35,620 bases of DNA, taken from contig CALCCB010000125.1 of the NCBI GenBank assembly GCA_937899625.1, positions 1 through 35,620 on the forward strand, in the 5' to 3' direction. The DNA comes from an uncultured Bacteroidota bacterium. Its GTDB lineage: Bacteria > Bacteroidota > Bacteroidia > Flavobacteriales_D > Crocinitomicaceae. Below the pieces are notes generated by a model that did no database searches, was not told the origin of the DNA, and saw nothing but the letters and a program-made list of their open reading frames with translations. Made by a program: the position numbers and the translations under genes. Shown here one piece after another: positions 1 through 35,620 of this stretch (position 1 is its first letter; every line of letters starts with the position of its first letter).

Positions 1-1029
1 CTTGTCCCAGTGAATCCAAACAGTAAAATGTGCTTTTTTCAGCAGGTACTAACTGATATTGGAGATAATCAATCCATCGAAAATGAGCTCAGCACCTACT
101 CCTATCGATTGAAAAGGATGAAGCAATTCCTGCAGATCTCAAATAAAAGAACTTTATTATTACTCGATGAATTCGGAACGGGATCTGATCCGGATCTGGG
201 CGGTGCATTAGCAGAGGTCTTTTTTGAAGAATTGTACAATAAGAAAAGCTTCGGAGTTATCACAACTCATTACGCCAATATAAAACTCAAGGCCGATCAA
301 TTGACGAATGCCATTAATGGCTGTATGCTATTCAATACTGAGACGCTTGAACCTTTGTATCGCTTCTCTATCGGGCAGCCAGGAAGTTCATTCACATTTG
401 AAGTAGCTCAAATAAATGGTATTCCTTTAGATCTGATCGAAAAGGCTAAAACAAAACTGGATGATCGAAAAGTAAAAATGGATCGCCTTCTTTCTGAACT
501 TCAAAAGGAGAAAACGTATTTAGAAAAACTAAACAAAGAGCACATCGAAGCTCAGCGTTTGGCAAATGAGGCTAGGGAACAATTCACCGAACGAAAGTCA
601 AAACTTGAATTGAAGATCAACTCTTTGAACGAGTCAAATGAAAAAAACCAACGGTATATCAATGCGGGTAGAAAAATGATCGGATTCATCGATCGATTTA
701 TTTCGAAAACGAGGAAGAAAGATGCAAACAAAGACCTCATCAATGAGATCATTAAGTATGTTGCTGTTGAGAAGAATAAAATTGATGAAGCAAAGAAGCA
801 AGCTGAACTGAAAGCACGCATCCAACAGCCGGCAAAGAAGAAGAAAAAAGTAACTCCTGAAACAGACCCCTATCAGAGACATCGTATTAAGGAAGGATCA
901 AAAGTTAAACTGATCTCCACCAAGCAAACCGGAGTTGTCGAGGGAATTCAAGCAGAAATGGTTACCGTTCTTTTCGGCTATATGAGAATGAAGGTAGAAC
1001 GCGAGAAATTAATGTGGGTCCAGGACTGA
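1..1029 (+). CDS. mutS2: MutS2-family DNA mismatch repair-like ATPase, C-terminal part (5' end outside window)
   Basis: The frame is open from base 1, so the visible 342 residues are the C-terminal part of a longer protein; the GTG at 10 is not the real start. Near residue 55 is an ABC-type Walker B/D-loop segment (LLLLDEFGTGSDP), followed by the TTHY switch, as in the MutS ATPase domain. A long charged, Lys/Glu-rich coiled coil follows (about residues 145-260), which is typical of MutS2 rather than MutS1. The end is a Lys-rich linker and a small KOW-like module (GSKVKLISTKQTGVVEG onwards). The protein stops there, without the C-terminal Smr nuclease domain that many MutS2 proteins carry. The family acts on branched DNA or on collided ribosomes; which role applies here cannot be told. 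The stop directly abuts the convergent TauE gene. Confidence 0.9.
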   Translation, partial: LVPVNPNSKMCFFQQVLTDIGDNQSIENELSTYSYRLKRMKQFLQISNKRTLLLLDEFGTGSDPDLGGALAEVFFEELYNKKSFGVITTHYANIKLKADQLTNAINGCMLFNTETLEPLYRFSIGQPGSSFTFEVAQINGIPLDLIEKAKTKLDDRKVKMDRLLSELQKEKTYLEKLNKEHIEAQRLANEAREQFTERKSKLELKINSLNESNEKNQRYINAGRKMIGFIDRFISKTRKKDANKDLINEIIKYVAVEKNKIDEAKKQAELKARIQQPAKKKKKVTPETDPYQRHRIKEGSKVKLISTKQTGVVEGIQAEMVTVLFGYMRMKVEREKLMWVQD

Positions 1030-1824
1030 TCAATGTCCTTTTAGCTGAGAGAAAAGGATAAAAACTCCCATCACTAAAACAAAGTAACCAAAGGCTTTTT
1101 TCAAGCTCGAACCCGGGATTTTTTTTGACAACAGAATTCCAATGAAAATTCCAATTACTGAAGCGAACGTAAAGAAAAGTAGCAGCTGCCAGTCAATTTC
1201 TGCATGACGAGAAAGATCACCCGTAAATCCAATCAATGATTTAGCTGCGATGATGAGCAAAGATGTACCTACCGCTTTTTTCATAGGAATCTTTGCAAAC
1301 ACCACAAGTGCCGGTATGATCAAGAATCCTCCTCCAGCTCCAACCAGACCTGTCAATACACCAACCACAGCTCCTTCAAGAAGGATCATCGGATAATTGT
1401 ATTTAATTGCATCTTCTTCAACAATTTCCTTTCTCGATCTGATCATACTGAATGAGGCAGCAATCATTACGATCGCAAAAAGCCCCATCAAAAGAATTGA
1501 CTTCGTTACGACAAAACTTCCAATCGAAAAGACTTCATCCGGAATCAAAGGAACAAGAAAATATCTGGTGAGATAAACAGAAATAATTGACGGAATTCCA
1601 AAAATCATTGCTGTTTTAAGATCCACCTTACCGAGCAGATAACTATGTACTCCTCCAATAAGCGCTGTCGCACCAACAATAAACAAACTATAGGCAGTTG
1701 CAGCAACTGTATCTACAGCCATTAGGTAAACAAGAATAGGAACCGTGAGAATAGAACCTCCGCTTCCAATTAATCCTAGTGAAACCCCTACTAATAAAGC
1801 TAGAATATACCCTATCAATTCCAT
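1030..1824 (-). CDS. Sulfite exporter TauE/SafE-family membrane permease
   Basis: This is a 264-residue, very hydrophobic protein with about eight predicted membrane helices in two similar halves. Each half begins with a glycine-rich motif of the TauE/SafE family: VSLGLIGSGGSILTVP near the N-terminus and LTGLVGAGGGFLIIP near residue 165. Members move sulfite, sulfoacetate or other organosulfur anions across the inner membrane; the substrate here is unknown. I chose the ATG at 1824 (MELIG) because the first helix begins right after it. A longer frame to 1917 would add 31 polar residues not expected in the family. Just upstream of 1824 lies CATCTTTG, one mismatch from the Bacteroidetes -7 element. 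The gene ends one base after the stop of mutS2, tail to tail, with no visible terminator. Confidence 0.88.
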   Translation of the reverse strand: MELIGYILALLVGVSLGLIGSGGSILTVPILVYLMAVDTVAATAYSLFIVGATALIGGVHSYLLGKVDLKTAMIFGIPSIISVYLTRYFLVPLIPDEVFSIGSFVVTKSILLMGLFAIVMIAASFSMIRSRKEIVEEDAIKYNYPMILLEGAVVGVLTGLVGAGGGFLIIPALVVFAKIPMKKAVGTSLLIIAAKSLIGFTGDLSRHAEIDWQLLLFFTFASVIGIFIGILLSKKIPGSSLKKAFGYFVLVMGVFILFSQLKGH

Positions 1825-1947
1825 CAAGCAAAGATGACTAAATTTCTTCTGAGTAATGTAACGATTGTTGCAGTTCCAATTTCTAAGTATTTCTACATAG
1901 AACGGAAAGAGTATCAATACTGATTTTTAACCAGGATATTCTTAAAT

Positions 1948-1980
1948 TTGAATCTTCTTTTAAAAACCGTGCGACATTTG
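1948..1980 (+). promoter_or_regulatory. Possible promoter of the secreted SprB-repeat-like protein
   Basis: TTG at 1948-1950 and GACATTTG at 1973-1980 resemble the Bacteroidetes -33/-7 promoter (TTG, 17-23 bp, TAnnTTTG), with one mismatch in the -7 box and a 22 bp spacer. The start codon lies 45 bases further on. Confidence 0.35.
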
Positions 1981-2024
1981 TCATGTATTTAATTATTTGA
2001 AAAATCAAAAGAAAAAAAACAATT

Positions 2025-2615
2025 ATGAAAACACTATTAACATCTTGCCTTGTCACTTTTGCATTTGCTGCTAGCGCACAATTAAAAGTATACACAAAAA
2101 CAATTGATCCTACTTGCAAAGAAGCTCAAAATGGATCAATAACTTTGAAATTTGATAACGCAGTTCAACCATTAATAATTAATGGTGAAGAATTTGATGG
2201 AAATGAAATTGCATTTTCAGATCTTTCTTCAGGAAACTACGAATTCCTCATTTCAGACAAAGAAAATCAATCTGCAACTGTGCAGTTAACTTTATTTGAA
2301 GGACCTAGCCCAACTGTTAATTATATTATGAAGAAAGCATCTACAAATGTATCAGCGGACGGTGCGATTAAATTTGAAATTAATTACAGTAATTCATCCT
2401 TTGAATACGAGTGGTCTGCTTCAAATAACAAACCATTTACTGAAGAACCTGATAGAATAAAGGATCTTACTGCCGGAATTTACACGTTAAGTATTTCTTA
2501 CAATAACGGAGAATGTGTTGATCGTAAAGAGTATATTCTAGGATTTGAGAAGTTCTTTTTGACTCCTGGAGGATTCAACGGCACAACAAATGCATCCTCA
2601 AATAGCAATAATTAA
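2025..2615 (+). CDS. Secreted protein with two SprB-repeat-like modules, unknown function
   Basis: The 196-residue product starts with a clear signal peptide ending near ASAQ (about residue 19). The mature part holds two similar beta-rich modules. The first has the pattern IDPTC...QNGSITLKF...FSDLSSGNYEFLISD, the second ADGAIKFEI...YEWSASN...IKDLTAGIYTLSISYNNGEC. This 'asymmetric tension' pattern (DGSI...F...L.aG.Y...V.D) is that of SprB-type repeats, common in Bacteroidota surface adhesins. Unlike SprB, it is tiny and ends in an Asn/Ser-rich tail (NASSNSNN) without a T9SS C-terminal sorting domain, so it is probably periplasmic or released. Codon use looks more A/T-rich than the neighbours by eye. 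It stands alone, with a terminator 84 bases downstream. The function is unknown. Confidence 0.75.
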   Translation: MKTLLTSCLVTFAFAASAQLKVYTKTIDPTCKEAQNGSITLKFDNAVQPLIINGEEFDGNEIAFSDLSSGNYEFLISDKENQSATVQLTLFEGPSPTVNYIMKKASTNVSADGAIKFEINYSNSSFEYEWSASNNKPFTEEPDRIKDLTAGIYTLSISYNNGECVDRKEYILGFEKFFLTPGGFNGTTNASSNSNN

Positions 2616-2698
2616 TATTGGTTCAAATCATAGAACATATTTAAAAGATATCTGCAGTTGAAGCTGAGTTAATTCTTTAAAAAATGAACATTAAAACA

Positions 2699-2720
2699 GG
2701 GAGCCGAAGCTCCCTTTTTT
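2699..2720. terminator. Bidirectional intrinsic terminator between the SprB-like gene and acnB
   Basis: A perfect 6-bp stem (GGGAGC/GCTCCC, 2699-2704 and 2709-2714) is followed on the plus strand by six T (2715-2720). Read on the minus strand, the same stem has a TTCG tetraloop closed by C-G, the exceptionally stable kind, followed by TGTTTTAATG. It therefore serves acnB too, whose stop codon overlaps the T-tract. Confidence 0.85.
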
Positions 2721-5478
2721 AATTTAAAGATGGGTTGAAAAGGGTTAGTTTTATTCCTTTTACAGCATTCACATATTCTTCAATGGTTGGGGTTCGTCCT
2801 AATATAGTAGATAATACAACCACAGGAGTTGAAGAAAGTAATGATTCTCCTTTTTTTTCTTCTGAATCTTCAACAACACGTCCCTGGAACAATCTTGTTG
2901 AAGTAGCCATTACTGTATCTCCTTTTTCCGCCTTTTCCTGATTCCCCATACATAGATTACATCCCGGACGTTCCAGATAAAGCATGTTTTCGTATTTCGT
3001 TCTTGCAGTTTGTTTAGGAGCATTATCATTAAACTCAAATCCTGCGTATTTCGCTAAAACTTCCCAGTCTCCTTCCGCTTTCAATTCATCCACAATGTTA
3101 TATGTAGGAGGAGCTACAACCAATGGAGCTTTAAATTCTACTTTCCCATTTTGTGCTTCAACATTCTTCAACATTTGAGCAAGGATCTTCATATCACCTT
3201 TGTGAACCATACATGATCCGATGAACCCAAGATCTACTTTTTTGTTACCTCCATAGAATGAAAGAGGACGGATCGTATCGTGCGTATATCGCTTTGATAC
3301 ATCCTTGTTGTTCACATCCGGATCGGCAATCATTGGTTCGATGATAAGATCAAGATCGACAACTACTTCAGCATAATACTTTGCATTTGTATCAGGTGTC
3401 AACGCAGGATTCTTCCCTGATCTGATCTCATCAATTCTTCTATTCGCTTTATCGATCAATCCCTGAAGAACTTTATTTCTATTGTCCATTCCTTTGTCGA
3501 TCATGATGTGAATACGATTCTTTGCAATTTCTAATGATTCAATCAATGTATCATCTTCAGAAATACAAATAGACGCCTTAGCTTTCATTTCAGCTGTCCA
3601 GTCGGTAAACGTGAATGCTTGATCTGAAGTAAGTGTTCCAATATGAACTTCAATTACTCTTCCCTGGAATACGTTCTCACCGTTGAATTGCTTCAACATT
3701 TGAGATTGAGTAGCGTGAACCACATCTCTGAAGTCCATATAGCTTTTCATTTTACCTTTGAAAGTAACTTTCACCGACTCCGGAATAGGCATTGAAGCCT
3801 CTCCTGTAGCCAATGCAAGAGCAACCGTTCCTGAATCCGCACCAAAAGCTACTCCTTTTGACATACGCGTGTGTGAATCACCTCCAATGATAATATCCCA
3901 ATCATCAACTGTAATATCATTCAGCACTTTGTGGATCACGTCCGTCATCGCAGGATAAACTCCTTTCGGGTCACGACCTGTGATCAAACCGAAATCGTTC
4001 ATGAACTTCATCAACTTTGGAATGTTGGTCTGTGCCTTTGTGTCCCAAACTGAGGCAGTATGACATCCTGACTGGTATGCTCCGTCCAGAATTGGAGAGA
4101 TCACCGTTGCAGCCATCGATTCTAATTCCTGAGCAGTCATTAAACCTGTTGTATCTTGAGAACCAACAATGTTTACTTCAACGCGCACATCTGAACCTGC
4201 ATGAAGAGTCTTGCCAGGAGTGTTTCCAACGGCATTTTTATTGAAGATCTTTTCTACGGCAGTTAATCCTTGTCCTTCATTGGAGATCTCCTTAGAAGGA
4301 GCATAAACTGTTGGAATATTTATTCCTAAAGTCTTACAAGCAAATGTCTGGATCTTTTTACCAAATACAATTGAATAAGAACCTCCTGCTCTAATGAATT
4401 CCATCTTCTGAGGAGTCAAGGCTTTTGAGATATCGATCAGCTCTTTATCCCCACTGTATAATTTCTTTGTTTTCGTATTGATAGTCAACACAGTCCCTGT
4501 CTCCACTGAATACTTCTGCTCAAGGATTGGCTCACCATTTTCATTGCGTTCTACATTTCCAGAAGCATCGGCTTTCTTTATCCAGTTTTTAAGGTCAATT
4601 CCAATTCCACCAGTAACATCCACAGTGGTAAGGAAGATCGGTGAAATTCCATTTGTACCTCCAACAATTGGGGCTATGTTTACAAAAGGAACATATGGAC
4701 TTGATTGTTTTCCTGTCCATAGAGCCACGTTATTCACTCCTGACATTCTAGAAGATCCTACTCCCATGGTCCCTTTTTCTGCGATCAACATAACGCTTTT
4801 GTAAGGATGCTGAGAACCTAAAGCTTTGATCTCTTCCTGAGCTTCAGGAGAGATCATACACTTTCCATGTAATTCTCTATCAGATCTTGAGTGCGCCTGA
4901 TTCCCTGGTGATAGAAGGTCAGTCGAAATATCTCCTTCTCCGGCAATAAACGTAACAACCTTGATCTCTTCTGGAACATCTGGTAACTTAGTAAAAAACT
5001 CAGCTTTCGAATAGCTCTCTAAAATTTCCCTTGCGATTGGATTACCATTATCGTAAGCATCCTTCAAACGCTTCGTATCTGCGTCATACAGGAAAACCTG
5101 CGTTTTCAAAACGTCTGATGCCTTTTGAGAAACAGAAGTATCTGTATTTAAGGCAAGATCCAAGAGCACTTCGATCGAAGGTCCACCTTTCATGTGAGAA
5201 AGCAGCTCAAAAGCGAAATCCGCAGAAATCTCACTAACTGACTCACTCCCTAAAATGATCTCCTTCAAGAATTCAGCTTTCTCACCAGCAGCAGGAGTTG
5301 TCCCTGGCAAAGTGTTGTAAATGAAAAATTTCAGTGAATCCGCCCTGTAAGGATTATTCGTATCCTTAATTTGGGATATAATATCGTTGAGTAATTCAGC
5401 ACTGTCGATTGGCTTAGGATGAAGTCCTTGTGCTTTTCTATCTTCAATCTCTTTTATGTACTCACTGTAATTGTTCAT
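2719..5478 (-). CDS. acnB: Aconitate hydratase B (bifunctional 2-methylisocitrate dehydratase type)
   Basis: This TCA-cycle enzyme isomerises citrate to isocitrate through cis-aconitate with a [4Fe-4S] cluster. The 919 residues show the AcnB order: an N-terminal HEAT-like helical domain (about 1-160), the swivel-like domain, then the catalytic core. The three cluster ligands are visible as Cys756 (GSCMVHKGD) and the Cys840/Cys843 pair (GCNLCMGNQ). The motifs GGDSHTRMSKG and ATSTRLFQGR are also typical. Start is ATG 5478 (MNNYSEYIKEIEDRKAQG), which matches the usual N-terminus; an upstream ATG at 5541 would add 21 residues. The protein is somewhat longer than the enterobacterial enzyme (about 865). 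It is monocistronic, divergent from rpsF, and ends in a terminator with a TTCG loop. Confidence 0.96.
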   Translation of the reverse strand: MNNYSEYIKEIEDRKAQGLHPKPIDSAELLNDIISQIKDTNNPYRADSLKFFIYNTLPGTTPAAGEKAEFLKEIILGSESVSEISADFAFELLSHMKGGPSIEVLLDLALNTDTSVSQKASDVLKTQVFLYDADTKRLKDAYDNGNPIAREILESYSKAEFFTKLPDVPEEIKVVTFIAGEGDISTDLLSPGNQAHSRSDRELHGKCMISPEAQEEIKALGSQHPYKSVMLIAEKGTMGVGSSRMSGVNNVALWTGKQSSPYVPFVNIAPIVGGTNGISPIFLTTVDVTGGIGIDLKNWIKKADASGNVERNENGEPILEQKYSVETGTVLTINTKTKKLYSGDKELIDISKALTPQKMEFIRAGGSYSIVFGKKIQTFACKTLGINIPTVYAPSKEISNEGQGLTAVEKIFNKNAVGNTPGKTLHAGSDVRVEVNIVGSQDTTGLMTAQELESMAATVISPILDGAYQSGCHTASVWDTKAQTNIPKLMKFMNDFGLITGRDPKGVYPAMTDVIHKVLNDITVDDWDIIIGGDSHTRMSKGVAFGADSGTVALALATGEASMPIPESVKVTFKGKMKSYMDFRDVVHATQSQMLKQFNGENVFQGRVIEVHIGTLTSDQAFTFTDWTAEMKAKASICISEDDTLIESLEIAKNRIHIMIDKGMDNRNKVLQGLIDKANRRIDEIRSGKNPALTPDTNAKYYAEVVVDLDLIIEPMIADPDVNNKDVSKRYTHDTIRPLSFYGGNKKVDLGFIGSCMVHKGDMKILAQMLKNVEAQNGKVEFKAPLVVAPPTYNIVDELKAEGDWEVLAKYAGFEFNDNAPKQTARTKYENMLYLERPGCNLCMGNQEKAEKGDTVMATSTRLFQGRVVEDSEEKKGESLLSSTPVVVLSTILGRTPTIEEYVNAVKGIKLTLFNPSLN

Positions 5479-5639
5479 AAGGCTATTTTTTCTTTGATCT
5501 TTAAGAAGGATAAATAATGAAAAAATCTGTTTAAACCACACTTTTTAAAGGCAATTATAACATATTCGTTCGCTATGCGAAGTTAAGTAAAGAATTCAAA
5601 TTACTCCTGAAACTGAAGCATGAATCTTCTCAAAAAAAG

Positions 5640-5667
5640 TACCTTTGCATTAGCCCGATCGGGGGGC
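5640..5667 (+). promoter_or_regulatory. Possible second promoter/hairpin element upstream of rpsF
   Basis: TACCTTTG at 5640-5647 is a perfect -7 match, but no TTG lies at the expected distance upstream. Immediately downstream is the palindrome CCCGATCGGG (5654-5663), and GCCC/GGGC (5653-5656 with 5664-5667) could form a short hairpin. If transcription starts here, the rpsF leader would be about 110 bases. This might be an extra promoter or a leader element; the evidence is limited. Confidence 0.35.
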
Positions 5668-5702
5668 ATAAAGAAAATATCTCACATTCTTATTGAAACG
5701 CC

Positions 5703-5732
5703 TTGTTTTCCAAGATTTTTTACATACATTTG
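5703..5732 (+). promoter_or_regulatory. Promoter of the rpsF-rpsR-rplI operon
   Basis: TTG at 5703-5705, a 19-base spacer and TACATTTG at 5725-5732 match the Bacteroidetes housekeeping promoter perfectly. Predicted transcription start is near 5739, giving a leader of about 28 A/T-rich bases. This places the true rpsF start at 5767, because the longer reading frame back to 5620 would contain the promoter. Confidence 0.8.
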
Positions 5733-5766
5733 CACCCCTAAATTTTTATTAATTAAAGTTAGATTT

Positions 5767-6123
5767 ATGAACTCGTACGAAACTGTTTTCATTTTAACTC
5801 CCGTTTTGTCTGAAGATCAGGCAAAGGAAGCAGTGCAGAAATTGGAAGGCGAATTGAAGTCTTTCGGTGCGAAGATTACCCACACTGAAAACTGGGGTCT
5901 TCGAAAAATGGCATACCCGATCCAGAAGAAATCAACAGGGTTTTACTTCCTAGTTGAATTCCAAGCTGAAGGAAATGTAGTTGCCGATATGGAACTACAA
6001 ATGAAGCGTGATGAGCGCATCATGAGATTCCTTACAGTTAAGATGGATAAGGACCACCTAGAATACTCTGAGAAAAGAAGAGCTAAAATGGGTGAAAAGA
6101 AATCTGCAGCTGCCGAAGCTTAA
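5767..6123 (+). CDS. rpsF: 30S ribosomal protein S6
   Basis: The 118-residue protein binds S18 and 16S rRNA on the platform of the small subunit. The N-terminus [12 protein letters not shown], the segment [12 protein letters not shown] and the [14 protein letters not shown] stretch are characteristic of S6, and the length is normal for Bacteroidota, including the basic/Ala-rich tail. I start at ATG 5767 since S6 proteins begin at this motif and the promoter ends at 5732. First gene of a three-gene ribosomal operon (28 bases to rpsR). In other bacteria S6:S18 can feed back on its own mRNA; the short leader from the main promoter leaves little room for such a structure. Confidence 0.97.
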
Positions 6124-6151
6124 TTCATTAACCTTTTAAAAAAGAAGAATC

Positions 6152-6415
6152 ATGTCACAGAATGATATTCGTTATTTGACTCCGATCAACATCGAGATCA
6201 AAAAAGAAAAATACTGCCGATTCAAAAAGAGCGGTATTAAATTCATCGATTACAAAGATCCTAACTTCCTTTTGAAGTTGGTGAACGAACAAGGAAAGAT
6301 CCTTCCTCGTCGAATCACTGGAACTTCTGCGAAATACCAGAAGAGAGTGAATAAGGCGATCAAAAGAGCTCGTCATTTGGCGATCCTTCCTTATGTAGGC
6401 GATATGTTGAAATAA
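6152..6415 (+). CDS. rpsR: 30S ribosomal protein S18
   Basis: The 87-residue basic protein partners S6 in the small-subunit platform. The C-terminal half carries the S18 signature ([49 protein letters not shown]). A weak purine-rich ribosome site (AAGAAG) sits a few bases before the ATG. It lies between rpsF and rplI in the order usual for Bacteroidota, 28 and 30 bases from its neighbours. Confidence 0.97.
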
Positions 6416-6445
6416 AACGATTGTTGAACAGGAAAAAATTGAACA

Positions 6446-6892
6446 ATGGAAATAATTCTTAAAAAGAACGTAGATAAGTTAGGATACGCGAATGAGATCG
6501 TGAAGGTGAAGCCTGGATATGGTCGTAACTTCCTTATCCCACAAGGATACGCAGTATTAGCTACTGCTTCAGCGAAAAAAGCGCATGAAGAAGTAATGAG
6601 ACAAAAAGCACACAAAGAGACAAAGATCCTTGCTGAAGCACAGGAATTGGGTACTAAGCTTGAAGGTACTTCTGTTACGATCACTACTAAAGCTGGTGAA
6701 AACGGAAAGATCTTCGGATCAGTAAACACAGTTCAGCTTTCTGAAGCTCTTAAAGCTGCGGGTATCGATGTAGATCGTAAATCTTTGAAAATTAAAAATG
6801 AACCCATCCGTGAGGTTGGATCATTTGAGGCTACAGCAAATCTTCACAAAGACGTTCAGGCTACAGTTAAGTTTGAAGTTGTAGGAGAATAA
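6446..6892 (+). CDS. rplI: 50S ribosomal protein L9
   Basis: The 148-residue protein has the two-domain L9 form. The N-terminal rRNA-binding domain shows MEIILKKNVDKLGYANEIVKVKPGYGRNFLIPQG, which is diagnostic. A long connecting helix rich in Ala/Lys/Glu (about residues 40-75) leads to the C-terminal domain with GENGKIFGSVNTVQLSEAL. It is the last gene of the operon, and a strong intrinsic terminator begins 22 bases after the stop. Confidence 0.97.
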   Translation: MEIILKKNVDKLGYANEIVKVKPGYGRNFLIPQGYAVLATASAKKAHEEVMRQKAHKETKILAEAQELGTKLEGTSVTITTKAGENGKIFGSVNTVQLSEALKAAGIDVDRKSLKIKNEPIREVGSFEATANLHKDVQATVKFEVVGE

Positions 6893-6913
6893 TTAATGCC
6901 CACAAAAGATATG

Positions 6914-6940
6914 AGCCCCGGAAAATTCCGGGGCTTTTTT
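6914..6940 (+). terminator. Intrinsic terminator of the rpsF-rpsR-rplI operon
   Basis: AGCCCCGGAA (6914-6923) pairs with TTCCGGGGCT (6926-6935); the innermost A-T pairs probably open to form the loop. The GC-rich stem is followed by a T-run at 6935-6940 and further T-rich sequence. Confidence 0.92.
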
Positions 6941-6974
6941 ATTTTAAAGCGTAACCGCTACCTTTACATCCAAA

Positions 6975-8054
6975 ATGAAAGCTCACTATTCTTTTATGCT
7001 ATTGATCAGCCTTCTCACATCCTGTGGAGAAAGCACGACAAAAAGCATAGAAAAATCCGCTAAAAGTGAAAACATCGCTATTGAATTTGCGAATTGCTTT
7101 TCCATCGAAAACTCTAAAGATCATTACATTTTAACTATTCAAAATCCAGACAACAAGGATCACTTTGAATTCGCGATCGGAAAGGATTCTACTTCGAAAA
7201 ATTGTAATCTTACAATTCCGACCAATCGAATGGTACTATTGTCTGCGAGTATGATCGGAAGAGCCTCATTATTGAAAACCTATAATGAAGTTATCGGAGT
7301 TTCAGATACCGCATTTCTTTTCAACCCTACTTTGAGATCAAGAGCATCAAGTGGAAAGATCATGTCGTTTGGAGATGTAGGAAATTTCCCTATCGAAAAA
7401 CTGATCAAAAGTGATCCTGATGTAGTCATGTTCAGCGATTTCGGAAATGAGTTTCCCAAGCAAAAAGAATTGAAAAAAATGGGGGTCATCCTCATTCCTG
7501 ACCTTGACTGGCGAGAAAATCATCCGTTAGGGAAGGCCGAATGGATTCTTGTCCATGGCTTACTCACCGGAAGATTGAAGGAAGCTCAAAAGATCTTCAG
7601 CCAAATTAAGGCAGAATATCTTCAACTCACCGTTAGCAGAAAACCCTCTGAGACACTTTGCTTGAGCGGATTCCTGTATGGCGATACATGGTGGTCTCCA
7701 TCCGGAGAAAGCTACACGGCAAAACTATTTAGGGATGCTGGTATCAAGTACATTTACTCAAGAACAAAAGGCACTGGGAGCATCCCAAGAAGTATCGAGG
7801 AGATCTTATATGATTGTAAATCTGCAGATATCTGGTTCAATCCAGGATTTGATTCAAAGAAAAAATTACTCCAGATTTCAAGCAAGATAAAACACCTTGA
7901 AAGCTTCAAAAAGAATAAGGTTTTCTGCTATTCACACAACATGAATTACTTCTGGGAAATGAGTGCGATGGAACCTCAAAAAGTACTTTCCGATCTCATT
8001 TCAATAAGCAAAGGAGACACTGTAAATTTATACTTTTATAAAAAACTGAATTAA
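6975..8054 (+). CDS. ABC transporter substrate-binding lipoprotein (FecB/BtuF-like)
   Basis: The 359-residue product begins with a lipoprotein signal peptide (LLISLLTSC, lipid Cys at about 17), so it should be anchored in the periplasm. After a diverged N-terminal beta segment (about 35-75) comes the periplasmic-binding fold of the iron-siderophore/cobalamin class: NRMVLLSASMIGRASLL...VIGVSD, then IEKLIKSDPDVVMFSDF, a long rigid helix, and a second lobe (WWSPSGESYTAKLFRDAG, LYDCKSADIWFNPGF). The neighbouring FecCD permease and ATPase, two bases and one gene away, confirm the system. Siderophore-iron, heme or corrinoid are all possible substrates. No cobalamin riboswitch is seen in the 82-base gap upstream, which mostly holds the rplI terminator. 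TACCTTTA at 6959-6966 may be the -7 box. Confidence 0.85.
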   Translation: MKAHYSFMLLISLLTSCGESTTKSIEKSAKSENIAIEFANCFSIENSKDHYILTIQNPDNKDHFEFAIGKDSTSKNCNLTIPTNRMVLLSASMIGRASLLKTYNEVIGVSDTAFLFNPTLRSRASSGKIMSFGDVGNFPIEKLIKSDPDVVMFSDFGNEFPKQKELKKMGVILIPDLDWRENHPLGKAEWILVHGLLTGRLKEAQKIFSQIKAEYLQLTVSRKPSETLCLSGFLYGDTWWSPSGESYTAKLFRDAGIKYIYSRTKGTGSIPRSIEEILYDCKSADIWFNPGFDSKKKLLQISSKIKHLESFKKNKVFCYSHNMNYFWEMSAMEPQKVLSDLISISKGDTVNLYFYKKLN

Positions 8055-8056
8055 TC

Positions 8057-9049
8057 GTGTCCAGCGCCTACAAGAGAAGCCTGATCTTACTGCCTATAAC
8101 CTTAGGCGTGCTTGCGTTCACACATGTTTTGTCTGGGAAATTTGACATTACCTTTTCACAATTGATATCCAGCTTTACGAGCTTTGATCCTGATGACCTT
8201 AATCATGTGATCATTCAGGAATTCAGAGTACCAAGAACATTGACCACCATTCTGGCAGGAGCGTCCCTTTCGTTAGCAGGTATGCTCATGCAAACCCTTT
8301 TCCAAAACCCACTTGCAGGGCCTTATATCCTGGGAATCAATTCCGGCGCAGCATTTACCGTAGCACTAGGAACTCTTACCGGATTATCCTTTTTCCAGTC
8401 TGATGCAGGCATACTTGGCTCTGCTCTTATTGGGGCATTTGTTTTTGGATTGATCATTCTGATGTTCTCATTTTTTCTCCGAAATATTGTTTCCCTGCTT
8501 CTTATTGGGATCATGATCGGTAGCTTCACCTCTGCCATAACCTCTATCCTGCTTTCGATCAGCACTCCTGAGAACATGAAGATCTTCACACTATGGGGAT
8601 TAGGCTCATTACAAAAAGTAGAATCCGGTCAGATCGTTTTCATATTTATCTCATTTGTGATCGGCGTATTGCACTTGTTAACACAGCTTAAAGGAATCAA
8701 TGCACTTGTTTTGGGAGAAAACGCCGCTTCAAACCTAGGAATCAACCTTCGTAGCCTCAGAATTTCCATGATCTCCATCACGGCCCTACTTGCTGGAATG
8801 GTGACTGCTTTTTGCGGGCCGATCAGCTTTGTCGGACTCGCTATTCCCAATTTAAGTCGGATCATTTTCAAGACAGCAAATCACAGGAAGCTCACCTATG
8901 CAAATATTATTCTTGGAGCCCACTTTTTATTGATCGCTGACCTTATCACAATTTGGTTTGAGCCGATCATATTGATTCCAATTAACGCCATAACCGCCTT
9001 GATCGGAGCTCCTTTTATTATGTTAATCATCATAAAGAAATTGAAGTGA
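8057..9049 (+). CDS. ABC transporter permease, FecCD/BtuC family
   Basis: The 330-residue integral membrane protein has the FecCD pattern: FRVPRTLTTILAGASLSLAGMLMQTLFQNPLAGPYILGINSGAAF near residues 55-100, LWGLGSLQ in the middle, and GPISFVGLAIPNLSRIIF near the C-terminus. These mark the inner-membrane channel of BtuC/FhuB-type importers, usually ten helices per subunit. The start is a GTG only two bases after the upstream stop, which implies translational coupling. Its TGA stop overlaps the GTG start of the ATPase gene (GTGA). One subunit gene suggests a homodimeric channel. Confidence 0.93.
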   Translation: MSSAYKRSLILLPITLGVLAFTHVLSGKFDITFSQLISSFTSFDPDDLNHVIIQEFRVPRTLTTILAGASLSLAGMLMQTLFQNPLAGPYILGINSGAAFTVALGTLTGLSFFQSDAGILGSALIGAFVFGLIILMFSFFLRNIVSLLLIGIMIGSFTSAITSILLSISTPENMKIFTLWGLGSLQKVESGQIVFIFISFVIGVLHLLTQLKGINALVLGENAASNLGINLRSLRISMISITALLAGMVTAFCGPISFVGLAIPNLSRIIFKTANHRKLTYANIILGAHFLLIADLITIWFEPIILIPINAITALIGAPFIMLIIIKKLK

Positions 9050-9744
9050 TCGAATTAAAGAACATAGCAATTGGATATACTTCTAAATTGATAGAGGTCA
9101 ATGAAATGACACTACGACCAGGTGAGATAAAAGCACTTATCGGTGCTAATGGAAAAGGTAAAACAACACTACTTCGCACTCTCACAAATCAAATACCTGC
9201 CTTGAAAGGGACTATTTCTATTGATGATGTTCCAATAGCATTAATGGAAAGGAATAATATTTCAAGAAGAATTGCTTTTATTGGACCTGGATTCAAAGGA
9301 GTTGAAGGGTTATGTGTTTTCGAATATATTTTGCTTGGAAGGACTCCTTACCTGAATCAATTTGGAACTATTTCAGAAGATGATAAGACGATATGTCTGG
9401 AAGCTTTGCGAGTGGCCGGAATAGAAGCGTTAAAAGATCGAATAACATCTCAGTTAAGCGATGGACAACTTCAACTTGCATCAATTGCAAGAGCAATTGC
9501 GCAAAATACTCCATACATCATCATGGATGAACCCACCACCTTCCTAGATTACAGAAATAGAGAGATTATATTCAACTTATTGATCAAACTTTCAGAGGAC
9601 GGTAAGGGTATCTTATTTTCCACTCATGAGTTAGAATTTGTTTCAAAAAGAGATATTCCAGTAATTGCAATCACCAATGAAGATCAACTAATTCAATTCG
9701 ATCAGTGTCCGGGGATAGATGAGCTGGTAAATCTTTGTTTTTAG
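9046..9744 (+). CDS. ABC transporter ATP-binding protein (FepC/BtuD type)
   Basis: The 232-residue ATPase powers the upstream importer. Visible motifs are Walker A (GANGKGKTT, about residues 33-41), a C-loop reading LSDGQ instead of the usual LSGGQ, Walker B (YIIMDEPT) and the H-loop (LFSTHE). The GTG start overlaps the permease stop by four bases. It is slightly short for the family (commonly about 250), ending soon after the H-loop region. Composition shifts to visibly more A/T-rich codons than the permease gene. It is convergent with the signalling operon, only ten bases from the stop of the receiver gene, without an obvious terminator. Confidence 0.92.
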   Translation: MIELKNIAIGYTSKLIEVNEMTLRPGEIKALIGANGKGKTTLLRTLTNQIPALKGTISIDDVPIALMERNNISRRIAFIGPGFKGVEGLCVFEYILLGRTPYLNQFGTISEDDKTICLEALRVAGIEALKDRITSQLSDGQLQLASIARAIAQNTPYIIMDEPTTFLDYRNREIIFNLLIKLSEDGKGILFSTHELEFVSKRDIPVIAITNEDQLIQFDQCPGIDELVNLCF

Positions 9745-9754
9745 GCACCTAACA

Positions 9755-10204
9755 TCATAGATATAACCAGATCAATAACCCAAGAAAAGTAATTGGCAAT
9801 AAAAAGTAAAATGCTATTTTTTTCATCAATTTATATCTTGACCGTTTAATTGCATATTGCAACATAGCTTTATATCCCTGAGACTTTAATACTACCCCAT
9901 CAATTTTATACTTTGATAAATGATACGGACGATATCTCAATAAAGATTCACTTCCGGATATAAGAATAATTAATGCAAATGGCCATTTTTTTCTATAAAT
10001 CTTTATTGCGTCAACGCCAGTAATGTCTTCCAGATTATAATCAACAAACAGCACATCTGGCACCACCTCAACATGGTAGATCGACTCAGCTACAGATTCC
10101 ATTTGAATCACTTCTTTAAATCCGCCATTTTCGATGTGCCTTTTAAAGGTCTTACCAAACACAGGATCATCATCTATTATCAAAATTAAGCTTGTACCCT
10201 TCAT
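9755..10204 (-). CDS. Membrane-anchored single-domain response regulator (receiver plus C-terminal TM helix)
   Basis: The 149-residue protein is one receiver domain followed by a membrane helix. The acidic triad Asp11-13, phospho-acceptor Asp55 (VLFVDYNL), switch Ser83 (LISGS) and Lys107 (VVLKSQG) are all present, so it should accept phosphate. Instead of a DNA-binding or enzymatic output there is a very basic stretch (AIKRSRYKLMKK, about 118-129) and a 20-residue hydrophobic helix to the C-terminus (129-149). The positive charges before the helix predict that the receiver faces the cytoplasm. It is the last gene of the H-NOX/kinase operon, three bases after the kinase stop, so that kinase is the obvious phosphodonor. 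It might tether the kinase to the membrane, act as a phosphate sink, or signal to a membrane partner; none of this is shown by sequence. Confidence 0.8.
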   Translation of the reverse strand: MKGTSLILIIDDDPVFGKTFKRHIENGGFKEVIQMESVAESIYHVEVVPDVLFVDYNLEDITGVDAIKIYRKKWPFALIILISGSESLLRYRPYHLSKYKIDGVVLKSQGYKAMLQYAIKRSRYKLMKKIAFYFLLPITFLGLLIWLYL

Positions 10205-10207
10205 TAT

Positions 10208-13200
10208 TTAATTAATATCCCAGTTCTTTAATATTTCTTTCAGATCACCACAAAATTTCGAAGTCAGTTCAGGATTTAATTCTGACTTTTCCAATTCAAG
10301 AGCAGTTTTATATAACATTTCAAGATCAAACAGATCTAAGGATGGTTTTAACTGGTGAGAAAGTTTGTTTATTTTATGAGAATCATGATTTTTCAGAGAT
10401 TCCTCTATTTCTTCAACAATTCTTGAAGTACTCGAGTAAAACGTATCCTTAATCGTCTGAACAAATTCTTCATCCCCATCGCTCATCTCTATTAACCTAG
10501 AAAATGATGGTGTCTGACCTTGATTGAATGTATTATTATTTATGACATTATTCAATATTTCTCTCAATTGACGAGCAGTGAAAGGTTTACCTAAACTCCC
10601 CGTCATACCAATTTTTTTATGATGTTCAAGGTCTTTCTGAGATGTATTAGCAGATAATGCAATAACAGGAATGGATAATTTCATTTCATCTCTAATAATT
10701 TTAAAGGCAGTAACCCCATCCATTACTGGCATTTGGATATCCATTAGGATAATATTAAACCTTTCTTTTTCAAGAATGTCTAAAACCTCTTGTCCATTTT
10801 GGACAATTTCAAAATCAGCATTCATTTTCGTCAATAACGTATGGATCAGTAATTGATTCATGTCATTGTCTTCTGCAACCAATACTCTAACATTCTTAAG
10901 ATCAATTTGCTCTTCTATTAATTCAGATTCACCATTTAAAAGTTTATCATCCAGTTTTTGAAGCTCCAACTCAAAATAAAAGACCGTTCCCTTGCCAAGC
11001 TCACTTTCCAACTTTAATTCACCTCCCATGAGATCAACCAGGCTCTGGCTTATGGATAAGCCTAATCCAGACCCTCCAAAATTTCTTGAAATACTTGCGT
11101 CTTCTTGAACAAAAGTTTCGAAAATCATTTTTTGATTTTCAGGACTAATTCCTTTCCCCGAATCAAAAACTTTCAGGCATACTTTGTAAGATCTTTCATT
11201 TTCTTCATTCATTTCTACATTTATCCCTATGCTGCCTTTAGAAGTAAACTTTATTGCATTATGCGTCAAATTGAATAACACTTGGGTGATCTTCAACTGA
11301 TCAGCTTTGACAAACCTTTTTATTTTGTCATCAAAGAGGAACTTGAAATCTAGATTTTTCTCTGCTGCTTGCGGCTTAAAACTATTATACACATTGGTCA
11401 CCAGATGCCTCAGATCTACTTCAGACAAGGATATTTCCATTTTACCAGATTCTATTTTAGAAAAATCCAGGATATCATTAATTAAACTCAAAAGATTTAT
11501 TGAGGAAGCCCTGATCGCTTGAATATACAATGATTGCTCCTCATCCAGCTCGGTCTCCATTATTAGTTCTAACATACCATTCATCGCATGAAGTGGTGTT
11601 CTGATTTCATGACTCATATTTGCCATAAAAGCTTCCTTTAGACTTACAGATTGCAAAGCCTGATCTTTTGCTTGAATAAGTTCTTTTTGCAAGTTAATTC
11701 TGTCTGTAATATCAATATGTATCCCAAGCGAACCGATTACATCTCCACTATCATTAAAAATTGGGGCACCAGATATAATCATCCATTTTACATCTCCTGA
11801 CTTGCATTTAATTCTAACTTCATATACGCCAGAATCTCCTTTTGAACGTTGAGAAAGTTGCTCTTCTATAACTTCAAGATCTTCCTCAAACGCTAATATC
11901 TCTCGAGCATTCCTACCAAGCAACTCATCTTCTGTGTACCCAACTAATTTGCAGAATGCAGGATATGCTTTAATAATGGTCTCGTTTTGATCTACCTCTA
12001 TCAATCCAAAATCGAGATTTTCAATGATTCTACTGTACTTGTCTTCAACTTTACGAAGACTTTCTTTATGATTTACAATTTCCGTAACATCTTCATATCT
12101 CCAAATGAAGCCATTCATCTTACCATTTTCAATAACAGGAATAAAATCTCTTTCTAAGATCCTTCCATCTTTTAATTCCAATTTCTCGCCATATACCGGT
12201 TTTTCTGATTTAATTATTTTTTCGATGTTTGAAATGAAATCAACATTATTTTTAAAAAGATGAGCTGTATTCTTTGCAGCTTCTTTACAATCTGCACCTT
12301 CTAATTGATCAGGCCCAACCGGGATACCGAAAATATCGCAGAATAATTGATTGGCCATAATAACTTTTCGGTCATGAGATTCGGATAACACACCTACCTG
12401 CATGTTTTCCAGAATTGCAGATAAACGTGAATTTAAATTGATAAGCTCATTCTCATGTTTCAGGATATTTGATACATCTTTTAAGTAAAAATTAATGTAT
12501 TTGTTATCGGGAAAGGGCACAATAGAAATTTCATAAGTATCTCCCAGTATCTCCTTTATTTTGGTATAGGCTTTACCCTCGCTTTCAATAATATCAGACA
12601 TAAATTCCATCCAGAATAAATTAGTTTTATCTGATATTAAATTTTGAGCTGGAGGATTCCCATAAATTATCTCTCCATCAAAGTTAATTCTGACAATAGG
12701 ATTTGGACTTTCGTCGGGAAATTGAGCTAATCCAAAAATGGTTTCATTTTTTTCAATCAGTTCATCACGTTGATTTAATGTTTGCTCAAGAAGACGATTC
12801 AAATCATCGTTCACCATTTGTTGCGATTTAAGCAGCTGCAGATGATCCGTAATTGGATCATGGATCGCAAAATCTGTAATTAACAAATTGTGTAAGTTAA
12901 GGTCGATTATGTCAGTGAACCAAGGAGAATTGACATATAAAATCTCACCTCTGCTTTCAATAAAAACAAATTGTCCTCTAAAACGAGTTTTGATAGGATA
13001 ATCGCAAGATTCAAGGATCACAACCATATTCTGGTGCTCTAGAAATGATTCAAAATTCATTTCAATTGATAATCTTGGCCTAACGAATTTAAATGCTGTA
13101 TTAAAATCTTTTCCTTCAATATCTCCTATGATTTTTTTCATTGAGTCCCCAATAAACCCAATGTTTAAATTCCTGTCGATGGTCAAGCTAAAAGGAAAGA

Positions 13201-13243
13201 TCTTAGCAATCTCGAATGAATTGAAGAAAAACTTATTATGCAT
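10208..13243 (-). CDS. Hybrid sensor histidine kinase: HNOBA-coiled coil-PAS(3)-HisKA-HATPase-REC-HPt
   Basis: The 1011-residue cytoplasmic kinase has no membrane segment. Residues about 10-135 match the HNOBA domain that follows H-NOX in animal soluble guanylate cyclase (FPFSLTIDRNL, FKFVRPRLSI, FRGQFVFIES, LLITDFAIHDP). A coiled coil (about 135-170) follows, again as in the cyclase. Then come PAS-like regions at about 170-260, 270-390 and 402-515, HisKA with phospho-His545 (MSHEIRTP), HATPase with N-box (HNAIKFT), G1 (DSGKGIS) and G2 (GGSGLGL), a receiver with Asp835 (LMDIQMP), and an HPt with His963 (SHQLKP). This is a full internal phosphorelay. Its start lies one base after the stop of the H-NOX gene, so the two are translationally coupled and the H-NOX protein is the likely gas-sensing partner. 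Likely receivers are its own REC, the sigma-54 activator and the membrane receiver. Confidence 0.93.
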   Translation of the reverse strand: MHNKFFFNSFEIAKIFPFSLTIDRNLNIGFIGDSMKKIIGDIEGKDFNTAFKFVRPRLSIEMNFESFLEHQNMVVILESCDYPIKTRFRGQFVFIESRGEILYVNSPWFTDIIDLNLHNLLITDFAIHDPITDHLQLLKSQQMVNDDLNRLLEQTLNQRDELIEKNETIFGLAQFPDESPNPIVRINFDGEIIYGNPPAQNLISDKTNLFWMEFMSDIIESEGKAYTKIKEILGDTYEISIVPFPDNKYINFYLKDVSNILKHENELINLNSRLSAILENMQVGVLSESHDRKVIMANQLFCDIFGIPVGPDQLEGADCKEAAKNTAHLFKNNVDFISNIEKIIKSEKPVYGEKLELKDGRILERDFIPVIENGKMNGFIWRYEDVTEIVNHKESLRKVEDKYSRIIENLDFGLIEVDQNETIIKAYPAFCKLVGYTEDELLGRNAREILAFEEDLEVIEEQLSQRSKGDSGVYEVRIKCKSGDVKWMIISGAPIFNDSGDVIGSLGIHIDITDRINLQKELIQAKDQALQSVSLKEAFMANMSHEIRTPLHAMNGMLELIMETELDEEQSLYIQAIRASSINLLSLINDILDFSKIESGKMEISLSEVDLRHLVTNVYNSFKPQAAEKNLDFKFLFDDKIKRFVKADQLKITQVLFNLTHNAIKFTSKGSIGINVEMNEENERSYKVCLKVFDSGKGISPENQKMIFETFVQEDASISRNFGGSGLGLSISQSLVDLMGGELKLESELGKGTVFYFELELQKLDDKLLNGESELIEEQIDLKNVRVLVAEDNDMNQLLIHTLLTKMNADFEIVQNGQEVLDILEKERFNIILMDIQMPVMDGVTAFKIIRDEMKLSIPVIALSANTSQKDLEHHKKIGMTGSLGKPFTARQLREILNNVINNNTFNQGQTPSFSRLIEMSDGDEEFVQTIKDTFYSSTSRIVEEIEESLKNHDSHKINKLSHQLKPSLDLFDLEMLYKTALELEKSELNPELTSKFCGDLKEILKNWDIN

Positions 13244-13244
13244 A

Positions 13245-13790
13245 TTAACTAATCGTTAATTCAAATTGATCATGCCAAATATTGTCATTAGTTGAACTTA
13301 ACAGCTCAACTTTAATTTCCTCATTGAACATTTCAGCAAGACCCAAGCATAGCCCTTCAACAAAATGTGTTAGTCCATCACGACTTGAATAATAATGAAG
13401 AATTATATGTCCATCCCCGAGTTTTTCCACTTTAAATTCTGGCGGACTTAAATTGGGATAGATAAGCATTATTCGTCCATGAAAATTTGGAAGATTAAGG
13501 AAGAAATCTTCAAGATTACTGCCTCCAGCCTTCATCAGATCTCCATATCTCGCATAACCTACTTTTAAAATCCAGTGTTTACCGAAAGCTATTAGTACCT
13601 CCTCAGCTGGTAAGCCCAAAATTTCTGCTGCTGCCCCTACAAGGTCATAGGTAATGTCATCATCATATGCTTCATTGTTGAGAAAATACTCATACGAAAC
13701 ATTAGCTCTTTCTCTAATTTCCAACCATTTTTTAGTCCCAAAATTTTCTTCAACTAAACCTTGGATTGCCTGATTAACAACACCGTACAT
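13245..13790 (-). CDS. Heme nitric oxide/oxygen-binding (H-NOX) sensor protein
   Basis: The 181-residue stand-alone H-NOX protein binds heme b and senses NO. The N-terminus MYGVVNQAIQGLVEENFG is the family hallmark. The proximal heme ligand is His104 (LPNFHGRI), and the heme-propionate motif Y-x-S-x-R is present as Tyr133, Ser135 and Arg137 (HYYSSRDGL). By my hand alignment, the position of the distal Tyr that stabilises O2 in anaerobe H-NOX proteins is Phe143 here, as expected for an NO-selective sensor that ignores O2. The gene sits between the sigma-54 regulator (11 bases) and the HNOBA kinase (1 base). In other bacteria stand-alone H-NOX proteins modulate kinase autophosphorylation in trans; the neighbour here makes the same role very likely. 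Confidence 0.95.
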   Translation of the reverse strand: MYGVVNQAIQGLVEENFGTKKWLEIRERANVSYEYFLNNEAYDDDITYDLVGAAAEILGLPAEEVLIAFGKHWILKVGYARYGDLMKAGGSNLEDFFLNLPNFHGRIMLIYPNLSPPEFKVEKLGDGHIILHYYSSRDGLTHFVEGLCLGLAEMFNEEIKVELLSSTNDNIWHDQFELTIS

Positions 13791-13801
13791 AGATTAAAAA
13801 T

Positions 13802-15145
13802 TTAAATTTTACCTTCTTTAATCATTCTGTAAATTGTCGATTTCCCGACCTGCAGTTTGTCTGCGACTTTAAGTACGTTATTATTATATTTTCCGAGAAA
13901 AAACTTGATAATCTTATTATTGTATTCATCAAGTGTCAATTCCTGATTCATAAGGTCTTCTATATCATCTGATCTCATTAATTGAATATCTTCTTCTTCA
14001 ATAGTATTCCCATCTGCTAAAACACAAGCAACGTCGATAAGTGATTTCAATTCCCTTACATTCCCAGGATAATTATATTTCATCAATTTTTCCATGGCTT
14101 CTTTGGAAATAACTTTAACAGGCATTTTATTCTCATCGCAAAAAGATTTAATAAAAAATTTAGATAAGAGTAAAATATCCTGCTCTCTGTCCTTTAAATC
14201 AGGTAATTGAATTGTTAATCCTGCCAGTCTATAATAGAGATCTTCTCGAAAATTGCCATTCTTAACTTCTTTTAAAAGATCTCTATGTGTTGCAACTATC
14301 AAGCGTATATCTATTTCTTTAGATTTATTTGAACCTAGTCTTGTAATTTCCCTTTCCTGCAATACTCTGAGTAATTTTGATTGCATGTTTAGATCCATTT
14401 CACCTATCTCATCAAGGAAAAGAGTTCCCCCATCCGCAAGCTCAAATTTACCCTCTTTGGGTTGATCAGCTCCAGTAAACGCTCCTTTATCAAATCCAAA
14501 TAACTCACTCTCGATCAATTCTTTTGGTATGGCAGCAACATTGATCGCAACAAAAGGTTTTTTCATTCGAACGGAGTTATAATGAATTGCCTTTGCTGCT
14601 AATTCTTTTCCGGTACCAGTTGCTCCTGTAATCGAGACAGTAATGTTCGTTTTGGTCGTCTTCTCTAAAAGAGAAAATACCATTTTCATGGCTGAACTAG
14701 AACCCACCATATATTCGTTGAAACGATATTTTTCCGATACAACCTCACTCAAATTTTCCAATTCACGGTTCAATTTTGCTTTTTCAATAGCTTTATGAAC
14801 TATAAGCCAGAGAGTATCTAATGCTTTTTGATCCTTACTTAAATAATCATATGCCCCGCCTTTAAGCATTTCGACTGCAGTATCGATTTCATGTTGTCCA
14901 GATAACACAATAACCTCCGTATTTGGACAAGAGTCTTTGACTTTATGAAGTAAATCTATTCCTGAATAATCGGGTAAACCACAATCTAATGTAACTACAT
15001 CGGGATTTTCTACCAACTTTTTTATCAATTCTGCTCCAGTGGTAAATAGCTCAACTTCAAAATCAGGATCCATAGACAATTTATGTCTGATCAATTTGCC
15101 ATACAGGGGGTCATCCTCAACAATGAAAATCTTGGCCTTCTTCAT
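13802..15145 (-). CDS. Sigma-54-dependent response regulator, NtrC type
   Basis: The 447-residue regulator has three domains. The receiver (about 4-118) has Asp11, Asp12, phospho-acceptor Asp54 (VVTLDCGLPD), Ser82 and Lys104. The AAA+ domain (about 145-370) has Walker A (GATGTGKE, 174-181), the sigma-54-contacting GAFTGA loop (221-226) and Walker B (GGTLFLDEIGEM). The C-terminal Fis-type helix-turn-helix is in NNNVLKVADKLQVGKSTIYRMIKEG. Phosphorylated protein should bind upstream enhancers and activate RpoN promoters. It is the first gene of the four-gene operon; its start is 110 bases after the stop of yifB on the same strand. I found neither a clear -7 element nor a -24/-12 promoter in that gap, so autoregulation is undecided. 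Target genes are not evident in the window. Confidence 0.95.
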   Translation of the reverse strand: MKKAKIFIVEDDPLYGKLIRHKLSMDPDFEVELFTTGAELIKKLVENPDVVTLDCGLPDYSGIDLLHKVKDSCPNTEVIVLSGQHEIDTAVEMLKGGAYDYLSKDQKALDTLWLIVHKAIEKAKLNRELENLSEVVSEKYRFNEYMVGSSSAMKMVFSLLEKTTKTNITVSITGATGTGKELAAKAIHYNSVRMKKPFVAINVAAIPKELIESELFGFDKGAFTGADQPKEGKFELADGGTLFLDEIGEMDLNMQSKLLRVLQEREITRLGSNKSKEIDIRLIVATHRDLLKEVKNGNFREDLYYRLAGLTIQLPDLKDREQDILLLSKFFIKSFCDENKMPVKVISKEAMEKLMKYNYPGNVRELKSLIDVACVLADGNTIEEEDIQLMRSDDIEDLMNQELTLDEYNNKIIKFFLGKYNNNVLKVADKLQVGKSTIYRMIKEGKI

Positions 15146-15255
15146 TCTTCCAATTTTTGAAAATATTTTCCCAAATTAGGAATTTATACGTGTGATTGAA
15201 CATTGGAGTTGATATTTTATCCCAAAATAACTTTCTAATGATTAAAAGTGAACTC

Positions 15256-16797
15256 CTACGAAATATTTTCAGCCCAACCCTTTTTATCGAGAGATCGAAA
15301 TTGAATCGCCTCAGCAATATGTATTGACAGAATATCCTCTGAACCATCGAGATCAGCAATCGTTCGGGCAACTTTTATAATCCGATCGTAAGCTCTGGCA
15401 GATAGACCCATTTTCTCCATTGCTAGTTTTAAAACCTCGCTTACTTCCGAAGAAATTTCACAATGCAACTCCTGATCTTTTTTGTTCATTTGTGCATTGC
15501 AATAAATCCTTTCTGAGGAATACCTTATCTTTTGAATATTTCTAGCTTTTATAACTCTAGACTTGATTTCCAATGAATATTCATTAGAGGCTGATGAGAT
15601 CAATTCCGAATGACCCACTGGAGTTACTTCTACATGGAGATCAATTCGATCCATCAAAGGTCCTGAAATACGGTTAAGATATCTCTGAACAACACCGGGT
15701 CCACATACACATTTTCGGGTCGGATGATTATGATACCCGCACGGACAAGGATTCATTGCTGCAACTAACATGAATGAGGCCGGATAATCCACAGTGAACT
15801 TGGCTCGCGAAATTGTAACTTGCCGATCCTCAAGCGGCTGCCTCATCACTTCCAATACGGATCGTTTATATTCCGGCAACTCATCAAGAAATAGCACTCC
15901 ATTATGAGCTAAAGAAATCTCACCGGGCTGGGGAATTGTACCTCCTCCGACGAGAGCTACATCCGAAATTGTGTGATGTGGTTTTCTGAATGGACGTTCT
16001 ATCATCAATCCTTTGATCAATCTTTTTCTACCGGACACCGAATGGATCTTAGTGGTTTCCAATGCCTCGTCTTCAGTCATTGGAGGCAAAATTGTAGGCA
16101 GCCTCTTCGCTAACATTGATTTACCCGCCCCAGGAGGCCCAACAAGTATGATGTTATGTCCTCCAGCCGCTGCAATTTCAAATGCCCTTTTAATATTCAT
16201 CTGACCTTTTACATCTGAAAAATCTAACTCAAATGAGTTTAGAAGTCCACCATCCAAATTAAAAGAAGGGCTAATTGGCAAAATACTTTCTTCATTATTT
16301 AAAAATGATACGACTTGCCTCAACCCTTTTACAGGATAGATCTCGATTCCAGAAACCACAGCAGCCTCAGCAGCATTTTCTTCCGGGAGTAAAATCCCTT
16401 TGAAACCATCATTCCTTGCCTGTATTGCAATCGGTAAAACACCACGAACCGGCCTTAACATTCCATCGAGAGACAATTCACCGATCATCAGATAATTTTC
16501 CAGTGATTCAGAATTAACCTGTTCACTTGCAGCCAATATTCCAATTGCTATTGGAAGATCATAAACAGCTCCTTCTTTGCGAATATCAGCCGGAGCCATA
16601 TTCACCGTTATTTCTTTACCCGGAAATTTAAATCCATTGTTCGTGAAGGCGGCTTTTATCCGCTGATTACTTTCTTTCACAGCATTATCGGGTAAACCGA
16701 CTAAAAAATAATTGATTCCCTGGCCAAGATTCACTTCAATAGTTATCTTCTCCGCATTAATCCCAAACACCGCACTACTAAAGGTTTTTACTAACAT
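15256..16797 (-). CDS. YifB/ComM-family Mg chelatase-like AAA+ ATPase
   Basis: The 513-residue protein matches the YifB/ComM family at normal length. The N-terminal Lon-protease-like fold (MLVKTFSSAVFGINAEKITIEVNL, GLPDNAVKES, APADIRKEG) precedes the AAA+ core with Walker A (GPPGAGKS, near residue 220) and the Walker B-like LFLDELPE. A Cys-rich insert (PCPCGYHNH...CVCGPG) and the C-terminal helical domain (SARAYDRIIKVARTIADL) follow. In naturally transformable bacteria ComM is a helicase that promotes branch migration during integration of incoming DNA; in others the role is unproven. It begins 142 bases beyond the rpmH stop and is separated from it by a terminator, so it should have its own promoter in 16798-16884, an A/T-rich stretch where I see no consensus -7 box. 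Confidence 0.95.
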   Translation of the reverse strand: MLVKTFSSAVFGINAEKITIEVNLGQGINYFLVGLPDNAVKESNQRIKAAFTNNGFKFPGKEITVNMAPADIRKEGAVYDLPIAIGILAASEQVNSESLENYLMIGELSLDGMLRPVRGVLPIAIQARNDGFKGILLPEENAAEAAVVSGIEIYPVKGLRQVVSFLNNEESILPISPSFNLDGGLLNSFELDFSDVKGQMNIKRAFEIAAAGGHNIILVGPPGAGKSMLAKRLPTILPPMTEDEALETTKIHSVSGRKRLIKGLMIERPFRKPHHTISDVALVGGGTIPQPGEISLAHNGVLFLDELPEYKRSVLEVMRQPLEDRQVTISRAKFTVDYPASFMLVAAMNPCPCGYHNHPTRKCVCGPGVVQRYLNRISGPLMDRIDLHVEVTPVGHSELISSASNEYSLEIKSRVIKARNIQKIRYSSERIYCNAQMNKKDQELHCEISSEVSEVLKLAMEKMGLSARAYDRIIKVARTIADLDGSEDILSIHIAEAIQFRSLDKKGWAENIS

Positions 16798-16884
16798 TAA
16801 ATTAAGTTTTTAAAATTTATACTCTTATTAAGTTAGTAAATATTAGCCTTAAAAAAATTAGCTAAACGCGAAAAAAAATGAAAC

Positions 16885-16914
16885 AAAAAAAGGTCGAAGC
16901 AATTTGCTCCGACC
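16885..16914 (-). terminator. Intrinsic terminator of rpmH
   Basis: Read on the minus strand, GGTCGGAGCA pairs with TGCTTCGACC (one G-U pair) around a 3-base loop, occupying 16892-16914. It is followed by a run of seven T (plus-strand A at 16885-16891). It begins about 26 bases after the rpmH stop. Confidence 0.88.
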
Positions 16915-16939
16915 AATATATGGACAAGGTTAAAATTAA

Positions 16940-17098
16940 TTAACGCTTGTGGAAAGGCTCATCAGAAACAGTAAGCTTCTTTCTACCCTTGCGACGACGC
17001 GAAGCAAGAACTCTACGCCCATTCTTAGTGGCCATGCGGCTTCTGAAACCGTGCTTGTTTCTTCTTTTTCTTACTGATGGTTGAAACGTTCTTTTCAT
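16940..17098 (-). CDS. rpmH: 50S ribosomal protein L34
   Basis: This 52-residue protein is easily missed because of its size. Translation gives [18 protein letters not shown], then [24 protein letters not shown], the universal L34 sequence, with a short Bacteroidota-type tail ending in HKR. It is a small basic component of the large ribosomal subunit. A consensus promoter lies about 45 bases upstream and an intrinsic terminator follows, so it is transcribed alone. In many bacteria rpmH is linked to dnaA/rnpA near the origin; neither is seen here. Confidence 0.97.
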
Positions 17099-17142
17099 GA
17101 TATATAATCTTTACGCTTGTACTTTCTCAAAAATTCGGACTG

Positions 17143-17171
17143 CAAAGATAGGCTTTTTTTGAAATCTGCAA
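17143..17171 (-). promoter_or_regulatory. Promoter of rpmH
   Basis: On the minus strand, TTG (complement of 17169-17171), an 18-base spacer and TATCTTTG (complement of 17143-17150) form a near-perfect Bacteroidetes promoter. Transcription should start near 17136, giving a leader of about 38 bases. Confidence 0.8.
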
Positions 17172-17221
17172 CGTCAGAATGCAAAATTCTAAAAAAAAGA
17201 AAGAAATCCATCCTAACACCT

Positions 17222-17229
17222 TATTTTTG
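17222..17229 (+). promoter_or_regulatory. -7 element of the ABC exporter gene
   Basis: TATTTTTG is a perfect TAnnTTTG match; no TTG lies at the expected upstream distance. It is 19 bases before the GTG at 17249, the same close spacing seen for other genes in this window, and supports that start over the ATG at 17117. Confidence 0.5.
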
Positions 17230-17248
17230 CAATCCAATCAGAAAACCA

Positions 17249-19063
17249 GTGTTGCGTCCGACAAACAAAAAAGAAAAAGAAAAGATCACAAAATCTTCAG
17301 TAAAGAAAGCCCGTGGTATTTTCGCATATCTACGTCCTTATTCAGGGATGTATTTGATCGGATGGATGTTTCTAGTCATATCTTCAGCAATAGGACTGAT
17401 CTTTCCCTACCTCATGGGTAAACTGCTAGGAGGAACTGAAATTTCAAACACCAGCGATGCAATAAAACTCATCAACCTTGATAATATCAATGGTGTGGCG
17501 GTTGCACTGTTTGTATTATTCGCATTCCAGGCACTGTTTTCATTTTTTCGCGTCGTTATCTTCACGAACGTTACCGAAAATGCACTTCGTGATCTGAGAA
17601 ACGATGCATTTGGTAAATTGATCTACATGCCAATTGATTTCTTTAACCGGAATAAGGTTGGAGAATTGACAAGTAGAATTTCTTCGGATATTACTCAGAT
17701 ACAGGATACCTTAAAGACGACGATTGCTGAATTCTTCAGACAAGTCGTGATTATCATTGGAAGTATCGCATTTCTGTTCTTTATCTCATGGAAGCTTGCA
17801 TTGATCATGCTAGGTACAGTTCCGGTAATGGCATTGATCGCGGTCTTTTTCGGCCGTTTCATTCGTAAACTATCGAAACAAGCTCAAGATTTCTCTGCTG
17901 AATCCAACTCAATTATAGAAGAGGCGCTAACCGGGATAAGCAATGTAAAGTCCTTTACCAATGAGATTTTCCTTTTAAGCAAATACAAAAAATCCTCCCA
18001 AGAGATTCGAGACCTGAATGTCAAAAGTGGAATTTGGAGAGGTATCTTCGTTTCTTTCATTATTTTCTGTCTTTTCGGAGCTATTGTCTTCATCATATGG
18101 CAAGGACTTTTGATGACAATGGGCACAAATCCAGAACTGAATTCTGAAGGATTCTTTCAATTCATTATGTTCACAATGATGATGGGAGCCTCTGTAGGTT
18201 CTGTCCCTGAGTTGTATGCCGGAATACAGAAGGCAATTGGAGCAACTGAAAACTTGATGAATATTATTCATGAGCACACAGAACTTGAATCTCATCATGG
18301 CAGAAACACTCCTCAATTAAGCGGAAAGATCGCCTTTGAAAATGTCAATTTCTCATATCCGCAACGTAAGGAGATCGAAGTTCTGAAGGATATTAGTTTC
18401 ACTGCTGAATCAGGTGAAACAATTGCTTTAGTCGGCTCGTCAGGATCTGGTAAATCTACCATTGCCTCATTGATCTTAAGTTATTACGAGGCAAATAAAG
18501 GCACAATATTATTTGATAATGTCTCTGCTGGAGAAATCGAACTTGAACACCTGAGGAAGCAAATGGCGATCGTACCACAGGACGTCATTCTTTTTAGTGG
18601 ATCAATTCGAGAAAATATTCTCTTTGGCCAACCGGACTCAAATGAGGAAGAGATCATTGAAGCAGCGAAAAAAGCAAATGCATGGGAATTCATTGAAAAG
18701 TTCCCTAATGGGTTGGATACTGAAGTCGGTGACCGAGGAATTCAACTTTCTGGTGGACAAAAACAGCGTATCGCGATCGCCAGAGCCATTATTAAAGATC
18801 CAAAGATCTTGATTCTGGATGAAGCAACAAGTGCATTGGACTCAGAGTCTGAAAAGCTGGTTCAAAGCGCCTTAGACAATCTAATGAAAGGCCGTACGTC
18901 AATTGTCATTGCTCACAGATTATCTACCATCAGAGAGGCTGATAAAATCCTTGTGATCAAAAATGGAGAGATCACTGAAGCAGGAAGTCATGATTCGCTG
19001 ATTGCCGCGAAAGGAGATTACGCAAATCTTGTTCAGTTGCAATCTATGGATCTCATCGGATGA
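17249..19063 (+). CDS. ABC exporter half-transporter, MsbA/ABCB-like (permease-ATPase fusion)
   Basis: The protein has an N-terminal six-helix exporter domain (about 25-320) and a C-terminal nucleotide-binding domain. Motifs are Walker A (VGSSGSGKST), Q-loop (VPQDVILFSGSI), signature LSGGQ, Walker B (ILILDEATSALD) and H-loop (VIAHRLSTI). As a homodimer it would export lipids, peptides or drugs; the substrate is unknown. The reading frame is open to an ATG at 17117, but that would begin inside the rpmH leader and run through a -7 promoter element. I therefore prefer GTG 17249 (or TTG 17252), giving 604 residues, the usual length. The TGA stop overlaps the ATG of the next gene (ATGA), so the two are coupled. 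Confidence 0.88.
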   Translation: MLRPTNKKEKEKITKSSVKKARGIFAYLRPYSGMYLIGWMFLVISSAIGLIFPYLMGKLLGGTEISNTSDAIKLINLDNINGVAVALFVLFAFQALFSFFRVVIFTNVTENALRDLRNDAFGKLIYMPIDFFNRNKVGELTSRISSDITQIQDTLKTTIAEFFRQVVIIIGSIAFLFFISWKLALIMLGTVPVMALIAVFFGRFIRKLSKQAQDFSAESNSIIEEALTGISNVKSFTNEIFLLSKYKKSSQEIRDLNVKSGIWRGIFVSFIIFCLFGAIVFIIWQGLLMTMGTNPELNSEGFFQFIMFTMMMGASVGSVPELYAGIQKAIGATENLMNIIHEHTELESHHGRNTPQLSGKIAFENVNFSYPQRKEIEVLKDISFTAESGETIALVGSSGSGKSTIASLILSYYEANKGTILFDNVSAGEIELEHLRKQMAIVPQDVILFSGSIRENILFGQPDSNEEEIIEAAKKANAWEFIEKFPNGLDTEVGDRGIQLSGGQKQRIAIARAIIKDPKILILDEATSALDSESEKLVQSALDNLMKGRTSIVIAHRLSTIREADKILVIKNGEITEAGSHDSLIAAKGDYANLVQLQSMDLIG

Positions 19064-19521
19064 AACCCATCGGTTTATTAGCAATCATTTTTTTGATCGC
19101 GGGATGTGGTAACAACTCGCCTGTTCCTGACTTTACAAGCTGGGAAGGGACATGGAAAACATCTTCCGGGTCATCCTCTTTTACTGAAACCTGGACAAAA
19201 ACGAATACCCAACTTTGGTCAGGCACTGGTACCTGGAGAGAAAATGATTCCATCTCATATGAGGAAAAGTTATCCCTTCGTTATAATGGTAAAGATTGCG
19301 TGTATTCGGCCTTAGCTCCAGATCAGAACAATGAGCAATCGGTTGACTTTATGTTGAGTTTATTTACGGACAGCACATGGGTATTCGTAAACCCAAAGCA
19401 CGATTTCCCAAATAAAATTGAGTATCAATTGCTCTCCTCTCGAATGATGAAAGTTGACGTTACCGGAATCGAAAAAGGAAAACCCAGATCATTAAGCTTC
19501 AGCTTGATCAAAAAGCCCTAA
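19060..19521 (+). CDS. Small lipoprotein, DUF6265-like (lipocalin-like fold)
   Basis: The 153-residue product has a lipoprotein signal (LLAIIFLIAGC, lipid Cys about 16) and a small beta-rich domain. The patterns WEGTWKT...ETWTK...LWSGTGTW near the start and VFVNPKHDFPNKIEYQL toward the end are those I associate with DUF6265, thought to be lipocalin-like. It overlaps the exporter stop by four bases, so co-expression with the ABC exporter is likely, perhaps as a periplasmic accessory, though genes of this type are often unlinked. No function is known. Confidence 0.75.
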   Translation: MKPIGLLAIIFLIAGCGNNSPVPDFTSWEGTWKTSSGSSSFTETWTKTNTQLWSGTGTWRENDSISYEEKLSLRYNGKDCVYSALAPDQNNEQSVDFMLSLFTDSTWVFVNPKHDFPNKIEYQLLSSRMMKVDVTGIEKGKPRSLSFSLIKKP

Positions 19522-19544
19522 AAAGTAGGAATCATTAACAAGTC

Positions 19545-21161
19545 TTAAGGTGCAACGAACCTCATCAACTCTGCCGAAATAATTGCTCCGTAAGTTCCCA
19601 AGGCATATCCTAAAACGGCAAGAATTGCTCCTACAGACGCAAGTGAAGGATGAAAAGCCGCTGCCACAATCGGTGCAGATGCAGCTCCTCCGACGTTTGC
19701 TTTAGATCCCACTGCAATAAAGAAAAACGGTGCCCTGATCAATTTACCGACAAGGAATAATATCCCAACATGAACCAACATCCAAACGATCCCCACAACG
19801 ATCAACATCGGTTCCTTGATCGCTTCATGCAGCTCCATCTTCATCCCTATCGTTGCAACAAGTATATAGATAAAAACACTTCCCAGTTTTGATGCACCTG
19901 CTCCTTCATATGACCTCAATTTTGTCAAAGACAACAATAGTCCACCTGTTGTTGAAATGACCACAAGCCAAAAGAAGGATGAAGCAAATGGTGACTCAGG
20001 ACCGAAACTGTTTTCAAAAAATATGGCCAGATCCTCCCCAAAGAAATGCGAAACAGATACGATTCCAAAGGCAACACCCAGAATAACCATATAATCAGTT
20101 AAGCTTGGATTTCTTGCGATAGACAATTGGTAATTACTCACTTTTTGCTTTAATTCTTCAATACTCGATGTATCTGCCTTCAACCATTTGTCAAACTTTT
20201 CGGTTCTTGCCGCTCCCCATAGCAAAAAGGCCATCCAGAGATTCGCTACGACGATATCGACCGTAACCATCTTGCCATATAGATCAGGATTGTACTTGTA
20301 CGTTTCAAGCATAGCTGCCTGATTGGCTCCACCACCAATCCAACTACCAGCTAAAGTTGAAAAGCCTCGCCAAGCTGCATCATAACCATCTCCTCCTACT
20401 ACACTTGGATCAATCCAGGAAAAGACAAGGATTGCCACCGGTCCTCCAAGAATAATCCCAACAGTCGCTGTAAGAAACATAATGATCGCTTTAGGACCAA
20501 GATTCACAACCGCTTTGAAGTCAATACCTATAGTCATTAAAATCAAAGCTGCAGGAAGCAGATAATCTTTAGCCACATTGTATAGCGATGAATAATCTTT
20601 GGAGATAATACCTAAAGAATTAAATAAAGCAGGCAGCAAGTAACAAAGCAGGAGTGAAGGAACGATCATATAGAACTTCTTCCAGAATTTGTTTTGCAAG
20701 GAGGATGTATAGAACACCAAAGCCAACAATACAGTCAAAATACCAAATACAAGTTTATCTGAAGAGAACCAAGGTTCATTTGGAGTTACCTTTTGTTTCA
20801 GATCAAATCCTTTCGCACCAGAACGAAGATTTACTTCTTTTTTTCCTTTCGTCACATAAACTGATACGCTATTCTCATTGTCATCAGCTACAATTTCGAA
20901 AGGAACCAATTCTTTCGAACCCAATCTTACTCCACCCCATTCATAAATCACTGAATCGTAAACTCGAGGCACATCAGATAATGTAAAATCTATAAAGACT
21001 TTCTGTCCAGGAACCACTTCGATCTCCTCCGTCTGACTGTAATTAACAATGAGGTATTCCTCTAAATTAATCTTGTTGACTTCTACACTATCCAACAACC
21101 TCATTTGGCCAAACATTGGCAAAGAAGACAATAAAGCGAAAAAAAGAATTCTGAGTTTCAT
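19545..21161 (-). CDS. DUF819-family membrane protein with an N-terminal periplasmic extension
   Basis: The 538-residue protein starts with a signal peptide (MKLRILFFALLSSLPMFGQ) and an approximately 110-residue soluble region with alternating polar/hydrophobic strands. It then enters a polytopic membrane domain at about residue 133. The membrane part carries DUF819 features: LLPAALILMTIGIDFKAV, STLAGSWIGGGANQAAM and VGSKANVGGAASAPIVAAAF. The repeated glycine-rich motifs in two halves resemble those of anion/bile-acid type carriers, so a transport role is plausible but unproven. TATCTTTT on the minus strand (21166-21173) is one mismatch from a -7 box. It follows the POT transporter on the same strand, separated from it by that gene's terminator. 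Confidence 0.8.
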   Translation of the reverse strand: MKLRILFFALLSSLPMFGQMRLLDSVEVNKINLEEYLIVNYSQTEEIEVVPGQKVFIDFTLSDVPRVYDSVIYEWGGVRLGSKELVPFEIVADDNENSVSVYVTKGKKEVNLRSGAKGFDLKQKVTPNEPWFSSDKLVFGILTVLLALVFYTSSLQNKFWKKFYMIVPSLLLCYLLPALFNSLGIISKDYSSLYNVAKDYLLPAALILMTIGIDFKAVVNLGPKAIIMFLTATVGIILGGPVAILVFSWIDPSVVGGDGYDAAWRGFSTLAGSWIGGGANQAAMLETYKYNPDLYGKMVTVDIVVANLWMAFLLWGAARTEKFDKWLKADTSSIEELKQKVSNYQLSIARNPSLTDYMVILGVAFGIVSVSHFFGEDLAIFFENSFGPESPFASSFFWLVVISTTGGLLLSLTKLRSYEGAGASKLGSVFIYILVATIGMKMELHEAIKEPMLIVVGIVWMLVHVGILFLVGKLIRAPFFFIAVGSKANVGGAASAPIVAAAFHPSLASVGAILAVLGYALGTYGAIISAELMRFVAP

Positions 21162-21180
21162 CTTGAAAAGATATTAATAT

Positions 21181-21215
21181 AAAACAAGAACAGTCCTCCT
21201 TTCGGGGGACTGTTC
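21181..21215 (-). terminator. Intrinsic terminator of the POT peptide transporter gene
   Basis: GAACAGTCC (21188-21196) pairs with GGACTGTTC (21207-21215), with the inner TCC/GGG extending the stem around a 4-base loop. On the minus strand it is followed by TTGTTTTATA. It lies 18 bases after the stop codon. Confidence 0.78.
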
Positions 21216-21233
21216 ACTATTTTTTCGAATGAA

Positions 21234-22667
21234 TTACTTCACTCCATGCATCATTTTTGAAAGTCTTCTAGACAATAACAACATCAATACTCCAAGTGCA
21301 ATAACGAATACCGCAATCGAAACAAAGATCGTAGCTGCACCCAATTTCTCAACGTAAGCCGCAACAAATCCTCCAATAATGTTCGCTGCAAAAGAAGATA
21401 ACAACCATACACCCATCAGCAATGAAGCCAATCGAACTGGAGCCAATTTCGTTACAACAGAAAGCCCCACCGGTGAAAGACATAATTCTCCAATCGTATG
21501 GAAGAAATAAGTAAGGATCAACCAAGCCAAAGCAGCTTTTTGAACCACCACTTCCTTACCTGCTTCTGTAGCAGTTTGAACTTCAAACGTTGCAAACAAC
21601 ATGAAAATGAATCCAATTCCTAATAGGATCATTCCTAAACTCATTTTAACAGGTGTTGTAAGCTTCTTCCCATACTTAGACGTCCAGAACCAAGCGAATA
21701 CAGGTGCCAAAGCAACAATAAACAAAGGATTCACTGATTGGAAGAACGTAGTTGGAATCTCCCAACCAAAGAAATTACGATTGATATACGTATCTGTGTA
21801 TAGCGTCATGGATGAACCAGCCTGTTCGAAACCAGCCCAGAAAAAGATCACGAAGAATGTAAGGATCGCAATCACAGCGATTCTTTGCTTTTCAATTGTT
21901 GACATTCCCTTATCAGAAGTTGTCAAATTGTTCAGATCATCAGCCATTTCAGAAACTTCAACTGTTTCTGATTTAACTGGTTTAGTTCCGATTTCCAACA
22001 AGTACTTTTTAGAAAGTGTATTGAAAAGGATCTGCCCTAAAGCCATACCAATTGCCGCAGCCAAGAATCCATATTTAAATCCATATGAAAGAATCTCACC
22101 ATTGGCTCCCTTAGTAGCAAACATATCTTCTGCCAATAAACCAACGATCAATGGAGCAATCAACGCACCAAGGTTGATCCCCATGTAGAAAATTGAGAAT
22201 GCAGAATCTCTTTTATCATCACCATCACGGTATAACTGTCCAACCATTGTAGAAATATTCGGTTTAAAGAAACCGTTTCCAATGATTAATAGAATCAATC
22301 CTAGTCCTAAACCAAAATGAGTATTCATTCCGAATAAAACCAATTGACCGACAAACATCGTAATACCTCCAATCGTGATCGCCATTCTTTGACCAATGAA
22401 ACGGTCAGCGATCCAACCTCCGATAATCGGTGTAAAATAAACGAACCCTGTAAAGAACCCGTAGATTAGTGAAGCAGACTCTTTAGGGATCTGAAGACCA
22501 TTCTCCATCCACAATTTCGTCATGTAAAGCATTAGGATCCCACGCATTCCATAATAGGAAAAACGTTCCCACATTTCCGTAAAGAATAAAAGGTATAGCC
22601 CTTTCGGGTGTCCAAGGAATGTTCCCTGTGCTTCAATTCTGTCTATTAATTCTGAATTACTTGCCAT
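21234..22667 (-). CDS. Proton-coupled oligopeptide transporter (POT/PTR, DtpT-like MFS)
   Basis: The 477-residue inner-membrane protein imports di- and tripeptides with protons. The N-terminal helix carries the family signature ExxERFxYY (EMWERFSYYGMRGIL), followed by GGWIADRFIGQR between helices 2 and 3, and later FYMGINLGALIAPLIVG and ELCLSPVGLSVVTKLAP. Charged loop residues about 240-270 separate the two halves, as in other members. I start at ATG 22667 (MASNSELIDRIEAQGTFLGHPKGLY); the frame is open 20 residues further, but the family starts close to this position. It is divergent from the TatD-like gene, with 73 bases between starts. A terminator follows. Confidence 0.92.
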   Translation of the reverse strand: MASNSELIDRIEAQGTFLGHPKGLYLLFFTEMWERFSYYGMRGILMLYMTKLWMENGLQIPKESASLIYGFFTGFVYFTPIIGGWIADRFIGQRMAITIGGITMFVGQLVLFGMNTHFGLGLGLILLIIGNGFFKPNISTMVGQLYRDGDDKRDSAFSIFYMGINLGALIAPLIVGLLAEDMFATKGANGEILSYGFKYGFLAAAIGMALGQILFNTLSKKYLLEIGTKPVKSETVEVSEMADDLNNLTTSDKGMSTIEKQRIAVIAILTFFVIFFWAGFEQAGSSMTLYTDTYINRNFFGWEIPTTFFQSVNPLFIVALAPVFAWFWTSKYGKKLTTPVKMSLGMILLGIGFIFMLFATFEVQTATEAGKEVVVQKAALAWLILTYFFHTIGELCLSPVGLSVVTKLAPVRLASLLMGVWLLSSFAANIIGGFVAAYVEKLGAATIFVSIAVFVIALGVLMLLLSRRLSKMMHGVK

Positions 22668-22740
22668 TTCGCATATTCTATTTATGCCGTGAAAATATAA
22701 AATATATTTAAATATCGGCAGGTTCACTTAATTTCGTTGC

Positions 22741-23373
22741 ATGTACGTGAATATTCACACACACAAAAAGCAAAGCTCGGATCTTGCCATCCTGAATGCG
22801 GATCTTTCAGCACCCGATTCTGGTGCATTCTCTTCTGGTATTCACCCCTGGAATTCGGAACCTATGGTGCATTTAGCGGACATGGAGAAACTTTTGACAC
22901 ATGAAAATTGTGTAGCGATTGGTGAATGTGGGTTGGATAAATTAAAAGGTCCCGATCTCAAACTTCAGGAGATTTCCTTCCGGTCACAACTTCAATTGGC
23001 AATAAAATTCGACCTACCATGCATTATACACTGTGTTCGGTCATATGAGGAACTAATAAAGATCTGCGATCAGATTAAAATTCAAAATCCGTTGATCATA
23101 CATGGGTTCAATAAGTCTAAAATCAGTGATCAACTTATAATCAAAGGATTTTATTTGTCTTTTGGCCATGATCTGTTATCTAATATATCTCTTCAGGAGG
23201 CATTTAAAAACATTCCCACTGACAGGATCTTTTTAGAAAATGATGATTCGTCAATCGAGATTGAAAAGATCTACGAATGTGCAGCGAACCTCAAAGAATT
23301 AACTTTGCAGGAATTGCAGGGATCGATCCTCAAGAATACAAAACAAGTTTTTAGAAAATGGCAGATTGGTTAG
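22741..23373 (+). CDS. TatD-family metal-dependent hydrolase, short form
   Basis: The 210-residue protein is a compact TatD-like TIM-barrel hydrolase. All expected metal ligands can be found: HxH in NIHTHKK near the start, Glu in AIGECGLD, His in CIIHCVRS, His in LIIHGFNKS and Asp in FLENDDSS. TatD proteins are usually about 255-265 residues with DNase or exonuclease activity; this one is shorter, with reduced loops. The ATG lies directly after TAATTTCG, a one-mismatch -7 element, so the mRNA may be nearly leaderless. The 3' end overlaps the next gene by 16 bases, so they are co-transcribed. Confidence 0.85.
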   Translation: MYVNIHTHKKQSSDLAILNADLSAPDSGAFSSGIHPWNSEPMVHLADMEKLLTHENCVAIGECGLDKLKGPDLKLQEISFRSQLQLAIKFDLPCIIHCVRSYEELIKICDQIKIQNPLIIHGFNKSKISDQLIIKGFYLSFGHDLLSNISLQEAFKNIPTDRIFLENDDSSIEIEKIYECAANLKELTLQELQGSILKNTKQVFRKWQIG

Positions 23374-24083
23374 AAAGGACAGAATTATTGATCGGAGCAG
23401 ACAGCATAGAAAAATTAAAATCTGCTCACGTACTGATCGTAGGCTTAGGAGGTATTGGTTCTTATGCTGCAGAATTCATTGCACGATCTGGTGTGGGAAC
23501 AATAACCATTATTGATGGAGACGTTTTTGATCCAACAAACAAAAATCGACAACTTACTGCCACCGATAAGACCATCGGCAAAAGCAAAGCGAGTGTGTTG
23601 GGTGAAAGAATTCTCGATATTAATCCAGAGATCAAGTTGTCGGTTATCGATGAATTTGTTTTGCCGGAGCGGGTTTACGAACTGATCAAAGAATATAAAC
23701 CAGATGTTGTGATGGATTGCATTGATTCAGTTTCAGTCAAAATAGAATGGATCGTTGCTTGCCTATTGTCCAGAACAAAGATCGTTTCTCATTTCGGTGC
23801 AGGTGGAAAAATGGATCCTTCCAAAGTAAAGGTGGTACCTATGCCCCAAGTGACCAATTGCACGCTGGCAGCACATGTCAAGAAAAGACTTAAAAAGAGA
23901 AACATCGATACTAAAAAAGTTCGTGCAGTATATTCAGATGAAGTTCAACGCAGAGATTCTCTTAAGATGACCAATGGCCTTCAGTTCAAGAAATCCTTTT
24001 ACGGTACCATCTCATATATGCCAGCGTTGTTTGGTCTTCACGGGGCTGCAGATGTTATCGATTATCTAACGAATCGGAAATAA
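23358..24083 (+). CDS. tcdA: tRNA threonylcarbamoyladenosine dehydratase (ThiF/E1-like)
   Basis: The 241-residue protein is an E1-like enzyme of the TcdA (CsdL) group, which uses ATP to cyclise t6A37 in ANN-decoding tRNAs to ct6A. It shows the nucleotide-binding glycine loop VLIVGLGGIGSYAAEFIARSG (about 25-45), the IIDGDVFDPTNKNRQ segment and KASVLGERILDINP, then VVMDCIDSVSVK. The C-terminal half (SHFGAGGKMDPSKV, VYSDEVQRR) fits TcdA better than ThiF or MoeB, as there is no zinc CxxC pair. The start codon lies inside the end of the TatD-like gene. Confidence 0.9.
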   Translation: MADWLERTELLIGADSIEKLKSAHVLIVGLGGIGSYAAEFIARSGVGTITIIDGDVFDPTNKNRQLTATDKTIGKSKASVLGERILDINPEIKLSVIDEFVLPERVYELIKEYKPDVVMDCIDSVSVKIEWIVACLLSRTKIVSHFGAGGKMDPSKVKVVPMPQVTNCTLAAHVKKRLKKRNIDTKKVRAVYSDEVQRRDSLKMTNGLQFKKSFYGTISYMPALFGLHGAADVIDYLTNRK

Positions 24084-24086
24084 TAT

Positions 24087-24094
24087 TATTTTTG
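24087..24094 (+). promoter_or_regulatory. -7 element of the M1 metallopeptidase gene
   Basis: TATTTTTG is a perfect TAnnTTTG match, 17 bases before the ATG and immediately after the tcdA stop. No TTG is seen at the ideal distance, so the gene may have its own start in addition to read-through. Confidence 0.45.
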
Positions 24095-24110
24095 AAATCT
24101 TACAGGAAAA

Positions 24111-26048
24111 ATGAGATCAGTATTACTTTTCGGATTCATCTATATCAGCCTACTGATCAGTAGCTGTGGTAGGCCTACTCCTGAAAAAAAGGACTCCCCG
24201 GAAATCGAAGATCTTACTATTGATCGCCATACCTATTCAAACACAAAAGAAGTTTACACAACACATCTTCATCTTGAACTGGATGTTAACTTCGATAACA
24301 AAACAGTATATGGAGTCGCTCGTCATCAGATGAAGAACTTGGGCGCAGACACGGCTGTTTTCGATATGAAATGGCTTGAAATCCAGAAGATCACACTCGG
24401 AAAACAGAACGAAAAAGAGACTGACTTCATGATCGGTTCATGGGATAAGGATTCGATCATAGGCCAACCACTAAGAGTGAAGATCGATCCTGAAACTGAG
24501 TATATAAACATTTACTATAAAACGACCGAAAGAACGGAAGCGCTTGATTGGCTGTCACCTGAATTGACCTATGGAAAAACACACCCGTACTTGTACACTC
24601 AAGGTCAGGCCATTTTAACAAGATCTTGGATTCCAATTCAAGACTCTCCATCAAACCGAATCACCTACTCTGCCGATGTTAAGGTGCCGAGCGACCTCAT
24701 GGCGGTAATGAGTGCATCAAATCCCACTTCAAAAAATGCCGAAGGGAAATATCACTTCGAAATGAAACAGCCAATTCCGGCTTACTTAATTGCTCTTGCT
24801 GTTGGAGATCTTGCCTACCAAAAGCTTGGACCAAATTGCGGGGTATATTCTGAACCTGGTATGATCCAGGCTTGCGCCAATGAGTTTGTTGATCTTCCAA
24901 AAATGATCAAAGCCGCTGAAAAGCTCTATGGCTCTTACCTTTGGGAGCAGTACGATTTGATCGTATTACCTTACTCTTTCCCTTTTGGAGGGATGGAGAA
25001 CCCACGATTGACTTTCGTTAACCCAACTGTTCTCGCTGGAGACAGAAGTCTTGTATCGGTAGTTGCACATGAACTTGCCCATTCCTGGTCAGGTAATCTT
25101 GTAACGAATGAGACCTGGAATGATTTCTGGCTGAATGAAGGCTTTACTGTCTATTTCGAAAACAGGATCATGGAACAGCTATACGGTAAGGAGGTAGCAG
25201 ATATGCTTGCTTTGATCGAATTCCACGAGTTAAAGGTAGAAATGGATGACATCTTAAGTGGAACACATCCAGAAGACACTAAATTGAAACTTGCCCTGAC
25301 CAACAGAAACCCTGATGACGGAATGACACAGATCGCCTACGTTAAAGGAGCATTCTTCTTAAAAACACTTGAAGAAGTTGTTGGTAGAGTAAAGTTTGAT
25401 TTGTTCTTGAAATCGTATTTCAAAGAATTTGCATTCAATACGATCACTACTGAAAATTTCAGAGATTACCTGAATGAAAAACTTCTGAAACCTAACAATT
25501 TGACGTTCAACACGGATGAATGGATCTATGAAGAGGGCTTGCCGAAGAATTGCGTACAGATCACTTCTTCACGATTCAATGATATGACTGCTTTAGCCAA
25601 TCGTTTTGCAATCGGTGAAGATATTTTCAAAAAAGAAGTTACTTACGTTAAGATCAAAGGTTATAAGCGTAAAAAGAGAGTAGTGAAGGAAATCACTCGT
25701 GAAAAACACATCACCCAAGAATGGCAAACCTTTATTCGCAATCTTCCAAAAGAGATCGGCAAAGAGAAAATGAGCGTTTTGGATGATCATTTGAATTTCA
25801 GAGCGTGCGGCAATACTGAGATCATGACGGAATGGTATGTTCTTGGAATTAAAAATGGTTATTCAGAGATCAAACCGGATATCGAAAAATTCCTTATTAA
25901 AATTGGAAGACGAAAGTATTTGATGCCAATCTACAAAGCACTGGCAGAAACAAAAGAAAATAAAAACTGGGCCAGAAAGGTTTTTGAAAAAGCAAAAAGC
26001 GGATATCATTACGTTTCAAGAAGCACAGTTGAAAGTATATTGAAATAA
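24111..26048 (+). CDS. M1-family zinc metallopeptidase lipoprotein (leukotriene A4 hydrolase/aminopeptidase B-like)
   Basis: The 645-residue product has a lipoprotein signal (FIYISLLISSC), so it is exported and membrane-anchored. It has the gluzincin order: an N-terminal beta saddle, the exopeptidase motif GGMEN (293-297), then zinc site HELAH (320-324) with the third ligand Glu343 (WLNEGF), exactly HExxH-18-E. A catalytic Tyr is likely in QIAYVKGAFF. The C-terminal third is helical (ARM-like), as in leukotriene A4 hydrolase and aminopeptidase B, rather than the four-domain PepN. It probably trims N-terminal residues from peptides in the periplasm. An almost symmetric terminator follows directly on the stop. 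Confidence 0.94.
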   Translation: MRSVLLFGFIYISLLISSCGRPTPEKKDSPEIEDLTIDRHTYSNTKEVYTTHLHLELDVNFDNKTVYGVARHQMKNLGADTAVFDMKWLEIQKITLGKQNEKETDFMIGSWDKDSIIGQPLRVKIDPETEYINIYYKTTERTEALDWLSPELTYGKTHPYLYTQGQAILTRSWIPIQDSPSNRITYSADVKVPSDLMAVMSASNPTSKNAEGKYHFEMKQPIPAYLIALAVGDLAYQKLGPNCGVYSEPGMIQACANEFVDLPKMIKAAEKLYGSYLWEQYDLIVLPYSFPFGGMENPRLTFVNPTVLAGDRSLVSVVAHELAHSWSGNLVTNETWNDFWLNEGFTVYFENRIMEQLYGKEVADMLALIEFHELKVEMDDILSGTHPEDTKLKLALTNRNPDDGMTQIAYVKGAFFLKTLEEVVGRVKFDLFLKSYFKEFAFNTITTENFRDYLNEKLLKPNNLTFNTDEWIYEEGLPKNCVQITSSRFNDMTALANRFAIGEDIFKKEVTYVKIKGYKRKKRVVKEITREKHITQEWQTFIRNLPKEIGKEKMSVLDDHLNFRACGNTEIMTEWYVLGIKNGYSEIKPDIEKFLIKIGRRKYLMPIYKALAETKENKNWARKVFEKAKSGYHYVSRSTVESILK

Positions 26049-26074
26049 AAAAGAGCGGTTTCCCGCTCTTTTTT
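26047..26074. terminator. Bidirectional terminator between the M1 peptidase and valS
   Basis: GAGCGG (26053-26058) pairs with CCGCTC (26063-26068) around TTTC. The stem is flanked by six A on the left and six T on the right, so both strands carry a stem plus T-run. It overlaps the stop of the peptidase gene and lies 18 bases beyond the valS stop. Confidence 0.92.
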
Positions 26075-26091
26075 ACTTGTCTTATATACTC

Positions 26092-28719
26092 TTAGCTTAA
26101 TCCGGATAATTTATCCTCAAGGATCGCTATTTTTTCCAAAGCATCCGATTCCTTTTTCTTTTCTAATGCAACCACTTGCTCAGGAGCACCAGCAACAAAC
26201 TTTTCATTTTGAAGCTTCTTCTGTACACTCACAAGGAACCCTTTCGTATAATCCAACTCTTGTTGTAATTTCTGACGTTCTGCCTCGATATCGATACTAT
26301 CTCCAAAAGGAATGAAGTACTCATTTCCATCTACGAGGAAGGTATTTGCATTGCCTACATTGTCGGTTACATATTCCAACTGAGAAAGATTACCCATTTT
26401 AAGGATAACAGCATCAAAGGTCTGATCCAGGTCTCTGTTCTTTTTCACGTAAAGGTCGATCTTCACTTTGTTCGCAATTGAATGCTGCTTTCTGATATTT
26501 CTGATATTCGTAATAACCTCTTCCGCCTTAGCAAAATCATTCAGCACTTTCTTGTCCACCGTTTGAGCGAGTGGCCACTGAGAAACAATGATATCATCAC
26601 CCTTCTCTCTTGTTCTGATCAAGTGCCACAATTCTTCTGCTACGAATGGTGTAAACGGATGCATCACTTTCAATAGCTTCTCAAAGAATGATTTTGTTGC
26701 CTCCAGAGTTTTCGCGTCAATTGGCTGCTCAAAACCTGGCTTTACCATTTCAAGGTACCATGAACAGAAGTCATCCCACACCAACTTATAGATGGCCATT
26801 AAAGCTTCAGAGATCCTGAACTTATCAAATAGATCATTAATCTCTATCAGTGCCGCATTGAATTTAGAATCAAACCATTCAATAGCGACTTGAGCCGAAC
26901 GTGGTTGTCCCATCTCACGTACCTCCCATGCACTCACCAAGCGATATGCGTTCCATACCTTATTGGTAAAATTCCTCCCTTGTTCACATTGGGAACTATC
27001 GAATGGAAGGTCGTTTCCAGCAGGTGACGAGATCAAAATACCAACTCTTACACCGTCAGCCCCATACTTTTCAATCAATTCGATCGGATCAGGTGAATTC
27101 CCAAGGGATTTGGACATTTTTCGTCCCAATTTATCCCTTACGATTCCAGTATAATATACATTTCTGAATGGAAGCTCTCCCATATATTCGTATCCGGCAA
27201 TGATCATTCTAGCCACCCAGAAGAACATGATCTCCGGTGCAGTAACGAGGTCATTTGTCGGATAATAATACTTGATCTCCTCATTTTCAGGATCTGTAAG
27301 TCCGTTGAATACCGAGATTGGCCATAACCAGCTTGAAAACCAGGTGTCAAGTACATCTTCATCTTGCTTCAATTCAACAGCTGAAATTTCTCGTCCTGCT
27401 TTTGCTGAGGCTAATTCAATGGCTTCTTCAATCGTCTTACAAACCACGTAATCGTTCGAATCTGAACCATAGTACCAAGCTGGAATTCGATGTCCCCACC
27501 ATAATTGTCTTGAGATACACCAATCTTTGATGTTTTCCATCCAGTGTTTGTATGTATTCTTGAATTTATCCGGGTGAAACGCGATGTTTCCATTCATTAC
27601 ATTTTCCAATGCAGGCTGAGATATTTCTTTCATATCTACAAACCATTGTAACGATAACTTAGGCTCGATTACCGCATTAGTTCGTTCAGAAAAACCAACT
27701 TTATTGATATGATCCTCTGTCTTAACCAGATAACCTTTGTCGTACAATTCCTTTTCGATCAGTTTCCTCACCTCAAAACGATCTTTCCCTTCGTAGTGAA
27801 GGCCCAATGAATTTAATGTCCCATTATCGTTGAAGATGTCAATCGTCTCAAGATTGTGTTTCTTACCGAGCTCGTAATCGTTTGTATCGTGAGCAGGAGT
27901 AACTTTCAGACATCCTGTTCCAAATTCCATATCAACGTACTCATCCAGAATGATTGGTACAGTTCTATTGGATATTGGAACGATCGCCTGTTTTCCATGA
28001 AGATGTTTGAATCGATCGTCATTTGGATTGATGCAGATCGCAGAGTCTCCTAAAATGGTCTCAGGTCTGGTTGTGGCAATTGTTAGCCATTGGTCATCGC
28101 TTCCAGCAACCTTGTATCGAACGTAGAATAGTTTTGAGTTCACTTCTTTATGAAGCACTTCTTCGTCAGATAATGCAGTTAAAGCTTCAGGATCCCAGTT
28201 CACCATTCTAACTCCACGATAGATCTTGCCTTTTTTATACAGATCAATAAATACGTTGATCACGGATTCAGAATATTCCGGGTCCATCGTAAAGTTGGTT
28301 CTTTCCCAGTCACACGATGCTCCAAGCTTTTTCAATTGCTCAAGAATGATCCCACCATGCTTCTCTTTCCACTCGAAAGCATGTTTTAAAAACTCATCCC
28401 TTGAAAGATCTGATTTTTTGATCCCTTCCTGTCTTAGCTTCTGAACAACCTTCGCCTCAGTAGCAATTGATGCGTGATCCGTTCCAGGCACCCAACAAGC
28501 ATTCTTACCAAGCATTCTCGCCCTTCTCACCAAAACATCCTGTATCGTATTGTTCAGCATGTGCCCCATGTGCAGCACGCCTGTTACGTTTGGTGGTGGA
28601 ATGACGACCGTATATGCCTCTCTTTTATCAGGTTCAGAATGAAAATACCCTCTGTTCATCCAGTGAGCATACCATTTCTCTTCTGCCTTTTGCGGCTCAT
28701 ACGTCTTTGGAATTTCCAT
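26092..28719 (-). CDS. valS: Valyl-tRNA synthetase
   Basis: The 875-residue class I synthetase charges tRNA-Val. The HIGH motif is HMGH at residues 50-53 ([15 protein letters not shown]), and KMSKS is present in [11 protein letters not shown]. The editing (CP1) domain shows [10 protein letters not shown] and the downstream [12 protein letters not shown]. The anticodon-binding region and a C-terminal coiled coil (about the last 70 residues, [21 protein letters not shown]) are typical of ValRS. I start at ATG 28719 ([10 protein letters not shown]) because the -7 promoter box covers the alternative ATG at 28740. Confidence 0.97.
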
Positions 28720-28737
28720 GCTTAATAATTTGTGGCG

Positions 28738-28745
28738 CAAAGATA
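28738..28745 (-). promoter_or_regulatory. -7 element of valS
   Basis: The minus strand reads TATCTTTG, a perfect match; a TTC instead of TTG lies about 18 bases upstream. The predicted transcript begins roughly 11 bases before ATG 28719, which fixes the valS start. Confidence 0.65.
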
Positions 28746-28797
28746 GGAATTCTACCTGTTTGAGAAGGTACTATTAACGCAGTTTTGAACGGCTGAT

Positions 28798-28805
28798 TAT
28801 CTTTG
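28798..28805 (+). promoter_or_regulatory. -7 element of the amidohydrolase gene
   Basis: TATCTTTG is a perfect match, 14 bases before the ATG; TTA at 28774-28776 is a weak -33 candidate. Together with the valS promoter it makes a compact divergent promoter pair of about 100 bases. Confidence 0.6.
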
Positions 28806-28819
28806 AGAAAATCTTTGTT

Positions 28820-30448
28820 ATGAAAAAAGCATTATTCATTCTAATTAGTATACTGATCTTGTCTTCTTGCTACAAAGGGAAATCAGTTGATCTGATCATC
28901 CATAATGCAAACATTCACACAATGAATGAGACCAATGACCTTGCTCAAGCCATTGCGATCAAAGATGGGAAAATCGTTGAGCTTGGACCCGAACGACAAA
29001 TTTTGAATAAGTACAGCTCTGATGAGATCATTGATGCTCAAGGTAAGGATCTTTATCCCGGATTAACGGATTGTCACGGCCATATTCTCTCCTATGCTGA
29101 TCAAAAACTTTCTGTTGACCTCGTAGGAGCTAAATCAATGGATGAAGTATTGTTCCGAACCGAAAAATATCAAAGTAAGCATCATCGCAAATTTATTTTA
29201 GGAAGAGGTTGGGACCAATCCTTATGGGGAACAACAGAATTCCCAACGAACGAATCCTTGAATAAACTATTCCCTCATATTCCGGTGTGTCTTATTCGAA
29301 TTGATGGTCATGCATTACTCGCAAATGATAAACTACTTGAAATGGCAGGAATTAATTCTGAATCCAATATCGAAGGAGGAATTATTCATTTGAAAAATGG
29401 AAAGTGTACGGGTTTCCTGGTTGATAATGCTATGCTACCAGTGCAAAATCTTGTTCCTGAATACCCCGTAAAAGAAAAAATTTCAGCGATTCTTGAGATC
29501 CAAGAAGAATTACTTCAATATGGGATCACCGGAGTACATGAAGCAGGAATTGATTTTGAAGACATTGAACTTTTCAAGAATTTGATCGATCAACATGGTC
29601 TTTCAATTAACGTTTACGCCATGTTAATGCCTTCAGAAAAGAACATTTCATTTGCTGAGAAACACGGAATATATACATACAAGAATCTTCTTATTCGAAG
29701 TTTCAAAGTGATGGGAGACGGAGCTCTTGGATCGCGCGGGGCATTCCTTAAGCATGATTACGAGGATGCTCCAGGGCATAGAGGAGTATTGACTACCAGC
29801 GTAGAATTCATGAATCGCGTAGCTTCCATCGCTATGAAGTTTGGCTATCAGATGAATACTCATGCCATTGGAGACTCAACCAACAAGATCATGCTAAAAA
29901 TGTATAAACGGATCTTTACGGAGAATCCAGACCATCGCTGGAGGATCGAGCATGCTCAAGTGGTAGATCCATCGGATTTTTCCCTATTCAGCATGTATGG
30001 TGTTTTCCCTTCAGTTCAACCTTCTCATGCCGTTTCAGATCAACGTTGGGCCGAAGCAAGAATTGGAGTGAACCGAATGAAAGGTGCCTATGCTTATCGA
30101 ACACTTCTGGATCAATACGGAATGCTCGCAATAGGTACTGATTTCCCAATCGAATACATTGATCCATTCAATACTATTCATGCTGCCGTAAGAAGACAAA
30201 ATCAGGAAAATTATCCAACAGGAGGTTTTTATGTTAATCAATCTATAACGCTCGAGGAATGCTTGAAGGGAATGACGATCTGGGCTGCATTCGCTTCTTT
30301 CCAGGAAAATGAATTAGGCTCACTTGAAAAAGGAAAGAATGCCACCTTCGTGATCTTTGATGAACCAATAGTAGACCGTTCAGAATACAAAGCAAACTTT
30401 GCATGGAAAACGTTCATCAAGGGTAAACAAAAATATTCTGTGAATTAA
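28820..30448 (+). CDS. Amidohydrolase lipoprotein, YtcJ-like
   Basis: The 542-residue metal-dependent hydrolase has a lipoprotein signal (ILISILILSSC), so it acts outside the cytoplasm or facing the periplasm. The amidohydrolase fold is clear: an N-terminal strand with VDLIIHNANIHTMN, metal ligands His86/His88 (LTDCHGHIL), later NTHAIGDSTN, RIEHAQVV and the catalytic Asp in GTDFPIE. The large insert after HxH places it in the YtcJ/amidohydrolase-3 group. Substrate is unknown; relatives are often annotated as N-substituted formamide deformylases without proof. A symmetric terminator begins at its stop codon. Confidence 0.92.
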   Translation: MKKALFILISILILSSCYKGKSVDLIIHNANIHTMNETNDLAQAIAIKDGKIVELGPERQILNKYSSDEIIDAQGKDLYPGLTDCHGHILSYADQKLSVDLVGAKSMDEVLFRTEKYQSKHHRKFILGRGWDQSLWGTTEFPTNESLNKLFPHIPVCLIRIDGHALLANDKLLEMAGINSESNIEGGIIHLKNGKCTGFLVDNAMLPVQNLVPEYPVKEKISAILEIQEELLQYGITGVHEAGIDFEDIELFKNLIDQHGLSINVYAMLMPSEKNISFAEKHGIYTYKNLLIRSFKVMGDGALGSRGAFLKHDYEDAPGHRGVLTTSVEFMNRVASIAMKFGYQMNTHAIGDSTNKIMLKMYKRIFTENPDHRWRIEHAQVVDPSDFSLFSMYGVFPSVQPSHAVSDQRWAEARIGVNRMKGAYAYRTLLDQYGMLAIGTDFPIEYIDPFNTIHAAVRRQNQENYPTGGFYVNQSITLEECLKGMTIWAAFASFQENELGSLEKGKNATFVIFDEPIVDRSEYKANFAWKTFIKGKQKYSVN

Positions 30449-30476
30449 AAAAGGGGAGCATTGCTCCCCTTTTTTT
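30447..30476. terminator. Bidirectional terminator between the amidohydrolase and porP
   Basis: GGGGAGC (30453-30459) pairs perfectly with GCTCCCC (30463-30469) around ATT. The A-run on the left (to 30452) and T-run on the right (30470-30476) make it functional on both strands. Confidence 0.93.
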
Positions 30477-30495
30477 ATCTTTTTATCTCATCAAC

Positions 30496-31464
30496 TTAGA
30501 ACGACGGACACGAAATTGTTTTAAACGAAACAGGTCTGGTTTTACAACTTAAGTTGATTCCCATTGATACTTCGTGAGAACCTCCCGAAACGCCATTGTT
30601 TAGTTTAGAAACTGTAACATCATAACTGTATCCCAGTTTGAATTTCCCTGTATTTATACCGATGGTCATAATGAACGCATCTTTGTTACGATACCAAACC
30701 CCAACGTTGAATGATCCATACTTCAAATATGTACCAACGTTCAATTCAGTAAATCCATTCTGGTATTGAAAAATAACATTAGGCATAATGTTCGTGCCAC
30801 TTGAATACTTAGATCGCTTTCCAACTTCGATATCAGCTCCAACATGACCAGTGAATCTCCATGGTAGCGGAGAGTCTCCAATGATCATTGATTCATTTGG
30901 TCTGTTCATGTGATGCCAAGCTGCTCCACCGTAGAAATGCTTGTTGAAAACAACAATACCAGTAGAAGCATCAAAGAATCCTCTTGATCCTCCTCTTGGA
31001 ACGTCACCTGTAGAATAAATAAACCCTCTTCTTGGGTCGATCATATCGCCGAACGTTAATTTATCCCAGTCAAGAGATTTCTGGAACCATGAAGCACGAG
31101 CTCCGAACATCAACTTCCATTTTCTCCCTAAATTCAAGTGATAAGAGTAAAACAATCCAAGCATTGACGTCTTGATCGTTCCCTGACCTTGCTGATCATG
31201 TAAAGCCAAAACTCCAAAACCTCCAGAGATCTGCTTGAAATACTGATCGTAAGATGCACTGTATGTAACATAGTTCCCAGAAAGACTTGGCCACTCATTG
31301 CGGTAATTCAGCGCAAAACGTGGACATCCATATGAACCAGCCAAAGCCGGATTCAGGTATAGTGGGTTCGCGTAAAACTGCGTGAAGTTCGGGTCCTGTG
31401 CCATACCCTGTTGGCTAATAAAAACTAGAACACACACTGATAATAAACGTCTAAGTCCTTTCAT
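30496..31464 (-). CDS. PorP/SprF-family type IX secretion system outer-membrane protein
   Basis: The 322-residue product has a signal peptide (to about MAQ, residue 22) and then DPNFTQFYANPLYLNPALAGS, the hallmark N-terminus of PorP/SprF proteins. The rest alternates Gly/aromatic-rich strands typical of an outer-membrane beta-barrel. PorP/SprF proteins help attach or export T9SS cargo, often specific surface adhesins; no adhesin partner gene is next to it here. Members are multi-copy in Bacteroidota genomes, so I give no specific symbol. It is divergent from porU, placing two T9SS functions back to back. Confidence 0.92.
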   Translation of the reverse strand: MKGLRRLLSVCVLVFISQQGMAQDPNFTQFYANPLYLNPALAGSYGCPRFALNYRNEWPSLSGNYVTYSASYDQYFKQISGGFGVLALHDQQGQGTIKTSMLGLFYSYHLNLGRKWKLMFGARASWFQKSLDWDKLTFGDMIDPRRGFIYSTGDVPRGGSRGFFDASTGIVVFNKHFYGGAAWHHMNRPNESMIIGDSPLPWRFTGHVGADIEVGKRSKYSSGTNIMPNVIFQYQNGFTELNVGTYLKYGSFNVGVWYRNKDAFIMTIGINTGKFKLGYSYDVTVSKLNNGVSGGSHEVSMGINLSCKTRPVSFKTISCPSF

Positions 31465-31494
31465 TTCTTATTTTGTGGAACGATATAAACTGAC

Positions 31495-31528
31495 CAAAGA
31501 TAACGTAAAAATTAATTTAAGGTTACAA
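31495..31528 (-). promoter_or_regulatory. Promoter of the porP/sprF-like gene
   Basis: The minus strand reads TATCTTTG (complement of 31495-31502), a perfect -7 box, with a TTG 23 bases upstream (complement of 31526-31528), at the upper limit of the accepted spacing. Confidence 0.6.
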
Positions 31529-31559
31529 ATTTTAGTTTTCAAACAAAATAATCAAAACG

Positions 31560-31590
31560 TTGTTCCGTTTTTAAACCGTGTGTATTTTTA
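31560..31590 (+). promoter_or_regulatory. Possible promoter of porU
   Basis: TTG at 31560-31562, a 20-base spacer and TATTTTTA at 31583-31590 (one mismatch) precede the porU ATG by about 30 bases. TACTTTTT at 31611-31618 is an alternative -7 box, but very close to the start codon. Confidence 0.4.
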
Positions 31591-31621
31591 CGCTCGAACC
31601 TTATTTTACATACTTTTTCAA

Positions 31622-34600
31622 ATGAGATTTAAAAGCTTTATTCTTTTTCTGATAATCTGGGTGGCTAATTTTAGTTACAGTCAAAAGAAGATCTCTTTTG
31701 AAATTCATTGGGAAAATCCAGTTGAAATAACGCGTGATGGAAAAGTAATAGTAATTCCCGTTTTAAAAGATCAGAGCTTGAATAATGGAGTGCTACAGTA
31801 TTTTAACACGGTGCCATTGTCTAATGATAAATTTAAAATGGTCCTTTCAGAAGTGCAAACTGCGCCGGCCTTAACAGAAGAGATAAATTACCTCAAGTCA
31901 AATAATATTTCAGTTTCCGATACTCTTGAAGGCGAATATAAAGTAACGAAAGGAGGAAATGATGCTTTTGCAGTTGTAAGTGTCTTGCCATTTATTCGAC
32001 AAGGGAAGACGATTAGAAGAATTTCTAAACTTACATTTGATCTTCAGGTCACTGTAACAAATGATTACCAAAAGGATTTTGTTTCTACTTCTGTTCTGAA
32101 TGATGGTAGCGGTATCTGGTATAAAATAAGTGTTAGGGAAGATGGTATTTATAAAATAGATAAAGCTTTTCTAGAGTCTTGTGGCATCAGTACTGAAGGA
32201 CTCTCTTCATCAAGCATTCATATATTTGGAAATGGAGATGGTAGATTACCAGAAAACAATAACGTTTCAAGAACAGATGACCTCGCTCAAAATGCCATTT
32301 TTATGTATGACGGTGGGGATGGTACTTTTGACGATGGAGATTACCTTCTATTCTATGGTTGGGGGCCGGATCGACTCTATGCAAACGGTCTCTCCTCATT
32401 GGATCAGGACAGACATATATATAGTGATATTTCCTGCTACTTTATTAATATTCATTCAGGAACTCCATCTTTGCTTGTTTCAAGTATACCGCAAAGCAGT
32501 CTTACTGAAACTCATCTGATAGACAGCTATAGTTATTATGATAAGCATGAATTGGACCAAGTGTCTCTTGTCGGAGGAGGTCAACGCTGGTACGGTGAAT
32601 TGTTTGATACCGATCTTGAAAGGACGTTCAACTTTAGTGTTCCCGATATTGAATTATCAAGCCCAGCTTCTTTTAGTGTTTCTATTGCCACAAATGCTAC
32701 AAACTCTGCAGGGACTGAACAGCGTTATTCGGTTAACGGCACGTCATACCATAGTTCATTGTTGCCTTCGGTTTCGGCAGATTATGTTCGAAACGTAAAA
32801 TCATTCGATGTTCCAGGGCCATCTTCGACATTGTCATTCAAAGTGAATATTACGAGGAACAATCCAAACGTCTTGGTTTACCTCGATAGGATCGCACTTA
32901 ATGCACGTCGAAAGTTGAAATTTTATAGTTCACAGTTCAATTTCAGAGACCTTCAATCTGTCGGAGCAGGAAATGTCGGGAAGTTTGAGATTTCAAGCTT
33001 TCCAGCAAACGGTTTTGTATGGGATGTGACTGACAGGCACATACCCAAACTTATTGAGGGATCACTTTCGTCTGGCGTATATACATTCGTCCAGGAGATA
33101 GATTCATTAAGAGAATTCGCAGTCTCCAACGGATTTAGTTATTTCCTTCCTGAAAAGGTAGGGGATGTGAGTTATCAAAATTTACATGGGTTGGATAATG
33201 CTGAGTTGTTGATTGTTTCGCACAGGAATTTTATATCTCAGGCGGAGCGATTAGCAGATCTTCATCGTTCAGAAGGGTTAACGGTGAATGTTGTGAATCT
33301 TGATCAAGTCTATAATGAGTTCAGTTCGGGTATACAGGACCCTACAGCGATCAAGATGATCGCTAAAATGTTCTATGATCGTTCATTGCTCGATCCAACG
33401 AACGGAATTAAAAACTTATTGCTTTTTGGTGATGGTACGTATGATCCAAAAAACAGGGTAGCGAATAACAATTATTTTATTCCAACTTTTCAATTGCTGA
33501 ATTCCGAGAATCATATTGCTGCCATGGTAACAGATGATTATTATGGGATGCTTTCAGATGATGATGCTATCAGTCCTTCAGATCTGCAGGACATTGGAGT
33601 TGGTCGTTTGTTGATCTCTGACCTGTTGACTGCAAAACAACAAGTCGACAAGATCGAGCACTACATGAAAAATGGGTCAGCTTTGTTTCCAAATGCCTCT
33701 ACGTGTACAACCGATGCTTTGACTGTTGGAAATACGTTTGGTGACTGGAGGTTAAAATATGTTCAAATTGCTGATGATGAGGAAACAGGATATTTTGTCG
33801 TAAACGATACAGAACCTCAGTTTGAGCATGTGAAAGCCAATCATCCTGATATGAATTGTGATAAACTGTATACAGACGCTTATATGCAGGTAACAACAGC
33901 CGGAGGTCAGAGATACCCGGATGTATATGATGGGATAACGAATAGGATTGAAAGAGGAGCACTCGTTGTTAACTATGTAGGACATGGAGGAGAGGTTGGA
34001 CTTGCAGAAGAGCGAATTGTAACTGTACCTCAAATTCAATCCTGGAATAATATTGACCGATTAAATGTTTTTGTGTCGGCAACATGTGAATTTACCAAAT
34101 ACGACGATCCAGCTCGTGTATCAGCAGGTGAGTGGGCATCCTTGAATCCGACCGGTGGTGCTATTGCTTTAATGACAACTACCAGGTCAGTTTTCTTTGG
34201 GGTTAATACTATCACGGGAAAAAGGTTTTTTGAAACGGTATTCACGCTTGATTCAAATAACGAACCTTTGAGTTTTGGTGAGATCATGAGGCTAACAAAA
34301 AATGCCGCTGGATCTTCTGACAATAAAAGAAGCTTTACGCTAATTGGAGATCCAGCTCTGAAGTTGGCAATGCCAAGATTGAAGATCATGACGGACAGCA
34401 TTAATGGGTTGGATCCTTCAATTGAAATGGACACTATCCGAGCACTTAGTAAGGTGACAATTAAAGGGCATGTTGAGGATCAGTCGGGGATGGTATTGAA
34501 CGGATTCAATGGAATTCTTGCACCTTCAGTTTTTGATAAGCCCAAAGTTCAGAACACGTTAGGTCAGGACTCTGATTCACCGGTTATTCCGTTTGAGATT

Positions 34601-35458
34601 CAACGTAATATAGTTTACAAAGGACAAGCAAGTATCAATAACGGGTATTTTGAGTTTAGCTTTGTTGTTCCTAAGGATATCAATCTGTCCTATGGTCAGG
34701 GTAAAATTTCGTACTATGGAGACAATGATCAGACCGATGCTTCAGGTTCGGATATACGATTCTTTATCGGTGGGATCGATCCAAATGGAGTGAATGATAA
34801 TCAAGGTCCTACAATTGAATTATTTCTGAATGATGAATCTTTTGTTGATGGAGGATTGTCAGATGAGACTCCAATTCTTTTGGCAAACGTTTTTGATGAA
34901 AATGGCGTGAACACTGTTGGGAATGGTATTGGTCATGATGTTACAGCTTTAATTGATGGAGAATCATCGAATCCGTACGTGTTGAATGATTATTATAAGT
35001 CAGACGTAGATTCGTATCAGAGTGGTTCAATTCGTTATCAATTGCCAACTTTATCCTCAGGGGCACATACCTTAACACTAAAGGTGTGGGATGTTAATAA
35101 CAATTCATCCGAAAAGACGATCGATTTTGTGGTTCAAGAAAAAACTGAGATATCGTTAGAGCATGTATTGAATTATCCGAATCCGTTTACTACGCACACT
35201 GAATTCTATTTTGAACACAATCAGGCTTGTGATCAGATGGAAGTTCAGTTACAGATCATGACGGTTTCAGGAAAGTTGGTAAAAACGATAAATCAATACG
35301 TTCACACGGAAGGTTTCCGCAGTGCGGGTATTCCTTGGGATGGAAAAGATGATTTCGGTGATCAGCTGGCAAAAGGGGTTTATGTTTATCGCCTTTCGGT
35401 AAAAACTCCTGACGGTGAGAAAGCTGAAAAACTTGAAAAATTGGTTTTATTAAAATAA
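31622..35458 (+). CDS. porU: Type IX secretion system sortase PorU (C25 gingipain-like cysteine peptidase)
   Basis: PorU removes the C-terminal sorting domain of T9SS cargo at the cell surface and joins the cargo to anionic lipopolysaccharide. The 1278-residue product begins with a signal peptide (MRFKSFILFLIIWVANFSYS). The central C25 domain has the catalytic dyad His788 (NYVGHGGEVG) and Cys822 (SATCEF), 34 residues apart as in gingipains. Ig-like beta domains follow, and then a T9SS type-A-like C-terminal domain (NYPNPFT...FGDQLAKGVYVYRLSV...KLVLLK) that PorU carries itself. I start at ATG 31622, not further upstream, because the signal peptide begins there; the longer frame would run from inside porP. 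The porV-like gene begins 55 bases downstream, as usual. Confidence 0.95.
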   Translation: MRFKSFILFLIIWVANFSYSQKKISFEIHWENPVEITRDGKVIVIPVLKDQSLNNGVLQYFNTVPLSNDKFKMVLSEVQTAPALTEEINYLKSNNISVSDTLEGEYKVTKGGNDAFAVVSVLPFIRQGKTIRRISKLTFDLQVTVTNDYQKDFVSTSVLNDGSGIWYKISVREDGIYKIDKAFLESCGISTEGLSSSSIHIFGNGDGRLPENNNVSRTDDLAQNAIFMYDGGDGTFDDGDYLLFYGWGPDRLYANGLSSLDQDRHIYSDISCYFINIHSGTPSLLVSSIPQSSLTETHLIDSYSYYDKHELDQVSLVGGGQRWYGELFDTDLERTFNFSVPDIELSSPASFSVSIATNATNSAGTEQRYSVNGTSYHSSLLPSVSADYVRNVKSFDVPGPSSTLSFKVNITRNNPNVLVYLDRIALNARRKLKFYSSQFNFRDLQSVGAGNVGKFEISSFPANGFVWDVTDRHIPKLIEGSLSSGVYTFVQEIDSLREFAVSNGFSYFLPEKVGDVSYQNLHGLDNAELLIVSHRNFISQAERLADLHRSEGLTVNVVNLDQVYNEFSSGIQDPTAIKMIAKMFYDRSLLDPTNGIKNLLLFGDGTYDPKNRVANNNYFIPTFQLLNSENHIAAMVTDDYYGMLSDDDAISPSDLQDIGVGRLLISDLLTAKQQVDKIEHYMKNGSALFPNASTCTTDALTVGNTFGDWRLKYVQIADDEETGYFVVNDTEPQFEHVKANHPDMNCDKLYTDAYMQVTTAGGQRYPDVYDGITNRIERGALVVNYVGHGGEVGLAEERIVTVPQIQSWNNIDRLNVFVSATCEFTKYDDPARVSAGEWASLNPTGGAIALMTTTRSVFFGVNTITGKRFFETVFTLDSNNEPLSFGEIMRLTKNAAGSSDNKRSFTLIGDPALKLAMPRLKIMTDSINGLDPSIEMDTIRALSKVTIKGHVEDQSGMVLNGFNGILAPSVFDKPKVQNTLGQDSDSPVIPFEIQRNIVYKGQASINNGYFEFSFVVPKDINLSYGQGKISYYGDNDQTDASGSDIRFFIGGIDPNGVNDNQGPTIELFLNDESFVDGGLSDETPILLANVFDENGVNTVGNGIGHDVTALIDGESSNPYVLNDYYKSDVDSYQSGSIRYQLPTLSSGAHTLTLKVWDVNNNSSEKTIDFVVQEKTEISLEHVLNYPNPFTTHTEFYFEHNQACDQMEVQLQIMTVSGKLVKTINQYVHTEGFRSAGIPWDGKDDFGDQLAKGVYVYRLSVKTPDGEKAEKLEKLVLLK

Positions 35459-35485
35459 GGATGCAATAAAACGGAGGTTTAAACG

Positions 35486-35493
35486 TATATTTG
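35486..35493 (+). promoter_or_regulatory. -7 element ahead of the porV-like gene
   Basis: TATATTTG is a perfect TAnnTTTG match, 20 bases before the ATG at 35514 and 27 bases after the porU stop; no TTG lies at ideal distance. It suggests the downstream gene has its own start besides any read-through. Confidence 0.5.
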
Positions 35494-35513
35494 CCATTCT
35501 ATCATTGAGTATT

Positions 35514-35620
35514 ATGATCAATAAAATAACATACATAGTTGCTTTTTTAGCCGGTAGTTTTGCAGTTTTTGCGCAACCTACCTCAGGTAGTGGTGTGACC
35601 GATGAAGATCTTCAATTAAA
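35514..35620 (+). CDS. porV: Start of a secreted protein, probably PorV (T9SS outer-membrane protein); truncated by window end
   Basis: Only about 35 residues are visible: MINKITYIVAFLAGSFAVFAQ, a clear signal peptide, then a polar Gly/Ser/Thr-rich stretch. The identity rests on position, since porV directly follows porU in most Flavobacteriia, and on the signal peptide. The diagnostic PorV segment would lie just beyond the window. PorV shuttles T9SS cargo from the translocon to PorU. Confidence 0.6.
   Translation, partial: MINKITYIVAFLAGSFAVFAQPTSGSGVTDEDLQL

Follow-up and report, generated by a model that had tools for sequence, protein, structure and literature searches.

The locus described here raises the question of whether a four-gene operon from an uncultured Bacteroidota bacterium (Crocinitomicaceae) encodes a gas-sensing phosphorelay, whose sensor would correspond to the regulatory half of the soluble guanylate cyclase (sGC) beta subunit split over two genes. 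Having analysed a stretch of 35,620 nucleotides, hereafter the window, we somewhat favour this proposal as a whole, with a probability of roughly 0.58.

Domain organization of the operon

A reading-frame check confirmed four open reading frames, all on the minus strand. The first-pass annotation was thus right in taking the four genes as real and in placing the H-NOX stop and the kinase start one base apart (position 13244). The small receiver begins 3 bases past the kinase end. The features are as follows:

15168..15182, no strand assigned: TTCCTAATTTGGGAA, a TTCC-N7-GGAA palindrome 22 bases upstream of the regulator ATG, putatively bound by the regulator
13802..15145, minus: sigma-54 response regulator, 447 aa, REC(D54)-AAA(GAFTGA)-HTH(GKSTIYRM)
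13245..13790, minus: H-NOX protein, sGC-type clade, starting MYG, 181 aa, His104 and Y133-x-S135-x-R137
10208..13243, minus: hybrid histidine kinase, 1011 aa, HNOBA-coil-PAS-PAS-HisKA(H545)-HATPase-REC(D835)-Hpt(H963)
12764..13210, minus: PAS-like HNOBA domain at kinase residues 12-160 (Pfam, PDB matches, predicted model)
12725..12853, minus: coiled coil ending HNOBA, residues 131-173, one helix in the predicted model
10553..10885, minus: receiver domain within the kinase, residues 787-897 (Pfam)
10229..10447, minus: Hpt domain of the kinase, residues 933-1005, 23.4 bits (under the Pfam cut-off of 24.6), HQLKPS motif
9755..10204, minus: stand-alone receiver, 149 aa, REC by Pfam, with D12, D13, D55, S83 and K107 kept
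9758..9826, minus: hydrophobic segment at the C-terminus of the small receiver (residues 127-149; hydropathy), also present in loci L196, L198, L200 and L203

Pfam analysis identified HNOB in the product of 13245-13790 (E 4.9e-46; 157.1 bits versus a cut-off of 25.5), and the protein keeps the proximal His104 as well as Y133, S135 and R137, in agreement with the haem ligand and YxSxR motif noticed earlier. H104 is conserved in all 95 distinct H-NOX proteins that are paired with HNOBA, Y133 in 94, S135 in 92 (T in 3) and R137 in 94. The best PDB match is the Nostoc H-NOX Alr2278; Manduca beta1 matches with an E value of 6e-32, and the human sGC beta1 fragment 5mnw scores 1.6e-30 against the window protein as compared to 2.8e-5 against an H-NOX of the other clade. 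Assignment of the window H-NOX to the sGC type is supported by sequence comparison.

HNOBA was detected at the kinase N-terminus (E 6.1e-19; 68.8 bits versus a cut-off of 23.4), the match falling into two stretches, the best at residues 12-79 and the second at residues 87-160 (12764-12985). Further Pfam matches comprise a weaker PAS (residues 278-393), the best PAS (402-515), HisKA (536-600) and HATPase (648-762); no class III cyclase domain was found past the coil, where the kinase domains lie instead. The predicted model of residues 1-178 has a pLDDT of 89.2, and a Foldseek search of a PDB library (350,542 chains) returned sGC alpha or beta chains as all of its top 16 matches (E 4e-11 to 4e-8; TM over the query 0.58-0.69), aligned across about the whole model. 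Because these whole-length alignments have a large rmsd (6-15 Å), the coil is predicted to run in a direction different from that in sGC. The HNOBA of the Nostoc kinase (2p08_A) gives a TM of 0.86 over the target and an rmsd of 1.6-2.2 Å over the Nostoc domain. The initial equation of the kinase N-terminus with the HNOBA and coiled coil of sGC beta is borne out by both the Pfam profile and the predicted fold, and at this level both elements are genuine.

In sGC beta, an H-NOX of the same clade is followed by HNOBA and coil in the order seen here; fused into one chain, the window pair would align to human beta1 1-281 (6jt0_B), the joint being 17 residues shorter. However, sGC beta is one chain with a cyclase, whereas the window has two genes and a PAS-HisKA-HATPase-REC-Hpt kinase instead. 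The operon indeed adds, as had been proposed, a sigma-54 regulator (REC plus AAA with GAFTGA) and a receiver with a hydrophobic tail (Pfam, hydropathy), and the acceptor Asp is kept at each of the three suggested phospho-receivers, i.e. kinase D835, regulator D54 and small receiver D55. Neither a GGDEF, EAL or HD-GYP domain nor a FIST gene was found by Pfam among the window's four genes.

Co-inheritance of H-NOX and HNOBA

In a class survey, an HNOBA kinase came next after H-NOX in 30 of 32 cases when the latter was of the MYG type, in 0 of 34 cases for the MKG type, which forms the other main clade, and in 1 of 9 for others; re-checking of the partners without an HNOBA call revealed no hidden HNOBA in the plain kinases. 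A named scan returned 79 of 80 loci with this gene order, these being the best 80 of 448 by similarity to the window H-NOX and hence favouring its clade; four of them are identical to class-survey loci. Lutibacter and Persicitalea strains are represented in the named set. The four-gene arrangement had been thought unusual, but its frame recurs in L196, L198, L200 and L203, and the H-NOX-HNOBA kinase pair, far from being rare, is the norm for H-NOX of this clade across the examined loci. A tally of 104 of 395 genomes was not taken as the number of HNOBA proteins, since many of the matches span only profile positions 165-216, that is the coiled coil.

Mirror-tree analysis of 83 pairs (16 of the 99 HNOBA pairs were left out, 12 for a short core match and 4 as duplicates) yielded r values of 0.714 for H-NOX/HNOBA and 0.322 for H-NOX/kinase core, and partial r values of 0.676 versus 0.088, respectively, a signal that may also reflect joint transfer of adjacent DNA. 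The view that H-NOX and HNOBA behave as one evolutionary unit is supported by these sequence data, and co-inheritance together with the mirror tree lends indirect support to a possible docking of H-NOX on HNOBA. The earlier suggestion that the arrangement could reveal how animal NO signalling arose is not supported by these data.

Sensor exchange and probable output of the relay

The same regulator is found with either H-NOX clade or with a FIST (NosP-like) protein, the latter confirmed by Pfam in relatives, where it occupies the operon position of H-NOX. Against the NCBIfam NosP model, the FIST protein of L195 reached 60.5 of 450 bits, far under the cut-off. A regulator tree of 64 rows contains 7 changes for MYG, 6 for MKG and 2 for FIST, at least 5, 3 and 2 of which are forced, when loci with a regulator not directly beside H-NOX are counted as MYG; setting these apart gives an inflated 11 changes, at least 7 of them forced.

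The regulator displays the NtrC-type traits, namely REC, AAA with GAFTGA and HTH, and the genome holds one sigma-54 gene. In NCBIfam, the best model is ntrC and the second PEP_resp_reg (TIGR02915; 380.2 bits versus a cut-off of 502.6), both remaining below their cut-offs; the window regulator resembles the sigma-54 regulators of exopolysaccharide loci, but is linked to NO-sensor genes. TTCC-N7-GGAA precedes 12 of 29 regulator genes, including that of the window, whereas the same palindrome with other spacers from 2 to 12 precedes 0 or 1 of 29 each. It also occurs past the kinase in 7 of 29 cases as compared to 1 of 99 for kinases without an adjoining regulator. We relied on the spacer test; a weight matrix built by hand on 22 gaps proved too weak alone, with shuffle values between 0.003 and 0.99. 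Genome-wide, the strict sigma-54 consensus TGGCRC-N5-TTGCW had no match, nor did its control, and the palindrome combined with TTGGYAY was no commoner than the reversed control (4 versus 4). A -24/-12-like promoter with an upstream site is seen in some relatives and as candidates only in this genome; the pattern was derived from the same gaps in which it was counted, so that only its background rate is informative. Of its 34 matches in the loci read, 11 are intergenic (two of which, in L295 and L317, are one site), and most single matches are therefore due to chance. Regulator targets in this genome are weak candidates, with three putative sites.

Of the 15 regulator-linked H-NOX loci, 6 have Poly_export genes within the stretch retrieved, as compared to 0 of 60 others (Fisher 2.5e-5); in 6 of the 15, a receiver leads into polysaccharide-export genes, in one case by fusion. 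A Poly_export gene is preceded by a receiver in L064, L075, L105, L106, L114 and L203, and in L090 the two are fused, while in L196, L198 and L200 a small receiver follows the kinase directly, without export genes. The window's operon likewise has no export genes next to it. Similarity of the window receiver to the export-linked receivers is low (20-28% in short alignments), and a hydrophobic tail is predicted in some, not all, of the latter. The single Poly_export match in the genome (L144) was rejected as a target, as it belongs to an ordinary cluster with glycosyltransferase, Wzc and sugar genes, in which no such site was seen on reading. The relay joined to the H-NOX/HNOBA sensor probably controls the outer matrix of the cell.

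As to the sensor, the operon might represent an ordinary H-NOX/kinase two-component system in which H-NOX touches the catalytic core or the later PAS, HNOBA being only a dimerising PAS. MKG-type H-NOX is paired, within the same operon frame, with kinases lacking HNOBA; an H-NOX/kinase pair as such therefore has no need of HNOBA. Conversely, five genomes of the class encode HNOBA kinases but have no HNOB match (G013, G023, G064, G314, G369), which argues against a strict requirement for H-NOX; two HNOBA kinases from these genomes adjoin the sigma-54 regulator (L117 and L122, from the six stretches L117-L122 taken for HNOBA without H-NOX, which enter no H-NOX count). However, H-NOX clade and partner type go together, and H-NOX divergence tracks HNOBA and hardly the kinase core, and we regard this explanation as unlikely. 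Quite improbable is that H-NOX responds not to NO but to O2 or redox state. O2-binding H-NOX proteins carry a Tyr near the aligned position of Phe143, and the sGC-type clade has Phe143 where alignment to Alr2278 puts Met. Moreover, FIST proteins, which are described as haem NO sensors (PMC12570481), occupy the slot in relatives, alongside H-NOX or instead of it, although a haem-free, redox-responsive H-NOX is described for Vibrio (PMC7108781).

On the output side, it is somewhat unlikely that the tail-anchored receiver, unconnected with export, merely damps the relay as a phosphate sink. It has no output domain, and in the window, L196, L198 and L200 it is encoded directly after the kinase, away from export genes; yet a membrane anchor would be superfluous for a sink, and in the six export-linked loci and the fusion in L090 a receiver is associated with Poly_export. 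Likewise quite improbable in our view is a transporter as output in place of the matrix, i.e. the convergent FecCD-type ABC system at 6975-9744, with uptake of haem, corrinoids or siderophores adjusted to NO. H-NOX requires haem, the convergent Peripla_BP_2, FecCD and ABC genes adjoin the small receiver in the window, and convergent genes of similar size are found there in L196, L198 and L200 (Pfam was run on the binding protein of L198 only). But these four loci form one regulator-tree clade with full support, so the shared neighbourhood may be plain inheritance, and as the genes converge, operon and transporter have no promoter in common.

Proposed route from NO to the matrix

In the phosphorelay that we favour, NO would bind to the H-NOX haem and H-NOX would dock on HNOBA at the kinase N-terminus, and the resulting change may pass through the coiled coil to HisKA, as it does from H-NOX to the cyclase in sGC. 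Phosphate would travel from His545 via Asp835 and Hpt His963 to regulator Asp54 and to Asp55 of the tail-anchored receiver. By analogy to known H-NOX pairs and to the NosP pair of PMC12570481, NO is more likely to inhibit the kinase than to activate it. The regulator would bind TTCC-N7-GGAA, with one site before its own gene, and may activate sigma-54 promoters of extracellular-matrix genes, i.e. those for polysaccharide export in several relatives and, in this genome, those for candidate secreted surface proteins, while the membrane receiver could target the export machinery or serve as a further membrane output. More tentatively, and at somewhat less than even odds, Bacteroidota may possess one hybrid kinase-to-sigma-54 regulator phosphorelay with an exchangeable NO-sensor slot, filled by the H-NOX plus HNOBA unit, the other H-NOX, FIST or sometimes H-NOX plus FIST. 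In that case, the membrane receiver would carry the NO signal straight to the exporter and the regulator would work via TTCC-N7-GGAA enhancers, the pair being a two-gene sGC beta regulatory half.

Similar arrangements are known. The Nostoc HNOBA kinase gene presumably adjoins an H-NOX gene as well, and the structure of this Nostoc punctiforme kinase, a PDB match of the window HNOBA, is already solved (2p04, 2p08). In Shewanella and Vibrio, H-NOX is probably of the other clade. According to PMC8738867, their networks resemble the window in having an H-NOX gene that adjoins a kinase gene as well as several response regulators, one of which (HnoC) is a transcription regulator with feedback; in contrast, the relay here ends in a sigma-54 activator and its kinase is HNOBA-linked. 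NosP operons also place a haem NO-sensor gene beside a kinase gene (PMC12570481), but the sensor fold differs. Sigma-54 control of the bacterial exterior has been proposed (PMC3162934). The parts themselves are known, but we found no description of H-NOX/HNOBA wired to a phosphate relay in the literature. New are the occurrence of one regulator with either H-NOX clade or FIST, the receiver-to-export link and TTCC-N7-GGAA at regulator genes.

How NO binding is transferred from H-NOX through HNOBA/PAS to the effector in sGC has long been debated. Among the loci read, 95 distinct pairs have the chain cut at the H-NOX/HNOBA joint, which allows the two halves to be assayed separately for binding, affinity and co-variation. 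If the more tentative reading is true, the operon would provide the regulatory half of sGC beta in a free-standing, two-gene form, and with it a way of studying the NO-to-effector interface apart from the cyclase. For Bacteroidota, it would offer a concrete, testable route from NO to the matrix, which need not involve c-di-GMP and has a defined candidate DNA site.

The operon and its likeness to soluble guanylate cyclase

All four genes lie where the first-pass annotation had placed them, and domain searches together with a check of key residues confirmed its reading of their domains. The operon and the palindrome ahead of it comprise:

15168-15182, palindrome TTCCTAATTTGGGAA, just ahead of the regulator gene
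13802-15145, minus strand, sigma-54 regulator with Asp54, GAFTGA and the recognition helix GKSTIYRM
13245-13790, minus strand, H-NOX protein of 181 aa
10208-13243, minus strand, kinase with HNOBA (residues 12-160), PAS domains, HisKA (His545), HATPase, REC (Asp835) and Hpt (His963)
9755-10204, minus strand, small receiver with D12, D13, D55, S83 and K107 kept and a hydrophobic segment at its C-terminal end

The heme ligand His104 and the YxSxR motif (Y133-x-S135-x-R137) ascribed to H-NOX were both found, and the three proposed phospho-receivers as well as the Hpt domain are present and look competent from their residues. The Hpt domain has the HQLKPS motif and scores slightly below the Pfam cut-off. 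The genome holds one sigma-54 gene. A convergent Peripla_BP_2/FecCD/ABC uptake operon (6975-9744; candidate substrates haem, corrinoid or siderophore) adjoins the small receiver, and convergent genes of similar size occupy this position in the related loci L196, L198 and L200. The genome also encodes a second sGC-type H-NOX (L063, G000:C83, 4303-8506), accompanied by a separate HNOBA kinase of 1075 aa and a small receiver; no sigma-54 regulator directly adjoins this set.

The kinase N-terminus had been equated with the HNOBA and coiled-coil segment of sGC, and both sequence matches and the predicted fold bear this out. The likeness of H-NOX and kinase N-terminus to sGC is real. The human sGC beta1 fragment 5mnw matched the window's H-NOX with an E value of 1.6e-30, as compared to 2.8e-5 for the H-NOX of L105, which belongs to the other (MKG) clade and stands in an operon of the same kind. 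The first 175 residues of the kinase were matched by sGC beta1 and alpha1 (E 1.5e-8 to 1.3e-7) and by the Nostoc punctiforme kinase domain 2p08/2p04 (E 2e-6). When a predicted structure of residues 1-178 (built from 74 sequences, pLDDT 89.2) was compared with the PDB using Foldseek, the top 16 matches were all sGC chains (TM over query 0.58-0.69), with the Nostoc domain (rmsd 1.6-2.2 A) and the Manduca PAS domain coming next; the rmsd of 6-15 A for the sGC chains indicates that the coil lies differently in the model. Human beta1 (6jt0_B) aligns at 1-180 with H-NOX residues 1-177 and at 210-281 with kinase residues 9-80, so that the two proteins joined end to end would have a joint 17 residues shorter than that of beta1.

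Pairing of H-NOX clades with HNOBA kinases

HNOB was found in 72 of 395 genomes of the class Bacteroidia, and the 80 stretches fetched contained 75 H-NOX reading frames, one of them being that of the window. H-NOX proteins of the sGC-type clade, which begin with MYG, are followed by an HNOBA kinase in 30 of 32 cases (no kinase seen in two), whereas those of the MKG clade never are (0/34; plain kinase in 32, none in two). Among nine H-NOX proteins beginning otherwise, one has an HNOBA kinase next and eight have none. No HNOBA is hidden in those plain kinases that have 150 or more residues ahead of the core (hhalign probability 3.1%, E 0.09 for the best single match). The same partner follows in 79 of the 80 loci that are most similar to the window's H-NOX among 448 relatives, some of the HNOBA parts being in pieces because of contig ends or frame breaks; in the one exception, the H-NOX gene is the last on the fetched stretch. 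Going by record titles, Verrucomicrobia account for four of these 80 and an 'uncultured bacterium' for one, and the rest carry Bacteroidota names. A median of 3 bases separates the H-NOX and kinase genes, and in 75 of 95 distinct pairs the distance is between -10 and +20.

The rule is weaker in reverse, since an N-terminal HNOBA part without any HNOB match occurs in five genomes of the class (G013, G023, G064, G314, G369). HNOBA counts by profile alone are inflated because many matches span only positions 165-216, that is the coiled coil (e.g. G000:C163:38583-38732). The kinases from genomes lacking HNOB lie at L117-L122 (G314, G064 twice, G023, G369, G013), and those at L117 and L122 neighbour the sigma-54 regulator.

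Docking of H-NOX on HNOBA predicts that their evolutionary distances correlate. Indeed, for 83 of 99 pairs (12 left out for a short core match and four as duplicates), H-NOX distances correlate with HNOBA distances (r 0.714) more than with distances between the catalytic cores of those kinases (r 0.322; bootstrapped difference 0.39, 0.30-0.50), with partial correlations of 0.676 and 0.088, respectively. Joint transfer of the adjacent DNA would produce part of this signal as well. We read the contrast between HNOBA and core as the kinase core probably having been swapped behind a conserved H-NOX/HNOBA sensor pair.

A possibly exchangeable sensor on a sigma-54 relay

A sigma-54 regulator lies upstream of H-NOX in 15 of the 75 class-survey loci (within 200 bases) and in 17 of the 80 most similar of 448 (within 650 bases). 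The window's regulator shares 44-56% identity with 16 class-survey relatives, and 51 of 149 class genomes contain a match to it at E <= 1e-100. Twenty stretches from this search in which no H-NOX was found were read: several carry hybrid kinases for which two membrane segments are predicted, several a stand-alone Hpt-like protein, and in some no recognised partner adjoins the regulator. In two of the twenty, L194 and L195, a FIST (NosP-like) protein, assigned by Pfam, lies between regulator and kinase. In nine of the 80 similar loci (L209, L211, L214, L215, L222, L224, L227, L231, L260), a FIST gene immediately precedes H-NOX and the regulator is also within the locus; Pfam confirmed FIST in all three of these tested and in L270. 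These nine loci, with the HNOBA kinase next, place two different NO-sensor families side by side. L233 likewise has FIST ahead of H-NOX, with no regulator seen.

Sensor labels are interleaved in a tree of 64 regulators, with seven changes for MYG, six for MKG and two for FIST, of which at least five, three and two, respectively, are forced by well-supported branches; a single, fully supported clade unites the window with L196, L198 and L200. We propose that the sensor position on this relay may be exchangeable between MYG H-NOX, MKG H-NOX and FIST. PMC12570481 describes FIST proteins as haem-based sensors of NO, which favours NO as the probable signal of the window's system too.

Of 29 H-NOX-linked regulators, 12 have the palindrome TTCC-N7-GGAA upstream (other spacers of 2-12: 0 or 1 each; Fisher 1.5e-12 against background). 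The corresponding counts are 5 for 35 other regulators and 32 (other spacers 6-13) for 1560 background frames, some of which lie over the same sites. The palindrome is also found downstream of the kinase in 7 of 29 cases (other spacers 0 or 1) and of 1 of 99 kinases lacking an adjoining regulator. Because it stands just ahead of the regulator gene in the window, and a similar one does so in L196, the palindrome suggests a putative site through which the regulator may control its own gene. Regulator-linked loci also show, between the kinase and the gene that follows, a TGGYAY-N5-T(K)G-like element about 40-60 bases ahead of the next start codon; in part of these gaps the palindrome lies above it. 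With expressions drawn from these same gaps, the element was found in 9 of 15 gaps listed (looser) and in 5 of 12 versus 21 of 2111 background starts (stricter).

Palindrome plus TTGGYAY has four matches in the window's genome, a count that alone shows nothing because the reversed control also gives four; over ten genomes the counts are 40 and, for the control, 16. The genes ahead of which the three intergenic matches stand are only candidate targets:

1. a 352-aa protein, then a protein with four FKBP domains
2. a 173-aa protein, then a 1180-aa protein with a type IX secretion tail
3. an Ig-like-domain protein, broken off at the contig end

Export genes and the proposed signalling route

In six of the 15 regulator-linked class-survey loci (L064, L075, L090, L105, L106, L114), the kinase is followed by genes for a receiver, a Poly_export/SLBB-like and a Wzc/Wzz-like protein (Pfam names assigned for L064 and L090). 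With the same query or with a six-sequence profile, Poly_export was absent from all 60 H-NOX loci without regulator (Fisher 2.5e-5), a contrast that may be somewhat too sharp because the query came from a regulator-linked locus and contig ends cut many stretches. One of these 60, L076, has a Wzc-like match. In L090 (3411-4595, minus strand), receiver, membrane segment and Poly_export/SLBB exporter form one fused protein. Within the similar set, L203 repeats the gene order of the six, L197 encodes a Wzz/GNVR protein besides a sugar transferase, and L199 gives a weak Wzc-like match; in L202 and L270, the H-NOX gene is oriented divergently to regulator, kinase, receiver, Poly_export and Wzc. The window, L196, L198 and L200 keep a tail-anchored receiver directly after the kinase, with no export genes following it there. 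Outside Bacteroidota, polysaccharide-export genes lie directly upstream of the H-NOX/HNOBA-kinase pair of L204, a Verrucomicrobiales MAG.

An HNOBA kinase from Nostoc has already been solved (PDB entries), reportedly by Ma et al. 2008 (cited in PMC2828450), and we take it to stand beside an H-NOX gene; Iyer et al. 2003 is likewise said to be prior work. In the literature searched, outside which most subscription papers fell, we found no description of the H-NOX clade/HNOBA partnership, of a sigma-54 relay with an exchangeable sensor position or of the receiver/export link. The H-NOX networks of Shewanella and Vibrio are known to comprise several response regulators (PMC8738867), sigma-54 control of the bacterial exterior has been proposed (PMC3162934), HNOBA is mentioned (PMC1592074) and Bacteroidetes are stated to have NO receptors (PMC9510103).

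Domain order, key residues, predicted fold, partner rule and palindrome are direct results of the analysis. Taken together, we infer a route in which NO, the presumed ligand, would act on H-NOX and, through putative docking, on HNOBA and the coil, and from there, with whichever sign, on HisKA of the kinase. Phosphate would then pass from HisKA via REC to Hpt and on to the sigma-54 regulator and the membrane receiver, which may in turn control matrix genes and export.
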